In this document: piece by piece, positions 1-64,000 of the stretch | Position numbering within the stretch: the first letter of the stretch is position 1 | Layout: every line of letters begins with the position of its first letter | DNA from: Candidatus Methylomirabilis lanthanidiphila | GTDB taxonomy: Bacteria; Methylomirabilota; Methylomirabilia; Methylomirabilales; Methylomirabilaceae | Reading direction: 5' to 3' | Length of the DNA stretch: 64,000 nucleotides | NCBI GenBank assembly: GCA_902196205.1 | Contig: CABIKM010000003.1 | Location: 1-64,000 of the forward strand | Program-made: the position numbers and the translations under genes | Notes under the pieces: generated by a model | Databases searched by the model: none | What the model was told of the DNA's origin: nothing | What the model saw: the letters and a program-made list of their open reading frames with translations, nothing else

Positions 1-96
1 AGCCGACTGCACCACTTGATGATGTTGCATGTGGGAAAAGAGGTATGGCTGTCGTTGCCGCCGGACCGCTTACACCTGCTCCAGCCCGACGAATGA
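1..96 (+). CDS. C-terminal end of a TOBE-like domain protein (partial)
   Basis: Frame 1 is open from the window edge to a TGA at 94-96 and encodes 31 residues including VGKEVWLSLPPDRLHLL. That pattern resembles the last strand of TOBE domains at the C-terminus of ABC transporter ATPases. It lies upstream of the tungstate-type permease, so it may belong to the same transport locus. The fragment is too short to name the family firmly. Confidence 0.4.
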   Translation, partial: SRLHHLMMLHVGKEVWLSLPPDRLHLLQPDE

Positions 97-139
97 TGAC
101 CAGTAATCGTTATAGTGAAAGTCTCCTGCTCACATCCCG

Positions 140-186
140 AAATCCCCCCGTTCCCCCCTTTTGAAAAGGGGGGTTGGGGGGGATTT
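140..186. repeat. Palindromic C/G-run repeat (REP-like)
   Basis: A 47-bp imperfect palindrome: AAATCCCCCC at 140-149, a TTCCCCCCTTTT / GAAAAGGGGGG core, then GGGGGGATTT to 186. A related element lies around 49280-49370. It sits in the gap before the permease gene and could fold as a hairpin in the transcript. Confidence 0.7.
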
Positions 187-257
187 TGTTGGGTGTCATG
201 ACTTTCATGCCCATGGGTACGCCTTCGACGCATACGAGATTCATATAGGGAGCGAGG

Positions 258-956
258 ATGGAGCTGATCTGGCAAGGCACGAAGCAGGCGGTGTTGCTGC
301 TTATTCACGGCGATCCGGAGGTACTGCGGATTATGCTGCTCTCGCTGCAGATCTCCGGGACCGCAACGCTGCTCAGCCTGCTGATAGGGATTCCCTCCGG
401 TACCATCCTGGCCTTAAGCCGCTTTCCCGGACGCGGCATTGCCATCAGCCTGGTTAATACCGGCATGGGCCTGCCGCCGGTCGTGGTCGGCCTGTTCGTC
501 AGCATCTTCCTCTGGCGGAGCGGGCCGCTCGGCTTTCTGGAACTCCTGTATACACCCAGCGCTATGGTCCTCGCGCAAATGGTGATCGCGGCTCCGGTTG
601 TCACCGGCCTTACGGTTGCCGCCATTCAGCAGTTGAACCCGCGACTGCGTATGCAGCTTATGGGGCTCGGCGCATCGAGACTTCAGGTTGTCTGGCTGCT
701 CCTCAAAGAGGCGCGCCTGCCGCTCGTAGCGGCGCTGATGGCCGGCTTTGGCGCGGTCATCTCCGAGATCGGCGCCTCGATGATGGTGGGCGGCAACATC
801 CACCGGCAGACGCGGGTACTGACCACGGCGACGGTTCTGGAAACCAGCAGGGGAAATTTCGATATGGCGATCGCGCTGAGCCTTCTGCTGATGCTTCTGA
901 CCTTTGGCGTGAATGTCACCCTCACCTGGATTCAGCAACGGGGGCGAACACCGTGA
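258..956 (+). CDS. tupB: ABC transporter permease, tungstate (TupB-like) type
   Basis: A 232-aa inner-membrane permease with about five hydrophobic segments and no signal peptide. The EAA-type loop that docks the ATPase is near residues 136-156 (GLGASRLQVVWLLLKEARLP). The segment with MMVGGN at 175-180, followed by TRVLTTATVLETSRGN, is characteristic of TupB-type tungstate permeases. The ATG follows a GGAGCGAGG ribosome-binding site. The stop overlaps the GTG of the ATPase gene by 4 bp, so the two are co-translated. No substrate-binding protein is visible in the window. Tungstate rather than molybdate is inferred from family resemblance only. Confidence 0.8.
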   Translation: MELIWQGTKQAVLLLIHGDPEVLRIMLLSLQISGTATLLSLLIGIPSGTILALSRFPGRGIAISLVNTGMGLPPVVVGLFVSIFLWRSGPLGFLELLYTPSAMVLAQMVIAAPVVTGLTVAAIQQLNPRLRMQLMGLGASRLQVVWLLLKEARLPLVAALMAGFGAVISEIGASMMVGGNIHRQTRVLTTATVLETSRGNFDMAIALSLLLMLLTFGVNVTLTWIQQRGRTP

Positions 957-2044
957 GCGGGCCGATACTCTGCCTCGATGGAATCACCGTGTCATACGAT
1001 GGCATGCTGGTCCTTGACGTACCGTCGCTTGAGGTCCAGGAGGGCGAGACCGTGGCGGTCATCGGGCCGAACGGGGCCGGCAAGTCAACGCTGCTTCGGG
1101 TCCTCGGACTGTTAGAGCGCCCCAGTGAAGGGCGGGTCATCTTCGGGGGTCGCCCGATTCAGCCGTATGGCAATCTGCTGCTCGATCGCCGCCGCATGGC
1201 CAGTGTCTTTCAGGAGCCGCTGCTGATTGATGGGACCGTCGAGACAAACGTCGCGCTCGGGCTCAGGCTGCGGCACATCGATTCGGCCGAGGTGAGCCGG
1301 CGTGCTCAGGAGATTATGGTTATCCTGGGCATCGGGCATTTGGCCACACGGCGGGCCCGGACGCTGTCCGGCGGCGAGGCGCAGCGGGTAAGCCTGGCGC
1401 GGGCCCTGGTCCTCGATCCGGAGGTCTTCCTGCTCGATGAGCCGTTCGCAGCCCTGGATCCTCCAACCCGCGAAGCGTTACTGCTCGACCTGAAGACGAT
1501 TCTCGATAAGCGACGGATTACCACGATCTTCGTGACGCACGATCGAAACGAGGCGCTCCTGCTCGGTCATCGGGTCGCGGTGATGATGAACGGTCGAGTA
1601 CAGCAGATGGAGGCGCCCGAGCGGGTCTTTGCCGAGCCTGTCAACGAAGAGGTCGCCCGATTCGTCGGCATCGAAACGATCCTCAGGGGCCATGTGCAGT
1701 CCGTTAGCCTGGGGCTTGCTGTTGTGGAGGTTCCGGGGTGGACCCTGGAAGTGGCGGAGCCATTGATACCGGGAGAGCGCGTATTGGTCTGCCTGAGACC
1801 GGAAGAGATCACGCTCTTCCCTCGCGGCGCAACCCCGACCACCTCGAGCGCGCGGAATCGGCTTTACGGCAAGGTCGTCCGCCACCTGCCGTCCGGTTCC
1901 ACCTACCGGGTGACGATCGACTGTGGCATCCTGATCGTGGCGACGGTGACCCGGCAATCGTGGGAACAGCTTGGCCTGGAGGATGGGGCCGGGGTCACTG
2001 CTGCATTCAAGGCCACCGCTCCCCATGTTATCCGATGCGCCTGA
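953..2044 (+). CDS. tupC: ABC transporter ATPase with C-terminal TOBE domain, tungstate/molybdate type
   Basis: A 363-aa ATP-binding subunit that powers the preceding permease. Walker A GPNGAGKST is at 38-46, the Q-loop near VFQEP at 85-89, the signature LSGGE at 138-142 and Walker B VFLLDEP at 158-164. About 120 residues follow and resemble a TOBE-type oxyanion-sensing domain. The GTG start sits in a GTGA overlap with the permease stop. Length and domain order match ModC/TupC-like ATPases. The moaC gene 450 bp downstream fits metal-cofactor supply. Confidence 0.82.
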   Translation: MSGPILCLDGITVSYDGMLVLDVPSLEVQEGETVAVIGPNGAGKSTLLRVLGLLERPSEGRVIFGGRPIQPYGNLLLDRRRMASVFQEPLLIDGTVETNVALGLRLRHIDSAEVSRRAQEIMVILGIGHLATRRARTLSGGEAQRVSLARALVLDPEVFLLDEPFAALDPPTREALLLDLKTILDKRRITTIFVTHDRNEALLLGHRVAVMMNGRVQQMEAPERVFAEPVNEEVARFVGIETILRGHVQSVSLGLAVVEVPGWTLEVAEPLIPGERVLVCLRPEEITLFPRGATPTTSSARNRLYGKVVRHLPSGSTYRVTIDCGILIVATVTRQSWEQLGLEDGAGVTAAFKATAPHVIRCA

Positions 2045-2253
2045 GGGTTTTTGTCCTTGACTTTCACTCGATGGTTGGGTAGGGTAGAATCAAAATGGAA
2101 TATCCCTCACAGCAGATGCTTGCCTTTTCGCACGAGCAGTCCGGCCTCTCAACGCTGAGAGGCGCCCGTCAGCGCGAGCCTTTCGGCGTTGAGTGTCATT
2201 CAGCGGCGAGATGTCGCCATCGCAGTCAAAATCCACCCGAGAGGAGGTAAAAG

Positions 2254-2502
2254 ATGGAGGAGACGGAAGCACAACTCTTTGCTCGTCTCAGGGAGGAGAA
2301 TCCGGAGTTTCAGCGACTGGCTGAGAAGCACCGAGAATTCGATCAGAAGATCAGTGAGTTGGACCGGATCTATTACCTGACAAGCGAGCAGGAGCGCAAG
2401 CGCAAGGAGCTGCAGAAGCTCAAACTGACCATCAAAGATCAGATGCACACGTTAATGCGTCAGCACCGACTCAACCACACACCGGCCACGTCCCAAAAAT
2501 GA
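2254..2502 (+). CDS. DUF465 (YdcH-like) small coiled-coil protein
   Basis: An 82-aa, charged, almost wholly helical protein beginning MEETEAQLFARLREENPEF, with a LAEKHREFDQKI core typical of DUF465. No membrane segment or signal peptide. The role of the family is unknown. A strong GAGAGGAGG site lies just before the ATG. Its stop overlaps the ATG of moaC by 4 bp, so the two genes are probably one transcription unit. Confidence 0.8.
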   Translation: MEETEAQLFARLREENPEFQRLAEKHREFDQKISELDRIYYLTSEQERKRKELQKLKLTIKDQMHTLMRQHRLNHTPATSQK

Positions 2503-2996
2503 AGCGGCTGACTCACGTCGACCGACATGGCCATGCCCGCATGGTCGATATCAGTGAGAAAGACGAAACCAGGCGGGAAGCCGTGGCCAGAGGCACCATC
2601 ACCATGCAGCCAGAGACCCTTCGCATGATCGAGAAAGGGAGGGTCCCGAAGGGCGATGTCCTGGCGGCCGCCAGGCTCGCCGGGCTCATGGCGGCCAAAA
2701 GGGTGCCCGACCTCATTCCACTCTGTCATCCTCTCCTCCTCTCCAGCGCCGAAGTCGAGTTTACGCCGGTCGAGAAATCAGGACGTCTGGATATCGAATC
2801 ACGGGTCAAGGTCACGGGACGAACCGGGGCAGAAATGGAGGCCCTGACGGCCGTGGCGATGGCAGCCCTGACCGTCTACGACATGTGCAAGGCGGTGGAT
2901 AAGGAGATGGTGATCGGCGCAATCCGCCTGATCGGGAAGACAGGGGGAAAGAGCGGAGTGTATCGCCGGCCTGGCGAGAACGGATCCGGAGTCTGA
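2499..2996 (+). CDS. moaC: Cyclic pyranopterin monophosphate synthase MoaC
   Basis: A 165-aa cytosolic enzyme of molybdenum/tungsten cofactor biosynthesis. It makes cyclic pyranopterin monophosphate from the MoaA product. The family motifs are clear: KRVPDLIPLCHPLLL at about 67-82 and [20 protein letters not shown] at about 110-130, which carries active-site residues. Length matches the family (about 160 aa). It lies downstream of the oxyanion transporter, so the neighbourhood links uptake of Mo/W to cofactor assembly. Confidence 0.93.
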   Translation: MKRLTHVDRHGHARMVDISEKDETRREAVARGTITMQPETLRMIEKGRVPKGDVLAAARLAGLMAAKRVPDLIPLCHPLLLSSAEVEFTPVEKSGRLDIESRVKVTGRTGAEMEALTAVAMAALTVYDMCKAVDKEMVIGAIRLIGKTGGKSGVYRRPGENGSGV

Positions 2997-3027
2997 TAGG
3001 CTCCCGCAAAGGATTCAGTACCACAGC

Positions 3028-4185
3028 GTGCATACGGCACTGACGATGTCTTCAGGACTGAGGACAGCATTTATTTACTCCCCGCGGTTCTTGGAGTTCG
3101 ACTACGGACCGGGGCATCCCCTGCGCAATGAGCGGCTCGGGCTCACCTACGATCTGATCAGCGCCTGCGAGTTGTGGTCCCTGCCTTCAACCTGCTCTGT
3201 CGAACCTGAACCCGCCACCGACGACGAACTGTTGGTGTTTCTGAAGCCCGACTACCTCAAGATGCTGAAGATGGCCGATGCCGGTCACGCTCCCGTGGAA
3301 GCGTTCCGGTACGGTCTCGGCACCCCCGACAACCCGATCCTGCCGGGGATCTATCGGTGGTCGGCGCTGGTGGCCGGCGCCTCGCTGCGCGCCATGCGCC
3401 TGGTGGAATCGGGCGAGGTGGCGCGCGCGTTCAACATCTCCGGGGGCCTCCACCACGCCGGACCGGGAAGGGCCTCGGGGTTTTGCTACATCAATGATGC
3501 GGCGCTGATCATCGCCGACCTGTGCCGCCGCGGGCATCGAGTCGCCTATGTGGACATCGATGCGCACCATGGCGATGGTGTCCAGTGGGCATTTTACGAT
3601 ACGAATCAGGTCTTGACGCTGTCAATTCACGAGAGCGGCAACACACTGTTTCCCGGTACCGGATTTGTTGGGGAAATCGGTGAAGGAAAGGGGGAGGGGT
3701 ACGCAGTCAATATTCCCCTGCCGCCCTCGGCGGACGACGAGATCTTTCTCTGGTGTTTCGATGAAGTAATCCCTCCGCTCGTGGACGCCTTTCACCCTGA
3801 TATCCTGGTCACCCAGCTTGGGATCGACGCGCACCTGACCGATCCTCTCTCTCACGTTGGAATCAGCCTCGGGGCGTTCGTCCATGCGGTCCGGCGCCTC
3901 AAAGATCTCTGCAGTCGATGGGTCGCGCTCGGCGGAGGCGGATATGACCAGCGGAACGTCGCTCGCGCCTGGACGGCGGCCTGGGCCGTCATGAACGATT
4001 GTGAGCTACCGGCCTCACTTCCACAATCGTTCCTGGATCGGCACAAGGAGATCGAGTGGGGCGACACCAGCTTTATAGACGCTCCTGCTATCATCGAGGG
4101 GACGGAGAAGGCGCGCGCCTGGGAGGAGGCCAGGGATACGGTGGAATGTCTCAGGCGGTCGGCGTTTCCGCGGCACGGCATCTGA
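3028..4185 (+). CDS. Histone deacetylase family protein (AcuC-like)
   Basis: A 385-aa zinc-dependent deacetylase of the arginase/deacetylase fold. Visible catalytic features, numbered from the GTG at 3028: tandem His at 142-143 in GGLHHAGPGR; zinc ligands D178 and H180 in VDIDAHHGDG; D267 in GIDAHLTDPL; and the glycine loop with Tyr in LGGGGYDQ. All needed residues are present. The bacterial substrate could be acetylated acetyl-CoA synthetase or an acetyl-polyamine; the sequence does not decide. An ATG at 3046 is an alternative start. Neither start has a good ribosome-binding site. Confidence 0.85.
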   Translation: MHTALTMSSGLRTAFIYSPRFLEFDYGPGHPLRNERLGLTYDLISACELWSLPSTCSVEPEPATDDELLVFLKPDYLKMLKMADAGHAPVEAFRYGLGTPDNPILPGIYRWSALVAGASLRAMRLVESGEVARAFNISGGLHHAGPGRASGFCYINDAALIIADLCRRGHRVAYVDIDAHHGDGVQWAFYDTNQVLTLSIHESGNTLFPGTGFVGEIGEGKGEGYAVNIPLPPSADDEIFLWCFDEVIPPLVDAFHPDILVTQLGIDAHLTDPLSHVGISLGAFVHAVRRLKDLCSRWVALGGGGYDQRNVARAWTAAWAVMNDCELPASLPQSFLDRHKEIEWGDTSFIDAPAIIEGTEKARAWEEARDTVECLRRSAFPRHGI

Positions 4186-4313
4186 CGTTGGACCTTTTCG
4201 CGGGGGGGCCTATGACGGGACGACGGTAGAAGGCTTGACAGGAACGGCACTTGAGGAGCGTGAAAGTACAGGAACTGGGCAACAACGGGTTTCGGTTTGG
4301 CAGGAGGCAGCCA

Positions 4314-4601
4314 ATGGCATTCCAAGATAGGTCACTGACGTGTGTTGATTGTGGGCAGCAGTTTACCTTCACCGCAGGCGAGCAGGAGTTTTACGCCCAG
4401 AAAGGGTTCATGAATGAGCCGAAACGGTGTAAGGGCTGCAAGGCGGTGCGCAAAGGGGGAGGCGGCCATGGAGGCCCCCGCCAAGAGTACGAGGTCGTTT
4501 GCTCGGCCTGTGGCCAGCCGACCTCCGTTCCTTTCAAGCCGATCCTCGACAAACCGGTCTTCTGCAAGCCTTGCTTCGTAGCCAAGCGAGCCGGCGGGTA
4601 A
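4314..4601 (+). CDS. Zinc-ribbon protein with two CxxC pairs per half
   Basis: A 95-aa small protein. The N-terminal half has CVDCGQQF and CKGCK; the C-terminal half has CSACGQP and FCKPC. It therefore carries two probable four-cysteine zinc ribbons of the kind annotated as probable zinc-ribbon domain (zf-trcl). A glycine-rich linker GGGGHGG joins them. The ATG at 4314 follows CAGGAGG and is preferred over the in-frame start at 4251. Function is unknown; nucleic-acid binding is only a guess. Confidence 0.75.
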   Translation: MAFQDRSLTCVDCGQQFTFTAGEQEFYAQKGFMNEPKRCKGCKAVRKGGGGHGGPRQEYEVVCSACGQPTSVPFKPILDKPVFCKPCFVAKRAGG

Positions 4602-4645
4602 GAGATATATAAATCTAAATAGCCTGTCGTTGTCAGCTTATATGA

Positions 4646-4682
4646 AGGGCCGGGCGCGTCCGTCGTCGCCCGGCCTTTTACC
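4646..4682 (+). terminator. Rho-independent terminator
   Basis: A perfect 9-bp stem, GGCCGGGCG (4648-4656) with CGCCCGGCC (4667-4675), followed by TTTTACCTTTT. It lies 45 bp after the zinc-ribbon gene and before corA. Confidence 0.8.
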
Positions 4683-4762
4683 TTTTCAGGCCGGTGAAAC
4701 CGGAAAGGCTGTGTCGGGAGCGATCTCGTGATGGCGTTCGTGAAGATCTGTGAGGGGTGTCC

Positions 4763-5680
4763 ATGACCGATCATGCCGCCGCCTGCCTGATCGGGGAGCA
4801 CAACGGCTTTCGCTGGTATCACGTGGACGACCCGAGGGGTCCGGCGCTCGACGAACTGGCCGCAGAGTTCGGCCTGCACGAGCTGGCGGTCGAGGATTGC
4901 CGCAATCAGCGCCAGCGCGCCAAGCTCGAAGAGTACGACGGCCACCTGTTCGTAATCTTTAACTCCATTCACTTCGACCCGGAACAAGAGCAGTGCTGGT
5001 TCCGCGAGATCGATTTCTTTATCGGTAAGGATTTTCTGATCAGTGTCCGCGAAGGTCCGACACTCAGCCGCACCGTGGCGGCGGTGTTGCCGGGCTTTCA
5101 TGCCGACCCTGCGATGGCCCATCCTGGCCGCCTGCTGCGGGCCATGCTCGACTTCATGGTGGACCAGTACCTGCCCGTGCTCGACACCGTGGAGGACCGC
5201 ATCGAGGAGATCGAGGAGCAGATCCTCGAGAATCCCAGCCCCCGGCTGCTCGCCGATATCTTTGCGCTGCGCCGCGCGTTGATCGATTTCCGCCGCGTGG
5301 CCTTGGCCGGCCGCGAGGTCATCAATCACCTGTTGAGCCGCGCCGAGCCCTGGCTCCAGTCGCAACAGCCGTATTTCCGCAACATCTACGACCACATCGT
5401 CCGCGCGCTTGATTTCGCGGAGACCTATCGCGACATCCTCACCGGCGTGCTCGACGTCCACCTCTCCGCCACCGCCAATCGCACCAACGACATCATGAAG
5501 CGCCTGACCGCCTGGGCGACGGTGGCCATTCCGTTCCTGCTGATTACCGGCTTCTTCGGCATGAACTTCCCCAACCTGCCATGGCTCGATAGCTCGCTTG
5601 GCTGGGTGTATGCGTCAGCGGCGATGCTCGCCGTGGGCGTTGCGATCGGCGCCTATTTTAAGTACCGCGACTGGTTCTGA
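4763..5680 (+). CDS. corA: CorA-type divalent cation transporter
   Basis: A 305-aa inner-membrane Mg2+/Co2+ (or Zn2+) transporter. A long acidic, helical cytoplasmic domain is followed by two C-terminal membrane helices. The signature is intact at the end of the first helix: ITGFFGMNFPNLPW (GMN plus NLPW). The last residues KYRDWF follow the second helix, as in the family. The ATG at 4763 is placed 4 nt after GAGGGGTG and preferred over the GTG at 4757. The stop overlaps the next ATG by 1 bp (TGATG), so the unknown gene downstream is translationally coupled. Confidence 0.92.
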   Translation: MTDHAAACLIGEHNGFRWYHVDDPRGPALDELAAEFGLHELAVEDCRNQRQRAKLEEYDGHLFVIFNSIHFDPEQEQCWFREIDFFIGKDFLISVREGPTLSRTVAAVLPGFHADPAMAHPGRLLRAMLDFMVDQYLPVLDTVEDRIEEIEEQILENPSPRLLADIFALRRALIDFRRVALAGREVINHLLSRAEPWLQSQQPYFRNIYDHIVRALDFAETYRDILTGVLDVHLSATANRTNDIMKRLTAWATVAIPFLLITGFFGMNFPNLPWLDSSLGWVYASAAMLAVGVAIGAYFKYRDWF

Positions 5681-6714
5681 TGCCCGTGATACGCGACATG
5701 CCAAGCCGTTCCTCGCTTTCTGTCTCCGAACTCGCCTGGCGCAAGGTCCGCCATGAGATCACTCCAACGCTGCAGGACGCCATGCGGCAGCTCCCAAACT
5801 ACCTCTCCCACCTCAACCTCTCTCGCCTCCCTCCGCAGGTCGTCTGCCCTGGCAGCCTGCTGCTCAACTGGCTGGCCGTGACACGGCCTGGCCTCTCGGA
5901 CCTGGAGCAGATTGCCATGGCCGAGGATCTGCTGGTCTGGGCGGCTTACCGCGACGCGAAGACTGTCTGGCGGATCGAGCCCTGTCTGCTCGATGCCCTC
6001 TCGGACTGCCCGTGGCCGGACGAGACGCCCATGACGGCCATCAGGCTGCCCAGCCGCTGCCCCGTCCTGGAATGGCAGGGCCCGGAAGGGCCCATCGTGG
6101 TCTCCGCCTGTTACGACCTGCTGACTGGGCAGGAAGGCACAGGAAAGCTTGAACTGCGGCTCCAATGGTTGCATGAGCAGAGGTGGCTCCCCCTGGCCAT
6201 TCTGTACAATGACGCTCCCACGCTCAGCGCGGCCCTGGAGCAGGCCCAGGCTGTTGCGCTCGACGCCGCCCGGCAGGTCCAGGGCGCGCCGCTTGATATC
6301 GAGGCCCCGTTCCGATCGGACCTCGCCCGCATGGCCTTGATCCTGCTGCTGTACTTGAGCGGTGAGCCCGATATGGTCAAGACGGTCCATCCAGGCGCGA
6401 AACCCCATCGTGACGTCAGGATGCGCCGCAAGGATCCTGAACGATGGGCGGACATCCGGGAGCCCACGGTCTGGGATGTTGGCGTCGAATACCGGAAGGC
6501 GCTTGAACGATGGGAGATCGAACAGACGCGGGAGATTGCGACCCATGCGTCAGATCGGTCGGTCAGGCCACACATGCGCCGTGCGCATGCCCACCTCTAC
6601 TGGACCGGTCCCGGCAGAACGGAGCCGCGGGTACGATTTGTGCTGCCGATTGCCGTCAAGGGCAAGCAGGTGGAGGAAGAGGCTGCAACGCCCATCATCC
6701 AATCGATACGATGA
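5680..6714 (+). CDS. AcrVA2-like protein (putative anti-CRISPR family)
   Basis: A 344-aa soluble protein without signal peptide or membrane segment. The C-terminal signature PHMRRAH (297-303) followed by LYWTG, plus the WDVG motif at 265-268, matches my memory of AcrVA2-like proteins. AcrVA2 itself reduces Cas12a levels by acting on its mRNA, but most chromosomal relatives are uncharacterised. It overlaps the corA stop by 1 bp. No cas gene or CRISPR array is in the window. What is seen is the motif pattern; family membership is recalled, not searched; an anti-Cas12a role here would be speculation. Confidence 0.6.
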   Translation: MPVIRDMPSRSSLSVSELAWRKVRHEITPTLQDAMRQLPNYLSHLNLSRLPPQVVCPGSLLLNWLAVTRPGLSDLEQIAMAEDLLVWAAYRDAKTVWRIEPCLLDALSDCPWPDETPMTAIRLPSRCPVLEWQGPEGPIVVSACYDLLTGQEGTGKLELRLQWLHEQRWLPLAILYNDAPTLSAALEQAQAVALDAARQVQGAPLDIEAPFRSDLARMALILLLYLSGEPDMVKTVHPGAKPHRDVRMRRKDPERWADIREPTVWDVGVEYRKALERWEIEQTREIATHASDRSVRPHMRRAHAHLYWTGPGRTEPRVRFVLPIAVKGKQVEEEAATPIIQSIR

Positions 6715-6819
6715 GTGATCGGGTGCTCGGGGGCGTCACGGGCTGGGTTATTCACCCAGGTGTCTACCGCTTAACGGTGGGTGTAAGCGTATGTGGGTGA
6801 CGTGGGAAGGCGTTCCGCG

Positions 6820-7260
6820 TTACCCACGTCCGCCTTCACGCCCTTGTTCGCCGTCTTCTGGTTCTGTCCTCCTCCGCTTCGCTGCACCATGACCGCGATG
6901 CTCAGATAGGGGTTCTCGGCACTCGTGTAAAACTTCGCCAGTATCCGGATCTTTGACGACCTCGTGATACAGGTCGTTGTCTCGGTCTATGATGCGGGTA
7001 AGTTCCCTCCACTGGCCGGTGTCGCGGTGAAGGTCGGCTCCTTGGACCTGCTCTATGAATGGTTTCCCCCCGCCACTATTTCGCCCCTTCATGCCGAGTT
7101 TCCCCCGAACCGTGATCGTACCCCGAATCGTCACGTGTATGGTCCGCGTCATGGATCCGCAGCCTGGGCAGGGAATTCTGGCCTCGGTTGGAGTACCTGG
7201 ATCCTCATCCAGATGCTGCCCGCAGTCACTACAGGTCACGAGCGGAGCATCAGCTGCCAT
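6820..7260 (-). CDS. Zinc-ribbon hypothetical protein
   Basis: A 146-aa protein beginning MAADAPLVTCSDCGQHLDE. CSDCG (about 10-14) and CPGCGS (about 32-37) form one predicted zinc ribbon. The tail is rich in Arg, Glu and Gly. The ATG at 7260 has AGGAGAGG upstream and is preferred over the longer ORF to 7323. It is convergent with the AcrVA2-like gene; an inverted repeat CGTGGG...CCCACG at 6801-6828 lies near the junction. Function unknown. Confidence 0.6.
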   Translation of the reverse strand: MAADAPLVTCSDCGQHLDEDPGTPTEARIPCPGCGSMTRTIHVTIRGTITVRGKLGMKGRNSGGGKPFIEQVQGADLHRDTGQWRELTRIIDRDNDLYHEVVKDPDTGEVLHECREPLSEHRGHGAAKRRRTEPEDGEQGREGGRG

Positions 7261-7326
7261 ATGATTCCTCTCCTGCGAACGGTCGGGTGCAGCGCCGTGT
7301 TGGGCGGCGCGTTCGGGCCTCACGAG

Positions 7327-7830
7327 TTATCGCCGAGTCTCAATGAGGGCCGGCAAGTGGACAAAGGGCTGCAGAATAGCCGGCTTCCATCCGGTTGCCT
7401 CCTGAATGAAGCCACCTTTGTCCGCGCGCTCTCGGTTTCACAGCTTATCAACGACAGGGAGCGTCAGCCAATTCAGCGACTCACCAGTTGACGCATGTAC
7501 GGGCCACGAGTAGAACGTGAGGAAATTCTCTGGCGTCGGATCAACCGCTCGCAAGTGGTTGTAGTGAAAGGGTATCCGCTCGAACTTTCTTCGGCCTGGA
7601 CTTTCCACAAACCAATAAATCGGAACGAGGCCGTTCGACAGTTCCCCTTGAACGGCCGAAGCCCAGCGGCGAAGGAGATCCAGCGCGGAGATCTCCTCAG
7701 GGGTCTAATTGTCGCTCATCGGATCGCCGCGGACCTCCCAGCAGGCGACCAGTTCGCCCTCCCACTCTCCGCTTCTGTTACGGTATGCGACCCGCCAACT
7801 GCCGGCAGCGTTCACACGGCTTCGGCTCAT
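7327..7830 (-). pseudogene. Decayed gene with two in-frame stop codons
   Basis: One minus-strand frame reads coherently from an ATG at 7830 (MSRSRVNAAGSWRVAYRNRS) to a TAA at 7327. It is broken by TAG at 7707-7705 and TGA at 7440-7438. The middle piece runs TPEEISALDLLRRWASAVQG to WLTLPVVDKL; after the TGA it continues NRERADKGGFIQEATGWKP. The TGA falls where a TGG (Trp) would fit and the TAG where a CAG (Gln) would fit. Composition looks like real protein on both sides of each stop. The product family is not recognised. A start at 7719 (MSDN) is an alternative. Confidence 0.55.
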
Positions 7831-7919
7831 TTCTTCAATCTCTCCTGTCTGCCCGCGTCCGGGACCGGATCGCGGTCCACGTGATTCTCGTCCGCTTAAC
7901 GCTGCGGGTAGACCGTGAG

Positions 7920-7938
7920 CAAAGAGCATTGCTCTTTG
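7920..7938. repeat. Near-perfect 19-bp palindrome
   Basis: CAAAGAGCA and TGCTCTTTG flank a single central base. It lies 38 bp downstream of the stop of the minus-strand membrane protein gene and could be the stem of its transcript end. No U-tract follows on either strand. Confidence 0.5.
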
Positions 7939-7975
7939 CGAGTCGGGCGCGCCGCACGTGGGCTTGATCTGCTTG

Positions 7976-8428
7976 TTATCCATGGCCGTTGAGATAAATG
8001 CGCCACACATGCCAACCAATGAACATTAACGCACCAAGGATCAGGAACTGGAACTGCCAAATGGCGTGAGACTGTGCTTTGTTGATATTTGAATCGATCG
8101 CAGAGCGAACACCTTCTATTGCCGCCGCCAAAACCTGTGGATGGTCGGGCTGCTGCGGATGCGCCCCGCTCTGCAATTGCACAAGGCTGTAGTTTGCGAA
8201 GAGCGACGTTTGTACCCAAACCAAGTTCTTGCATCCACAGTAGAAGCTAAGACCCCAGCAGAGTGCTGCCACACCCACCAAGTAGAGGTCGGATGAAAGC
8301 TTCAGCCCTTCGGTCTTTTGAACCGCAAAGGCGATGGCAGAAGCACTAACCGCCAGCAGGAAGTATGTGTACTTGTCTTGGCCAACGCGATGCTGTCGCC
8401 ACAGTTCCTGAATGCTATCAGTCGACAT
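7976..8428 (-). CDS. Hypothetical membrane protein with about three TM segments
   Basis: A 150-aa protein. Hydrophobic segments are near 21-36 (YTYFLLAVSASAIAFAV), 49-66 (LYLVGVAALCWGLSFYCG) and 124-142 (FQFLILGALMFIGWHVW). A polar, probably cytoplasmic or periplasmic loop separates the last two. No motif points to a function. Base composition is slightly less GC-rich than the core genes, and it sits among decayed genes, so it is probably accessory DNA. Confidence 0.6.
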   Translation of the reverse strand: MSTDSIQELWRQHRVGQDKYTYFLLAVSASAIAFAVQKTEGLKLSSDLYLVGVAALCWGLSFYCGCKNLVWVQTSLFANYSLVQLQSGAHPQQPDHPQVLAAAIEGVRSAIDSNINKAQSHAIWQFQFLILGALMFIGWHVWRIYLNGHG

Positions 8429-8673
8429 TCTTGGTCCTTCTCAATGCATAAGTGAACCATTTAGGCAACCGCAAATCCTGACCGCCTATCTCCCGAAACT
8501 GTCCAGCCACCCAAAGCTGGCGTCGCCACAATATTCACCACTTAGCTGACCCCGTCAAAAACTTTGTAGCCGGCAAACACTGCCAGGCTTGGCGGCCTTG
8601 CATCTCCAACGGCTATGCCAAGTCTCCTCGGCGCCTTGAGGAGCTGCCAAGGCTCGTCGAATTTCACTACGAC

Positions 8674-8985
8674 CTATACTGTCAGTTCCACGACCACCCG
8701 ACAGTGGTCAGACGCCTTGGGCCCATTCAGGCCCACGCCAGGGAACCGAGGTCCCTTGTAGCGATCGGCCCGTTTCGGCATCCCCCGCCGTTCCCTTGCG
8801 GCCGCCCAGGTACAGGTCGCGGAACCGCTTCAGGGTATCGAGGTTCTCGACCTCCTGGAGGACCAGGACATCGGCCTTGGTGGCGAGGATCGCCTGGGCT
8901 GTGATCTGTTTACTGAGGTCATCGTAGATATCAAAGTGTCGCTGATCGGCTCGCCAGCCAAGGTGCCGATGCGGATCGTCGCCAT
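8674..8985 (-). pseudogene. Remnant of an endonuclease/exonuclease/phosphatase-family gene
   Basis: The ATG at 8985 has an excellent GAGGAGGTCC ribosome-binding site and begins MATIRIGTL. After a frameshift the frame reads HFDIYDDLSK, then ADVLVLQEVENLDTLKRF, which carries the metal-binding Glu (QEVEN) of this nuclease/phosphatase family. After another frame change the end reads GPKASDHCRVVVELTV, which holds the C-terminal SDH motif. About 100 aa remain of a family usually 250 aa or longer, so the middle is deleted. It cannot encode an active enzyme. Confidence 0.65.
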
Positions 8986-9291
8986 AAGGACCTCCTCTCG
9001 CGGCAGGAGCCGTTTATGATTGCGTTCCCATTGGGGTAACTTTAGGCTTGGCAGGGCGGGCCGTCAAGGAACTTCTGTTTGTCTGTAGGTAGCTTGTTTA
9101 GCGCAGTAGGATGTGTTGCTAACCGCGCGAGAAGGTTGTACTATCTGCCCTATCTTAAAACGACTGGTCGAACGGTCTGTCGCATTCGAGATTTCTAAGT
9201 TCAACCACCTCCCTTGGAGGCGAAGCCTGGATATGTTTCACGTCGGTAGCCGAGACGTAGATACCAGCGGCGTGGCCGAGAGCCGTCTCAC
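8986..9291. other. Intergenic stretch before the defence operon
   Basis: A 306-bp gap. No ORF with plausible composition, no clear -35/-10 pair, terminator or tRNA was found. It presumably holds the promoter of the helicase operon that starts at 9292. Confidence 0.5.
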
Positions 9292-12200
9292 ATGAAGCTC
9301 GTTCGCAACATAGGCTCAGAGCGGGTCATTGACCTGATCCGCCCTTGGCTCGCGCCGGGTCATCAGCTCGACATGGCGACCCCAGAGCTGTCGCTGTTTG
9401 CCTTCGGCGAGCTCTTCAAGGAGGCATTGACGCTGCGGCAGGTGCGCCTTCTCTTGCCCCCCGCTGGCACCGATCTGGCGGTATTCGGGACGAGCGCTGA
9501 TCGTCCTCTCCGCAATCGCCTCCGGTCCCGGTGGCTGGCCAAGCGCCTAGCTCAGTGGCTGCGAGACAAGGTCGACGTGCGCCGCGCCCTCGGGCCGGTG
9601 CCGCAAGGCATCTTCGTGCTGCGCGACGGAAACCCGACCCCGCAGAAGGTGATTCTCGGCTCGATCGGATTCAGCACCGAAGGGTTGGGCATCGCTCCGG
9701 GGAACCCGCTCAGCCTGATCCAAGCCTCGGAGACTGCGGAGGAAGCGGCCCTTCTCAGCCAGTGGTTCGATGCACAGTGGACCGGGCTCCCCGCGGATGT
9801 CGGCGCCAAGGCGGCCGTCATTGAGGCAGTCGAAGCCTTGGCCTCCCATCGCGAACCGCTTCTCGTCTACGCCCTTATCCTGTACCACCTGTTTCGTGAG
9901 CGGGGCGAGCAGCTCGACGAGGATCAGGTCGTCAAATCGGCAACCGGCATCCGAAATACGGTCGTGTGGAGGAAGCTCTTCAAGTTCCAACGCGACGGCG
10001 TCGTCGGCGCGATCGACAAGCTCAACCGCTTCGGCGGTTGCATCATCGCCGACAGCGTCGGCCTCGGGAAGACCTTTGAGGCGCTCGCGATCATCAAGTA
10101 CCACGAGCTGCGCAACGACCGTGTGCTGGTGCTGTGTCCCAAGCGCCTTCGCGATAACTGGACGCTCTACAAGGCGAACGACCGCCGCAACGTCCTCGCG
10201 CCCGACCGTTTCAACTACGATGTCCTGAACCACACCGACCTGTCGCGTGACGGCGGTTCGTCCGGCGACATCGACCTGGCGCACGTCAACTGGGGCAACT
10301 ACGATCTTGTCGTCATCGACGAGTCGCACAACTTCCGCAACAAGCGCACGCCCCAGAAGGGCGGCGAGACGCGCTACGACCGCCTGATGCGCAGGATCAT
10401 CCGCGAGGGCGTCAAGACCCGGGTGCTGATGCTCTCGGCCACGCCGGTGAACAACCGGATGGCGGATCTGCGCAACCAGATCGCCTTTGCGACGGAAGCC
10501 GACGACACCGCGCTCCTCGATCACGGCATCGCGAGCATCGACAGCACCACCCGCCTAGCGCAGAAGCAGTTCAACCGCTGGCTCGATCTCGAAGACTCGG
10601 AGCGTACGCCCTCGCGGCTGATCGAGATGCTGGGCTTCGATTACTTCACGCTCCTCGATCTGCTGACCATCGCGCGCTCACGCAAACACATCGAGAAGTA
10701 CTACGGCATCGCCGAGACAGGGCGCTTCCCCGACCGCCTGAAGCCGATCAACATCAAGGCCGACGTGGACCGGGCCGGCGAGTTCCGCTCGATCCGCGAC
10801 ATCAATCAGGAGATCCGGCGACTGAATCTCGCCGCCTACGCGCCGTTGCGCTACGTGCTGCCGCACAGGCAGGAGGCGTACGACAGGAAGTACAGCACCG
10901 AGGTCAAAGGCGGCATGGGATTCTTCCGTCAGGTGGACCGCGAGGAAAGCCTGATCCATCTGTTGCGCGTGAACGTGCTCAAACGCATGGAGAGCGCCGT
11001 GCCGTCCTTCGCCCTGACGGTTGCGCGCCAACTGCGGGACGTCGAGGCCACGCTGGCCCGCATCGAGGTGCAGGCCGAGGAGTTGGAGGAGATCGACATC
11101 GCCGATGTGGACATCGACGATCCCGCCTTCGAGAGCCTGCTCGTCGGCCGCAAGGTCAAAGTCCTGCTCCGGGATGTGGACCTCATCCGCTGGAAGCAGG
11201 ACCTGGTCGAGGACCGCAACCGCCTGGCCACCCTCCTTGCCGCCGCCAGCCAGGTGGACGCCGCGCGCGACGCGAAGCTCGCGTGGCTGCGGGAGGTCAT
11301 CGAGCGCAAGTGCAGGCAGCCGATTAACCCCGGCAACCGAAAGGTGATTGTCTTCACCGCGTTCGCCGACACCGCCCGCTACCTGTACGAGCAGCTCGCC
11401 CCCTGGGCCAAGCAGACGATTGCCCTCGAAACGGCGCTGGTGACGGGAACCGGGAGCAACCAGACCACCCTGCCGGGTCTACGCAAAGACCTCGCGTCGA
11501 TCCTGACCGCGTTTGCGCCCCGATCGAAGGAGCGCCCGGAGGAACTAGCCGGCGAGGGCGAACTGGACCTGCTCATCGCCACCGACTGCATCTCCGAGGG
11601 CCAGAACCTCCAGGACTGCGACTGGCTCATCAACTACGACATCCACTGGAATCCGGTGCGCATCATCCAGCGCTTCGGCCGGATCGATCGCATCGGCTCC
11701 CCCAACGAGCGCATTCAGCTCGTCAACTTCTGGCCCAACATAGAGCTGGAGGAGTACATTAATCTGGAGCAGCGCGTAAGCGGCCGCATGGTGCTGCTCG
11801 ATATTTCGGCCACGGGCGAGGAGAATCTGATCGAACAGCAGTCCGGCAACCAGATGAACGATCTGGAGTACCGGCGCAAGCAGCTCCTGAAGCTCCAGGA
11901 CGCCGTGATCGATCTGGAAGACCTCTCCACCGGCGTGTCCATCGCGGACCTCACGCTTACCGACTTCCGTATCGATCTCGCGCAGTACATGAAGGCCCGT
12001 CCGGGTCTCCTGGAGAGCCTGCCGCTCGGGACCTGCGCGGTGACGACCACCACCGAGGCGGAGGCGCCCCCGGGGATCCTCTTTTGCCTGCGCGCCGAGG
12101 GCGACGCCGTTGCGCGGACGGGCGAGACCGGCTATCCGCTGGCGCCGCACTACCTCGTGCACGTCAGCGACGATGGCGTCGTGCTGCTCCCCTACACCCA

Positions 12201-12489
12201 GGCCAAGCAGATCCTCGACCGGCTGAAGCGGCTGTGCCTCGGCCGCGACCTGCCCGATGCGGGCGCGTGTGCCCGCTTCGACAAGGCCACGAAAGAGGGT
12301 GAGGACATGCGCCGCGCACAAAGCCTGCTCGCCGCCGTCGTCGCCTCGGTGGTCGGCAAGAGTGAGGAGCGGGCCGTGGCGAGTCTGTTTACGCCCGGCG
12401 GCACCCATGCGCTGAAGGGCGAGTTCGCCGGGATCAACGACTTCGAGGTCGTAGCCTTTCTCGTCGTCCTGCCGGGAGAGGACGTATGA
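9292..12489 (+). CDS. SNF2/SF2-type helicase with N-terminal PLD-like domain, defence-associated
   Basis: A 1065-aa ATP-dependent DNA translocase/helicase. Residues about 1-190 look like a phospholipase-D-like fold with GSIGFSTEGLG, but the usual HxK of the nuclease motif is not visible, so nuclease activity is doubtful. Helicase motifs: Walker A GLGKT at 257-261, DESH at 343-346, LSATPVNN, and motif VI QRFGRIDR at 793-800. The last 200 aa are family-specific. The stop overlaps the next ATG (ATGA). It is first of four genes with DUF4391, Mod and Res, and probably acts on foreign DNA together with the type III enzyme. Confidence 0.82.
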   Translation: MKLVRNIGSERVIDLIRPWLAPGHQLDMATPELSLFAFGELFKEALTLRQVRLLLPPAGTDLAVFGTSADRPLRNRLRSRWLAKRLAQWLRDKVDVRRALGPVPQGIFVLRDGNPTPQKVILGSIGFSTEGLGIAPGNPLSLIQASETAEEAALLSQWFDAQWTGLPADVGAKAAVIEAVEALASHREPLLVYALILYHLFRERGEQLDEDQVVKSATGIRNTVVWRKLFKFQRDGVVGAIDKLNRFGGCIIADSVGLGKTFEALAIIKYHELRNDRVLVLCPKRLRDNWTLYKANDRRNVLAPDRFNYDVLNHTDLSRDGGSSGDIDLAHVNWGNYDLVVIDESHNFRNKRTPQKGGETRYDRLMRRIIREGVKTRVLMLSATPVNNRMADLRNQIAFATEADDTALLDHGIASIDSTTRLAQKQFNRWLDLEDSERTPSRLIEMLGFDYFTLLDLLTIARSRKHIEKYYGIAETGRFPDRLKPINIKADVDRAGEFRSIRDINQEIRRLNLAAYAPLRYVLPHRQEAYDRKYSTEVKGGMGFFRQVDREESLIHLLRVNVLKRMESAVPSFALTVARQLRDVEATLARIEVQAEELEEIDIADVDIDDPAFESLLVGRKVKVLLRDVDLIRWKQDLVEDRNRLATLLAAASQVDAARDAKLAWLREVIERKCRQPINPGNRKVIVFTAFADTARYLYEQLAPWAKQTIALETALVTGTGSNQTTLPGLRKDLASILTAFAPRSKERPEELAGEGELDLLIATDCISEGQNLQDCDWLINYDIHWNPVRIIQRFGRIDRIGSPNERIQLVNFWPNIELEEYINLEQRVSGRMVLLDISATGEENLIEQQSGNQMNDLEYRRKQLLKLQDAVIDLEDLSTGVSIADLTLTDFRIDLAQYMKARPGLLESLPLGTCAVTTTTEAEAPPGILFCLRAEGDAVARTGETGYPLAPHYLVHVSDDGVVLLPYTQAKQILDRLKRLCLGRDLPDAGACARFDKATKEGEDMRRAQSLLAAVVASVVGKSEERAVASLFTPGGTHALKGEFAGINDFEVVAFLVVLPGEDV

Positions 12490-13256
12490 ACACGGACGAG
12501 ATCCTCGCAGCCCTCGATCTGCCGGCGAGCAGCCGCGTAGACCGTCGCGTCCCGAAGACGCTGCTAATCGCGAACGGCGCGCCCACGGCCGCGGACAAGC
12601 GGACCATCAACGACGGGGTCGAGGAGCTGCTCTGGGTGGCGGCCCTCAAGCCATCGACGGTCGCCGTACCCGAGTTTCGCGACAACGCGCGCGAATATCT
12701 GGAGATCGCCGTGCTGCGCCTCACATTGCGCCCTGACGCCAAGGCAGGTCGGCTCGTGGAGCTGGTGCATCGGGCCGTGCCTTATCCTGTGCTGCTGGTG
12801 GCGGACAATGGGAGGGCGCACGGCGGTGCGCCCCTACTGGCGATGGCCCACAAACGGTGGTCACAGGGCGAGGCGGGTAAGATGGTGCTGGAGGGCGATG
12901 TCGTGACCGTCGAATGGGACGACGTCAGCGACGGTCCGCACGGAGCCGCCTTTCGCGACGCGCTCACCCTCGGCCGCCAGTCTCGGGCCTCGCTCTATGC
13001 GCTGTATCAAGGCTGGATGGATACAGTGCTCGCCCTCGAAGTCGCACGACGCACGGGGGTCTTCGAGCTGCCGGGCTCGACCGAGCGCTCCGCCGCTCGC
13101 CGCGCCGCCTTACAGGAATGCGCGCGGTGCGAGGCCGAGAGCGCCCGCCTGCGCGCCGCCGCCGCCAAGGAGAAGCAGATCCCCAGGCAGGTGGAACTGA
13201 ACCTGACACTCAAGCGCGTCGAGGCCGCCCGCGCCGCCGCGCTCGCCAGACTGTGA
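12486..13256 (+). CDS. DUF4391 domain protein
   Basis: A 256-aa protein beginning MNTDEILAALDLPASSRVDR, the usual N-terminus of DUF4391. Residues 70-150 are a mixed alpha/beta core containing VAVPEFRDNAREYLEIAVL and PYPVLLVADN. The C-terminus is an Arg/Ala/Glu-rich probable coiled coil. No enzymatic motif is recognised. The family is repeatedly found between a helicase and type III restriction-modification genes, as here, so it is probably an accessory defence component. It is coupled to the helicase gene by a 4-bp overlap and lies 15 bp before mod. Confidence 0.75.
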   Translation: MNTDEILAALDLPASSRVDRRVPKTLLIANGAPTAADKRTINDGVEELLWVAALKPSTVAVPEFRDNAREYLEIAVLRLTLRPDAKAGRLVELVHRAVPYPVLLVADNGRAHGGAPLLAMAHKRWSQGEAGKMVLEGDVVTVEWDDVSDGPHGAAFRDALTLGRQSRASLYALYQGWMDTVLALEVARRTGVFELPGSTERSAARRAALQECARCEAESARLRAAAAKEKQIPRQVELNLTLKRVEAARAAALARL

Positions 13257-13271
13257 AAGGATGGACACGCG

Positions 13272-15329
13272 ATGAAGAAGCTGACCGCTGACGATCCCGA
13301 GAGCCGCTCCCCTGATATTGTTGCGGAGAACGTCGCGCAGTTGAAGGCCCTGTTTCCCGAACTCGTGACCGAAGGCCCGAACGGCGTGTCTGTGAACGTG
13401 GACGTGCTCAAGCAACTGGTGGGCGATAAGACCGTGACCGACGCCGACGAGAAGTACGGCCTCAACTGGCACGGCAAGCGCCGCGCGCGCCAGCTCGCGC
13501 TCACGCCGTCCACCGGCACGCTGCGCCCCGGCCCGGAGGAGAGCGTGGATTGGAACACCACGCAGAACCTGATGATCGAGGGCGACAACCTGGAGGTGCT
13601 CAAGCTGCTGCAGAAGAGCTATGCCGGGAAGGTGAAGCTTATCTACATCGACCAGCCATACAACACCGGCAAGGACTTCGTCTATCCCGACGACTATCGC
13701 GACAACATCAAAAACTACCTGGAGCTGACCGGGCAGGTGGACGGCGGGCGCAAGATCACCAGCAACACCGAGTCCAGCGGCCGGTTTCACACCAACTGGC
13801 TGAACATGATGTATCCGCGGTTGAGGCTGGCCAGGAATCTGTTGAAGCCAGATGGGGCCATTTTCGTCAGTATCGCCGACCAGGAGATACAGAACCTTCG
13901 GATCGTCATGAATGAACTGTTCGGTGAGGAGAACTTTGTCGCAACGGTGATCTGGCAGAAGGTGTTCTCGCCAAAGAACTCCGCGCGGCACTTCTCGGAA
14001 GACCACGACTACATCGTCGTGTATGCCCGAAGTGCGGAGGCATGGGCGCCAAGGCTGCTGCCGCGCACCGATGAGATGGAAGCCCGTTACTCGAATCCCG
14101 ATAACGACTCGCGCGGTCCGTGGACATCCGGAGATCTTTCTGCGCGCAATTACTACGGAGAGGGCACCTATCCTGTGACGTGCCCTTCGGGTCGCGTGAT
14201 CGACGGACCACCTTCTGGACGCTATTGGGTGATTGCCAAAGGCAAGTTCGACGAGTTGGACCGCGATGGCCGTATCTGGTGGGGTGCGGACGGCAACAAC
14301 ATGCCGCGGTTGAAGCGCTTCCTTTCCGAAGTAAAGGCGGGTCGCGTCCCCCAAACCCTTTGGACCTACGACGAGGTCGGTCACACCCAGGAGGCCAAGA
14401 AGGAGCTGCTGGCCAGGGTGGAGTTTCCGAACTCCGACGTCGTCTTCGACACACCCAAGCCCACGCGGCTCATCCGGCGCATCCTGCAGCTTGGCACTGC
14501 GCCGGAGGGGGACGACATTGTCCTCGACTTCTTCGCGGGTACCGGTACGACCATGGACGCCACCTTTGCCCAAAACGCCGAGGACGGGGGCAAACGCCGT
14601 TGCATCCTCGTGCAACTGCCCGAGCCCCTGCCCGGTGGGGAGGCCGCCGGGCTCTCAACCATCGCAGACATCACCAAGGAACGCCTGCGCCGCGCGGGGA
14701 AGAAGATTCGGGAGGAGATAGGAGGGAGAAGTCAGGAGACAGAAGTCAGGAGGAAGGAGTTAGAAGGGAAGAAGGGAAAGGCGAAGCAGGCGCAGGGCTC
14801 GTTGTTGGCCGAGGCGCCTGTCGATCCCCTTCTGGCTCCTGACTCCTCACTCCTTACTTCTGACCCCTCCCCCGACCTCGGCTTTCGCGTCTTCAAGCTC
14901 GACTCCAGCAACATCCGCGCGTGGGAGCCGGACCGCGGCAACCTCGATCAGTCGCTCCTCGACGCCGTCGAACACCTCAAGACCGACCGCACCGAGGCGG
15001 ACATCCTATACGAGCTCCTGCTCAAGCTCGGGCTCGATCTGTGTGTGCCCATAGAGAAGAAAGAAGTCAGGAGCGAGGAGTTGGAAGGGAGTAGTCATAC
15101 GGTTCATGCGATTGGGGCTGGGGCGTTGATGGCCTGCCTATCGGAACGGATTCCGCAGGCGGATGTGGAAAGGTTGGGGCTGGCAATCGTCGAATGGCAC
15201 ACGGCCCTCGCCCCGGCCGGCGACACGACCTGTGTTTTCCGCGACAGCGCCTTTGCCGACGATGTGGCCAAGACCAACTTGGCCGCAATCCTCGAGCAGC
15301 ACGGCATCGCGAAGGTGAGGAGCATATGA
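13272..15329 (+). CDS. mod: Type III restriction-modification methyltransferase (Mod) with altered DPPY motif
   Basis: A 685-aa beta-class N6-adenine methyltransferase. In the catalytic motif at 127-130 the sequence is DQPY (codons GAC CAG CCA TAC) where DPPY is expected; the surrounding KLIYI-NTGKDFVYPDDY context is normal. The AdoMet motif DFFAGTGTT at 419-427 is intact. Two short stretches, about residues 486-532 and 595-610, are encoded by repeat DNA and look inserted. Mod would supply specificity and methylation for the type III complex; whether the Q128 variant still methylates cannot be told from sequence. The res gene starts 1 bp after the stop. Confidence 0.85.
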   Translation: MKKLTADDPESRSPDIVAENVAQLKALFPELVTEGPNGVSVNVDVLKQLVGDKTVTDADEKYGLNWHGKRRARQLALTPSTGTLRPGPEESVDWNTTQNLMIEGDNLEVLKLLQKSYAGKVKLIYIDQPYNTGKDFVYPDDYRDNIKNYLELTGQVDGGRKITSNTESSGRFHTNWLNMMYPRLRLARNLLKPDGAIFVSIADQEIQNLRIVMNELFGEENFVATVIWQKVFSPKNSARHFSEDHDYIVVYARSAEAWAPRLLPRTDEMEARYSNPDNDSRGPWTSGDLSARNYYGEGTYPVTCPSGRVIDGPPSGRYWVIAKGKFDELDRDGRIWWGADGNNMPRLKRFLSEVKAGRVPQTLWTYDEVGHTQEAKKELLARVEFPNSDVVFDTPKPTRLIRRILQLGTAPEGDDIVLDFFAGTGTTMDATFAQNAEDGGKRRCILVQLPEPLPGGEAAGLSTIADITKERLRRAGKKIREEIGGRSQETEVRRKELEGKKGKAKQAQGSLLAEAPVDPLLAPDSSLLTSDPSPDLGFRVFKLDSSNIRAWEPDRGNLDQSLLDAVEHLKTDRTEADILYELLLKLGLDLCVPIEKKEVRSEELEGSSHTVHAIGAGALMACLSERIPQADVERLGLAIVEWHTALAPAGDTTCVFRDSAFADDVAKTNLAAILEQHGIAKVRSI
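14727..14867. repeat. Repeat inserted in the mod coding sequence
   Basis: Units of the type AGAAGTCAGGAG occur twice at 14727-14753, and their inverted form (CTCCTGACTCCTC, then CTTCTGACC) occurs at 14835-14864. The segment stays in frame and encodes a low-complexity stretch rich in E, K, S and L. A related unit, AAGAAGTCAGGAGCGAGG, recurs at 15060-15077 in the same gene. It looks like a mobile or expanding intergenic repeat that landed in a gene without breaking the frame. Confidence 0.65.
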
Positions 15330-15330
15330 A

Positions 15331-18300
15331 GTGAAACTCCACTTCGAGCCGAACCTCGACTACCAGTTGCAGGCCATCGCGGCGGTGTGCGACCTGTTCC
15401 GTGGTCAGGAGGTCTGCCGCACCGATTTCACGGTGACGATGAAGGCGCCACCGGGCGCTGCCGACGATCGGTTCCCTGGCACTGTGCCGCAGCAACTGAC
15501 GCTGGGCGTGGTGGAATCCGATCTCGGTGTCGGCAACCGGCTGACCCTGCTGGACGACGAGCTGCTAAAGAACCTGGCCGACATCCAGCTCAAGAACGGC
15601 CTGCCGCCGTCCGTGGCGCTCGCCTCGGGCGATTTTACGGTGGAGATGGAGACCGGCACAGGTAAGACGTACGTCTACCTGCGCACGATCTTTGAGCTGA
15701 ACAGGCGCTACGGCTTCACCAAGTTCGTCATCGTCGTGCCGTCGGTCGCGATTAAGGAGGGCGTCTACAAGACGCTTCAGATCACCGAGGAGCACTTCAA
15801 GGGGCTCTATGCTGGGGCGCCCTTCGACTACTTTGCCTACGACTCCGGCAAACTCGGCCAGGTACGCAACTTCGCCACCAGTCCTCAGATCCAGATCATG
15901 GTGGTGACGGTCGGCGCCATCAACAAGAAGGACGTCAATAACCTTTACAAGGACAGCGAGAAGACCGGCGGCGAGAAGCCGATCGACCTTATCAGGGCGA
16001 CGCGGCCCATCGTGATCGTAGACGAGCCGCAGAGCGTGGATGGCGGGTTGCAAGGGCGCGGCAAGGAGGCGCTCGACGCGATGAACCCGCTCTGCACCCT
16101 GCGCTACTCGGCGACGCACGCGGACAAGCATCACATGGTCTACCGCCTCGACGCCGTGGACGCCTACGAAAGGCGGCTGGTCAAACAGATCGAGGTCGCC
16201 TCGGCGACGGTGGAGGACGCCCACAACAAGCCGTACGTCCGGCTGCTTTCGGTGAATAACAGGCGCGGCGTCATCTCGGCCCGGGTCGAGCTCGACATGC
16301 AGACCGCGAGCGGCGTCCGGCGACAGGAGGTGACGGTCCAGGACGGCGATCACCTGGAGCTGACCACCGGGCGCGCCGTCTACGCCGACTGCCGTGTCGG
16401 CGAGATCCGCGTCGGGAGGGGCAATGAATTCATGGAACTGCGCGTTCCCGGCAGCGAGCAGTTCCTCAAGCCCGGCCAGGCGTGGGGCGACGTGGACGCG
16501 CTCGCCGTCCAGCGCGAGATGATCCGCCGCACCATCAAGGAGCACCTCGACAAGGAGAAGCGCCTGCGCCCGCAGGGCATTAAGGTGCTCTCGCTCTTCT
16601 TCATCGACGCGGTGGAGCGGTACCGGAAGTACGACGCAGAGGGCAACCCCGAGAAGGGCGACTACGCCCTGATCTTCGAGGAGGAGTATCGTCGATTCGC
16701 CCGGCACCCGGACTACCGGACGCTCTTTCAGGAAGTGGACCTCTCGCGCGCCGCCGAGGAGGTCCACGGCGGGTACTTCTCCATCGACAGAAAGAAGATA
16801 GAGGGCAGGACGGTTGCCATGTTCAAGGACACCCGCGGCGACACCCAGGCCGACGACGATACCTACAACCTGATCATGCGAGACAAGGAGACGCTGCTCT
16901 CGCTGGAGACGCCGCTCAAGTTCATCTTCTCCCACTCCGCGCTCCGCGAGGGCTGGGACAACCCCAACGTCTTCCAGATCTGCACGCTGCGTGACATCCG
17001 GACCGAACGCGAGCGACGCCAGACCATCGGCCGGGGTCTGCGCCTGTGCGTCAACCAGAACGGCGAGCGCCTGCGCGGCTTCGAGGTCAACACGCTCACG
17101 GTGATCGCCACCGAGCGCTACGAGCAGTTCGCGGAGAACCTGCAGAAGGAGATCGAAGCCGATACCGGCATCCGCTTCGGCATCGTAGAGACGCACCAGT
17201 TCGCCGCCGTCACCGTGACCGACGCCGGCGGCCGGGCGACGCCGCTCGGCTTCGAGCAGTCGAAGATGTTGTGGGAACACCTCAAGACCCAGGGACACAT
17301 CGACGCTAAGGGGAAGGTGCAGGAGTCGCTGCGGCAGGCGCTGAAGGAGGGAACCCTTGCCGTGCCGGAGCCCTTCACGGCTCAACTCGGCCAGATCCGC
17401 GAGATCCTCCTGAAGCTCGCTGGCCGGTTCGAGATCAAGAACGCCGACGAGCGCAGGCCGGTGTCGCTGCGCAAGGAGGTGTACTTGAGCCCGGAGTTCA
17501 AGGAACTGTGGGACCGCATCAAGCACAAGACCACCTACCGGGTGCAGTTCGACAATGAGAAGCTTGTGGAGCGATGTATTCGAGCGCTCCAGGATGCGCC
17601 GCCCATCGCCAAGACCCGCCTGCAGTGGCGCAAGGCCGATATCGCCATCGGCAAGGCGGGGGTCGAGGCGAAGGAGCGGGAGGGCGCCGCGACCGTCGTA
17701 CTCGACGAGCGCGACATCGAGCTGCCCGATCTGCTCACCGATCTGCAGGACCGCACGCAGCTCACCCGCCGCACGATCCGGCGCATCGTGACCGGCAGCC
17801 GGCGGCTCGACGACTTCACACGCAACCCGCAGGCCTTCATCGAGCTGGCGGGCGAAGCGATCAACCGATGCAAGCGCCTGGCCGTCGTGGACGGCATCAG
17901 GTACCGGCGACTCGGCGACGAGCACTACTACGCACAGGAGCTGTTCGAGCAGAAGGAGCTGATCGGATACCTCAAGAACATGCTTGCCGAAACTAGGAAG
18001 TCGGTATACGAGCAAGTGGTCTACGACTCCGACACCGAGGCCACGTTCGCCGACGACCTCGAGAAGAACCAGGCCATCAAGATGTACGCCAAACTCCCGG
18101 GCTGGTTCACGGTGCCGACGCCGCTCGGCGGCTACAACCCCGACTGGGCTGTGCTGGTCGAGCAAGACGACGGTGAGCGGCTCTACTTCGTGGTGGAGAC
18201 CAAGGCCGGCCTCTTCGCGGATGATCTGCGCGATAAAGAGGGCGCCAAGATCGCATGCAGCAAGGCGCACTTTAAGGCGCTTGAAGTGCGAGAGGCGTCA

Positions 18301-18351
18301 GCGAAGTACATCGTCGCTCGATCGGTGGATGACGTGTTGACGGCCGCATAA
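15331..18351 (+). CDS. res: Type III restriction endonuclease subunit Res
   Basis: A 1006-aa DNA-dependent ATPase/translocase with a C-terminal nuclease. Walker A ETGTGKT is at 107-113 and motif II DEPQ at 231-234. A helicase C-terminal half includes FSHSALREGWDNPNVFQ and RQTIGRGLRL. The PD-(D/E)xK nuclease is intact: D938 in NPDWAVL, E956 and K958 in VVETK. The GTG start lies 1 bp after the mod stop. With Mod it would cut DNA bearing unmethylated sites; its active-site residues are all present, in contrast to Mod. Confidence 0.9.
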   Translation: MKLHFEPNLDYQLQAIAAVCDLFRGQEVCRTDFTVTMKAPPGAADDRFPGTVPQQLTLGVVESDLGVGNRLTLLDDELLKNLADIQLKNGLPPSVALASGDFTVEMETGTGKTYVYLRTIFELNRRYGFTKFVIVVPSVAIKEGVYKTLQITEEHFKGLYAGAPFDYFAYDSGKLGQVRNFATSPQIQIMVVTVGAINKKDVNNLYKDSEKTGGEKPIDLIRATRPIVIVDEPQSVDGGLQGRGKEALDAMNPLCTLRYSATHADKHHMVYRLDAVDAYERRLVKQIEVASATVEDAHNKPYVRLLSVNNRRGVISARVELDMQTASGVRRQEVTVQDGDHLELTTGRAVYADCRVGEIRVGRGNEFMELRVPGSEQFLKPGQAWGDVDALAVQREMIRRTIKEHLDKEKRLRPQGIKVLSLFFIDAVERYRKYDAEGNPEKGDYALIFEEEYRRFARHPDYRTLFQEVDLSRAAEEVHGGYFSIDRKKIEGRTVAMFKDTRGDTQADDDTYNLIMRDKETLLSLETPLKFIFSHSALREGWDNPNVFQICTLRDIRTERERRQTIGRGLRLCVNQNGERLRGFEVNTLTVIATERYEQFAENLQKEIEADTGIRFGIVETHQFAAVTVTDAGGRATPLGFEQSKMLWEHLKTQGHIDAKGKVQESLRQALKEGTLAVPEPFTAQLGQIREILLKLAGRFEIKNADERRPVSLRKEVYLSPEFKELWDRIKHKTTYRVQFDNEKLVERCIRALQDAPPIAKTRLQWRKADIAIGKAGVEAKEREGAATVVLDERDIELPDLLTDLQDRTQLTRRTIRRIVTGSRRLDDFTRNPQAFIELAGEAINRCKRLAVVDGIRYRRLGDEHYYAQELFEQKELIGYLKNMLAETRKSVYEQVVYDSDTEATFADDLEKNQAIKMYAKLPGWFTVPTPLGGYNPDWAVLVEQDDGERLYFVVETKAGLFADDLRDKEGAKIACSKAHFKALEVREASAKYIVARSVDDVLTAA

Positions 18352-18469
18352 TGGTGGGAGGGTGGCAGGGAACTCGATGGCAGGGAGCTTAGAAGGTCTC
18401 ACCCCGCCCTTCAGCGATCGGACCGCTCCGCGCCCCTGGCGGTGGCTGAACGCTTGCGGTACGGTCCGA

Positions 18470-19585
18470 TTACCCGGCGAATCGATCGGGGGAAAAGGCG
18501 TCGAGGGGGAAGGGCGGCTTCTTGCCGAGGATCAGGTCGGCGATCAACTCGCCTGTCAGCGGTCCCAGCAGGATCCCGCTGCGGTAGTGGCCCGTCGCGA
18601 CGTACAGATTCGGGATATTCGCAAAGCGGCCGATGGCGGGGAGGCCATCCGCCAGTCGCGGACGCAGTCCCGCCCATACCCTGTCGAAGGGCGCGGTCAT
18701 CAGCGTCGGTGCCATCGCCCTGGCCGCCTCGCACAGCCCTGCCACGCCCGCAAGGGTGGGGGTTGATGCGAATCCCGCCTGCTCAACGGTCGTCCCGATC
18801 AACACCTCTCCGTTGAGTCGTGGAACGAAATACCCCAACGGACCCCAGACAAGGTGAGTCAGTGGAGGACGTTCGAAGCGAGTCCGAACGATCTGGCCTC
18901 GGACAGGCTCCATGGGCAGCCGGTGGCCGATACGATCCAGGAGACGGCCGGACCATGCGCCGGCGCAGGATACAATGGTATCCGCCAGGATCGTTTTGCC
19001 TCCGGCGTTCACGCCGCGCAGCCGGTCCTCATCCAGAATGAAGTCGATCGCCTCGACCTTCTCAAGAATCTCGGCTCCGCCGGCGCGCGCCGCCGCCGCC
19101 AGCGCGGAGACGACGGTACATGGCCGAACGTGGGCCTCATCGGGAAAGAAAAGCGCGCCACCGATCTCTGGACTCAGGATCGGCTCCAGGGCGCGCACGT
19201 CGCGTCCGGACAGCTCCTCGACGCGCAGGCCGGCTGCCCGCTGCCAGGCCGCTCGCCCCTTGGCGGCTTCATGTTCGGCCGGATCGACGAGGTACAACAG
19301 TCCCCAGCGAGAGTACTCAATGTCCTCCCCGGTCGCGTCTCGAAGCTCATCGGCCAGTGTCCGATAACGATCCCGTGCGGCGAGGCAGAGGTCGAAGAAT
19401 GGTCCGGGTGCTTCCGCCTCCCCCTGGGGCACCAGCATTCCTGCCGAGGCCCGCGATGCCTCGCGTCCGAGCCCTCCACGCTCGATCAGCACGACACGCT
19501 TGACGTGGGATCGAGTCAGGGCGTAGGCGCAGGCTACGCCGATAATCCCGCCCCCGATGATGACAACATCCGCGCCTTTAGCCAT
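18470..19585 (-). CDS. thiO: FAD-dependent glycine oxidase ThiO-like
   Basis: A 371-aa flavoprotein of the DAO family. The Rossmann motif VVIIGGGIIGVACAYAL is at 7-23, and the C-terminus has the family pattern NLYVATGHYRSGILLGP. ThiO oxidises glycine to dehydroglycine for the thiazole ring of thiamine; no other thi gene lies nearby. A different amino-acid oxidase role is possible. It follows the cytochrome oxidase genes on the same strand, 62 bp after subunit IV, and may be read through from them. Confidence 0.8.
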   Translation of the reverse strand: MAKGADVVIIGGGIIGVACAYALTRSHVKRVVLIERGGLGREASRASAGMLVPQGEAEAPGPFFDLCLAARDRYRTLADELRDATGEDIEYSRWGLLYLVDPAEHEAAKGRAAWQRAAGLRVEELSGRDVRALEPILSPEIGGALFFPDEAHVRPCTVVSALAAAARAGGAEILEKVEAIDFILDEDRLRGVNAGGKTILADTIVSCAGAWSGRLLDRIGHRLPMEPVRGQIVRTRFERPPLTHLVWGPLGYFVPRLNGEVLIGTTVEQAGFASTPTLAGVAGLCEAARAMAPTLMTAPFDRVWAGLRPRLADGLPAIGRFANIPNLYVATGHYRSGILLGPLTGELIADLILGKKPPFPLDAFSPDRFAG

Positions 19586-19647
19586 GGTTACGCAAGCCTC
19601 TCTTCACGATAAAGGTATGAATCATGACGCTACGCCGTACGATAGGC

Positions 19648-19926
19648 TCAGTGACGGTACACGATGTCCGGAAACAGGACCAATATCATGGCCACGACGA
19701 GGAGCACCGGGACAATCGCCAGGGCGTAGATCAGCCAATTCTCGGATTTCAGGTGCATGTAGTTCAGCGCCACCAGCGCAGCCTTGACGGCTGCCACGGC
19801 AAAGATCAGGCCGACGACCGCCGACTTGTCCAGGGGGAGCAGGGTAACCAGGACCCCCGCGAGCATCAAGACGACCAGCCAGACCCAGATCGTAATATAG
19901 TTCGGATGGACCCGATTGGCAGTCAC
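19648..19926 (-). CDS. coxD: Cytochrome c oxidase subunit IV (prokaryotic type)
   Basis: A 92-aa protein with three hydrophobic segments: IWVWLVVLMLAGVLVTLLP, SAVVGLIFAVAAVKAALVAL and WLIYALAIVPVLLVVAMIL. The motif ALNYMHLKSE after the second helix is typical of the caa3/COX4_pro family. It lies 48 bp downstream of coxC. The subunit is thought to stabilise the complex; it binds no cofactor. Confidence 0.85.
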   Translation of the reverse strand: MTANRVHPNYITIWVWLVVLMLAGVLVTLLPLDKSAVVGLIFAVAAVKAALVALNYMHLKSENWLIYALAIVPVLLVVAMILVLFPDIVYRH

Positions 19927-19974
19927 CTGAGGTCTCCTTCATAGTCTGTACGCCGCCTGCACCCACCACTCATA

Positions 19975-20550
19975 TTAGTACGAAAGATAGAGGAGTGGGA
20001 AGAGAAAGATCCAGACAATATCGACAAAATGCCAGTACAGCCCGGCTATTTCGATGCGATAGCCGGTGCCCAATCCCTTTCGTGCCGCCAGCCACAGGAT
20101 GAGGTTCACAATAAGCCCGGCGATGACGTGCAGCGCGTGCAGCCCCGTCAACAGGTAGTAGAAGGACCAGAAGGCGCCGCTCCAGGGGACCAGACCCTCC
20201 AGAATATGGGAGGTGTACTCGTATCCTTTGATCCCGAGGAACGCCAGCCCAAGCAGGATGGTGAGCAGCAGAAATGTCCGAACCCCGCGCTGATCCGCCT
20301 TTTGGTAGGCGGCAAAGGCCATCGCCATGGTCATACTGCTGGTCAGCAGGACAAGGGTGTTGACCGTTGCCATCGCGGTGCTCAGATGGGCGGCCTCTGC
20401 CGACCATCCCGGGCTCGCCGCCCGAGCCAGGATATAACTGCCGACGGCGCCGCCAAAGATCATCACCTCAGAGGCGATCAGCCACCAGACCGCGATCTTA
20501 CCGCGATATGCCGGCGTGGACTGTTCGGACGTGACGGCCGTGCGTGTCAA
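19975..20550 (-). CDS. coxC: Cytochrome c oxidase subunit III
   Basis: A 191-aa membrane protein with five predicted helices, the short bacterial form. The family pattern [10 protein letters not shown] is at about 106-115 and [11 protein letters not shown] at about 138-148. The end [20 protein letters not shown] is diagnostic. The ATG overlaps the coxA stop by 4 bp (ATGA). It supports proton pumping by subunit I and has no redox centre of its own. Confidence 0.95.
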
Positions 20551-22283
20551 TGCGTCTCCCGGTCAGATCTCGCCGCTTGGGCGCGATTCTGTGGAAGATA
20601 ATCTTCACGAACGTCCGGCGGGCTGTACTCATAGGGACCACGGTAGACGATCGGCATCGTATCGCCCCAGTTACCGTGAGGGGGAGGCGAGGAAGTGGTC
20701 CACTCCAATGTTGCGGCCTCCCAGGGGTTATCCTCCGCCTTCCGGCCGGCCACAATGCTCCAGACAAAGTTGATCAGGAACAGAAACTGCGCGAGTGTCA
20801 GCCCGATCGCGCTGAGCGTGATATAGACGTTCATCGGTTGAATCGGCTGCAGGAACTCGTACTGAAGCGGGTTGGCGATGCGGCGCGGCATGCCGGCCAG
20901 GCCGACGGCGTGCATCGGGAAGAAGGTGAGATTAAAGAAGATGAGGGTGAGCCAAAAGTGTAGATTGCCCAGGGGCACATTCATCATCCGACCGAACATC
21001 TTGGGGAACCAGTAGTAGATGCCGGTAAAACTACCGAAGATGACGACGCTCAACAGGACAGTGTGAAAGTGGGCCACGACAAAGTAGGTGCCGTGGACCT
21101 GAATGTTGGCCGGCGCAGAACCAAGGACGATGCCGGTGAGGCCCCCGGTAATGAACATGACGACGAACGCCAGAGCCCAGAGCATCGGCGTCGCAAACCG
21201 GATCGAGCCCTTCCACAGGGTCAGGATCATCGAGAAGACGATGAGCGCAATCGGCACGGAGATCAAAATGGTGGTGATGCTGAACGGCATGGCCAGTCGA
21301 GGGTCCATGCCGCTGATAAACATGTGATGAGCCCAGACGACCAGGCTGAGGAGTCCGACAGAGATCGTCGAGTAGATAATCCACCGGTAACCGAAGATCG
21401 GTTTTCTCGAGAAGACGGCCAGGACCTCCAGCACCGCCCCCAGTCCCGGCATCAGCAGGACATAGACCTCCGGGTGGCCGAAGAACCAGAAGAGATGCTG
21501 CCACAGCAGCGGATCGCCGCCCTGTTCGGGCACAAAGAAGCCGGTCCCCAGCAGCCGGTCCATGAGCAGCATGAGGGCGCCGGCGATGAGCGGTCCGACG
21601 GAGAGCAGAAAAATGACGGCGGCGGTCATCTGCTGCCAGACGAGCAGCGGCAGACGGAAAAGGGTCATCCCGGGCGCCCGCATGGTAATGGCGGTCGTGA
21701 GAAAATTCACGCCGCCCATCAGGAACGCTGCAAACTCAAGCGCGTGGGCCAACAGCCACAGATTGATCCCCCAGTTCACACCGGTGTATTCGGCTCTGGC
21801 GCTCAGCGGCGCATAGCCGGTCCAGCCGGCTGCCGCTGCGCCGCCTGGAACAAAGAAGGACGACAACAGTATGAGCGACGATATAAAGAGGGTCCAAAAG
21901 GAGAGCATATTAAGCCGCGGGAAGGCCATATCCCTGGCGCCGATCATGAGGGGGATCAGGAAGTTGCCAAAGGCCCCAAGCAAGATCGGCATCGCCACAA
22001 AGAAGACCATGATCGTGCCGTGGTTCGTGGTGAGAGCGTTGTACGTCTCCGGTCCCACAAATCCGAATCCAGGGATCGATGTATCGGGGAAGGCAAGTTG
22101 CCAGCGCATCACATAGACCAGGTAGCCCCCAATCAGCGCCATAAAGAGGCCGAGGCACAGATACTGCTTAGCGATCATCTTATGATCGGTTGAGAAGATA
22201 TAGGTTCGCCAGAAACTCTGTTCGTGATGGGCGGCGGGGGCGGCGGACATTGGAACGGGATCAACCCCGTTGCGATGGCTCAT
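20547..22283 (-). CDS. coxA: Cytochrome c oxidase subunit I (A-type heme-copper oxidase)
   Basis: A 578-aa catalytic subunit that reduces O2 to water and pumps protons. Ligand sites are all visible: TTNHGTIM (low-spin heme), [12 protein letters not shown] (CuB His with the cross-linked Tyr and the A-family Glu), WAHHMF (two CuB His) and VVAHFHTVL (both hemes). The D-channel signature [20 protein letters not shown] is present. The start is set at 22283 (MSHRNG), where ATGA overlaps the coxB stop, rather than at 22340. Between coxB and coxC in one operon. Confidence 0.97.
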
Positions 22284-22984
22284 GACTGGTCCGGTACCGT
22301 GGGGGGGCTTGACGCGGACGGCCACTGTTCCTTTACCCACTGATCGTACTCTTCAGCCGAGTGGACGATCAGATGCCCGACCATTCCGGAATGACCGAAT
22401 CCGCAGAGTTCCAAGCAGGGGATTTCGAAGGTGCCGGACTTGGTGGCCTGGAACCAGGCATGAAACTCCCGTCCCGGTATGACGTTCTGTTGCAGGCGTA
22501 GATTAGGCAGATACAGGCTATGGATCACGTCCTTTGACTTGAGGGTAACGCCGACGACCCGATTCACGGCGACGTGCAGTTCGTTGTCCATCTGCAGATC
22601 ATCCGGCGTCCCGAACTGAGCGTCAGGCCCAGGGTAGAGGATCTCCCAGTTAAACTGCTTGCCGGTTATCTGCACCTGTAACTCGCTTGGCGGCGTGTGC
22701 AGCTTAACCTTTGCCCAGGCATCGCCCCCTCGAAAGTCGATCCACAGGTCGAGCATCAGGACAAGTGCGGTCGGGATAAGCAGCCATGCGGCCTGCGAGA
22801 GGCGGTCGCCGGTAATGTAGGCCGCCCGCTGTCCATCACGACGGCGGAACAGCAGCGCGAAGGCAAGGAGTGCGCCAACGGTGATGATGAACCAGACCAG
22901 CGTGATGTAATAGATCAGACGGAAGATCGAGTCGATCTCGCCGCCATAGGTTGAAATATTCTCGGGAAGCCAGTCCAGGAACAT
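22280..22984 (-). CDS. coxB: Cytochrome c oxidase subunit II with CuA site
   Basis: A 234-aa subunit with two N-terminal membrane helices (about 22-46 and 65-82) and a periplasmic cupredoxin domain. The dinuclear CuA site is complete in PCLELCGFGHSGM (CxExC, His, Met), so it accepts electrons from a c-type cytochrome rather than from quinol. No fused cytochrome c domain. It is first of the operon coxB-coxA-coxC-coxD; its promoter candidate is at 23052-23080. Confidence 0.96.
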   Translation of the reverse strand: MFLDWLPENISTYGGEIDSIFRLIYYITLVWFIITVGALLAFALLFRRRDGQRAAYITGDRLSQAAWLLIPTALVLMLDLWIDFRGGDAWAKVKLHTPPSELQVQITGKQFNWEILYPGPDAQFGTPDDLQMDNELHVAVNRVVGVTLKSKDVIHSLYLPNLRLQQNVIPGREFHAWFQATKSGTFEIPCLELCGFGHSGMVGHLIVHSAEEYDQWVKEQWPSASSPPTVPDQS

Positions 22985-23051
22985 GAGGTGTACGCCTCGA
23001 TTCGATTGACCACGTTGTGACAGCCCTACCGCTCAAGAGACACTCAAGGCG

Positions 23052-23080
23052 TTTCTAACACTCGCCCCAGACCGTGTCAA
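23052..23080 (-). promoter_or_regulatory. Sigma-70-type promoter for the cox operon
   Basis: On the minus strand, TTGACA (23080-23075), a 17-bp spacer, then TAGAAA (23057-23052). It lies 68 bp upstream of the coxB ATG, between that gene and the DUF748 gene. Confidence 0.55.
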
Positions 23081-23091
23081 TGTTAATTCTG

Positions 23092-26091
23092 TCAGCGGAT
23101 CCTCAAATCGACGCGGCTCTGCTTCAGCGTGTCACGTTTCTCCGGCGCCAGCGACTTGGGCTCGATGATGAAGAGGCGTTCCGGCTCAACCTGCTTGGAT
23201 TGCAGGAAGCCATCCTTTACCTTCATGGCGCGTTGAGAGGCGAGCAGCCGCAGATCGTCATCCGTAATCTGAATATGGGTCAGCATCAGTTTTTCCATTT
23301 CAGGAACAGGAAGATCTTTTGCAAGCCCTAGAATGTTGCGCGGCTTCGGAAATTTTTCTGCCTTGTAAGCCAGTCTGAGGTATTGTTCGTACTCGGCGGG
23401 TTCAATCATCAGTTCATCAACCGGGATCGACGTCTCCTCTTTCTTGAGGCGCCGATTGAATTTTTGGATCTTTAACTTCCGGTTGAATTCATACTGCCGC
23501 AGTCCCTCTCGATCCTTCTCAATATCAACATGGCCTTCGATTTCGAGCTTCAGCGAGGGCCGCTCATACAGTGCTTTAGTTAACGCCTCGATTTTCTTGG
23601 TATTGGCATCGGACACCGTCGCACTCCCGGGCTCATACTCGAGATATCCCAACTCCTCCCCGCCTCCGATGAGTGCGCCGAGCAGGGCGAATGGAGCCGT
23701 CGCCGCCTTGGAAATCAGATTGACGAGGATCTGCAGCACCACTTTCCACACCCTGAATTCAGGGTCATCGAGGCTGCCGGTTACCGGAAGGTCCAGATGA
23801 ATCTCCCCTTTTCGGTCTTTGAGGAGGGCGATGGCCAGTCGAACCGGCAGGTTGGTGGCGGTGGGGCTCTCCACCTTCTCCCCGAGGGTGAACTGATCCA
23901 GGAACAGCTTGTTCTTGGAATCAAGTTTCCGCTTGGCAATCTGATAATTCAGATCGAAGGAAAGTTTGCCTTTTTCAATCGTGTAGCCTACGTATTTGCC
24001 GGAGTAGGGGGTCATCGGGCTCAGGTCCATGTCGGTGAATCGAGCCTTCAGGTCAACAAAGAGGTCCTCACGCAACGGGTTGATTTTTCCGACGATCTCG
24101 AGGGGCGCAAACTGATTGACCTTGCCCCTGAGATCGACATCCGCCAGGGTGGCTTCGCGCGACGACAATCCGGATACCCTTCCTCCGATCTCGGCCAGCT
24201 CTATGGAGAAGACCGGTTTCAGCGATGCGTCCGAAAAACTGATCCGACCACCTTGAAGGGTGATCGTCCGGATTTGGATATCCTGGCCGGCTTGACGAGG
24301 GGTCTCAGCGGCGGCGGGCTGCGGAGCGGCGGTCGCAGTATCCGGGGGAATCGGCTGCTCCTCGCGCGTTCCCTGTTCCATGATCTGCGCAAGATTGACG
24401 GAGCCGTCGGGATGTACGATCAGGCGGGCGTAAAAGTCGGTCAGCGCCACCTTGCCGATATGAACGTATAGCGGATTATAGCCGACCCTGAGATCGTCGA
24501 ACGCAAGCGACTGCCAGGCGAGAAAATCCTGCGCGTGCGCCTTATCGACCGATCCGAACCGGGTGACGGACAGTTTTCCCTTATAGGCGGCCTGAATGCC
24601 GGCGGCTTCCTGCTGACTTAACGAGAGGGCGCCGTCGGTCGATAGGGCGCCTTTCGTCACATGGATCTTGACTCGATCGGTGAAATACGGTTGAAACGGG
24701 CGCAGGTCGATCGCCTTGAGGCTCACGGCCAATTGCGCGGAGAACGGCGTGAGCCCGACCGGACCTTCGACTGAGGCCGTTCCCCCTTTGTTCAGGCGGA
24801 AAGAGACGGCGGTCGCCCCCTGGCGGTCCCTTACGGTCGAGAGGTTATCGACCCTCACGTTGATGTCTGAAGCCACGATGCCGACCGGTTCGGCGGCGGT
24901 GTCATCCTGGACAGACTTCTCGGTAGTGGATGGTATCCTCGCGGCCGCATCCGAAAAGGAGAGCGTCCCCTTACTCAGTTGAAACGTGTCGATGTCCATG
25001 ACGGTAGGGTTCGAGGTCTCTGGGGCGCCGGCATCGGTGGACGCCCCGGAATTGGCGGGCAAGAGGTTCTGAATATTCATCGTTCCGGACCGATCGCGCC
25101 TGATAAACAGTTCGGGGGACTCGATCGTGACGGATGCTATATGGAACAGCCCGGCAAGCGGCTCCGTCGGCGCAAGCACGACGTCCATCACGGGAAGCGT
25201 CAGAAGCGGTCGATCCTGCGCGTCACTAACGGAAAGCTGACGCAAGGCCACGCGACCGTCTATCGTCAAGGCCTGCTTGGGCTGCTGAACAAATGACAGT
25301 TGTGCCTTCACGGTCATTTTGCCTGAACGGATCGTAAAGTTGGTTTTCACCGGCATATATGCAAGATAGTGCGGAATATCAAGATCGGTGACCGCGACGT
25401 CGAACACGGTCTGTCTGGTGGAGGCGAACGGTTTGGTCTTGCCTTCAAGGATATGCCGGCTGCCATTAATCGTAGCTGATATCCTCGGCTCAACCGATGT
25501 CTCGATATGGTAGGGGTAGTTCGAGATAAACGGGAGGGCGATATTCAGGTCCCTGACGGTGTGATCGGTCTGTTTGGGCTGGTCGATAAGATCGACGCTG
25601 CCGTCTACGATCCGGATATTATTTAATGAAAACTTTGGCGGGGCTGCAGTGCTGCCTTGATCCGAACTGCCTGCGCCCAAGAGATCAGAGAAGTTGTAAG
25701 AGCCGTCCTGGCGGTGAATGATTCGGATGTAGGGCCGGTCCAGGCGCACCTCCTTCAGGATCAGGGCCAAGCGGAACGCGGAAAGGCCCTGGAGATTGAC
25801 GAAGAGCTGATCGAACGACGCGAACGTCTCGGATGTTTCTCGGTCCTTGACTGCGACACCCCTGGCGGTCAGTGAGAGTGTAAAGGGATTGATCGTGATC
25901 TGTTGGATCGTCACCTCGCGGTGCAGCGTGTCCGAGAGTGTCCGTATCAGGAACGATCGCATGAGCGGAGGCAGACCAAAAAACGCAAACAGGATCAAGG
26001 CCGCAAAGACCGCACCGGACCAGATGAGCAGCTTCCGGACACGATGCGAGGCCGTCAGTCGGCCCAAGAACGATATCACCGATGGGCTCAT
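23092..26091 (-). CDS. DUF748 / AsmA-like large envelope protein
   Basis: A 999-aa protein with one N-terminal membrane anchor (LLIWSGAVFAALILFAFFGL, about 22-41) followed by a long periplasmic, beta-rich region typical of AsmA/DUF748 proteins. The C-terminal part has LEIEGHVDIEKDREGLRQYE, an OmpA-like pattern of this family. AsmA-like proteins are linked to lipid transport or outer-membrane biogenesis; the exact role here is unknown. The start at 26091 is fixed by an ATGA overlap with the mscS stop, discarding a 42-residue extension. It is cotranscribed with mscS. Confidence 0.8.
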   Translation of the reverse strand: MSPSVISFLGRLTASHRVRKLLIWSGAVFAALILFAFFGLPPLMRSFLIRTLSDTLHREVTIQQITINPFTLSLTARGVAVKDRETSETFASFDQLFVNLQGLSAFRLALILKEVRLDRPYIRIIHRQDGSYNFSDLLGAGSSDQGSTAAPPKFSLNNIRIVDGSVDLIDQPKQTDHTVRDLNIALPFISNYPYHIETSVEPRISATINGSRHILEGKTKPFASTRQTVFDVAVTDLDIPHYLAYMPVKTNFTIRSGKMTVKAQLSFVQQPKQALTIDGRVALRQLSVSDAQDRPLLTLPVMDVVLAPTEPLAGLFHIASVTIESPELFIRRDRSGTMNIQNLLPANSGASTDAGAPETSNPTVMDIDTFQLSKGTLSFSDAAARIPSTTEKSVQDDTAAEPVGIVASDINVRVDNLSTVRDRQGATAVSFRLNKGGTASVEGPVGLTPFSAQLAVSLKAIDLRPFQPYFTDRVKIHVTKGALSTDGALSLSQQEAAGIQAAYKGKLSVTRFGSVDKAHAQDFLAWQSLAFDDLRVGYNPLYVHIGKVALTDFYARLIVHPDGSVNLAQIMEQGTREEQPIPPDTATAAPQPAAAETPRQAGQDIQIRTITLQGGRISFSDASLKPVFSIELAEIGGRVSGLSSREATLADVDLRGKVNQFAPLEIVGKINPLREDLFVDLKARFTDMDLSPMTPYSGKYVGYTIEKGKLSFDLNYQIAKRKLDSKNKLFLDQFTLGEKVESPTATNLPVRLAIALLKDRKGEIHLDLPVTGSLDDPEFRVWKVVLQILVNLISKAATAPFALLGALIGGGEELGYLEYEPGSATVSDANTKKIEALTKALYERPSLKLEIEGHVDIEKDREGLRQYEFNRKLKIQKFNRRLKKEETSIPVDELMIEPAEYEQYLRLAYKAEKFPKPRNILGLAKDLPVPEMEKLMLTHIQITDDDLRLLASQRAMKVKDGFLQSKQVEPERLFIIEPKSLAPEKRDTLKQSRVDLRIR

Positions 26092-26903
26092 GGCGCGGGC
26101 ACCAGATGCACTTCCCGTTGTGGAAGCGGAATAGCGATGCGAGCAACCTGAAATCGCTCCACAATGGTCTGATACAGCTCCGCGCAGGCGGCTTCGTAAT
26201 CGTCGACCTTGACCCACGGACGAACCGAGATCATGATGGCGAACTCATCGAGCATACCGATACCCACCAACGGGAGAGGCTCCTTCAGCACATACGTACT
26301 TTCCTCAAGTATCTGTCGCACGAGGCTCAACATGCTGTTCAGATCCGTATCGTATGCGACACCCACCTTCAGGTGCAGTTGACGCATAGTTCCGAAGTTG
26401 TGCAGGATCTCTCCGACGATCTTGCGGTTCGGAATGACGACCTTTGACAGGTCCGGATGAGCGAGGGTTGTCGAAAAGAGGTCGATCATCTTGACCTCAC
26501 CTTGTTCTCCCGCCAATTCGATGTATTCGCCGACACGATACGGTTTGGTGAAGATGATCGTCAAGCCGGCGACGACGTTGCTCAGGACGCCCTGAAGCGC
26601 CAGCCCGATGCCGACGCCGGCCACGCCGATGCCGGCAAGAAACGGTGTGATCTGGACTCCGAGGTTATCAATGACGACGATGAGCGTGAGGAGGACCACC
26701 ACCATCCGGATCGCGCGGACGATCAGAACTCTGACCGGTGGCTCGATGCGCTGACGCCCAATCCACGAGTGGACGATGTTCCCGATCCATCGGGCCACCA
26801 GCAGACCGCCCGCCAGGATGACAATGGCTCCGAGGATCTTGAAGCCGTATCGGATCGAGAGGTCGATCACGAGATCTGTCGGCGACACCCCCATGTTCAT
26901 CAT
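26088..26903 (-). CDS. mscS: Small-conductance mechanosensitive channel MscS family
   Basis: A 271-aa inner-membrane channel that opens on hypo-osmotic shock. Three N-terminal membrane helices are visible. The pore helix has the Gly/Ala pattern GIGVAGVGIGLALQGVLSNV, then the family's VVAGLTIIFTKPYRVGEYIE. A cytoplasmic beta and alpha/beta vestibule domain follows. The ATG at 26903 has GGGGGAGA upstream and is preferred over 26978. It is coupled to the DUF748 gene downstream and lies 3' of mscL. Confidence 0.9.
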   Translation of the reverse strand: MMNMGVSPTDLVIDLSIRYGFKILGAIVILAGGLLVARWIGNIVHSWIGRQRIEPPVRVLIVRAIRMVVVLLTLIVVIDNLGVQITPFLAGIGVAGVGIGLALQGVLSNVVAGLTIIFTKPYRVGEYIELAGEQGEVKMIDLFSTTLAHPDLSKVVIPNRKIVGEILHNFGTMRQLHLKVGVAYDTDLNSMLSLVRQILEESTYVLKEPLPLVGIGMLDEFAIMISVRPWVKVDDYEAACAELYQTIVERFQVARIAIPLPQREVHLVPAP

Positions 26904-27027
26904 ATGAGTCTCCCCCGCCTGTTCTGATCCGTCGGTGTCATTCTTCTTCTCGAGCTCCAACCTGGTGCGTGAACGCACATCATCGGCCAGGCGACAGGCC
27001 GACCGGGTGATAAGTGCTGTGTCTGTT

Positions 27028-27462
27028 TCAGATCGCAGACGTACAGTGGGCGCACCGTGTCGCCTCCAGATGAATAGTGGAGAAGCAATGGGGGCAAGTT
27101 TTTGTGGTCGGTGCGACGGGAGCCGCTTCGGGCTCCCGTGTCATGCGGTTGATCTGCCTGATTAGCAGAAAGACCGCAAAGGCTACGATGAGGAAATCCA
27201 GTACAGTATTAAGGAACACCCCATAATTGATGGTGGCTGCGCCTGCAGCTTTGGCGGCGGCGAGCGTGGGGTGAGCGTTACCGGAGAGATCAACAAACAG
27301 GCTGGAAAAATCGACCTTGCCGACTAACAGACCGACGGGAGGCATGAGGATATCGCTTACGAAGGAGCTGATGATCTTACCGAAGGCAGCGCCGATAATG
27401 ATCCCGATAGCCATGTCGAGGACATTCCCGCGCATCGCGAACTCTTTAAACTCTTTCAGCAT
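27028..27462 (-). CDS. mscL: Large-conductance mechanosensitive channel MscL with C-terminal zinc ribbon
   Basis: A 144-aa pentameric safety-valve channel. The N-terminus [20 protein letters not shown] is classic MscL, and the second helix ends LLIRQINRM. Instead of the usual short charged tail, the last 22 residues carry four cysteines (C123, C126, C137, C140) in CPHCFSTI and TRCAHC, a predicted zinc ribbon. The start at 27462 follows AAAGGAGA. The gene lies just upstream of mscS on the same strand, so two osmotic channels may be co-expressed. Confidence 0.93.
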
Positions 27463-27638
27463 CTCCGTTCTCCTTTCGCGTAATGGGAGCATACGACACC
27501 CACCCCTACCGTTACAGAAGGTATCACAGCCGCTACATGTCAGAAAGAGCTTTCATTCGAGGAAAGCAGTCAGCGCTTGCGCCGAATGTGTGGCGTTGCT
27601 ATGATTTGCGGCATCGGCTCCGCTCCCACGTTCGGGGT

Positions 27639-28139
27639 CTAACCCAAAGGGATCCTGTAGTCCCGCATCATCTGTCGAAGGCGCTGGCCGTTGATGAGCT
27701 CGATGGGCGGCCCCTCGGCGAGTTTTGGAACCTCTTCGGTGAAAAAGCCGGTGGTAATGAAGATACCCTTCAATGCCCGTTCGGCAAGCACTGTGCTGCT
27801 GAGCGCAATGACCTGGGTGGAGTGGATCGGCAGTTCAGGCGGGATCAGGACACAACGGACGATGTAGCTGCCGCCGGTAATCGGCTGAGCGTTGACGGCA
27901 GTAATGTCGATCTCTCTCTGTTTATTGTGATGGCAGCCTGTGATCGATAGGCCCATCTGTTCGACGAGGCGAAGACAGAGACGTTCGAACTGTTCCGGCG
28001 CGAGACGTTCCAACTGCTGCTGCTCAACGCCTCTGGGTTGGTAGTAGGCCTTTTCGACGGCTACCGGCGATGCAGTACGATTCAGTAAAAGAATCAGGCC
28101 CAAGCCGAGCAGGATCGCCACTGTCACAAGAATGAACAT
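27639..28139 (-). CDS. Membrane-anchored Mrr-like restriction endonuclease fold protein
   Basis: A 166-aa protein with an N-terminal membrane helix (MFILVTVAILLGLGLILLL) and a domain resembling Mrr_cat: LAPEQFERLCLRLVEQMG at about 46-63, then REIDITAVN. The acidic residue of the active site is present. The expected Q/ExK on the next strand reads VRCV, so nuclease activity is probably lost. It may be a membrane sensor or scaffold. Identification rests on the fold pattern only. Confidence 0.55.
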   Translation of the reverse strand: MFILVTVAILLGLGLILLLNRTASPVAVEKAYYQPRGVEQQQLERLAPEQFERLCLRLVEQMGLSITGCHHNKQREIDITAVNAQPITGGSYIVRCVLIPPELPIHSTQVIALSSTVLAERALKGIFITTGFFTEEVPKLAEGPPIELINGQRLRQMMRDYRIPLG

Positions 28140-28194
28140 GCGCGTCGCTCTTCAAGAACCCGTCGGGGCCGGCAGGCGAACAGTCAGAATGTGC

Positions 28195-28362
28195 CTACCG
28201 GTACATCTCTTCGAAGATGCGATCTTTCTGGCCTTTTTTGATCAGGCGATCATGCCGAAATGCCTGTTTCATCGCTGATCCAAGGCAGACCAGGGTCAGG
28301 ACGAGCATACCGATGATCGGAATATTGTCCGGCTGTGTCGCAATGGCCAACACATTCTCCAT
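28195..28362 (-). CDS. 55-aa single-pass membrane peptide
   Basis: An ORF of MENVLAIATQPDNIPIIGML followed by a hydrophobic helix (VLTLVCLGSAM) and a basic, polar tail ending FEEMYR. The ATG at 28362 is preceded by AAAGGAGG at good spacing, which strongly supports translation. The PDNIPIIGM motif before the helix recalls small membrane proteins seen in other environmental bacteria, but I cannot name the family. It is divergent from the TPR gene. Confidence 0.65.
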   Translation of the reverse strand: MENVLAIATQPDNIPIIGMLVLTLVCLGSAMKQAFRHDRLIKKGQKDRIFEEMYR

Positions 28363-28461
28363 GTACAACCTCCTTTCAGTCGAGATTCTAGCACCACTCC
28401 ATATGATAGCAAGTCTTTTGTCCCGATGGTTCCGCGGGAGGTCCGAGGGGGTGGTGAATGG

Positions 28462-29562
28462 ATGGCGCAGATGAGTAGGCGGGGTACGCGCGAGCGCCGA
28501 GTGGCGCGATGGTCGATGTATACCCTCGTGATGAGCGTGCTCCTCGCTGGATACGCGTGGGGGGCTCAGCCGGAGACGGCCCGGTCCAGTGAGGCCGACC
28601 AGGCATATCGGCTTGGCGTACGTTTACAGCAGGAGGGACGATGGACGGAAGCGACTCAGGCCTTCCGATCCGCCTTGCGACTCGACCCCTTGCGTGCCGG
28701 TCTGTATGTGAGGCTGAAGGAGGCATATAGTCGTGGAGGGACCGGCGATCAGGTGCTTGCGGAGCTCAGAGCGCATGCTGATCAGGACGGCACCGACTTC
28801 ATCTCGTGGAATCTGCTTGGAGTGCTGTACGCCAAGCAAGGGCGCTGGGCCGACGCCCTGGCCGCGCTTCAACGCGCGGTGCAGATCCAGCCGGCAGATG
28901 TCGATGCATGGACGAATCTCGGATGGCTGTCATCGGAGTTAAAGCAGAGCGAAAGAGCCCGCGAGGCTTTCCGTCGAGCCCTTGCGCTCGATCCTGCGTA
29001 TGGGCGCGCGCATGCCGGTTTGGCGGGTCTGTACGCCGAGACGGAGAGCAACTACGACAAGGCGCTGGAAGAGTACCGACTTGCGCTATCGGCTGAACCG
29101 GATAATTCCGGCTACCTGTACGATATGGGGTGGGTCTACTACCGGAAGGGGATGACCGACGAGGCGCTGGAGCGCTTGACTCAGGCGTCTCTCCTCAGTC
29201 CGGACGATCCCGCGGGACGGGCGAAGATCGGGTGGGTGCGGCTTCGGCAAAAGGAGAACCAGGCGGCCATTGAGGAGTTTGAGCGGGCGTTGCGTGCGAA
29301 GCCGGACTATGCCTTCGCTCGTTTCGGATTGGCGCGGGCGCTTCAGGCAGAGGGCAACGATGATGCGGCCGCTATAGAATATAAACGGGCCTGGCGCGAA
29401 ACCGATAACGATCTCTACCTCCTCTATCTGATCAAGCTCTATCTGCAACGGAACCTGTGGATGGTACTCCTGACGGTGGTAGCGGCGATGGGTCTCACCG
29501 GGGCGTGGCTGATGCGCCGCAGGGGCCTTCCCCAGGGTTCTGAGACTGCGTCGGGAAAGTGA
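28462..29562 (+). CDS. TPR-repeat protein, exported and membrane-anchored
   Basis: A 366-aa protein with an N-terminal signal/anchor (WSMYTLVMSVLLAGYAWGA). About seven tetratricopeptide repeats fill residues 40-320 with the pattern AWTNLGWLSSELKQSERARE. A C-terminal membrane helix (MVLLTVVAAMGLTGAWLM) precedes a basic tail. TPR proteins mediate protein-protein contacts; the partner is unknown. The ATG at 28462 follows GAGGGGGTGG and is preferred over 28426. Confidence 0.75.
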   Translation: MAQMSRRGTRERRVARWSMYTLVMSVLLAGYAWGAQPETARSSEADQAYRLGVRLQQEGRWTEATQAFRSALRLDPLRAGLYVRLKEAYSRGGTGDQVLAELRAHADQDGTDFISWNLLGVLYAKQGRWADALAALQRAVQIQPADVDAWTNLGWLSSELKQSERAREAFRRALALDPAYGRAHAGLAGLYAETESNYDKALEEYRLALSAEPDNSGYLYDMGWVYYRKGMTDEALERLTQASLLSPDDPAGRAKIGWVRLRQKENQAAIEEFERALRAKPDYAFARFGLARALQAEGNDDAAAIEYKRAWRETDNDLYLLYLIKLYLQRNLWMVLLTVVAAMGLTGAWLMRRRGLPQGSETASGK

Positions 29563-29671
29563 TGATGATTGACGCATAGGCCCTGGTAGCGCCGCAACCG
29601 GCGATCACTGACTCTCAACCAGCCTCAACTCCGTCGATAGAAAAATTCTCGCCAGTCATCGTATTTTATCC

Positions 29672-29700
29672 TTGACATGTACTATATATCGTAGTAAATA
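29672..29700 (+). promoter_or_regulatory. Sigma-70-type promoter of nrdJ
   Basis: TTGACA at 29672-29677, a 17-bp spacer and TAAATA at 29695-29700, in an AT-rich gap 150 bp upstream of nrdJ. The spacer is occupied by the first NrdR-like box. Confidence 0.65.
29679..29694 (+). promoter_or_regulatory. NrdR box 1
   Basis: GTACTATATATCGTAG matches the core of the NrdR consensus (C-w-AtATaT-w-G) with one mismatch. It overlaps the promoter spacer. Its core starts 32 bp before that of box 2, about three helical turns, the spacing expected for paired NrdR boxes. Confidence 0.65.
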
Positions 29701-29703
29701 AAA

Positions 29704-29762
29704 CTCCGCTACACCATATCTAGTGTTATTAAGGGTGCTGATAGCTATTCGATGTAGCGGAG
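29704..29762 (+). repeat. 10-bp inverted repeat in the nrdJ leader
   Basis: CTCCGCTACA (29704-29713) and TGTAGCGGAG (29753-29762) are perfectly complementary around a 39-nt loop. They bracket NrdR box 2. The leader RNA could fold into a long hairpin; no cobalamin-riboswitch core was seen. Confidence 0.6.
29711..29726 (+). promoter_or_regulatory. NrdR box 2
   Basis: ACACCATATCTAGTGT fits the 16-bp NrdR palindrome (ACAC...GTGT arms with an AT-rich centre). It lies just downstream of the -10 element. Together with box 1 it would place nrdJ under NrdR repression in response to ATP/dATP. Confidence 0.7.
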
Positions 29763-29852
29763 ATAGATCGCGTATTTACGGATATGACGTGGGGAGTCCG
29801 GATTGCAGGCACTCCGAGTTGCTATAATTATCCCAGGTAGAGGAGGACGACC

Positions 29853-32276
29853 ATGCCAGGCAAGGCGAGCGAGTCAACTGTGCACGGACTAGACAACGGG
29901 GGAGCGACGACCCAGGCGCTCGGATCCCGGCCGGCGAAGAACGGGCAGTGGAGTGAGTCGTCCCTCCGCGTGCTGAGGGAACGATACCTGGTGAGGGACG
30001 GGACGGGTATCTTAGAGACGCCGGAAGGGATGTGCTGGCGCGTTGCGGTTGCCATCGCGAAGGCCGAGGCGCAGTGGGGCAAGACAGAGGCTGAGGCTCG
30101 CCAGGTCGCTGAATCGTTTTACGAGATGATGGTGGAAGGCAAGTTCCTTCCCAACTCGCCTACGATGATGAATGCCGGCAAGGACAACGGGTTGCAGTAT
30201 TCGGCCTGTTTTGTGCTGCCCGTCGAGGACTCCATGGAAGGGATCTTCGAGGCGGTCAAAAGAGCCGCCATCATCCATCAATCGGGTGGCGGGACCGGCT
30301 TTGCCTTCTCGCGGCTGAGGCCGAAGGATACGCTGGTCAAGTCAACGAGCGGCAAGGCCAGCGGCCCCATCAGCTTTCTGCGAGTCTTTAATGCCGCTAC
30401 CGAAGCCGTTAAGCAGGGCGGCACCCGACGAGGCGCCAACATGGGGATTCTGAGGGTGGATCACCCGGATATCCTGGAGTTCATCGACTGCAAGCTGGAC
30501 GGCGGGATCACGAACTTCAATATTTCGGTGGCGGCCACCGAAACTTTTATGCACGCCCTGGAGAAGGATGAGGAGTATGCGCTGATCGATCCTCACACCA
30601 AGCTGGTGACCGGCCATCTTCAGGCACGAGAGGTCTTTCAGCGGATCGTTCAGGCGGCCTGGCGGACCGGTGACCCCGGGATGGTCTTTATTGATCGAAT
30701 CAACGCCAGCCCGGCCAATCCGATCCCGCAAGACGAAGTGATCGAGGCCACTAACCCATGTGGTGAACAGCCGTTGGGGCCCAATGATGCGTGTAATCTC
30801 GGCTCGGTTAATCTGGCCAGATTTTACCTCCCCTCAATTCCGGCGGAAGTCCGAGCGACCGAGCGAATCGATTGGGTAGAACTGGAGCGGGTCGTACGCG
30901 CGGCGGTTCGCTTCCTGGACGACGTCATCGACGTGAACCCGTATCCGCTTCAGGACATTACGGAGGAGGTCGGCAAGAACCGGCGGATCGGTCTCGGCGT
31001 GATGGGGTGGGCCGACCTGCTGCTTGAACTCGGCATTCCATACGATAGCGATGAGGCGGTGACGTTGGGTGAAGAGATCATGGGCTTTATTCGGCGCATC
31101 GGCCACGACGCCTCTGAGAAGCTGGCGGAAGCGCGCGGGCCGTTTCCGCGCTGGTCCCGGAGCATCTACAAGGGTGAGCGGCCAATTCGCAACTCTACCG
31201 TCACGACCATCGCGCCTACCGGTACCATCAGCATCATCGTCGGCTGTTCCTCCGGCATCGAGCCGATCTTTGCCGTGGCCTTCAGGCACATCGTGGGCGA
31301 CCGGCACCTGACCTTCGTAAACCCGATCTTCGAGGACGTCGCGAAGCGGCGCGGCTTCTATAGCGAAGAGTTGATGCGGCGTGTCGCCGAGCGAGGATCC
31401 GTTCACGGGCTTGAAGGCGTGCCGGAGGACGTTCAACGGGTCTTTGTCACGGCCCATGAGATCGAGCCCGCCTCGCACGTGAGAATGCAGTCGGCGTTTC
31501 AAAAGCAGACCGATAACGGCGTCTCGAAGACGATCAATCTCCCGAACTCGGCGACGCCGGAGGATATCGCCAGGGCCTATATGCTGGCGTATGAGCTGGA
31601 CTGCCTCGGGATTACGGTCTTCCGCGACGGCTGTAAGGACACGCAGGTCTTACATATCGGAACGGGCGCTCAACCTGCGGTGAGTGAGGCCGAAGAGGCC
31701 GAACCCGCTACCTCACGCCTCACGCCTCACGCCTTACCCTCTCCGGAGGACAGACTGAAGGTCAAGCCGAGACCGCGGACGGTGAAGGGCGTGACGTACC
31801 GGGCGGAGACGCCGCTCGGGACGGCCTTCGTTACGGTGAACCAGAATGGCGAGGGCGAGCCGTTCGAGGTCTTCGCCAGCGTGGGGAAGGCCGGGAGCGA
31901 CACCTCCGCCGTGTCTGAGGCGATCGGCCGTCTGATCTCGCTGGTCCTGAGGTTGCCGTCGCCGATGTCGCCCAGGGAGCGGGTCGAGCAGATCGTGAAC
32001 CAACTCGCCGGCATCGGCGGCCGGCGGCAGATGGGCTTCGGCAAGGACCGGGTCCGGTCGCTGCCGGATGCTATCGCCCAGGTGCTGGCCGAGCATATCG
32101 GTCTCAGCGAGCCCGGAGTCCAGGAGATGCTTGCGGCTCGGGGCACGCCTGCCCTGAGCGGCGCCGAAGGGGCCTCCGTCAAGGTGGGCGACATGTGCCC
32201 CGACTGCGGCCTCGCCACCCTCGTCTACGAGGAAGGCTGCCAGAAGTGCTACTCCTGCGGGTTTAGCGAGTGCTAG
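29853..32276 (+). CDS. nrdJ: Adenosylcobalamin-dependent (class II) ribonucleotide reductase
   Basis: An 807-aa enzyme that reduces ribonucleotides to deoxyribonucleotides. Visible: SACFVLPVEDS with a redox Cys, HQSGGGTGFAFSRLRP, the finger-loop motif TNPCGEQPLGP (N-x-C-x-E), and APTGTISIIVGCSSGIEP. The Cys-rich tail has CPDCG, CQKC and CGFSEC, as in class II enzymes. Two segments (about 620-631 and 766-774) are encoded by repeat DNA and look inserted between the barrel and the tail. GAGGAGG precedes the ATG. dcd follows 85 bp later, another dNTP-supply gene. Confidence 0.95.
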   Translation: MPGKASESTVHGLDNGGATTQALGSRPAKNGQWSESSLRVLRERYLVRDGTGILETPEGMCWRVAVAIAKAEAQWGKTEAEARQVAESFYEMMVEGKFLPNSPTMMNAGKDNGLQYSACFVLPVEDSMEGIFEAVKRAAIIHQSGGGTGFAFSRLRPKDTLVKSTSGKASGPISFLRVFNAATEAVKQGGTRRGANMGILRVDHPDILEFIDCKLDGGITNFNISVAATETFMHALEKDEEYALIDPHTKLVTGHLQAREVFQRIVQAAWRTGDPGMVFIDRINASPANPIPQDEVIEATNPCGEQPLGPNDACNLGSVNLARFYLPSIPAEVRATERIDWVELERVVRAAVRFLDDVIDVNPYPLQDITEEVGKNRRIGLGVMGWADLLLELGIPYDSDEAVTLGEEIMGFIRRIGHDASEKLAEARGPFPRWSRSIYKGERPIRNSTVTTIAPTGTISIIVGCSSGIEPIFAVAFRHIVGDRHLTFVNPIFEDVAKRRGFYSEELMRRVAERGSVHGLEGVPEDVQRVFVTAHEIEPASHVRMQSAFQKQTDNGVSKTINLPNSATPEDIARAYMLAYELDCLGITVFRDGCKDTQVLHIGTGAQPAVSEAEEAEPATSRLTPHALPSPEDRLKVKPRPRTVKGVTYRAETPLGTAFVTVNQNGEGEPFEVFASVGKAGSDTSAVSEAIGRLISLVLRLPSPMSPRERVEQIVNQLAGIGGRRQMGFGKDRVRSLPDAIAQVLAEHIGLSEPGVQEMLAARGTPALSGAEGASVKVGDMCPDCGLATLVYEEGCQKCYSCGFSEC
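31711..31735. repeat. CCTCACGCC tandem repeat inside nrdJ
   Basis: CCTCACGCCTCACGCCTCAC and a further GCC give three tandem CTCACGC units in frame, encoding TSRLTPHAL. The same unit, in inverted arms, is found in the intergenic repeat at 38823-38874. Confidence 0.65.
32149..32172. repeat. CCCTGAGCGG-type repeat inside nrdJ
   Basis: CTGCCCTGAGCGGCGCCGAAGGGG encodes PALSGAEG, a peptide often produced when the common CCTGAGCG...CGAAGGG intergenic repeat enters a reading frame. It sits just before the zinc-binding tail. Confidence 0.55.
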
Positions 32277-32360
32277 ATCGCATGACTCGTATCCGCTCAA
32301 TCTTATCGATCTATATAATCCGTAAAGGAAGAGACTTGAGGTCTCGCAGGAGGGCGTCAT

Positions 32361-32915
32361 ATGTCGATCAAATCAGATAGGTGGATTAAGCGGATGGCGG
32401 TGGAGCATCAGATGATTGTTCCGTTCGAGGAGCGGCAGGTTCGGAGCGGGGTCATCTCGTACGGTGTATCATCCTATGGATACGACATCCGGGTGGCGGA
32501 CGAGTTCAAGATCTTCACCAATGTTAATACGACTATTGTGGACCCCAAAAACTTCGACGAGCGTTCGTTCGTCGACTTCAAGGGCGATGTCTGCATCGTC
32601 CCGCCCAACTCCTTCGCCCTGGCCCGAACCGTGGAATATTTCAGAATTCCCCGTAACGTTTTGACCGTCTGTCTCGGCAAGAGCTCCTACGCGCGCTGCG
32701 GCATCATTTTAAACGTCACCCCATTCGAGCCGGAGTGGGAGGGGTTTGCGACCCTCGAGATCAGCAACACCACACCGCTGCCGGCCAAGATTTATGCCAA
32801 CGAAGGGATCGCTCAGGTGATTTTTTTCGAGAGCGATGAGCCGTGCCTCGTCTCCTATGGCGATAAGAAGGGGAAGTATCAGGCCCAGCAAGACATTACG
32901 TTGCCCCGGATTTAA
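32361..32915 (+). CDS. dcd: dCTP deaminase
   Basis: A 184-aa homotrimeric enzyme that converts dCTP to dUTP for thymidylate synthesis. The family motifs [19 protein letters not shown] and [19 protein letters not shown] (active-site Glu in the EG..T.E context) are intact. The ATG follows CAGGAGGGC. It is downstream of nrdJ on the same strand, so both may be part of one dNTP-supply unit. Confidence 0.95.
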
Positions 32916-33034
32916 AGGGGTGCTGGTCAATGCTTTTTCAATAGTGGCGAAGGTGCAGTCTGAATAATACCGCAAACCGCCGACACATTCCTTTCAGTAG
33001 AAATAAAAAAATATTTATTTTTTTGTACGATTTT

Positions 33035-33074
33035 TGTTGACATGGAAGGAACAGTCGTTGTAAAAATGTCAACA
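33035..33074 (+). promoter_or_regulatory. Promoter embedded in a 9-bp inverted-repeat operator
   Basis: TGTTGACAT (33035-33043) and ATGTCAACA (33066-33074) are perfect inverted repeats 22 bp apart. The left arm contains the -35 TTGACA; TAAAAA (33061-33066) is a plausible -10 at 18-bp spacing. A second inverted pair, CAACAAC at 33070-33076 and GTTGTTG at 33096-33102, covers the start codon. The arrangement suggests autoregulation by the winged-helix protein encoded just downstream. Confidence 0.6.
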
Positions 33075-33096
33075 ACGGCAATAATGAGGTGGGCTG

Positions 33097-33666
33097 TTGT
33101 TGATCCGGTTATTTTCGTCAGAGACACGAGTAAGTCTTCTCACGCTTCTTTTCACTAGGTTGGATAAGCGCTTTTATGTGAGAGAACTGGCGCGACACCT
33201 TGGGCGAGATATCTCCGGGGTCAAACGAGAGTTGGACAATCTAGAGAGGGCCGGCTTGTTGGCGAGTGAAAAGGTTGGAAATCTTCGGTACTACCGGGTC
33301 AATAAGGCGTCGCCCCTCTACACCGAGATGAGAGGGATTATCGCGAAGACCACTGGTGTTCACGCGAGTCTGCGCGAAGGGCTCAGAAGGATCAAGGGAA
33401 TCCAGATGGCCATCGCGTATGGCGCAGAGCAGCATGAGGGCGATGGGGGTCTCGGTCCTGTTCGGTTAATGGTGATCGGTCAAGTCGATTTGAACGAACT
33501 GAATGATGCCGTAAGAGTATTAGAGAACCGTTTGAATCGCGAGATCAACTACCTTGTCTTTGACGAGGCTGAATATAGGCGGAGAAAGGCGGAGGATGAC
33601 CCATTCCTGGTTGAAGTGCTTTCGGGTCGAAAATCAATCCTGATCGGAACGGACGATGGCTTATGA
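33097..33666 (+). CDS. Winged-helix protein with degenerate MNT-type nucleotidyltransferase domain
   Basis: A 189-aa protein. Residues 1-75 form a helix-turn-helix (FYVRELARHLGRDISGVKRE). Residues about 95-185 align in outline with MNT nucleotidyltransferases, but the active site is lost: GS is GA (AIAYGAEQ) and the DxD positions read PVRLMVIG. The TTG at 33097 follows GAGGTGG. The gene overlaps the HEPN gene by 11 bp. This looks like an HTH-antitoxin of an MNT/HEPN pair that has become a DNA-binding regulator. Confidence 0.65.
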   Translation: MLIRLFSSETRVSLLTLLFTRLDKRFYVRELARHLGRDISGVKRELDNLERAGLLASEKVGNLRYYRVNKASPLYTEMRGIIAKTTGVHASLREGLRRIKGIQMAIAYGAEQHEGDGGLGPVRLMVIGQVDLNELNDAVRVLENRLNREINYLVFDEAEYRRRKAEDDPFLVEVLSGRKSILIGTDDGL

Positions 33667-34105
33667 GGACCTTCGGGAACGAGGGTTGGTTGAGGAAAGT
33701 CGACCCGATTTTCGCCAGGTGTCGGGGTTGCTCGGACGAGCGACGCAGGACATGGCGACCGCAAGAGCCACTATAAGCATCGACAAAGAATGGGCGTATA
33801 TTATTGCGTATCAGGCGATGCTGAGGGCGACCAAGGCGTTAGTTATGGCAGAAGGATGGCGAGTAAAAGGTCGCGACCAGGCGAGGACCTTTGTGACGCT
33901 AATAGGGGAACTGTTGGGCGAAGAGGAGCGCCAGCTTGTGAACGGTTTCGACCGGATGCGGCGAAAACGGCAGGACTTCATGGAAGAACCGCAGACGCCG
34001 ATCCCACGCTACGAGGTTGAGGGAGCGCTGAAGGATGCCCAAATGTTAATAGACAAGCTGAAGGAGTTGGCGCGAGAGAAAAACCCGCAGTTGGCGTTCT
34101 TGTAG
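33656..34105 (+). CDS. HEPN domain protein
   Basis: A 149-aa helical protein beginning MAYEDLRERGLVEESRPDF, with the HEPN pattern DKEWAYIIAYQAMLRATKAL at about 44-63. The RNase motif Rx4-6H is not clearly present: the region reads RRKRQDFMEE. It partners the upstream HTH/nucleotidyltransferase protein by overlap. It may be a toxin remnant, an inactive regulator or a HEPN type that does not need the His. Confidence 0.7.
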   Translation: MAYEDLRERGLVEESRPDFRQVSGLLGRATQDMATARATISIDKEWAYIIAYQAMLRATKALVMAEGWRVKGRDQARTFVTLIGELLGEEERQLVNGFDRMRRKRQDFMEEPQTPIPRYEVEGALKDAQMLIDKLKELAREKNPQLAFL

Positions 34106-34153
34106 CGAGGCTGACTAGATTGCCGATGGCGTGGAAAGGGGGTGAAGAACTGA

Positions 34154-34237
34154 ATGGCCGCAAAAAAACCGGCAGCAAAGAAGGAGACGAAGAAGGCGGC
34201 GCCGAAGACGGGGAAGAAGGGCGGAAGAGGGTGCTAG
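34154..34237 (+). CDS. 27-aa lysine/alanine-rich peptide, histone-H1-like
   Basis: A micro-ORF encoding MAAKKPAAKKETKKAAPKTG and a GKKGG-rich end. AAGGGGGTGA lies upstream at usable spacing. Nine of 27 residues are Lys; the pattern recalls the tails of H1-like bacterial DNA-binding proteins. It is followed 52 bp later by a similar ORF. Translation is supported only by the ribosome-binding site and the repeated design. Confidence 0.45.
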   Translation: MAAKKPAAKKETKKAAPKTGKKGGRGC

Positions 34238-34289
34238 CCTCGATCAGAGGAGTGAGAGGCCTTCATGAGGAAAGGAGGTGAGGATCTCA

Positions 34290-34343
34290 ATGGCAGCGGC
34301 AAAGAAAAAGGCAGCTCCGAAGAAAGCGACCAAGAAGAAGTAG
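34290..34343 (+). CDS. 17-aa lysine/alanine-rich peptide, histone-H1-like
   Basis: MAAAKKKAAPKKATKKK, preceded by AAAGGAGGTGAGG, one of the strongest ribosome-binding sites in the window, at ideal spacing. It repeats the start and the AAPKK pattern of the upstream micro-ORF. A role in nucleic-acid binding is inferred from charge alone. It could be a degenerate or a true micro-protein. Confidence 0.45.
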   Translation: MAAAKKKAAPKKATKKK

Positions 34344-34832
34344 GAACCCTGTATGGCCTTGGTGACCGAGTCGACCCCTGGAAGCCGGAAAGACAGTCGT
34401 GTATCGTGAAGTGGCTGGGGGTTGAGAAGCGCGGGGAAATAAATCGGTCGCCGACATGGTGGGAAAATGCCACCCGTTGCTGGGGGGGGACAACCCCCCC
34501 CAGCCGGCATTATATTGATTATCATAATTCTTAGATGGTGTGTTACGACTCGTGAGAGGTCAACACCGGGTGGCCGGAGTAGAAGTCGGCTGCGCGGATG
34601 ATGCCTGGGAGGTGAGGAGTATCGTGGCACCAGGCTTAGAGACAGTGATGATTAGGCGATAACAGGAGCCCCCAATCCCTCGCTAGTTGCTGATTCGTTC
34701 CTTCTATGCTCAACGGTGCGTCTGGTTGTGTCAGGCGGACGTCGAGACACTCGGTAACCCACCTTCACGTTCTGTTTTGGCCCTCCCGCGTCTCTTTACT
34801 TCATCCCCACTTTGTGTTATAGGAAAGTAGGA
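34344..34832. other. 489-bp non-coding gap
   Basis: No convincing gene. The only clear structure is a G-run hairpin, GCTGGGGGGG (34479-34488) with CCCCCCCAGC (34494-34503), without a following U-tract. It may end the micro-ORF transcript. A promoter for lptC was not identified. Confidence 0.5.
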
Positions 34833-35444
34833 ATGCGAACGACGGGGTGTGTGCAGATCGTCTGGATTACGGCGATATCGGTAGTCGCGCTGACTGCGGT
34901 TGGACCCGCCGGCGAGGCACCAACTGCATTTGGGGAGAATAGACCCGCTTCCACTGCAGATGTCAGGATCACCAAGTTTCACCTTGTAGAAACGAAGGAT
35001 GGTAAGACACTCTGGGAGGTGTGGGGCGACCGTGGCGAGGTGTTTGATAAGGAGGGCATCGCGAAGGTGATGAAGGTGTCCAATCCGGTGACCGTCATGC
35101 TCTATTCTGAGCAGGGTAAGTTGACGGCCAGGTCGGACCGCGCCACAGTGAATATGCGGACAAAAGATATCCGTCTGGAGCGAAATGTGACGGCGACCTC
35201 GGAGCAGGGCAATAGTCTGCAGACGCAGTCACTGGACTGGTCGGCGAAGGATCGCCGGGTGTCTACCCGATTGCCTGTCACATTGGTCAAAGGCGGATTC
35301 ACGAGTTCAGGCGTAGGGATGGAGGCGGAGACCGATCTCGAACGCGTGAGATTCCTGAGCCGAGTACGATCGCATGTCATGTCGGAGGGTGGCGGGCCGG
35401 AACATAAAGGCCGTCCGGGCCCTCGTAACGGAGGAACTCAGTGA
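34833..35444 (+). CDS. lptC: LPS export protein LptC
   Basis: A 203-aa bitopic protein with an N-terminal membrane anchor (VQIVWITAISVVALTAVG) and a periplasmic beta-jellyroll (DUF1239 type), with VWGDRGEVFDKEGIAKV and LDWSAKDRRVSTRLPVTLV. It hands lipopolysaccharide from LptBFG to LptA. The ATG at 34833 follows AGTAGGA and is preferred to the upstream TTG at 34812. The stop overlaps the lptA GTG by 4 bp. Confidence 0.85.
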   Translation: MRTTGCVQIVWITAISVVALTAVGPAGEAPTAFGENRPASTADVRITKFHLVETKDGKTLWEVWGDRGEVFDKEGIAKVMKVSNPVTVMLYSEQGKLTARSDRATVNMRTKDIRLERNVTATSEQGNSLQTQSLDWSAKDRRVSTRLPVTLVKGGFTSSGVGMEAETDLERVRFLSRVRSHVMSEGGGPEHKGRPGPRNGGTQ

Positions 35445-36004
35445 GACACTGCGGTTGGATTGTCGCTGTTGTTGTGCTGGTGAACCTCGTTGTGTCGGTC
35501 GGGTCCGGACTCGCGCAGGAGCAGCAGAAAGGCAAAAACCCGGTGACGATTACGTCGGACCGACTGGAGGTGAACCGGAAGCTCCACACTGCGGTCTATA
35601 CGGGCAACGTCATGGCTGATGATAAAGATCGGAGCATGGTGGTCCTCGCCGATAAGATGGAGTTCCTCTTCGATGAGAAGATGGAACGGATCCAAAAGGG
35701 CATAGCGACCGGCAACGTCAGGGCCACGATTAAGGAGAAAAAGGTCACCGCGGATCAACTGGAACTGTTTCCCGATGAAGATAAGGCTGTCCTGACTGGG
35801 AATCCGAGGGCTTGGCAGGATAACGATCTGATTACCGGAACGAAGATTACCATCTTTTCGAAGGAGGACCGGGCGGTCGTTGAAGGCGATCCCTCGAAGC
35901 GAGTGACGGCTATTCTCTACCCAAAATCCGAGGGGACAGGGGGATCCGAGCCGCAAACGCCCGGAAAGACCGACAAATCGGCAACGACGCAAGGGGGGTC
36001 CTGA
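35441..36004 (+). CDS. lptA: LPS transport periplasmic protein LptA
   Basis: A 187-aa protein with a cleavable signal peptide ([20 protein letters not shown]) and an OstA domain at about 35-160: [20 protein letters not shown] and [14 protein letters not shown]. The Ser/Thr/Pro-rich tail is disordered. It forms the periplasmic LPS bridge between LptC and LptD. GTG start in a GTGA overlap with lptC. Confidence 0.88.
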
Positions 36005-36018
36005 ACCGGAATGAATCT

Positions 36019-36759
36019 GTGGTAAACCTGTCGAACCAGCGGACCCTTCGAACAGAGAACCTTGTCAAGGCGTTTAAGGGTCGAACCGTCGTAGGCGGCG
36101 TGAGTATCAGTCTTGAAGCGGGAGAGGTTGTCGGCCTGCTTGGGCCCAATGGCGCCGGAAAGACGACGACGTTCTATATGGTGCTCGGTCTGTTGAAGCC
36201 GGACCGCGGCCAAGTGATGTTGAATGGGGAGGATGTCACCGACCTGCCGGTATACAAACGGGCCCGTAAGGGCCTGGGATTTCTCCCGCAGGAGCCCTCG
36301 ATCTTTCGCAAATTGACGGTAGAACAGAACGTGATGGCGATTCTCGAGATTCTGGATCTGTCCGAAGAAGAGCGACGGCAACGGCTTGACAGCCTCCTCC
36401 AGGAGTTGGGCCTCACCCACCTCGCCAAAAGCAAGGCCTACACGCTGTCAGGGGGCGAACGTCGTCGAGCGGAGATCACCCGGGCCCTGGTGACCTCACC
36501 GGATTTTATGCTGCTGGATGAGCCGTTCGCGGGAATCGATCCTATCGCGATCGCCGATATCCAAGGCATCATCGCCAGGCTCAAACAGAGGGGTGTTGGT
36601 GTGTTGATCACCGATCACAATGTACGTGAGACCTTGCAGATCGTTGATCGCGCGTATCTGATCTATGAGGGTCGGGTGTTGGTCGCCGGGACGGCCCAAG
36701 AGTTGGCGTCCGATGAACGGGCCAGAGAGATCTACCTGGGCGAACGGTTTAGCCTGTAA
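36019..36759 (+). CDS. lptB: LPS export ABC transporter ATPase LptB
   Basis: A 246-aa cytoplasmic ATPase. Walker [12 protein letters not shown]-loop [17 protein letters not shown], signature [11 protein letters not shown], Walker [14 protein letters not shown] and H-loop ITDHNVRE are intact. LptB drives LPS extraction with LptF and LptG, which are not in the window. It follows lptA by 14 bp and precedes rpoN by 2 bp, the order common in proteobacteria. Confidence 0.95.
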
Positions 36760-36761
36760 CG

Positions 36762-38195
36762 GTGAATGTGATGGCGTTTGAAGCAAAGCTGAGTCTGCGG
36801 CAGATGCAGAGGATGGTGATGACGCCGATGCTGCAGCAGGCGATTCACCTGTTACAGTTGTCGCGGATGGAGCTGCTTCAGGCGGTACGGCAGGAGGTGG
36901 AGACGAATCCGGTTCTGGAGGAGCTGGCGGAGGAACCGGAAGAATCGGACGAGACGCCCGCCGGGAATCCGGTTACGGAGGAGCCGACGGTCGAGCGCAA
37001 CGGGGAAGGGTCGACCGGAGAGATTGACTGGGACAGTTATCTCCAGGATGCCTCAGACTATCGTCCGTCGATTCAACATGAATCGGTCGAACGGTTCGAC
37101 AGCGAAAGCCTGCTGACCAGATCAAACTCCCTTCAGGACCATTTGCTCTTCCAGCTTCACTTGACCGCCAAGGATCAGGAGTTGCTCAGCCTGGGCGGTC
37201 TTATCATCGGGGAGTTGGATGACAACGGATACCTGCGTAGCGGTATCGAGGAACTGGCGTCGTTGGCCGGCGCGTCTTTGGAGTCGATGGAATCGGCCCT
37301 TCGGCTTGTCCAGGGTTTTGATCCTGCCGGGGTGGGGGCGCGCGATCTTCACGAATGTCTGGTGATTCAACTCAGGATGCGGTCGGAAGAACATGCGGTG
37401 GCGGAGGCCATTGTCGGCAGCTTCCTCCAGGATGTGGAGCGCCATCGATTCGGAAAGATTGCGACCGCACTGGGCGTACCGCTGAAAGAGGTGCAAGAAG
37501 CGGTCGCGCTCATCGCCTCTCTGGAGCCCAAACCCGGCAAGAACTACAGCAGTGAGGCGCCTCAATATATCACGCCCGACGTCTATATTCTCAAGATCGA
37601 CGGACGATTGCTGGTGACACTGAATGAAGATGGTCTCCCACGCCTTCGGGTCAGCCGATATTATCGGCAGATCCTGTCCAAGCATGCGCCGGCTCCGCGC
37701 GAGGCAAAGGGTTACGTCGAAGAGAAGATGCGCTCCGCCTTGTGGTTCATCCGAAGCATCGAGCAGCGGAAACGCACGTTGATCAAGGTGGCGGAAAGCC
37801 TGGTCAAGTATCAGAGGGATTTCTTCGAGCACGGGATTTCGTCTCTGAAACCTCTGACGCTCCGCCAGGTGGCCGATGACGTCTCTATGCACGAATCCAC
37901 CATCAGTCGTGTGACCACGAATAAGTATGTTCAAACGCCGCAAGGACTGTTCGGCCTGAAATACTTTTTCCATCGCGGCGTCCCGTCAACCGTCGGTGAA
38001 GTCGTCTCGTCTCGCAGGGTGAGGGACCTGGTACGCCGATACCTGACAGCGGAAGACTCCAGTAAGCCGTTGAGCGACCAGAAGATTGTAGAGATGCTGG
38101 CGAAGGTTCACGGGGTCGAGATCGCCCGTCGAACCGTCGCCAAATATCGTGGTCAGCTCAAGATTCCCTCGTCCAATCAACGTCGTTATGTGTAA
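36762..38195 (+). CDS. rpoN: RNA polymerase sigma-54 factor RpoN
   Basis: A 477-aa sigma factor. Region I (LSLRQMQRMVMTPMLQQAIH) binds activators; the acidic region II follows; the core-binding and HTH region has LTLRQVADDVSMHESTISRV; the RpoN box ARRTVAKYR is near the C-terminus. All parts are present. GTG start at 36762; ATG at 36771 is an alternative. Directly after lptB and before hpf. Confidence 0.96.
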   Translation: MNVMAFEAKLSLRQMQRMVMTPMLQQAIHLLQLSRMELLQAVRQEVETNPVLEELAEEPEESDETPAGNPVTEEPTVERNGEGSTGEIDWDSYLQDASDYRPSIQHESVERFDSESLLTRSNSLQDHLLFQLHLTAKDQELLSLGGLIIGELDDNGYLRSGIEELASLAGASLESMESALRLVQGFDPAGVGARDLHECLVIQLRMRSEEHAVAEAIVGSFLQDVERHRFGKIATALGVPLKEVQEAVALIASLEPKPGKNYSSEAPQYITPDVYILKIDGRLLVTLNEDGLPRLRVSRYYRQILSKHAPAPREAKGYVEEKMRSALWFIRSIEQRKRTLIKVAESLVKYQRDFFEHGISSLKPLTLRQVADDVSMHESTISRVTTNKYVQTPQGLFGLKYFFHRGVPSTVGEVVSSRRVRDLVRRYLTAEDSSKPLSDQKIVEMLAKVHGVEIARRTVAKYRGQLKIPSSNQRRYV

Positions 38196-38237
38196 TACGG
38201 AACATTGGCATTCCATTCTCTGACGAGGAGTCAACTG

Positions 38238-38789
38238 ATGCAGATTACCATTACCGCTCGCAATCTCGAAATCACCGAACCCCTCAAGCGTTACGCGGAG
38301 GAAAAGATCGCCCGCCTGCAAAAGTTCGTCAACCAGATTACCTCGGTTCATATCATTCTGTCGGTCGAGAAACATCGGCAGATCGCCGAGGTCACGCTCC
38401 ATGTGCGAGAGCATACCATCCGTGGAGAAGAATCGAGCGCCGATCTGTACTCGGCGATTGATCTTGTGGCCGACAAGATCGAACGCCAGATTCTTCGCTA
38501 CAAAGAAAAGATCGTAGATCACTCCGGGCGAGGTTTAGGGCGGTCGGCCGAGTTGGCCGAGTCGGAAGAGCCTACACCGGCTGAGAGCGAATCGTTCCCA
38601 GAAGACGGCCCCCGCATCGTCAGGACCAAGCGTTTTGCCATGAAGCCGCTCTCGCCTGACGAAGCCGCCGTCCATATGGGCCTCTTGGGCCACACGTTTT
38701 TTGTGTTCCGAAACGCCCAGACTCAGGAGGTGAATGTCCTGTATCGAAGACGCGATGGAGATTACGGTTTGATCGAGCCCGCAGGTTAA
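38238..38789 (+). CDS. hpf: Ribosome hibernation promoting factor, long form
   Basis: A 183-aa protein. The N-terminal S30AE domain (MQITITARNLEITEPLKRYA) binds the 30S decoding site. A linker leads to the C-terminal dimerisation domain with KRFAMKPLSPDEAAVHMGLL, as in long HPF that forms 100S ribosome dimers. The ATG at 38238 follows GAGGAG and is preferred over 38205. Sits between rpoN and rapZ, a conserved order. Confidence 0.94.
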   Translation: MQITITARNLEITEPLKRYAEEKIARLQKFVNQITSVHIILSVEKHRQIAEVTLHVREHTIRGEESSADLYSAIDLVADKIERQILRYKEKIVDHSGRGLGRSAELAESEEPTPAESESFPEDGPRIVRTKRFAMKPLSPDEAAVHMGLLGHTFFVFRNAQTQEVNVLYRRRDGDYGLIEPAG

Positions 38790-38822
38790 GCTCCTTTATA
38801 GCTGCAATCGCAAGACGGCAGG

Positions 38823-38874
38823 CGTGAGGCGTAAAAGGAAGGTCTTTTTACCTCCTGACGTTTCACGCCTCACG
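38823..38874. repeat. Inverted repeat with CGTGAGGCGT arms
   Basis: CGTGAGGCGT (38823-38832) pairs with ACGCCTCACG (38865-38874) around a 32-nt loop that itself holds AAAAGG and a T-run. It lies 34 bp after hpf and may act as its terminator. The arms belong to the same family as the nrdJ insertion. Confidence 0.65.
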
Positions 38875-38942
38875 AATCCTCAGACGTCAGGAGTCGAGGC
38901 GAACCAAAGTCGTTTCACAGTGAGTGCGAAGGACGCGATGCG

Positions 38943-39809
38943 GTGAAGGCGGCTGAGGTTGTGATTATCACCGGGATGTCCGGGGCCGGCAAGAGCCAGG
39001 CGATCAAGTGCTTGGAAGATATCGGTTTTTTCTGTATCGATAACCTGCCCACCACCCTTCTCCCCACCTTCGTGCGGCTCTGCATACAATCAGAACCTAC
39101 AAGAGAGCGGGTTGCGTTGGTCATCGATGTACGTGGGGGCGAGTTTCTGGCCCCGCTCTTCGACATCCTGAAGATGCTTCGGGCTGAAGGGCACACTGTC
39201 AAGATCGTGTTTCTGGACGCCAGCAATGAGGCCCTTGTGCGGCGATTCAGCGAGAGCCGACGCCCGCATCCCCTCGCAGCCGGACAGTCGGCCCTGACAG
39301 GAATTGCGGCAGAACGACAGACGTTGACTCGTCTTCGGGATGGGGCCGATCTGATTGTTGATACGAGCCTGCTGACGATTCATGACCTGAAGCGGTTTCT
39401 TTCGCAGGCATTTGAGGTCGAGCGGCCGATGGCCCGGATCGGTCTCTCGCTGGCCTCGTTCGGCTATAAGCATGGACTGCCGTTCGATGCCGATCTGGTG
39501 TTTGATACCCGATTCCTGCCCAGCCCGCACTTTATTGATGACCTGCGGCCGCTGACCGGACTTGATCCCCGAATAGGCGAGTTCCTCGTGCGCGCCTCCG
39601 TGACCAAGCCGTACCTTGCGCGGCTGATGGACCTGCTCGATTTCATCATCCCTCTCTGCGAGGACGAGGGTCGCGCCTATCTGACGATTGCGCTCGGTTG
39701 CACGGGCGGACATCACCGTTCCGTGTTCCTGGTGGAACAGCTCGCCGGTCATTTTCGAGAGTGTGGCTATCAGGTCAACGTTCGCCACCGTGACATTGAA
39801 AGATCCTGA
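38943..39809 (+). CDS. rapZ: RNase adapter / nucleotide-binding protein RapZ
   Basis: A 288-aa protein. Walker A GMSGAGKSQ is at 10-18. DNLPTTLLPTFV and a Walker-B-like VALVIDVRGGEF follow. The C-terminal domain has GYKHGLPFDADLVFDTRFLP and the CTGGHHRSVFLVEQL motif. In enterobacteria RapZ directs sRNA decay; elsewhere the role is less clear. GTG start. The usual ptsN or ptsH neighbours are absent from this locus. Confidence 0.95.
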   Translation: MKAAEVVIITGMSGAGKSQAIKCLEDIGFFCIDNLPTTLLPTFVRLCIQSEPTRERVALVIDVRGGEFLAPLFDILKMLRAEGHTVKIVFLDASNEALVRRFSESRRPHPLAAGQSALTGIAAERQTLTRLRDGADLIVDTSLLTIHDLKRFLSQAFEVERPMARIGLSLASFGYKHGLPFDADLVFDTRFLPSPHFIDDLRPLTGLDPRIGEFLVRASVTKPYLARLMDLLDFIIPLCEDEGRAYLTIALGCTGGHHRSVFLVEQLAGHFRECGYQVNVRHRDIERS

Positions 39810-39840
39810 CTACGCGCGCCCATCTCGTACGGGGATCGGA

Positions 39841-40707
39841 ATGAGTGTGCGGGCGACCCAGGATCTCTCGACCGGGATAAGAAAACAGGATGGGTGCGAT
39901 GAGCGGGGGGAGATGTCTTCCAAGGGCCGTCTCCTGAGGATGGGTGCGGCGAACGGTTCCACAAATATGGGAATCGATGAGGCGCTTGCGACGCGGCGTC
40001 CGGAGGGCGCGATCCTGCGGTTTTACGCGTGGGAGGCGCCGACGCTCTCTATTGGCTACGCTCAGCGCAGTCGCGACATCAATCTTGCGGCCTGTCGTAC
40101 ATCGATGGTGCGTGTGGTGCGCCGTCCTACGGGCGGTCGAGCCGTATTGCATCGGCAGGACCTGACGTACAGCCTCATTCTGCCGCTACGTCCGCCCTGG
40201 ACGACGATCTCGATTACGGAGAGTTACCGTCTGATCAACCGGTGTCTGCGACGAGGTCTGGAAATGTTGGGCCTGGAGGTTCATCTTGCGCGCCGCCTCA
40301 GACAGGCTGAGCGGCCGCTGTCCCTGTTCTGTTTTCCGGCCATTTCTGCGCATGACCTGTTGATCGGCGGGAAAAAGGTCATTGGTTCGGCGCAGCGACG
40401 ATTTCCCGCGTCGCTCCTCCAGCAGGGGAGCATTGTATTGGAATTCGATCCGACCGGTATTCTTGATCTTCTCTGTTCCGGCGAACGGGCGATGGCGGTA
40501 GACGCGCTCAAGACGGTCGGTTCACTGCGAGACGCGCTGGGACGGTTGCCCGGTCGTCAGGACGTGGAGACGGTGATTCGGGAAGGGTTTGCGGCCGAGA
40601 TGGGGATCGAATTCATAGAGGATGCGCTTAAGCCGGAGGAGCTCGCGCTGTCCATGGAGTTAGCCGCCACCCGTTATAGCTCGGAGGACTGGACGTTCCG
40701 GCGCTGA
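39841..40707 (+). CDS. Lipoate-protein ligase A family protein
   Basis: A 288-aa protein of the biotin/lipoyl ligase fold. The family pattern NMGIDEAL is followed by RFYAWEAPTLSIGYAQ and the lipoyl-binding loop RRPTGGRAVLHRQDLTYS. KKVIGSAQRR carries the expected lysine. It could attach lipoate or octanoate to 2-oxoacid dehydrogenases or GcvH, or act as an octanoyl transferase. The start is unsure: ATG 39841 with GGGGATCGG upstream, or ATG 39913. The first follows the rapZ stop by 31 bp. Confidence 0.82.
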   Translation: MSVRATQDLSTGIRKQDGCDERGEMSSKGRLLRMGAANGSTNMGIDEALATRRPEGAILRFYAWEAPTLSIGYAQRSRDINLAACRTSMVRVVRRPTGGRAVLHRQDLTYSLILPLRPPWTTISITESYRLINRCLRRGLEMLGLEVHLARRLRQAERPLSLFCFPAISAHDLLIGGKKVIGSAQRRFPASLLQQGSIVLEFDPTGILDLLCSGERAMAVDALKTVGSLRDALGRLPGRQDVETVIREGFAAEMGIEFIEDALKPEELALSMELAATRYSSEDWTFRR

Positions 40708-40963
40708 TCGCTGCGGGATCGACCTTGACAGCGTCCTTCAGCGTTTGCTACGGTACGGTTGTCATAGTGTGGTGTCACGAACGGGGAATCTGACCTACGG
40801 GGGAGCGGCTCGTGAGCCTTGAAAAGTGGGGTCCTTAAGCAGGTGAAGGTGATGGCGCCGGTTCAGTCGCCTTCATAGGAAGCGCATTGCGGTGAAGCAG
40901 GGCAGAGCCGATCAAGAAGAGTCGATGCAAGTCGTCCCGGATCTCAAACGATCGAGAATCTAT

Positions 40964-41512
40964 ATGAATCTGCCCAATAAGCTCACGATCGGTAGAATCT
41001 TTCTGGTCCCCTTCATCATCGTGTTCCTGGTTGTGGGAGAGAAGGTACCGAATTACACTGCGGGGGTCATTTTTCTGGCCGCGGTGCTGACCGACTGGCT
41101 GGATGGTCGGATCGCCAGAACCACCAGTCAGGTGACCGCACTGGGGAAGTTGCTCGACCCTATTGCCGATAAGCTACTTATCTCAACCGCTTTGATTGCG
41201 CTGGTACAGGTGGGCCGCGCGCCGGCCTGGATGGTGGTCCTGATCGTCGGCCGCGAGCTGGCCATTACCGGGCTTAGAACGGTCGCCGCCTCGCAGAGCA
41301 TCATTATTCAAGCCAGTGACTTCGGAAAATATAAGATGTTGTCTGAGGTGGCGGCGGTCACCTTTCTGATCCTTGACTGGCCCCCACAATGGGATTTTAT
41401 GGGCGCCCCATCGCTGGGTTTTCTGTGTCTGTGGGCTGCGGTTGTGTTGAGTGTCGTCTCCGGCGTCGACTACTTTCTTCGCTTCTGGAAGGTGATCGAC
41501 CTGAGTAAATGA
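40964..41512 (+). CDS. pgsA: CDP-diacylglycerol-glycerol-3-phosphate 3-phosphatidyltransferase
   Basis: A 182-aa integral membrane enzyme making phosphatidylglycerol phosphate. The CDP-alcohol phosphotransferase motif is intact: DWLDGRIARTTSQVTALGKL followed by LDPIADK. Five or six helices. The start at 40964 (MNLPNKLTIGR) is chosen from the family's usual N-terminus and length; in-frame starts at 40925 and 40892 (GTG, with GGAAG upstream) are possible. plsY follows 21 bp later, linking two steps of phospholipid synthesis. Confidence 0.9.
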   Translation: MNLPNKLTIGRIFLVPFIIVFLVVGEKVPNYTAGVIFLAAVLTDWLDGRIARTTSQVTALGKLLDPIADKLLISTALIALVQVGRAPAWMVVLIVGRELAITGLRTVAASQSIIIQASDFGKYKMLSEVAAVTFLILDWPPQWDFMGAPSLGFLCLWAAVVLSVVSGVDYFLRFWKVIDLSK

Positions 41513-41533
41513 TTCTTTATTGATGTGGGGGTC

Positions 41534-42166
41534 ATGAGCACAAGCGTGTGGCTTGTCCTGCTAGGGTACCTCGCCGGCTCTATCCCGTTCGGCCTCTTGG
41601 TCGCCAGAGTGACGACGGGAGTCGATGTGCGGAAAACGGGAAGCGGCAATATCGGCGCCACCAATGTCCTGCGGGTGGCGGGTTCGAGGGCCGGCGCGGT
41701 CACGCTCGCCCTGGACGCGCTGAAAGGGTGGGCGCCTGTCGCATTGAGTCAAATCCTTGGCGCGCCTGAGATCGTGATCGCCGCGGTGGGACTGGCGGCA
41801 TTTCTGGGTCATGTCTATCCGCTCTTTCTCGGCTTCCACGGAGGGAAGGGCGTTGCCACGGCTCTCGGGGTGCTGCTGGCTTTGTTCGCGAAGATTGCGT
41901 TACTGATTGTAGGCGTCTGGTTATTGGTCGCCGCCGTCTTTCGCTATTCGTCTCTGGCTGCCCTCGTGACTGCGGTCACCGCTCCTGTTCTGATCTGGGT
42001 CCTTGACGGGCGACCCGCGTATGTGGGACTGGCGGTCATTATCTGCGGGTTCATTCTCATCCGGCATCGGGAGAACATAGAGCGCCTGATGGCAGGGCAC
42101 GAGGGAAAGATAGGAAAAAAACTGCAGGGAGCAGATCTGCCGCAGCGCGATCGGCTTGCCTTGTAG
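41534..42166 (+). CDS. plsY: Acyl-phosphate:glycerol-3-phosphate acyltransferase PlsY
   Basis: A 210-aa inner-membrane enzyme that makes lysophosphatidic acid. Motifs: GSIPFGLLVAR, KTGSGNIGATNVLRVAGSRA (motif 1) and GHVYPLFLGFHGGKGVATAL (motif 2), with HRENIERLMAGHE (motif 3) near the end. The ATG at 41534 follows GTGGGGG. A 40-residue polar tail is cytoplasmic. Confidence 0.95.
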   Translation: MSTSVWLVLLGYLAGSIPFGLLVARVTTGVDVRKTGSGNIGATNVLRVAGSRAGAVTLALDALKGWAPVALSQILGAPEIVIAAVGLAAFLGHVYPLFLGFHGGKGVATALGVLLALFAKIALLIVGVWLLVAAVFRYSSLAALVTAVTAPVLIWVLDGRPAYVGLAVIICGFILIRHRENIERLMAGHEGKIGKKLQGADLPQRDRLAL

Positions 42167-42175
42167 GAGCGAAAT

Positions 42176-43414
42176 ATGCCTCTCATCGTTCAGAAATACG
42201 GCGGTAGCTCCGTTGCGGATGTCGAGCGGATCAAAAACGTGGCTCGTCGGGTGGTGGACGCGAAAGACCATGGGAACGACCTGGTTGTAGTGGTATCGGC
42301 GATGGCGGGAGACACGGACCGCCTGCTGGGCCTCGCCGCCAAGATCTCCGATGCGCCGAACGAGCGAGAACTTGATGTGATTGTGGCAACGGGGGAACAG
42401 ATCTCGATCGGTCTGTTGTCGCTGGCCATCCAACAGCTCGGGCACAAGGCCCGCTCTTTTACCGGAGCCCAAGTCAGGATCCAGACCGATACTGCCCACA
42501 CGAAGGCCAGGATCGTCAGTGTCGAGGTGGACCGGGCCCAACAGGCGTTGCAGGAGGGGGCTATCGTGATCGTCGCCGGGTTCCAGGGGGTGACGGCGGA
42601 AGAGGATGTCACAACATTGGGACGTGGCGGATCGGACCTGACGGCGGTCGCCATGGCGGCGGCCCTGAAGGCTGATGTCTGCGAGATCTATACCGATGTG
42701 GAAGGGGTCTACACGGCAGACCCGAACATCGTTCCGGAGGCGAGAAAGCTCGAAAAGATCTCCTACGATGAGATGCTTGAGCTGGCCAGTTTGGGGGCGA
42801 AGGTCCTTCAAGCCCGGTCGGTGGAGTATGCCAAGAATTACACTGTACCGGTTCACGTCCGTTCCAGTTTTAATGCCAACCAGGGGACACTTGTGGTCCA
42901 GGAGGATGCGGAGATGGAGAGGGTGGTAGTCTCGGGGATCGCCTACGATCGGAACGAGGCGAAGATCACCGTGCTGCGCGTGGCGGATCGGCCTGGGATT
43001 GCGGCCAAACTGTTCGGCCGGGTTGCAGAGGCCAACATTGTGGTGGATATGATTGTCCAGAACATCAGCCAGGATGGAACGACCGATATCTCGTTCACGG
43101 TCCCGAAGTCGGATTTCTCCAAGGCGATGTCGCTGGTAAACGGTGTTGCCAAAGAGATCGGTGCCCAGCAGGTGATGGGTGACGACAGGATCGCGAAGGT
43201 CTCCATTGTGGGGGTAGGGATGCGGACCCACTCCGGGGTCGCCGCGCAAATGTTTGAGACCCTGTCGCGCGAGAACATCAACATTCTGATGATCAGCACC
43301 TCTGAGATCAAGGTCTCCTGTGTAATCGACGCGAAATACGGAGAGCTGGCTGTCCGGATTCTTCACGAGGCCTTTGGTCTGGCAGAGCGCAGGGTCGTTG
43401 AGGAGTACGCGTGA
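42176..43414 (+). CDS. lysC: Aspartate kinase
   Basis: A 412-aa enzyme for the first step of Lys/Thr/Met synthesis. N-terminal kinase motif [37 protein letters not shown] near 150; two ACT domains from about 270 ([20 protein letters not shown]) with allosteric sites for Lys/Thr. The ATG follows TAGGAGCG. Stop overlaps the next GTG by 4 bp. Confidence 0.96.
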
Positions 43415-43815
43415 GGGAGGCCTACACCAGGCGCGAGGCAATCGCCGCCGGCCTCCTTGGTGTGGCTATTGCCGCTTTTGTGTGGGGACCTGTCATCCTC
43501 CGGCCGTTCAGCCCTTCACGTGCCGTCGATCTCGGAACGCTTCGTCTCCCTGAAGATCGGGCCGGCGCACAGCCTCGTCCGTCGGCGCCACGGGTGAAGA
43601 CCGCAAAGGCGACGCCGGGCAGCCGTATAGACATCAACCACGCCGATGCCGCAGCGCTTCAGACGTTGCCGGGGATCGGTCCGACGCTGGCGCAGCGGAT
43701 TATCGCCTATCGGAAGGCGAACGGCTCATTCGACGACGCCCGCGGACTTCTGGACGTGAATGGAATCGGTTCAAAGCGATTTGATAAGGTTGAGCGCTGG
43801 GTTGAGGCCCGCTGA
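43411..43815 (+). CDS. ComEA-like helix-hairpin-helix protein
   Basis: A 134-aa protein with an N-terminal membrane anchor ([20 protein letters not shown]), a Pro/Ala-rich linker and a C-terminal HhH domain: [20 protein letters not shown] and [15 protein letters not shown]. ComEA proteins bind incoming DNA during transformation. Without other com genes here, that role is an inference. GTG start in an overlap with lysC. Confidence 0.85.
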
Positions 43816-43818
43816 CCG

Positions 43819-44556
43819 ATGAGCTATCGCGTTCGCCTGGATATGTTTGAGGGTCCACTGGACCTCTTACTGTATCTGATTCAGGTGAACGAGATCGACA
43901 TCTACGACATCCCTATCGCAAAAATTACCCAGGAATATCTGGGATGCCTGGCCGGGATGAAAAAGCTGGATCTGGAAGTTGCGGGTGAGTTTCTGGTGCT
44001 GGCCGCGACACTGATCCACATTAAGTCGAAACTGCTCATCCCGGTTGAAGAAACGGCGGAAGAGGGGCCGCCCGCAGAAGACCCGCGGCAGGAATTGGTG
44101 GAACGCCTCCTGAAATATAAGCAATTCAAGGAGGCGGCGACGAGGTTCGAGGAACTGGAGGCGGGGCAGTCGCTCTTATATGCAAGGCCTGCCGATCCCG
44201 CGGTTCCGATTGCTGAAGGCCCTCTGGAGATCAGCCTTTCTGCGCTGCTGCGCGCCTTCATGGCGGTGATGCAACGAGCGCCGGAGGCGAAGGCTGTCGA
44301 GATCACCCCTGAGACGATCAACGTGGGGGAGCGCATGGTGGCGCTGTTGGATCGACTGTCGCTTCAAAGTCCGGTCTCATTCATGGCGCTCTTTGAGGGG
44401 ATGACGACGCGCATCCAATTGATCGCGACCTTCCTCGGCCTGCTCGAGTTATTGCGTCGCGGCCTGGTCAGAGCCCGGCAGGCGGAGCCGGGGAGTGAGA
44501 TTACGATCTATCGAACTGTCGAAACGGCGGCGGGGGCCAATGGACACCACGACTGA
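43819..44556 (+). CDS. scpA: Segregation and condensation protein ScpA
   Basis: A 245-aa kleisin subunit of the SMC complex. The N-terminus LDMFEGPLDLLLYLIQVNEI and IAKITQEYLGCL are signature ScpA. A C-terminal winged helix (SFMALFEGMTTRIQLIATFL) would bind SMC heads. Overlaps scpB by 17 bp, so the two are co-expressed. Confidence 0.95.
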   Translation: MSYRVRLDMFEGPLDLLLYLIQVNEIDIYDIPIAKITQEYLGCLAGMKKLDLEVAGEFLVLAATLIHIKSKLLIPVEETAEEGPPAEDPRQELVERLLKYKQFKEAATRFEELEAGQSLLYARPADPAVPIAEGPLEISLSALLRAFMAVMQRAPEAKAVEITPETINVGERMVALLDRLSLQSPVSFMALFEGMTTRIQLIATFLGLLELLRRGLVRARQAEPGSEITIYRTVETAAGANGHHD

Positions 44557-45133
44557 ACCTGGGCAGCTCGGGATCCTCGAGGCGTTGTTGTTTGTCTCCG
44601 AGGCGCCGCTCTCGCTGGAGCGGATCGAGGAGTTGTTCGAAGGCTGCTCGAAGGCGGAGGCCGGCCGCTTACTCACCGAGTTACAGGACAAGTACCGGCA
44701 GCCGGAGCACGGGGTGATGATCAGCGAGGTGGCTGGAGGTTATCGCCTGACCACAAAGCCCGAGACGGCCCCGTGGATCCAGCGGCTTCGTGGGTCGAAA
44801 CCGGCGAGGCTGTCCAGGCCCGCACTTGAGACACTGGCGCTTATTGCCTATAAGCAGCCGATCACCAAGGCGGAGATTGAAACGATCCGCGGGGTGATGG
44901 TGGACGGTGTCTTGAAGACGCTGGTGGAGCGTGATCTTGTTCGTATTCTTGGACGCAAACCCGAAGTAGGCAGGCCGATCCTGTATGGGACGAGCCGTTC
45001 CTTCCTGGAGTATTTTGGATTCAAGGACCTTTCCGAGTTGCCGACGTTGAAAGAGATCGAGGCGTTGGCCCCACATACGGCTGAGAAGGAGGTGTCCGAC
45101 GAGCCAGTTGCTCAAACCGAAAAGGCCGAATAA
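44540..45133 (+). CDS. scpB: Segregation and condensation protein ScpB
   Basis: A 197-aa tandem winged-helix protein that dimerises and binds ScpA. Signature LGILEALLFVSEAPLSLERI at 10-29 and RPALETLALIAYKQPITKAE at about 92-111; GRPILYGTSRSFLEYFGF is in the second domain. ATG at 44540 inside scpA; the longer ORF to 44495 is rejected. The stop lies 26 bp inside rluB. Confidence 0.95.
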   Translation: MDTTTEPGQLGILEALLFVSEAPLSLERIEELFEGCSKAEAGRLLTELQDKYRQPEHGVMISEVAGGYRLTTKPETAPWIQRLRGSKPARLSRPALETLALIAYKQPITKAEIETIRGVMVDGVLKTLVERDLVRILGRKPEVGRPILYGTSRSFLEYFGFKDLSELPTLKEIEALAPHTAEKEVSDEPVAQTEKAE

Positions 45134-46118
45134 GTCGACCGGTTCGTCTGCGGCAGCGCGGCAGACGGGTGTTGGCGAGGAACGACTACAGCGCTATCTG
45201 GCTCGAGCGGGGTTGGGGTCGCGCAGGAGCTGTGAGACACTGATCCTGGAAGGGCGAGTCCGCGTAAATGGTCGGATTGCCGCTGAACTTGGGACGAAGG
45301 TCGTACCGGATCGCGACAAGGTGACGTGCGACGGCAAACCCGCGACGCCATCACATGATCTTGTCTATCTGATGCTTCATAAGCCGGCCGGCGTACTGAC
45401 GTCGTTATCCGATCCGCGCGAGCGCCCCGTTATCCGCGACCTGTTGCCGGCACGGGGCCTGCCCAGGCTGTTTCCGGTCGGGCGCCTGGACTATCAGACC
45501 GAAGGCCTCGTGCTGTTGACCAATGATGGGGCGCTGGCCCACGGGCTCATGCACCCGAGTTTTGAGGTTGAGAAGGAGTATCTTGCCAAAGTACGCGGGT
45601 GCCCCACGCCGGACGATCTGACCAGGTTAAAGGCGGGGGTGGTGTCGGACGGAGAGCGGCTGCGGGCGACCCAGGCCGAGATGGTAAGAAGCGGGCTCGG
45701 TTCCGCGTGGCTGAAACTTATCGTCCATCAGGGACGGTATCACGAGATTCGACGGCTGTGCGACGCCATCGGACATCCGGTGCTGGAGCTTCGACGCGTA
45801 CGCCTTGGCCCGTTAGTACTAGGCAAGTTACCGAAAGGAACCTGGCGCCGCCTGACCCCCGTGGAGCTGACCGGCATCCGCCGCGCCTGCCTGGGCGCCG
45901 CACGCAGACAGGCGGCGGGACGGAGCCATACCCCGGTTGCCGACAGTAGACCGAAGGGCATGAAGATCAGAACTGCCTCACCGGCATCCTCTCCGCGCCC
46001 ACGGGGTGCCAGGGGAGAGAGACCCTCATCAGTAACCCCTCGCCCCGCATTCGGGGGGAGGGCGCAGGCTGGGAGGAGCCTTCGGAATAGTGCGCGGAGA
46101 CCTAAGCGCGAAAGGTAG
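45108..46118 (+). CDS. rluB: 23S rRNA pseudouridine synthase, RluB/RsuA family
   Basis: A 336-aa enzyme. The S4 RNA-binding domain (ERLQRYLARAGLGSRRSCE) is at about 24-42; the catalytic Asp is in VGRLDYQTEGLVLLTNDG; the final core motif is HEIRRLCDAIGHPVLELRR. From about residue 290 the tail is Pro/Arg/Gly-rich and encoded by repeat DNA, unlike the family. The TTG start at 45108 lies 26 bp inside scpB. Confidence 0.9.
   Translation: MLKPKRPNKSTGSSAAARQTGVGEERLQRYLARAGLGSRRSCETLILEGRVRVNGRIAAELGTKVVPDRDKVTCDGKPATPSHDLVYLMLHKPAGVLTSLSDPRERPVIRDLLPARGLPRLFPVGRLDYQTEGLVLLTNDGALAHGLMHPSFEVEKEYLAKVRGCPTPDDLTRLKAGVVSDGERLRATQAEMVRSGLGSAWLKLIVHQGRYHEIRRLCDAIGHPVLELRRVRLGPLVLGKLPKGTWRRLTPVELTGIRRACLGAARRQAAGRSHTPVADSRPKGMKIRTASPASSPRPRGARGERPSSVTPRPAFGGRAQAGRSLRNSARRPKRER
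45977..46078. repeat. Repeat DNA forming the 3' end of rluB
   Basis: ACCGGCATCCTCTCCGCG... through GGGGAGAGAGACCCTCATC to GGGGGGAGGGCGCAGGCTGG has the paired C-rich/G-rich make-up of the intergenic GGGAGAAGG-type repeats elsewhere in the window. It is read in frame as the low-complexity tail of RluB. Confidence 0.5.
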
Positions 46119-46151
46119 TGCGCGTCCTCTGAGAGGTTTGGAGAGAGCCGG

Positions 46152-47228
46152 ATGAAGATCACGACGTTACGACGTAAGATCGATCAGATCGATTCGAAGA
46201 TCGTGTCGCTGCTGGGCGATCGAGCCGAGTTGGTGGTCAAGATCGGACAGGAAAAGGCCAAGGCAAATCTGAACGTCCATGTTCCACAGCGCGAGGAGGA
46301 GATCGTCACTCGTCTGATGCGACAGAACAGGGGGCGTTTCCCCGCCCACGCCATCAGGCCGGTCTTTCGAGAGATTATCTCCGCGTGCCGAGCCGTACAA
46401 GCTCCGTTGAGTCTGGCCTATCTCGGTCCGGAAGGCACATTTACCCATCTGGCCTGCACTCGGCGATTTGGAGGCTCAGCGCACTTCGTCCCGGTTCACA
46501 CCATCAGTGACGTGTTTGCCGAGGTTGAAAAGGGAAATGTTGAGTACGGGATCGTGCCGATTGAGAACTCCAGTGAAGGCGTCGTCAGCCACACGTTGGA
46601 TATGTTTGTAGACTCGGACCTGAAGATCTGCGGGGAGATTCTCCTGGGGGTGTCCCACAGCCTGCTGTCGAAATCAGGCGATCTGAGGAAGGTGCAAAAG
46701 ATCTACTCGCACCCGCATGCCTTCGCTCAGTCGCGGAAGTGGTTAGAGGCGAATCTACCGCGAGTGCCGCTCTTTGAGGCTTCCAGTACGGCTGCTGCGG
46801 CGAATCTGGTCACAAAGGATAGGACAGCAGCGGCCATCGCCAGCGAACTGGCGGCAAGCCTGTACGATCTTAAAGTCATTTCTAGGAAGATCGAGGATAC
46901 GCCTTGTAATATCACAAGATTTCTGATCATAGGCCGGAGTGGACCAGCATCCACCGGGCACGACAAAACGTCCTTAATGTTTTCGATTAAAGACCGGGTC
47001 GGGGCCTTGCATCGTATCCTCGAGCCGTTCGCGAAGCACCAGATCAACCTCACGAAGGTCGAGTCACGTCCATCGAAAACGAAAGCCTGGGAGTATATCT
47101 TCTACCTGGATATCGAGGGACACCTTGCCGATGAGTCGGTGAAGGCCGCGCTTGCGCTTTTAGAGGAGGAGTGCCTCTTTCTCAAGGTCCTCGGCTCATA
47201 CCCCAGAGAACACTCGATCGAGAGTTAG
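46152..47228 (+). CDS. pheA: Bifunctional chorismate mutase / prephenate dehydratase
   Basis: A 358-aa enzyme of phenylalanine synthesis. Chorismate mutase (AroQ) domain at about 1-85 with LRRKIDQIDSKIVSLLGDRA; prephenate dehydratase at about 93-270 with YLGPEGTFTHLA, VPIENSSEGVVSHTLD and the ESTAAA-like SSTAAAANLV; C-terminal ACT domain with VGALHRILEPFAKHQINLTK and ESRPSK (Phe regulation). ATG follows GGAGAG. Confidence 0.95.
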   Translation: MKITTLRRKIDQIDSKIVSLLGDRAELVVKIGQEKAKANLNVHVPQREEEIVTRLMRQNRGRFPAHAIRPVFREIISACRAVQAPLSLAYLGPEGTFTHLACTRRFGGSAHFVPVHTISDVFAEVEKGNVEYGIVPIENSSEGVVSHTLDMFVDSDLKICGEILLGVSHSLLSKSGDLRKVQKIYSHPHAFAQSRKWLEANLPRVPLFEASSTAAAANLVTKDRTAAAIASELAASLYDLKVISRKIEDTPCNITRFLIIGRSGPASTGHDKTSLMFSIKDRVGALHRILEPFAKHQINLTKVESRPSKTKAWEYIFYLDIEGHLADESVKAALALLEEECLFLKVLGSYPREHSIES

Positions 47229-47269
47229 GAGAACCGTAAGAATTGTGGGTAAGTTGTTATACATGTTGT

Positions 47270-47383
47270 TGTCATTCCGGGCTTGACCCCGGATCGGGTC
47301 CGGGGCAGGCTCCGGAATCCAGTGGCTTTCTGGATTCCCGCTCCCCGCTTCAAGCATGCGGGGACAAGCTTCGCGGGAATGAC
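47270..47383. repeat. GTCATTCC...GGAATGAC interspersed repeat
   Basis: A 114-bp element bounded by GTCATTCCGGG and CGGGAATGAC, with internal paired GGATTCC-type arms. This is a widespread class of short inverted-repeat element. It ends 17 bp before hisC, separating it from pheA, and may affect hisC translation or transcript ends. Confidence 0.75.
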
Positions 47384-47400
47384 GGCTATGGTTACGGTGT

Positions 47401-48519
47401 ATGACGCGACAAATAGAAGATCTTGCTTCTCCCTATCTTCAGGGACTCACGCCGTATATCCCGGGGAAGCCCATCAGGGAGGTGGAGCGGGAGCTGGGGA
47501 TCGCAGGGGCTATCAAGCTGGCATCAAATGAGAACCCGCTTGGTCCCTCGCCGTTGGCGCTTCGTGCCCTGCGCGACGCGCTCACGGAAAGTCACCGGTA
47601 TCCCGATGGCGGCGGTTATTACCTGAAGCAGGCGCTGGCGAGACGCCTGGAGTTGACGCCGGATCATCTGATTCTGGGGAACGGCTGTAACGAACTGTTG
47701 GAGCTGATGGCCCGCTGCTTTCTGCTGCCGGGAGACGAGGTGGTGATTGCCGATCCGGCCTTCATCATCTACGGAATGCTGGCGCATCTGCAAGGGTGTA
47801 CGACGGTTCGTGTTCCGCTGAAGGCCTGGACTCACGACCTTGAGGCAATGGCGAAGGCGGTGACTCCAAAAACCAAGATGGTCTTTATCGGTAATCCGAA
47901 CAATCCTACCGGCACAGCCGTGGAGCCCACGGAGCTGACGGCGTTCATGGATGCGATACCGGACGATGTCATTGCCGTCATCGATGAGGCGTATATCGAG
48001 TATGTCCCGACGGAGATGGTGCCTGACTCACTCAGGTTCGTCCGAGAGGGGCGCCCGGTGATTGTGCTGCGGACCTTCTCCAAGATTTATGGTCTGGCGG
48101 GGGTGCGGGTCGGATATGGGATGGCGCCGCCGCCGATGGTGGAACTGCTCGAACGGGTTCGCGCGCCGTTTAACGTGAACGCCTTGGCCCAGTGTGCCGC
48201 GCTGGCGGCCCTCGGCGACGAAGCCCACCTGTCAAACAGCCGAAGCGTGAATGAGCAGGGCAAGGCCTACCTGTTGGAGGAGCTGCATCGTCTGGGGTTG
48301 GAATGCCCACCGTCAGTTGCCAATTTTCTGCTGGTCGATCTGCAGCAGGATGGCCAGGCGGTGGCCGACGCGCTGCTCCGAATAGGCGTCATCGTGCGCC
48401 CCCTGGGAGGCGCCACACTGAAAACCCACATCCGCGTGACCATCGGAACACCACCCGAGAACAAACGATTCATCGAGGCGCTCAAAGCCGTGATTCAGTC
48501 GGAGCCCAGTCCCCGGTGA
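47401..48519 (+). CDS. hisC: Histidinol-phosphate / aromatic aminotransferase
   Basis: A 372-aa PLP enzyme of the HisC subfamily. IKLASNENPLGPSP is at 37-50, GNPNNPTGTAVEP at about 161-173, the PLP lysine is in RTFSKIYGLAGVRVGYG. Placed between pheA and aroF/tyrA it is likely to serve Phe/Tyr formation as well as, or instead of, histidine synthesis. No good ribosome-binding site precedes the ATG. Confidence 0.9.
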   Translation: MTRQIEDLASPYLQGLTPYIPGKPIREVERELGIAGAIKLASNENPLGPSPLALRALRDALTESHRYPDGGGYYLKQALARRLELTPDHLILGNGCNELLELMARCFLLPGDEVVIADPAFIIYGMLAHLQGCTTVRVPLKAWTHDLEAMAKAVTPKTKMVFIGNPNNPTGTAVEPTELTAFMDAIPDDVIAVIDEAYIEYVPTEMVPDSLRFVREGRPVIVLRTFSKIYGLAGVRVGYGMAPPPMVELLERVRAPFNVNALAQCAALAALGDEAHLSNSRSVNEQGKAYLLEELHRLGLECPPSVANFLLVDLQQDGQAVADALLRIGVIVRPLGGATLKTHIRVTIGTPPENKRFIEALKAVIQSEPSPR

Positions 48520-48537
48520 CAATAACTTACATTCAAA

Positions 48538-48590
48538 CTTCCCCTTCTCCCCGGGTACCCCCTGGGTGCGGAGAAGGTTGGGATGAGCGC
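48538..48590. repeat. CTTCCCCTTCTCC/GGAGAAGG inverted repeat
   Basis: CTTCCCCTTCTCCCC and GGAGAAGGTTGGGATGAG flank a GGGTACCCCC centre. A second copy is at 49436-49477 and a related one at 49876-49921. Here its 3' end forms the ribosome-binding region of the DUF433 gene. Confidence 0.7.
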
Positions 48591-48592
48591 TG

Positions 48593-48823
48593 ATGTTCGA
48601 TCGCATCACATTTGACCCCAAGATCATGGGCGGCCGAGCTTGCATCCGCGGGATGCGCATTAATGTCTCCCTCGTGGTCAACATGGTGGCAAACGGCATG
48701 ACCGCAGAGGAGATTTTGCGCGATTATCCGGATCTTGAAGCAGAAGATATCCAGCAGGCGCTTCAGTACGCCGCCTTTTTGACCAGAGAGGAGATCTATC
48801 CGACAGCCGGGTCTCGCTCGTGA
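48593..48823 (+). CDS. DUF433 antitoxin
   Basis: A 76-aa protein: ITFDPKIMGGRACIRGMRIN and EEILRDYPDLEAEDIQQALQ are characteristic of DUF433 (VapB-like HTH antitoxins). It overlaps the DUF5615 toxin gene by 4 bp. The pair is placed between hisC and aroF, breaking the aromatic amino-acid cluster, and is bordered by repeats. Confidence 0.85.
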   Translation: MFDRITFDPKIMGGRACIRGMRINVSLVVNMVANGMTAEEILRDYPDLEAEDIQQALQYAAFLTREEIYPTAGSRS

Positions 48824-49203
48824 GATTCCTGGCAGATATGGGAATCTCGATGAGCACAGTGCAGGCCCTTCGCCGGCAGGGCCACGAGGTCGTCCACCTG
48901 CGAGAAGAAGAGCTTGCGCGTCTTCCCGATGCCGCAATTCTTGAGAAGGCGCGACAAGAGCAGCGAATCGTTCTGATATTCGACCTCGATTTCGGCGACC
49001 TTCTCGCCATCGGTGGACATAACTACCCCAGCGTTATCATCTTCAGACTGCATAATGAAACCCCCGCGTTTGTCACGACGGCGCTTTTTGATGTTCTCAT
49101 CCATCGAAGTCAAATACTTGCGGAAGGCGCCCTCGTGATCGTTGAGGTTACGCGCTATCGGATACGGCGTCTTCCCATCGAAGAAATTGGAGCCCAGCCA
49201 TAA
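48820..49203 (+). CDS. DUF5615 PIN-like toxin
   Basis: A 127-aa PIN-like ribonuclease-fold protein. MRFLADMGISMSTVQALRRQ, EEELARLPDAAILEKARQEQ and the acidic FDLDFGDLLA carry the expected Asp residues at the start and in the middle. GTG start overlapping the antitoxin stop. A likely VapC-type RNase toxin; the target is unknown. Confidence 0.85.
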   Translation: MRFLADMGISMSTVQALRRQGHEVVHLREEELARLPDAAILEKARQEQRIVLIFDLDFGDLLAIGGHNYPSVIIFRLHNETPAFVTTALFDVLIHRSQILAEGALVIVEVTRYRIRRLPIEEIGAQP

Positions 49204-49279
49204 GTGAAACCCTCAAGCTCTGGTGCGCCATCGCGATGCCCCATGAGGACATCGTCGAAGGACGCCTTAGCTTGCACCC

Positions 49280-49370
49280 CACTTTTCAAAGGGTGTATAG
49301 ACTGGGGGGATTTTAGCCAACAGGAAATCCCCCTCAATCCCCCTTTTTCAAAGGGGGAGGGTGCTTGAGA
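49280..49370. repeat. Copy of the C/G-run REP-like repeat
   Basis: Contains ACTTTTCAAAGGG, GGGGGGATTTTAGCC and AAATCCCCCTCAATCCCCCT followed by TTTTCAAAGGGGG. It is related to the element at 140-186. It lies after the DUF5615 gene. Confidence 0.65.
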
Positions 49371-49435
49371 TATTGTGAAAGAGTGCAATCTATTGAGTGC
49401 TCTCCTTAATAAGTGAGAACGAACCGACGCTCGAA

Positions 49436-49477
49436 CTTCCCCTTCTCCCCTTGAGGGAGAAGGTTGGGATGAGGGGT
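49436..49477. repeat. Second CTTCCCCTTCTCC/GGGAGAAGG repeat
   Basis: ACTTCCCCTTCTCCCCTTGA and GGGAGAAGGTTGGGATGAGG, the same design as the copy at 48538-48590. The two copies lie on either side of the DUF433/DUF5615 genes. Confidence 0.7.
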
Positions 49478-49490
49478 TCGGAAGCGGCCT

Positions 49491-49739
49491 ATGCCTTTTC
49501 AACTGATCCTTAGCCTCGATTATCAAAACGACACCCGCTGGCGCTGGATACTTTCCAACGCAGCCGGGCGCTTCCTGGCCGACCAGGACGTTGCGTTAGA
49601 TCCCGCCGACCCGATGTATCGTAGTTTTGTAGATTTACCCGGCCAACTGCGCTTCTACGACAATGTGCGCCCCGCCGAGGACGTACTGCTGGAAGCCCCA
49701 GGCTGGGATGTCGTGCGCTTCTCGGGGCAAGCGTCTTAG
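49491..49739 (+). CDS. Short protein, possible N-terminal remnant of a CHAT-type protein
   Basis: An 82-aa ORF beginning MPFQLILSLDYQNDTRWRW and containing LDPADPMYRSFVDLPGQLRF. The latter resembles the N-terminal region found before CHAT protease domains in larger proteins. It stops abruptly, so it is probably a truncated remnant. Function unknown; it lies among repeats. Confidence 0.35.
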   Translation: MPFQLILSLDYQNDTRWRWILSNAAGRFLADQDVALDPADPMYRSFVDLPGQLRFYDNVRPAEDVLLEAPGWDVVRFSGQAS

Positions 49740-49875
49740 TCTCGGATGTCATCCTGTCAAAATGCTGGTCGGATGATGGATAGCCAAATGAGGTTCCCGC
49801 GCAGATGTGGTAGAATATTCGCGTAAAATCTTCTTCAAGGCAAATGTGGGCAAACGGATGTTATTGAGTTTCGCA

Positions 49876-49921
49876 TCCTCCTCACCCCAACCCTCTCCCG
49901 CAGTGGGGAGAGGGGGGAGGG
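49876..49921. repeat. CCTCACCCCAACCCTCTCCC / GGGGAGAGGG repeat
   Basis: CCTCCTCACCCCAACCCTCT followed by CCCGCAGTGGGGAGAGGGGG, an inverted-repeat element of the kind often found between bacterial genes. It ends about 24 bp before the aroF ATG, within its leader. Confidence 0.65.
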
Positions 49922-49944
49922 AGCAGAGGAGGTAAAAGGGAGCG

Positions 49945-50958
49945 ATGATCATTATTTTGAAACCCGAGGCGACCGAGGCGGAGATCGCCCTGGTCGTGAA
50001 GAAGATCGAAAGCTACGGTCTGGCCGCGCACATCTCGAAAGGGACGGAGCGGACCATCATCGGTGCGATTGGCGACGAGCGGGTCTTGCAGGAGGGACCA
50101 TTGGAGGCCTTCCCCTTCGTAGAGGAGGTCCTGCCGATTCTGAAGCCCTATAAGCTGGCCAGCCGCGAATTCAAGCCTGACGGCTCCATCGTGAATGTAG
50201 ACGGGGTACTGGTGGGCGGTCGGCAGGTTGTCGTGATGGCCGGACCGTGCGCGGTGGAGAGTCGCGAAGGTCTCCTGCAGATCGCGCAGTATGTGAAGTC
50301 CGGCGGAGGGCGCATCCTCCGGGGCGGCGCGTATAAGCCGCGGACCTCCCCGTACACCTTTCAAGGGCTGGGTGAGGAAGGGCTGGCCTATCTGGCCGAG
50401 GCCAAGCGGGCAACCGGACTACCGATTGCGACCGAACTGATGGACAGCCGTGATGCCGATGCGGTCTATCAGTACGCCGACCTGATCCAGATCGGCGCGA
50501 GGAATATGCAGAACTTTAAGCTTCTGACGGAGGTGGGGTCGCGTCGAAAGCCGGTGCTCCTGAAGCGGGGATCCAGCAGCACCGTCAAGGAGCTGTTGCT
50601 CGCCGCGGAGTATATCCTGTCTGAAGGCAACTACGACGTCATCCTGTGCGAGCGCGGGATCAGGACCTTTGAGGACGCCACCCGCAACACCTTGGATCTG
50701 TCGGCGGTTCCCCTGATCAAGCGGCTCTCGCACCTGCCGGTGGTCGTCGATCCGAGTCATGGGACAGGCAAGTGGCATCTCGTCTCGCCGATGGCCCTGG
50801 CTGCAGTAGCAGCCGGCGCCGACGGTATCATGGTGGAGATTCATCCTCATCCCGAGGAAGCCCTGTCCGATGGCCCGCAAGCGCTTCTGCCCGGCACATT
50901 CGAGACGCTGATGAGCGAACTGCGTGGAGTGGCTCAGGCTGTAGGAAGGTCCCTGTGA
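49945..50958 (+). CDS. aroF: 3-deoxy-7-phosphoheptulonate synthase (DAHP synthase)
   Basis: A 337-aa first enzyme of the shikimate pathway. An N-terminal ferredoxin-like regulatory domain (residues 1-70) is followed by a KDOPS/DAHPS barrel: [58 protein letters not shown] and DPSHGTGKW. This is the Thermotoga-type AroF with feedback-sensing N-terminus. Followed by tyrA with a 4-bp overlap. Confidence 0.95.
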
Positions 50959-51899
50959 CCACCGGGTCAAGGCCGGAGCAGTTCGAGGCGGAGACCTCGC
51001 TGTCTCATCCGCTCATTGAGCGGCTCGCCATTGTCGGCCTTGGCCTGATCGGTTCGAGTGTTGGGCTGGCCTGTCGCGCTCGCGGTCTGACGAAAGAGAT
51101 CCGGGGGACCGATGTCGTGCCCGACCATCGTACGCAGGCTGTCGAGTTGGGCGTAGTCGATCTGGCCTTTGCGGATGCTGCCGCTGCGGTCGAAGGGGCC
51201 GACCTGGTCCTCCTCGCCGTACCGGTCGGCGCGATTGCACCGACGCTCGAGCGGATCGTTCCCCATCTGCCTTCGGGCGCGGTGGTGACTGATGTGGGAA
51301 GTGTCAAAGGCGTCGTTGCGGCGGCGATGGAGCGGCTGCTGCCGGCTGGCACCGGGGTTCCGGGCCACCCGATTGCCGGCCGGGAGACATCAGGGCCGCG
51401 CGCGGCATCGGCCGAGCTGTTTGTCGGCGCGAAGTGCGTGCTGACCCCGAGTCGGTCGACCGATCCTGCTGCTATTGCGCGGGTGCGCGCCCTGTGGAGG
51501 GCCGTAGGGTCTGAGGTGTTGCAGATGCGCCCGGAATGCCATGATGAAATCTTCGCGGCGATCAGTCATCTCCCGCACATTGTGGCCTATGCGCTGATGG
51601 GTGCTATACTCGGTCTGGAGGGCGGCGAGAATCTGCAGGCATTGGCTGGGGGCGGCTTAAGGGATTTCAGCCGGGTTGCCATGAGTCATCCGGTGATGTG
51701 GCGGGATATCTGTCTCGCCAACCGTGAGCCGATTCTAAAGATGATCGGGCGGTTTCAGGGCGCGCTGAGCGATCTGGCGGCGATGATCAGCGCCGAAGAC
51801 GGCGAAGGGCTCCAGCAGCGGTTTGCGAGGGCGCGCGCCGGTCGGGAGGATCTTGGGAACGGGAATGAAGGGTGTAATAGCGAGCGCCGAGGTCAGTAA
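50955..51899 (+). CDS. tyrA: Prephenate dehydrogenase
   Basis: A 314-aa NAD-dependent enzyme of tyrosine synthesis. Rossmann motif LAIVGLGLIGSSVGLA at about 24-39; VVTDVGSVKG and PGHPIAGRETSGPRAA carry the catalytic His; SHLPHIVAYAL is conserved. No ACT domain. The GTG at 50955 follows AGGAAGG and overlaps the aroF stop. The 3' end overlaps hflX by 35 bp. Confidence 0.93.
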   Translation: MTTGSRPEQFEAETSLSHPLIERLAIVGLGLIGSSVGLACRARGLTKEIRGTDVVPDHRTQAVELGVVDLAFADAAAAVEGADLVLLAVPVGAIAPTLERIVPHLPSGAVVTDVGSVKGVVAAAMERLLPAGTGVPGHPIAGRETSGPRAASAELFVGAKCVLTPSRSTDPAAIARVRALWRAVGSEVLQMRPECHDEIFAAISHLPHIVAYALMGAILGLEGGENLQALAGGGLRDFSRVAMSHPVMWRDICLANREPILKMIGRFQGALSDLAAMISAEDGEGLQQRFARARAGREDLGNGNEGCNSERRGQ

Positions 51900-53040
51900 G
51901 CCGCGGGAACGGGCGCTGCTGGTGGGGATCCACCGTAAGCGCGGCCCGCGCTGGGAGGCCGAGGATTCGCTGGAAGAACTGGCGCGGCTTGCAGAATCGG
52001 CGGGGGCTGTCGTGGCCGGAACCATCCTGCAGGAACGCGACGCGCCGGACCCGCGGTATCTGATGGGGAAGGGAAAGGCGCAGGAGATAAAGGCGCAGTG
52101 GGGTGGGAAGGTGGATCTGCTGGTGATGGATGAGGAGCTGTCGGGTTCACAGCAGCGAAATCTGGAGGAACTGACCGGGTGGAAGACGGTTGATCGTCCC
52201 CTGTTGATCCTTGATATCTTCGCGCAGCGGGCCAGGAGCCGTGAAGGCAAGCTGCAGGTGGAGCTGGCGCAGCTTGACTATCGCCTGCCCCGTCTGGTGG
52301 GGAGGGGAACTGCGCTCTCGCGTTTGGGCGGCGGCATCGGGACACGCGGTCCGGGTGAAACCCAGTTGGAGACGGACCGGCGGACGATCCGGCGGCGCAT
52401 GGCGAAGATCCGGGAGGAGCTGGCGAAGGTCCGGCGTCATCGGGCGCTCTTAAGGAAGCCTCGAAAACGGCGCGCGATCCCGATCGTCGCCCTGGTCGGC
52501 TATACGAATGCCGGTAAGTCGACGCTCTTTAACGCCCTTACGCACTCCGGCGTGCAGACCGACGATGCCCTCTTTGTGACCCTCGATCCGATCTTACGTC
52601 CAGTCACCATGGCGGACAGATTCAGCTTTCTGCTCTCCGACACCGTGGGGTTCATCCGTCGCCTCCCAGAGCAGTTGGTGGCGGCGTTCAAGGCGACCCT
52701 TGAGGAGTTGGACGAGGCCGACCTCCTGCTCCATGTGATCGACGCGAGCCATCCGCAAGCGATGGAGCAGAAAGAGGCGGTCGACACGATCCTCAGGGAG
52801 CTCGGCCTGTCGGCCAAGTCGATTGTTGAGGTCTTTAATAAAGTCGATCTGTTGCCCGGTGGGACCGCGACCTCGCTCGCGGTCGCCAAGACGCCTGTAC
52901 CGCGGGTCGCTGTGTCCGCCATCACGGGGTACGGCTTCGATCGACTGCGGTGGGCCGTGCGTGAGTCGCTTGCTGCGGTCGCTGCGCCGGCGAGAGCATA
53001 CGACTGGGTCCCCTATCCCGCCGTTCACGCCCAAGGTTGA
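51865..53040 (+). CDS. hflX: GTPase HflX
   Basis: A 391-aa ribosome-associated GTPase, thought to rescue stalled 50S/70S. N-terminal HflX domain: PRYLMGKGKAQEIK and RRLGGGIGTRGPGETQLETD-like glycine loop (LSRLGGGIGTRGPGE). G1 is GYTNAGKST; G3 is DTVGFIRRLP; G4 is NKVD. The ATG at 51865 lies 2 bp after a GGGAACGGG region and is preferred over 51823. Confidence 0.94.
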   Translation: MKGVIASAEVSKPRERALLVGIHRKRGPRWEAEDSLEELARLAESAGAVVAGTILQERDAPDPRYLMGKGKAQEIKAQWGGKVDLLVMDEELSGSQQRNLEELTGWKTVDRPLLILDIFAQRARSREGKLQVELAQLDYRLPRLVGRGTALSRLGGGIGTRGPGETQLETDRRTIRRRMAKIREELAKVRRHRALLRKPRKRRAIPIVALVGYTNAGKSTLFNALTHSGVQTDDALFVTLDPILRPVTMADRFSFLLSDTVGFIRRLPEQLVAAFKATLEELDEADLLLHVIDASHPQAMEQKEAVDTILRELGLSAKSIVEVFNKVDLLPGGTATSLAVAKTPVPRVAVSAITGYGFDRLRWAVRESLAAVAAPARAYDWVPYPAVHAQG

Positions 53041-53071
53041 TCACCCCTTTCCTCTGGCCGGAGCCCTATGA

Positions 53072-53602
53072 ATGCTGAACCTTGCCAATAGTCTGACGAT
53101 CCTCAGGATCTTCATGACCCCCGTCATCTCGATCCTGCTGGTCTACAAGTTCTGGCGGCTTGGTTTGGCGACCTTTCTGTTGGCCGGGGTCACCGACGCC
53201 CTGGACGGATTCATCGCTCGTTCGAGGGCCCAGCGAACAGAGTTGGGGATGATTCTGGATCCTCTGGCCGACAAGCTGTTGCTTTCTGCAACCTTCGTCA
53301 CGCTGGTCTACCTGCGCCAGATTCCCCAATGGCTGTTCATCATTGTTATCAGCCGGGACCTGATCTTGATCGGCGGTTTCCTGATCGTCTACCTCGTCAC
53401 CGGTAAGACCACCGTCTCGGTATCCTGGATGGGAAAGCTTACGACAGGTCTGCAAGTGTCGACCGTGCTGGCGACGCTCATTGCCCGTGTCAGCGGCGGG
53501 GTCGGGTCCTACGTGCCGTGGATCATCTACCTTGCTGCGGCGGTCACGATCGTATCCGGACTGGATTACGTTCGTCAAGGCGTGAGGGCGCTCAGCAGGT
53601 AA
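53072..53602 (+). CDS. CDP-alcohol phosphatidyltransferase (second PgsA-like)
   Basis: A 176-aa membrane enzyme. MLNLANSLTILRIFMTPVIS and the catalytic motif DALDGFIARSRAQRTELGMI with LDPLADK are intact. It is a paralogue of the gene at 40964 and differs in its C-terminus. The product could be phosphatidylglycerol phosphate, cardiolipin or another phospholipid. Confidence 0.9.
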   Translation: MLNLANSLTILRIFMTPVISILLVYKFWRLGLATFLLAGVTDALDGFIARSRAQRTELGMILDPLADKLLLSATFVTLVYLRQIPQWLFIIVISRDLILIGGFLIVYLVTGKTTVSVSWMGKLTTGLQVSTVLATLIARVSGGVGSYVPWIIYLAAAVTIVSGLDYVRQGVRALSR

Positions 53603-53661
53603 CGTATGGGGCGACGGGCGTGTGATGGTGGGCCGGGATTGTACACGGGTGTAGGGGTTCC

Positions 53662-55617
53662 ATGATGACTCGCACATCGCAGGTTGCCTGGAGGCCTGAC
53701 CAACAGATCGTCGCACAGGCCAACATCACTCGATTCATGCGGGAGCACGGCATCGCCTCGTATGAAGAGCTGATCCGCAGATCCACTACGGAGATCGAGT
53801 GGTTCTGGGACGCGCTGCCGCGCGCCCTCGGCGTCGAATGGTGTACCCCTTATACGCGAGTCATGGACACCGCATCAGGGATTCCGTGGACGGAGTGGTA
53901 CGTCGGTGGGACGCTCAATATTACCCACAACTGCCTGGACCGCCATGCCGGAGGGGTTGCAGCCGACAGGCCAGCCCTCATCGCCGAGACCGAGGACGGC
54001 CAGCTTACCAGTTGGACCTATAGCGCGTTGGCGGAGCGCGTCAGCCGTATCGCCTCTGTCATGCGGGGTCTTGGCATCCGGCGTGGGGAGACGGTGGGGA
54101 TCTACATGCCGATGATCGCCGACGTCGTGACCATCCTGCTTGCGTGCCTGAAGATTGGGGCCGTCGCCATTCCCATCTTTTCCGGCTTTGCGCCGCGAGC
54201 GGTGGCGGAGAGGCTGCGAGACGGCGGCGCCCGACTCCTGTTTACCGCCGACTATGGGCTCCGACGGGGAAGGCGCATCGAGCTGAAGGCGCTCGCCGAT
54301 GAGGCCGCCGCCATGACGCCGTCCATCAAGCATCTGGTCGTGTGCCGGCGCTCAGACGAGGCGATCCCGTGGATGGTCGGGCGAGACATGGCCTGGGATG
54401 AGTTCCTGGCCTCCGGTACGCCGATGTGCGAGACAGAGGCCATGGCATCTATGGAGCCGGCGATGCTCCTGTACACCTCGGGGACAACCGGAAAACCGAA
54501 AGGCACGGTCCACTCTCACGCCGGCGCCCTGATCCAGGTCGCCAAGGAGATCGGCTATCACTTTGACCTGAAGACCAGTGATCGCTTCTTTTGGCTCACC
54601 GATATCGGGTGGATGATGGGACCGTGGATGATCATCGGGTGTCTGTTTCACGGCGGAACCGTGGTGCTGTACGAAGGGGCGCCGGACTACCCGACAGCGG
54701 ACCGCTTGTGGCAGCTCGTGGCGCGTCATCATATTACGATCTTCGGTATCTCTCCTACGGCGATTCGCATGTTGATGCGGGAGGGTGTCGACCGGATCAC
54801 GCGCGGTGCCCTCTCGTCGCTGCGCATACTGGGCTCTACGGGCGAGCCGTGGGATCCTGAGTCGTGGTGGTGGTACTTCGAGCAGATCGGCCAACGCCGC
54901 TGCCCGGTCGTCAATATCTCCGGCGGCACCGACATCATCGGGTGCTTCCTCGCGCCGCTGATCATCAAGGAGCTGAAACCCTGTTCTCTCCAGGGGCCTG
55001 GGCTCGGCATGGCGGTGGAGGTCTGGAACGAGGCGGGGCAGCCCGTCCGAGAGGAGGTGGGGTATCTGGTCGCCACCAGGCCGGCCCCCTCCATGACCCG
55101 CGGGTTCTGGAAGGACCCCGACCGGTACCTCGACGCCTACTGGTCCCGCTGGCCGGGCGTCTGGAACCACGGCGACTGGGCGTATATCGATGCGGATGGC
55201 CACTGGTTCCTCCACGGCCGGGCCGATGACACTATCAAAGTCGCGGGACGGCGGATCGGTCCTGCCGAGATCGAAGGGGCGCTCATGGAACATCCTGCGG
55301 TCTCCGAGGCCGCTGCTATAGGGGTCCCGGACCCTATCAAAGGGGAGGCCATCGTCTGCTTCGCCGTGCTTGGCCGGCAGTATGCCCCATCGATCGAGCT
55401 CAGCGAAGAACTGAAGCGCGTCGTGGTCTCCCTCCTTGGGAAGGGTGACCGCCCGGAGCAGGTCCTGTTCGTCACAGACCTTCCGAAGACTCGGAGCGCG
55501 AAGATCATACGCCGTCTCATTCGTGCCAGATACCTGGGAGCCGCCGATCTCGGCGACCTCTCCTCGTGCCAGAATCCGGAGGCGATCGGGGCGATCCCGA
55601 GTCGAGGCCGAACCTAG
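53662..55617 (+). CDS. AMP-dependent acyl-CoA/acetyl-CoA synthetase
   Basis: A 651-aa ANL-superfamily ligase. P-loop LLYTSGTTGKPKGTVHSHAG; A4/A5 regions ISPTAIRM and ISGGTDIIGCF; GDWAYIDADGHWFLHGRADD; A10 lysine near TRSAKIIRR. An acetyl-CoA-synthetase-type N-terminal extension (residues 1-80) is present. The acid substrate is not evident. C-terminal 20 residues are non-conserved. Follows the pgsA-like gene by 59 bp. Confidence 0.88.
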   Translation: MMTRTSQVAWRPDQQIVAQANITRFMREHGIASYEELIRRSTTEIEWFWDALPRALGVEWCTPYTRVMDTASGIPWTEWYVGGTLNITHNCLDRHAGGVAADRPALIAETEDGQLTSWTYSALAERVSRIASVMRGLGIRRGETVGIYMPMIADVVTILLACLKIGAVAIPIFSGFAPRAVAERLRDGGARLLFTADYGLRRGRRIELKALADEAAAMTPSIKHLVVCRRSDEAIPWMVGRDMAWDEFLASGTPMCETEAMASMEPAMLLYTSGTTGKPKGTVHSHAGALIQVAKEIGYHFDLKTSDRFFWLTDIGWMMGPWMIIGCLFHGGTVVLYEGAPDYPTADRLWQLVARHHITIFGISPTAIRMLMREGVDRITRGALSSLRILGSTGEPWDPESWWWYFEQIGQRRCPVVNISGGTDIIGCFLAPLIIKELKPCSLQGPGLGMAVEVWNEAGQPVREEVGYLVATRPAPSMTRGFWKDPDRYLDAYWSRWPGVWNHGDWAYIDADGHWFLHGRADDTIKVAGRRIGPAEIEGALMEHPAVSEAAAIGVPDPIKGEAIVCFAVLGRQYAPSIELSEELKRVVVSLLGKGDRPEQVLFVTDLPKTRSAKIIRRLIRARYLGAADLGDLSSCQNPEAIGAIPSRGRT

Positions 55618-55642
55618 CCCTCTTTCAACGGAGTTACAGCCG

Positions 55643-56959
55643 ATGTCTCTTCCTGTTGTCACGATCGTGGGTCGACCCAATGTGGGGAAATCGACCTTAT
55701 TCAACCGGCTGGTCGGCGGGAGACGGGCGATTGTACACGATCAGCCCGGCGTCACCAGGGACCGGCTCTACGCGACCGTCGAGTGGACGGGCCGCGCGTT
55801 TACCCTCGGCGATACCGGGGGGTTGGAGCCGGGCGCCGAAAGCGGTATGGCGGCTCAGGTGCTCGCGCAGGTCGAGCAGGCGGTCCATGAGGCCGCCCTC
55901 GTCATCTTCGTCGTTGACGCCCGCGAGGGGCTGACCCCCCTGGATGAGGAGATTGCCCGGCTGCTTCGGCGCCATGTGCAGGCTCGTATCGTCGTGGCGC
56001 CGAATAAGGTCGATCGGCCGTCGCATGAGGCGCTGGCGTCTGAATTCTTTCGTATAGGATTCGACCAGGTCTGCCCGGTTTCGGCCGAGCACGGCCTGGG
56101 TGTCGCAGAGCTCTGCGACGTCATTGTTGGGGCGCTACCGGCGGCCGAGGTTGTGCCCGAGCAGAAGGCCATCCGCGTGACGGTGGTCGGTCGCCCGAAT
56201 GTCGGCAAGTCATCACTGGTTAATCGACTGCTGGGGCAGGAGCGGGTGATTGTGAGCGAGCAGCCGGGCACGACGCGGGATGCGATCGATACCCCGTTTA
56301 CCTATAACGATACCCCGTATATCCTGATCGACACCGCAGGGCTCAGACAGCGCAGCAAGGTCCAACAGCCGTTGGAACGGTTCAGCGTGGTGCGGGCGCT
56401 GAAGGCGATTGAACGAAGCGATGTTGCCCTGATCCTGGTGGACGCGAAAGACGGGATCACGGAGCAGGATGCCAAGATCGCCGCCTGCGTCCAGGACGCC
56501 GGTAGCGGCGCCATCGTGGTGGCGAACAAGTGGGACCTGATGCCGTCCGGCGCCGACGCGAGGCAACAGTTTACCCTGGAGGCCCGCGATCAACTGCGCC
56601 ACCTGGACTACGCCCCCATCGCGTTCGTCTCGGCGCTCACCGGCTATCAGGTGTCTACGCTGTTCCCTCTGCTGCAGACGGTCGCACAGGCGCGCGCGCA
56701 TCGGATCCCGACCCCCGAGCTGAACGACCTCATCGGCGACGCAGTCCGCAACTACCCCCCACCTTCCTATGGCAAGCGCCCCGTCCGATTTAACTATGCC
56801 ACTCAGGCCATCAAGCCGCCCCCCACCTTCCTGCTCTTCGTGAGCAATCCGCGCGGTGTACGGGTTCCCTACCGCCGCTATCTGGTCAACCAACTCAGAG
56901 CCGCGTACGGCTTCGTCGGCACCCCCATCCGCCTGGTCCTGAAGGGCAAGTCCGCCTAG
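55643..56959 (+). CDS. der: Ribosome biogenesis GTPase Der (EngA)
   Basis: A 438-aa essential 50S assembly factor with two GTPase domains (VTIVGRPNVGKSTLFNRLVG at 7-26 and VVGRPNVGKSSLVNRLLG near 180) and a C-terminal KH-like domain ending LVLKGKSA. All G motifs are present. ATG at 55643 after GGAG; the longer ORF inside the upstream gene is rejected. Its last 190 bp recur twice downstream in decayed copies. Confidence 0.97.
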   Translation: MSLPVVTIVGRPNVGKSTLFNRLVGGRRAIVHDQPGVTRDRLYATVEWTGRAFTLGDTGGLEPGAESGMAAQVLAQVEQAVHEAALVIFVVDAREGLTPLDEEIARLLRRHVQARIVVAPNKVDRPSHEALASEFFRIGFDQVCPVSAEHGLGVAELCDVIVGALPAAEVVPEQKAIRVTVVGRPNVGKSSLVNRLLGQERVIVSEQPGTTRDAIDTPFTYNDTPYILIDTAGLRQRSKVQQPLERFSVVRALKAIERSDVALILVDAKDGITEQDAKIAACVQDAGSGAIVVANKWDLMPSGADARQQFTLEARDQLRHLDYAPIAFVSALTGYQVSTLFPLLQTVAQARAHRIPTPELNDLIGDAVRNYPPPSYGKRPVRFNYATQAIKPPPTFLLFVSNPRGVRVPYRRYLVNQLRAAYGFVGTPIRLVLKGKSA

Positions 56960-56979
56960 CCCGCCGGCTGAGGAAGACC

Positions 56980-57009
56980 TTGACAAGGCCTTGGAACAGC
57001 AGGACAATC
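56980..57009 (+). promoter_or_regulatory. Promoter-like element after der
   Basis: TTGACA (56980-56985), an 18-bp spacer and ACAATC (57004-57009). The same geometry recurs after the second der 3' copy (57900-57929). It may drive the toxin-antitoxin pair that starts at 57152. The -10 is weak. Confidence 0.4.
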
Positions 57010-57151
57010 GCCTTGTTGGTTTTGGGTGCAGGGAAGGAGTCAGGCGAATTGCGGCCCAGGGCGTTGAATGCACGCCAGCAGTCGCTCCAACCTGGATGCG
57101 CCGGGTGATCCGATAAAGAAACGTGTGGCAACCTTCTATTAGGGTGGGACG

Positions 57152-57385
57152 ATGGAACATATGATCATTTCGGAACCCACAGGATTCAGTCAACTCTCGA
57201 AAGCGGAGCAGATTCGTTATCTACAGGCTCTCTGGGACCGCATCGCCGAGAGGCCGGACGAGATTCCAGTTCCGGAGAGTCACATTCGGCTCGCAGAACA
57301 ACGGCTGGCCGAGTACCGCCGCGATCCAAGCCGAGGCCGACCAGCCCATGACGTGTTCGATCGCTTACAGAAGAAGGATCGGTGA
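57152..57385 (+). CDS. Addiction module antitoxin (PF09720-like)
   Basis: A 77-aa acidic protein with LSKAEQIRYLQALWDRIAER and a C-terminal RLAEYRRDPSRGRPAHDVFD, the pattern of putative addiction module components. It overlaps the toxin gene by 4 bp (GTGA). It would bind and neutralise the ParE/RelE-type toxin downstream and repress the operon. Confidence 0.85.
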   Translation: MEHMIISEPTGFSQLSKAEQIRYLQALWDRIAERPDEIPVPESHIRLAEQRLAEYRRDPSRGRPAHDVFDRLQKKDR

Positions 57386-57684
57386 CCGAGTATCGGCTGG
57401 TTGCGGAGCCAGAGCTCGATCTCGATATTGCGGCGGCGTTCGATTGGTACGAGGAGGAGCACGCTGGGCTCGGCTATGAGTTTTTGGGTGAACTGCGTGC
57501 GACCTACAACCGAATCGCCGATGGGCCGCTGAAATACCAGCACCTGAGGTCAGGAATCCGCCGGGCTCTGGTACGCCGCTTTCCGTACGGCGTGTACTTC
57601 GCTGTCGAGGATGACGTGATCGTTGTCCTGGCCGTACTTCACGTGAGTCGCGATCCGGCGGAGTGGCAACGACGGAGGGGCTAA
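57382..57684 (+). CDS. ParE/RelE-family toxin
   Basis: A 100-aa protein: EYRLVAEPELDLDIAAAFDW, then RRALVRRFPYGVYFAVEDDV and VLAVLHVSRDP, the typical ParE/RelE fold. GTG start. It could inhibit gyrase or cut mRNA on the ribosome; sequence alone does not decide. It ends 1 bp before a decayed der copy begins. Confidence 0.87.
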   Translation: MTEYRLVAEPELDLDIAAAFDWYEEEHAGLGYEFLGELRATYNRIADGPLKYQHLRSGIRRALVRRFPYGVYFAVEDDVIVVLAVLHVSRDPAEWQRRRG

Positions 57685-57685
57685 G

Positions 57686-57877
57686 TACGGCAAGCGCTCC
57701 GTCCGGTTTCACTACGCCACATAGGCCGCCGCTCTTCCCCCAACCTTCCTGCTCTTCGTGAGTAACCCGCGCGCAGTACGGGTTCCCTACCGCCGCTATC
57801 TGGTCAACCAACTCCGTGCCGCCTACGGCTTTATCGGCACACCGATCCGGCTGGTCTTGAAGGGCAAGTCCACCTAG
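57686..57877 (+). pseudogene. der 3'-end fragment, copy B
   Basis: Translates in one frame as YGKRSVRFHYAT, a stop, then TFLLFVSNPRAVRVPYRRYL to GTPIRLVLKGKST and a stop: the last 64 codons of Der. There is no start and one internal TAG. The DNA after the stop also resembles that after der. It shares a 70-bp identical block with copy C (57801-57870 versus 58736-58805) but differs from der at about 9 of those 70. Confidence 0.85.
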
Positions 57878-57899
57878 GGCGCCGACTCAGGAAGACCTC

Positions 57900-57929
57900 T
57901 TGACAAGTCTTTAGAATGGCGGGAAAATC
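57900..57929 (+). promoter_or_regulatory. Promoter-like element after der copy B
   Basis: TTGACA (57900-57905), 18 bp, AAAATC (57924-57929). It mirrors the element after der itself and lies 121 bp before the DUF4160 gene. Confidence 0.4.
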
Positions 57930-58049
57930 ACGACACTTCTTGGATATTGTACGAGCCCGGAGGTAGAGCAGTGCCGTTGCAATTAGGTAGTCACGCGTAC
58001 CAGGACTTCTCGCTTTTATGAGAACCGATGTCATGGCAAAATAATCACA

Positions 58050-58307
58050 GTGCCGGCACTACTGAGGGTTCGCGGGTATCGATTTTTCTTCTTCAGCATG
58101 GAGGGGCGCGAGCCTTCACATATTCATGTGGCTCAAGCCGGACGTTATGCCAAATTCTGGCTTGAGCCCGTGGCGCTGGCAGAGGTACAGGGCTTCCGAA
58201 GTCACGAACTCACTGACATTCGACGGATAGTCCTTCGGAACAGACAGTTTTTCCTGGAGAGATGGCATGCGTACTTCGGTAGAGAAGGGTCAGGTCTTGG
58301 CGGCTGA
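58050..58307 (+). CDS. DUF4160 protein
   Basis: An 85-aa protein: MPALLRVRGYRFFFFSMEGR, EPSHIHVAQAGRYAKFWLEP and a C-terminal helix with FLERWHAYFG, the DUF4160 pattern. It overlaps the DUF2442 gene by 41 bp. DUF4160/DUF2442 pairs are commonly found as putative toxin-antitoxin modules; which member is toxic is not established here. GTG start. Confidence 0.82.
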   Translation: MPALLRVRGYRFFFFSMEGREPSHIHVAQAGRYAKFWLEPVALAEVQGFRSHELTDIRRIVLRNRQFFLERWHAYFGREGSGLGG

Positions 58308-58593
58308 TGTATCCTGCACGACCCATGAGCTGAGTGTGGCCTTGGTCGATGGTCGAACCATCTCCGTTCCCCTCGCGTGGTTTCCACGGCTTCTCGATGC
58401 GACCTCGAAGCAGAGGGCCGAGTGGGAGCTGATCGGCGGAGGCATCGGCATTCACTGGGACGCCATCGACGAAGACATTTCGGTGGCGAGCCTACTACAC
58501 CCCGAAAACTTTATGAGTCTGCCCCACCAGCGCATACAACCGGCTCGGGAGAGGTCCAGCGCTCAGACTGAGCGGCGACGGGCGCGCATCTAA
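58267..58593 (+). CDS. DUF2442 protein
   Basis: A 108-aa protein with the DUF2442 core TTHELSVALVDGRTISVPLA followed by WFPRLLDAT and IGIHWDAIDEDISVASLL. The C-terminal 20 residues are Arg/Glu-rich and extra. Partner of the DUF4160 gene. The ATG lies inside that gene. Confidence 0.85.
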   Translation: MRTSVEKGQVLAADVSCTTHELSVALVDGRTISVPLAWFPRLLDATSKQRAEWELIGGGIGIHWDAIDEDISVASLLHPENFMSLPHQRIQPARERSSAQTERRRARI

Positions 58594-58633
58594 TCCCGGT
58601 TGCAAGTCGGTCCCCATGACCGCATCTGCTAAC

Positions 58634-58812
58634 CCGTCCGGTATCACTGCGTCACACAGGCCGCCGCTCTTCCCTCCACCTTTCTACTCTTCGTGAGCAA
58701 CCCGCGCGGTGTGCCGGTCGCCTACCGGCGCTACTTGGTCAACCAACTCCGTGCCGCCTACGGCTTTATCGGCACACCGATCCGGCTGGTCTTGAAGGGC
58801 AAGTCGGGATAG
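58634..58812 (+). pseudogene. der 3'-end fragment, copy C
   Basis: Open in one frame from VRYHCVTQAAALPSTFLLF to FVSNPRGVPVAYRRYLVNQL and LVLKGKSG, then TAG. No start codon and no GTPase domains. It lies 935 bp downstream of the matching point of copy B, which is itself 918 bp downstream of the matching point in der. Copies B and C are closer to each other than to der. Confidence 0.85.
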
Positions 58813-58934
58813 GCGTACGTAGTCCGCCTCCGCATGCGATGTGATGCACTGCAGCAGTATCTGTCAGCTCCTCAACAGCCTATTGAAGCCCCGAATCTGA
58901 GACCGGATACCGGTCGCGTCGATCTCCCACTCTC

Positions 58935-58963
58935 TTGACAACTGTATATATCTGACGTATATG
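58935..58963 (+). promoter_or_regulatory. Promoter of the brnTA operon
   Basis: TTGACA (58935-58940), a 17-bp spacer, TATATG (58958-58963). The spacer and -10 hold paired TATATA-type sequences that could be the BrnA operator. The transcript would start near 58970, at the brnT ATG itself, suggesting a leaderless message. Confidence 0.65.
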
Positions 58964-58969
58964 TGAGGC

Positions 58970-59296
58970 ATGACAGATCCCCTTGACAGACTCCTCGGGT
59001 GTACGGGGTTCCAGTGGGATGAAAGGAACGCCGACAAAAACTGGATCAAGCATAACGTCAGTCGGGCCGAGTGCGAAGAGGTGTTCTTCAATGAGTCCCT
59101 GCTGATCGCCTCCGATATCAAGCACTCTGGCGCGGAGTCCGGGTTCTATGCGCTTGGTCAGACCGATGAAGGACGGCTCCTGTTCGTCGTATTCACTCTC
59201 TGCGAAAAGCTGATCCGGATAATCTCATCTCGTGATATGAGCAAACGAGAAGAGAAGGAGTATGAACGTGCCAAAACTCAAGAAGCAGACGCATAA
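58970..59296 (+). CDS. brnT: BrnT-family toxin
   Basis: A 108-aa RNase toxin of the BrnT/DUF497 family: FQWDERNADKNWIKHNVSRA, then AECEEVFFNES, and DEGRLLFVVFTL with IRIISSRDMSKREEKEYERA. All parts of the fold are present. It overlaps the antitoxin gene by about 30 bp. A weak TGAGG precedes the ATG. Confidence 0.9.
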   Translation: MTDPLDRLLGCTGFQWDERNADKNWIKHNVSRAECEEVFFNESLLIASDIKHSGAESGFYALGQTDEGRLLFVVFTLCEKLIRIISSRDMSKREEKEYERAKTQEADA

Positions 59297-59558
59297 GATA
59301 CCGACGTTTGAACGCGAAGATCAGGCGCGAAAGTTCTGGGCCACACATGACTCAACAGAGTTCGTCGATTGGCGGCAAGCCGGCCGGGTGAAGCTCCCTC
59401 ACCTGCGACCAACAACCCGGACCATTTCAATTCGGTTGCCGGAGTCGATGATTGAACGCCTCAAGGTGCTGGCGAACAAGCGAGACGTTCCGTATCAGTC
59501 ACTGCTGAAGATGTTCGTGGCAGACAAGGTGGAAGAAGCGCTGCGTTCGGCGCGGTAG
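59268..59558 (+). CDS. brnA: BrnA-family antitoxin
   Basis: A 96-aa ribbon-helix-helix antitoxin: FEREDQARKFWATHDSTEFV in the toxin-binding part and RTISIRLPESMIERLKVLAN in the DNA-binding part. The GTG at 59268 stands 7 bp after AAGGAG, better than the ATG at 59262. It neutralises BrnT and represses the shared promoter. Confidence 0.9.
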   Translation: MPKLKKQTHKIPTFEREDQARKFWATHDSTEFVDWRQAGRVKLPHLRPTTRTISIRLPESMIERLKVLANKRDVPYQSLLKMFVADKVEEALRSAR

Positions 59559-59613
59559 GAATACGGGCGCTGTATCCAGGAAATGATTTCGACGGAGGAT
59601 TGGGAGGCGCATC

Positions 59614-59922
59614 ATGACCCGTGTTCTCGAGAACAAGCGCCAAGCGATAGCTGAAGTCTGCCGGCGTCATGGTGTGGCCCGGCTGGACGCATTCGGCTCC
59701 GCTTTGCGTGATGACTTCAGACCGGGCGAGAGCGATGTGGACCTGCTGGTCGAGTTCGGGCCGATGGCACCATACGCCCGCGTCGACGCCTACTTCGGTC
59801 TGCTCGAAGAACTCAGGGCCTTACTCGGGTTGGAGGTCGACCTCGTCATGGCGGGGGCCGTCAAGAACCCGTACATCGCCCGCGATATCGATCGTACGAA
59901 GCGGATGCTCTATGCCGCGTGA
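59614..59922 (+). CDS. mntA: MNT-type nucleotidyltransferase antitoxin MntA
   Basis: A 102-aa protein with an intact active site: FGSALRDDFRPGESDVDLLV (GS...DxD) and VDLVMAGAVKNPYI. MntA antitoxins AMPylate or otherwise modify the HEPN partner. It overlaps hepT by 11 bp. Confidence 0.9.
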   Translation: MTRVLENKRQAIAEVCRRHGVARLDAFGSALRDDFRPGESDVDLLVEFGPMAPYARVDAYFGLLEELRALLGLEVDLVMAGAVKNPYIARDIDRTKRMLYAA

Positions 59923-60274
59923 CGCACGCGCCTACTTGGCCGACATCATCGAGTCCTGCGACGCGATCACCGTCGCGGTTCGAGGGCTCGATCTCTCCGG
60001 ATATGAAGACACTCGCCTGGTCCGCTCATCGGTCGAGCGCGAGTTTATCATCATCGGAGAGGCTGTCGCAGCGCTCGCCCGGATCGCGCCGAAGACCTTC
60101 GATGTGATCACGCGAGCACGCAGGATCGTGGACTTCCGTAATCATCTGACCCATGAGTACCCGACGGTGGACAACGCTCTCGTGTGGGCGATTGTCGAGC
60201 ACGATGTACCGGTGCTTCGCCGCGAGTGCGCCGTGCTCATTCAGCGCGTCGCGCCGGAGGACAAGCTAGGCTAA
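59912..60274 (+). CDS. hepT: HEPN ribonuclease toxin HepT
   Basis: A 120-aa HEPN protein beginning MPRDARAYLADIIESCDAIT. The RNase motif RNHLTHEY (Rx4HxY) is intact. Unlike the HEPN protein at 33656, this one should be active. The ATG at 59912 lies inside mntA; the longer frame from 59669 is an mntA shadow. Confidence 0.9.
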   Translation: MPRDARAYLADIIESCDAITVAVRGLDLSGYEDTRLVRSSVEREFIIIGEAVAALARIAPKTFDVITRARRIVDFRNHLTHEYPTVDNALVWAIVEHDVPVLRRECAVLIQRVAPEDKLG

Positions 60275-60377
60275 ACACGATCTCCACCTGACGGCGCTGT
60301 ACGCCGGACCCTATCTGCATAAGTTTGTCACCACAAACGAAGAGGGGCGCCCATGATGGCGAGAATAGTGAAGTTCG

Positions 60378-60469
60378 GCCTAACCCGGGTTTGAACCTGA
60401 TGCGGAGTAGCGTAGTGATACGAGCTGAGAGTGTGCAGGCCGCGCAGGTTAAACCCAAAGCCGTTAGGG
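60378..60469 (+). other. attC-like recombination site
   Basis: Outer boxes GCCTAAC (60378-60384) and GTTAGGG (60463-60469) fit R''/R'. Inner GGGTTTGAACCTG (60387-60399) pairs with CAGGTTAAACCC (60445-60456) leaving one bulged G, the extrahelical base typical of integron attC. The central part can extend the stem (GCGG/CCGC). It is 92 bp, within the usual attC range. Spacers are uneven (2 and 6 nt). No integrase gene is in the window. Confidence 0.5.
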
Positions 60470-60565
60470 GGTGCAACAGGTCTAGCCTTCGGCCAGGTCT
60501 GTTGCCTGCTGAACTGCATAGCTGTTAGATGGCACATATCAACAGACAGAAGCTGGGCGAATAGC

Positions 60566-62065
60566 ATGGCGATGACCCTTCAAGAACTCAAGTCCCACCT
60601 CTGGAACTGCGCGGAGATTCTGCGTGGCAGCGCCGTGGACCGCACCGACTGGAAGGCATATATCCTGCCGCTGCTGTTCTTCAAGCGCATTTGCGATGTG
60701 TGGGATGAGGAGACGGCCGATGCCGCCAAGTTATTCGGCGATGTGGACCCCGTCGATTTTCCCGAGGTCCACCGTTTTAACGTGCCGGAAGGATGCCACT
60801 GGCGGGACGTTCGCGAGACACCCGCCAACATCGGCGCGGCGCTCTCCCATGCCATGCGTGAGATTGAACGGGCAAATCCCGACACCCTCTACCGTGTATT
60901 CGGCGCCGCCGACTGGGGCAACCGCGAGATGCTGACGGATGGGATTCTCAAGGACTTAATCGAGGGGCTATCTGAGGTCTCGTTGGGCAACTCGGCGGTG
61001 AGTTCCGATATCCTTGGGGATGCCTATGAGTACCTGATCGGCAAGTTCGCCGACATCACCAAGCGCAAGAAGGCCGGCGAGTTCTACACGCCGCGTAGCG
61101 TAGTCCGGATGATGGTGAATATCCTGGACCCGAAACCGGGCGACAGTATCTACGACCCGGCTTGCGGAACCGGTGGCATGTTGCTCGGGGCCATTGAACA
61201 TGTGAAGCAGGCCGGTGGCGACCCGCGCACGTTCTTCGGCAAGATCCATGGTCAGGAGAAGAATCTCACGACCGCCGCGATCGCCCGTATGAACCTGGTG
61301 CTGCATGGCATCGAAGACTTTAAGATCGTGCGCGAAGACACCCTCCGTAATCCCGCGTTCACCGACTCCAGCACCGGCGGTCTGGCCACCTTCGACTGTG
61401 TGATCGCAAATCCTCCCTTCTCCCTCAAGGAATGGGGCCGGGAGATATGGGAGTCTGATCCCTGGGGCCGCGCCGCCTTCGGGCTGCCGCCTGACAGTTA
61501 CGGCGACTACGCCTGGGTGCAGCACATGGTGGCATCTATGGCCCAGCGTACCGGACGTATGGCCGTGGTCCTGCCGCAAGGCGCCCTCTTCCGCAAAGGG
61601 GCTGAGGGCACAATCCGGCGGCAACTGTTGGAGGGGGACCTTATCGAGGCCGTGATCGGCCTCGCGCCGAACATCTTCTATGGGACCGGGCTCGCGCCCG
61701 CCATCATGGTTCTGCGGCGGGCGAAGCCGTCTGCGCGCAAGGAGAAGGTCCTGATCGTGGACGCCTCCAGCCTCCTGCGCAAGGGCCGCGCCCAGAACTA
61801 CCTGGACCCCGAGCACGCCCGGCAGATCGTCGCGTGGGTGTGTGCTTTCAAGGACGTCGAGGACCGGGCCAAGGTCGTCAGTGTGAGGGAGATCGAGGCC
61901 GAGGACTGGACGCTCAACATCTCGCGCTATGTCCTGCCGCCGGTCGGCGAGGATATCCCCCCGCTGCCGGAGGCCGTCGCTGCGTTCAAGGACGTGCTCG
62001 TCGAGGCCCGTGCCTCGGAGGATCGTCTGCGGGAAGTGCTGACCGAAGGAGGGTGGCTGACATGA
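60566..62065 (+). CDS. hsdM: Type I restriction-modification DNA methyltransferase HsdM, copy 1
   Basis: A 499-aa N6-adenine methyltransferase. HsdM_N (LKSHLWNCAEILRG, FKRICDVWDEE) is at 1-120; N6_Mtase from about 150 with GEFYTPRSVVRMMV, AdoMet motif DPACGTGGML and catalytic NPPF in VIANPPFSLKEW. Start at 60566; no strong ribosome-binding site. The stop overlaps the second hsdM by 4 bp. Confidence 0.92.
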   Translation: MAMTLQELKSHLWNCAEILRGSAVDRTDWKAYILPLLFFKRICDVWDEETADAAKLFGDVDPVDFPEVHRFNVPEGCHWRDVRETPANIGAALSHAMREIERANPDTLYRVFGAADWGNREMLTDGILKDLIEGLSEVSLGNSAVSSDILGDAYEYLIGKFADITKRKKAGEFYTPRSVVRMMVNILDPKPGDSIYDPACGTGGMLLGAIEHVKQAGGDPRTFFGKIHGQEKNLTTAAIARMNLVLHGIEDFKIVREDTLRNPAFTDSSTGGLATFDCVIANPPFSLKEWGREIWESDPWGRAAFGLPPDSYGDYAWVQHMVASMAQRTGRMAVVLPQGALFRKGAEGTIRRQLLEGDLIEAVIGLAPNIFYGTGLAPAIMVLRRAKPSARKEKVLIVDASSLLRKGRAQNYLDPEHARQIVAWVCAFKDVEDRAKVVSVREIEAEDWTLNISRYVLPPVGEDIPPLPEAVAAFKDVLVEARASEDRLREVLTEGGWLT

Positions 62066-63585
62066 ACAAGGCCGCTGAACACCTGAGTCAGCAGGAACTC
62101 GAATCCTACCTGTGGGGTGCGGCGAAACTGCTTCGGGGGTTGGTGGATGCCGGGGATTACAAGCAGTACATCTTCCCGCTGCTCTTCTTCAAGCGGCTCT
62201 CGGATGTGTGGGACGAGGAATACGCAACCGCGCTGGCCGAGACCAAGGACAAGACCTATGCCCGTCCCACCGCCGACGACCGGTTTGCCATCCCTGACGG
62301 CGCGCATTGGTCGGATGTGCGCACGGCCTCCCGCGACGTAGGCCGGGCGCTGCTGAACGCCTTCCGGGCCATCGAGGCCGCCAACCCCAAGCGCCTCACC
62401 GGCGTCTTCGGCAACGCCTCCTGGACCGACAAGGCGCAGATGCCGGACGCGACACTCAAGAACCTGATCGAGCACTTCTCGCGGCATTCGCTGAGCCTGA
62501 CCGCGGTCCCCGAGGACGAACTGGGCAACGCCTACGAATACCTCATCAAGCAGTTTGCCGACGACAGCGGGCATACTGCGCAGGAGTTCTACACCAACCG
62601 CACGCTCGTCCACCTGATGACCCAGATGCTTGAACCCGAGGCGGGGGAGACCATCTACGACCCCACCGTCGGCACCGGCGGCATGCTTATTTCCGCCTTG
62701 GCGGAGGTCAAGCGCCGGGGCGGCGACGCCCGAACGCTCGGTCTGTATGGCCAGGAAGTGATCCACATTACCGCGGCCATTGCCCGGATGAATCTGGTCC
62801 TGCACGGCGTCGAGGACTTTCAGATCGTCGCCGGCAACACGCTCAGCAACCCGGCCTTCATCGAGCGCGACCGCCTGCGCACTTTCGACGTGGTCCTGGC
62901 TAATCCGCCGTACTCGATCAAGAAATGGAATCGCGAGGCGTGGTCGAGCGATCCGTGGGGCCGTAACGTCCTCGGCACGCCGCCCCAGGGCCGGGCCGAC
63001 TATGCCTTCTTCCAGCACATTCTCAAGAGCCTCGACCAGAAGACCGGTCGCTGCGCCATCCTCTTCCCGCACGGCGTACTGTTTCGCAATGAGGAAGCCG
63101 AGATGCGGCGCAAGCTGGTCAAACTGGACCTGCTCGAATGTGTGCTGGGGCTGGGGCCGAACCTGTTCTACAACTCCCCCATGGAAGCCTGCGTGGTCAT
63201 CTGCCGAACCCGTAAGCCGCCGGCCCGCAAGGGCAAGGTGCTGTTCATTGACGCCGTGCATGAGGTGGCACGGGAGCGGGCGCAGAGCTTTCTTAAGCCG
63301 GAGCATCAGGCGCGTATCCTCGCGGCATACCAAGCCTTCGCCGACGACCCCGGCTTCGCCAAAGTGGCGACGACGGAAGAGATTATGGAAAAGGACGGCA
63401 ACCTTTCCATTCCGCGCTACGTCCGCCCCACTGGAAACGGCAACGGTAATGGCGGCGGAGACGGACAGACTGTGAAGAAGGCATGGACGGCGTTCGAGGC
63501 CAACGGGCGGGAGTTCTGGGAGCAGATGGACGCATTGGTAGATATGGTCGACGGCGTCGTCGCCGGGGAGGCGGACGATGCCTGA
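62062..63585 (+). CDS. hsdM: Type I restriction-modification DNA methyltransferase HsdM, copy 2
   Basis: A 507-aa protein with the same architecture: LESYLWGAAKLLRGLVDAGD, FKRLSDVWDEE, EFYTNRTLVHLMTQML, DPTVGTGGML and NPPY in VLANPPYSIKKW. Both catalytic motifs are intact. It differs clearly from copy 1 and carries a Gly/Asn-rich linker (GNGNGNGGG) before the C-terminal helices. ATG overlaps copy 1; overlaps hsdS by 8 bp. Confidence 0.92.
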   Translation: MNKAAEHLSQQELESYLWGAAKLLRGLVDAGDYKQYIFPLLFFKRLSDVWDEEYATALAETKDKTYARPTADDRFAIPDGAHWSDVRTASRDVGRALLNAFRAIEAANPKRLTGVFGNASWTDKAQMPDATLKNLIEHFSRHSLSLTAVPEDELGNAYEYLIKQFADDSGHTAQEFYTNRTLVHLMTQMLEPEAGETIYDPTVGTGGMLISALAEVKRRGGDARTLGLYGQEVIHITAAIARMNLVLHGVEDFQIVAGNTLSNPAFIERDRLRTFDVVLANPPYSIKKWNREAWSSDPWGRNVLGTPPQGRADYAFFQHILKSLDQKTGRCAILFPHGVLFRNEEAEMRRKLVKLDLLECVLGLGPNLFYNSPMEACVVICRTRKPPARKGKVLFIDAVHEVARERAQSFLKPEHQARILAAYQAFADDPGFAKVATTEEIMEKDGNLSIPRYVRPTGNGNGNGGGDGQTVKKAWTAFEANGREFWEQMDALVDMVDGVVAGEADDA

Positions 63586-64000
63586 GAAGCTTAAGAAGGG
63601 ATGGTGCGCCTGGCGCTTCGATCAGATGGCGATCATGGTGAATGACCGCATTGACAACCCAGCCGAGGCGGATGTCGAGCACTACATAGGGCTTGAACAT
63701 CTCGATTCCGATTCGCTGACCATACGCCGATGGGGCACCCCGTCGGACGTGGAAGCGGCGAAACTGCGATTCCGTAAGGGTGACATCATCTTCGGGCGGC
63801 GGCGTGTCTATCAACGGAAGTTGGCGGTTGCGCAGTTCGACGGCATCTGTTCGGCGCATGCGATGGTGCTTCGGGCCAAGCCGGAAGTTGCATTGCCAGA
63901 GTTCCTACCGTTCTTTATGCAAAGCGACCTATTCATGGAGCGGGCTAAGCAGATTTCGGTTGGATCGCTCTCGCCGACGATCAACTGGAAGACACTCGCC
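63578..64000 (+). CDS. hsdS: Type I specificity subunit HsdS (partial, runs off the window)
   Basis: Frame open from ATG 63578 to the edge, 141 codons. GWCAWRFDQMAIMVNDRIDN and YIGLEHLDSDSL resemble the first target-recognition domain; the end SVGSLSPTINWKTLA is the typical close of that domain before the conserved helices. It would set the DNA target for both methylation and HsdR. hsdR lies outside. Confidence 0.85.
   Translation, partial: MPEKLKKGWCAWRFDQMAIMVNDRIDNPAEADVEHYIGLEHLDSDSLTIRRWGTPSDVEAAKLRFRKGDIIFGRRRVYQRKLAVAQFDGICSAHAMVLRAKPEVALPEFLPFFMQSDLFMERAKQISVGSLSPTINWKTLA

Follow-up and report, generated by a model that had tools for sequence, protein, structure and literature searches.

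The gene and its surroundings

The window, by which we mean the whole 64,000-nt stretch analysed, carries an open reading frame on its forward strand (the window gene) whose product (the window protein) belongs, by sequence and fold comparisons, to the family of the phage anti-CRISPR AcrVA2 and of FinQ. The features of the locus are collected in table 1, together with the CRISPR-Cas loci found elsewhere in the window's own genome (G000).

Table 1. Features of the locus and CRISPR-Cas loci of the same genome
Feature	Position	Strand	Description
corA (CorA-like Mg2+ transporter)	4757..5680	+	Pfam CorA 6e-71; neighbour, no conserved partner
Junction	5680..5684	.	corA homology stops at 5680; from 5684 on, the sequence is homologous to the AcrVA2-like block of the sisters
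AcrVA2/FinQ-family gene (window gene)	5680..6714	+	344 aa, intact; start ATG 5680 or GTG 5686
WDVG motif codons, window gene	6472..6483	+	Residues 265-268, conserved
Codons R296-G310, window gene	6565..6609	+	RPHMRRAHAHLYWTG, residues 296-310
SRAP 3'-end remnant	6729..6790	-	SRAP intact downstream of the G009 copy; weak: tblastn E 0.09 and similar DNA
Decayed fragment	8670..9069	-	85-88% similar to DNA found 6 kb downstream of the copy in G009 (MATIRIGTFNVENLF...)
Type III restriction-modification operon	9292..18351	+	Complete, 2.6 kb downstream of the window gene; Snf2-like helicase, DUF4391
Type I-C locus, own genome			cas3, cas5c, cas8c, cas7, cas4, cas1
Type III-A locus, own genome	G000:C28:1-9180 (L077)		csm3, csm6-like, group II intron-like reverse transcriptase adjoining cas1

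The ATG start of the window gene overlaps the TGA of corA by one base (TGATG), and the alternative GTG aligns with the ATG of sister copies found in three genomes (G009, G014 and G008, the last being Candidatus Methylomirabilis sp. Ru_enrich_MO2, of the same genus). As no ribosome-binding motif was seen before the ATG, the gene may plausibly be translated by ribosomes that re-initiate after corA. A preliminary description, made from the sequence alone, had delimited the same complete reading frame, pointed to the two motifs of table 1 and proposed translational coupling to corA. The frame and both motifs are indeed present and the overlap is real, but the arrangement is not conserved. The junction is private to the window genome: another ORF comes after corA in the sisters, and in G009, G014 and G008 the AcrVA2-like gene is instead preceded, with an ATGA overlap, by an ORF of 157-171 aa with a likely signal peptide. 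Given that CCGTGATACGCGAC is retained next to corA in the window, as in the sister junction, the arrangement with corA seems to be the derived one. The coupling is thus uninformative on function, and an operon partnership with corA was ruled out. The exported-looking ORF of the sisters was also ruled out as a dedicated partner, since it is found upstream of an msrB-like ORF without any AcrVA2-like gene. Across 28 family loci (26 viral, 2 chromosomal) no shared neighbour gene was found. Several Methylomirabilis genomes contain scattered copies of a short repeat of about 110 bases (G008:C95:6224-6399 and 9280-9385; G000:C15:126101-126206; G008:C156:599-704), which runs from the 3' terminus of the gene upstream of the sister copies into the 5' terminus of the AcrVA2-like gene; it could be a small unit that is mobile or arose by recombination.

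Downstream, the decayed fragment resembles by eye an exonuclease/endonuclease/phosphatase-like gene, and a short piece of the fragment is also found in G014; the presence of the fragment in both the window and G009 hints at a common ancestry of the two loci. The G009 copy adjoins SRAP, caspase, ThsB-like TIR and NACHT genes. The caspase-like, ThsB-TIR-like and NACHT genes are consecutive and adjoin the AcrVA2-like pseudogene (L018:10295-13729), forming what looks like a defence cluster. Within the restriction-modification operon of the window, the Snf2-like helicase (PADLOC HKD+Snf2, DrmD-like) and the DUF4391 gene lie upstream of mod and res. The window gene itself sits among chromosomal genes, as had been supposed, and is flanked by this operon; its position varies among genomes, and its synonymous divergence equals that of core genes.

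Kinship with AcrVA2 and FinQ

Searches of Pfam, NCBIfam and PADLOC returned no model or label for the window protein. It matches phrog_6160 (E 6.9e-19), and a single-sequence phmmer search of the PDB retrieved AcrVA2 (7ci1, 1.5e-5). A profile of 13 family sequences recovered AcrVA2 (PDB 7CI1) over nearly its whole length at 1.5e-38, with nothing else significant. When the AlphaFold model of the window protein (pLDDT 77, pTM 0.78) was compared with Foldseek, AcrVA2 (7ci2/7ci1) gave the only significant PDB matches (8e-9 to 1e-7, TM 0.49-0.60); the model also matched a number of phage proteins that are uncharacterised. The AcrVA2-like assignment of the preliminary description is therefore borne out by sequence, fold and motif, both the profile search and the structure comparison that it had named as checks leading to AcrVA2; judged by alignment and predicted structure, the window protein is a divergent AcrVA2-family member. 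Five positions are invariant in all 40 aligned family members (H298, R300, R301, H303 and G310) and H305 is kept in 39. The window protein retains the resulting H-x-R-R-x-H-x-H core (H298, R300, R301, H303, H305).

FinQ, not mentioned in the preliminary description, falls in the same family. FinQ is a plasmid fertility-inhibition protein known since the 1980s, which shuts off the transfer genes of a rival plasmid. One family member from IMG/VR (L103) matched 547 plasmid records at <=1e-8, mostly FinQ of IncI-type plasmids, with 27.8% identity to the latter (1e-23), and FinQ finds AcrVA2 directly (E 5.6e-12). When a profile was built from proteins of viral contigs alone, with the window clade left out, it recovered FinQ (4e-42), AcrVA2 (1.6e-38) and the window protein (4e-32), and phrog_6160 is matched by both FinQ and the window protein. 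By these sequence comparisons the three are one protein family. In the literature collection searched, FinQ and AcrVA2 are not named together in any paper; an earlier mention elsewhere may exist. On the E. coli plasmid NZ_CP148321.1 (L141:2743-3831) FinQ is annotated with 259 aa within an open frame of 362 aa; the extra N-terminus bears the WRxT-IYR motif of the family, and translation probably begins further upstream than annotated.

The branching pattern of our phylogenetic analysis sets the window protein apart from both characterized members. Together with two further sequences, one from Candidatus Methylomirabilota NC_groundwater (L114) and one from Desulfuromonadaceae UBA6124 (L115), it forms a clade with full support (100/100) on a branch of 2.7 changes per site, which groups with neither AcrVA2 nor FinQ in an unrooted tree with many open deep nodes and flagged long branches. 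The two relatives are 46-50% identical to the window protein. They differ in that the first adjoins Uma2 and DUF6573 genes and not corA, and the second has an internal stop, a single in-frame TGA at a tryptophan codon conserved in its relatives (L115:5917-7083); a nonsense mutation is one possible cause, a problem of binning or assembly another. In the 40-member alignment, five otherwise nearly invariant residues are altered in this clade (W90Y, Y97W, G143A, W304A and W320F). The long branch and these replacements suggest that the window protein may do something other than AcrVA2 and FinQ do. Most family members found reside on plasmids or phages, in collections that contain only such elements. 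The proposal that anti-CRISPRs arose from chromosomal relatives gains no support from this tree, where the chromosomal sequences stand on a separate long branch, apart from AcrVA2; being unrooted, the tree does not refute the proposal either.

Descent, decay and the CRISPR context

An AcrVA2-like gene was identified in 5 of 95 genomes of the phylum, and a two-sequence profile search of genome contigs gave four loci. The synonymous divergence of the gene (dS 0.50 for window/G009, 0.56 for window/G014 and 0.58 for G009/G014) is near that of corA (0.60, window/G014) and moaC (0.62 against G009, 0.52 against G014), and its dN/dS is low (0.16, 0.18 and 0.21, respectively; corA 0.14). Vertical descent within Candidatus Methylomirabilis with purifying selection fits these values. 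The copy in G009 has a 4-base deletion, and that in G014 and G008 a separate 1-base deletion, so two independent frameshifts have occurred; fragments of the gene are found in G006, G008 and the window's own genome. Some of these lesions could be explained by sequencing error in metagenome-assembled genomes, though G014 and G008 have theirs in common. In the window's own genome the fragments belong to a decayed second copy (G000:C15:119648-119978 and 126101-126206). The restricted presence and the decayed copies give the pattern of an accessory rather than a core gene, with frameshifted sisters and differing genomic contexts, and a core cellular role is not sustained by these data. In sum, the window gene is, by sequence comparison, old and under selection, though patchy.

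No CRISPR-like short-spaced direct repeats were found in the window, in agreement with the preliminary description, which had seen no CRISPR. The statement does not extend to the genome, where cas1 occurs at two loci, one of type I-C and one of type III-A (table 1). The search for cas12a, which had been named as a check, gave no match for profile TIGR04330 in 15 genomes, a profile that had no positive control and was silent in control genomes too. A Cas12a-type repeat motif was sought in the window's own genome, and none was found.

A putative silencer and its relatives

What the two characterized relatives do offers a plausible frame for the window gene. AcrVA2 recognises the nascent N-terminus of its target, leading to translation-dependent loss of cas12a mRNA (PMC13131331). 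FinQ is reported to bring transcription within the F tra operon to an end at multiple positions and without Rho, and to block F transfer (PMC8744291, citing Ham and Skurray 1989 for the termination). Set side by side, the two agree in outcome, a specific mRNA being lowered (F tra transcripts and cas12a mRNA, respectively). We tentatively put forward, at somewhat less than an even chance, that the window gene encodes a chromosomal AcrVA2/FinQ-like silencer of one or more non-Cas12a targets, belonging to a mobile element or to the host. The protein would make one chosen mRNA, or a small number of them, less abundant, as AcrVA2 and FinQ do in outcome; by analogy with AcrVA2, it might recognise a nascent peptide on the ribosome, whereupon the message would be lost. 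The target is probably not Cas12a, and would most likely be encoded by a competing mobile element, or else by the host. The directly supported part of this proposal comprises the homology, fold, purifying selection, vertical-like divergence, defence neighbours, decay in sisters and lack of detected Cas12a. Against the silencer proposal, published descriptions of FinQ make it a terminator of transcription, and not a co-translational destabiliser of mRNA. On a wider generalisation, AcrVA2 and FinQ would exemplify a single, widely distributed family whose members are programmed to silence messages, recognising peptides as they emerge and bringing about destruction of the mRNAs that encode them. 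Mobile elements would use it against rivals and CRISPR, and the Methylomirabilis/Desulfuromonad clade would be a form that resides in the host and has a target of its own. We consider this unlikely as a whole. An LSKT-like Cas12a epitope was sought in the Tra proteins of F and none was found, a result that is uninformative.

Other explanations bear on the same observations. The gene might be a decaying passenger, open in the window genome only by chance, as the frameshifts in G009 and G014/G008, the in-frame stop of the Desulfuromonad copy and the fragmentary state of other copies, two of them in the window's own genome, would suggest. We hold this to be rather unlikely, in view of the dN/dS of 0.16-0.18 in comparisons that include the window branch, the full-length open frame and the retained invariant core residues. 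A narrower form of the silencer proposal, to which we give a smaller chance still, sees a host defence gene that lowers the mRNAs of incoming plasmids or phages, in effect FinQ turned to host use. The nearby restriction-modification operon, the caspase/TIR/NACHT genes beside the G009 copy and the block on F transfer attributed to FinQ (PMC8744291) are consistent with it; neighbourhoods nevertheless vary among genomes, and the gene is absent from PADLOC.

Improbable in our estimate is a true anti-CRISPR left behind by a mobile element and directed at a CRISPR system that the lineage meets, such as the type I-C system of this host or a type V-A system since lost. Homology to AcrVA2, the type I-C and III-A loci of the host and the precedent of AcrVA3.1, which is of the same anti-CRISPR set as AcrVA2 and inhibits both V-A and I-C (PMC7556299), would favour this scenario. 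Against it, no Cas12a was found, the tree places the window protein away from AcrVA2, the other characterized family member, FinQ, is not an anti-CRISPR, and it is not easy to see why a host would long retain a gene that acts on the CRISPR system of that same host. Least credible is the idea of a housekeeping regulator, domesticated and linked to corA and Mg2+ homeostasis: the one-base overlap and a purifying selection close to that on corA (about 0.16-0.18 versus 0.14) speak for it, yet the junction is private, the sister corA is followed by another gene, and the gene is patchy and twice independently frameshifted in sisters. The preliminary description is thus partly supported, being right on the family and wrong on the meaning of corA.

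Returning to the silencer proposal, the homology between FinQ and AcrVA2 lets each protein serve as a test of the other: does FinQ depend on translation of its target, and does AcrVA2 cut or terminate transcripts? A shared silencing of messages, largely apart from CRISPR, is suggested for the AcrVA2/FinQ family. Were this so, many plasmid and phage proteins that pass as "AcrVA2-like" would probably not be anti-CRISPRs, with consequences for the annotation of anti-CRISPRs by homology. The window gene represents an old and selected chromosomal branch of this family, in a lineage without detected Cas12a.

Compared with AcrVA2 of a Moraxella bovoculi prophage (AKG19228.1; PDB 7CI1/7CI2), the window protein has in common full-length homology, the predicted fold and the C-terminal H-x-R-R-x-H-x-H core. 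It differs in its low identity (about 16-19% on structural alignment), in the lack of W304, W90, Y97 and W320, and in being encoded by a chromosomal gene of core-like divergence, in a host where no Cas12a was detected. FinQ of IncI1 and related plasmids is of the same family by the shared viral-only profile and phrog_6160. However, it is encoded on conjugative plasmids beside trbA-trbC, while the window gene lies on a contig of 121,770 bases among chromosomal genes; FinQ retains the family tryptophans, several of which are changed in the window protein; and its target is the F tra operon. The hypothetical PHROG 6160/AcrVA2-like proteins, carried by Lactobacillus phage JCL1032, by Leptospira, Pasteurella and Erwinia phages and by Thermales and Proteobacteria plasmids, are borne by mobile elements and 20-30% identical to the window protein, but match it in length, domain order and motif.
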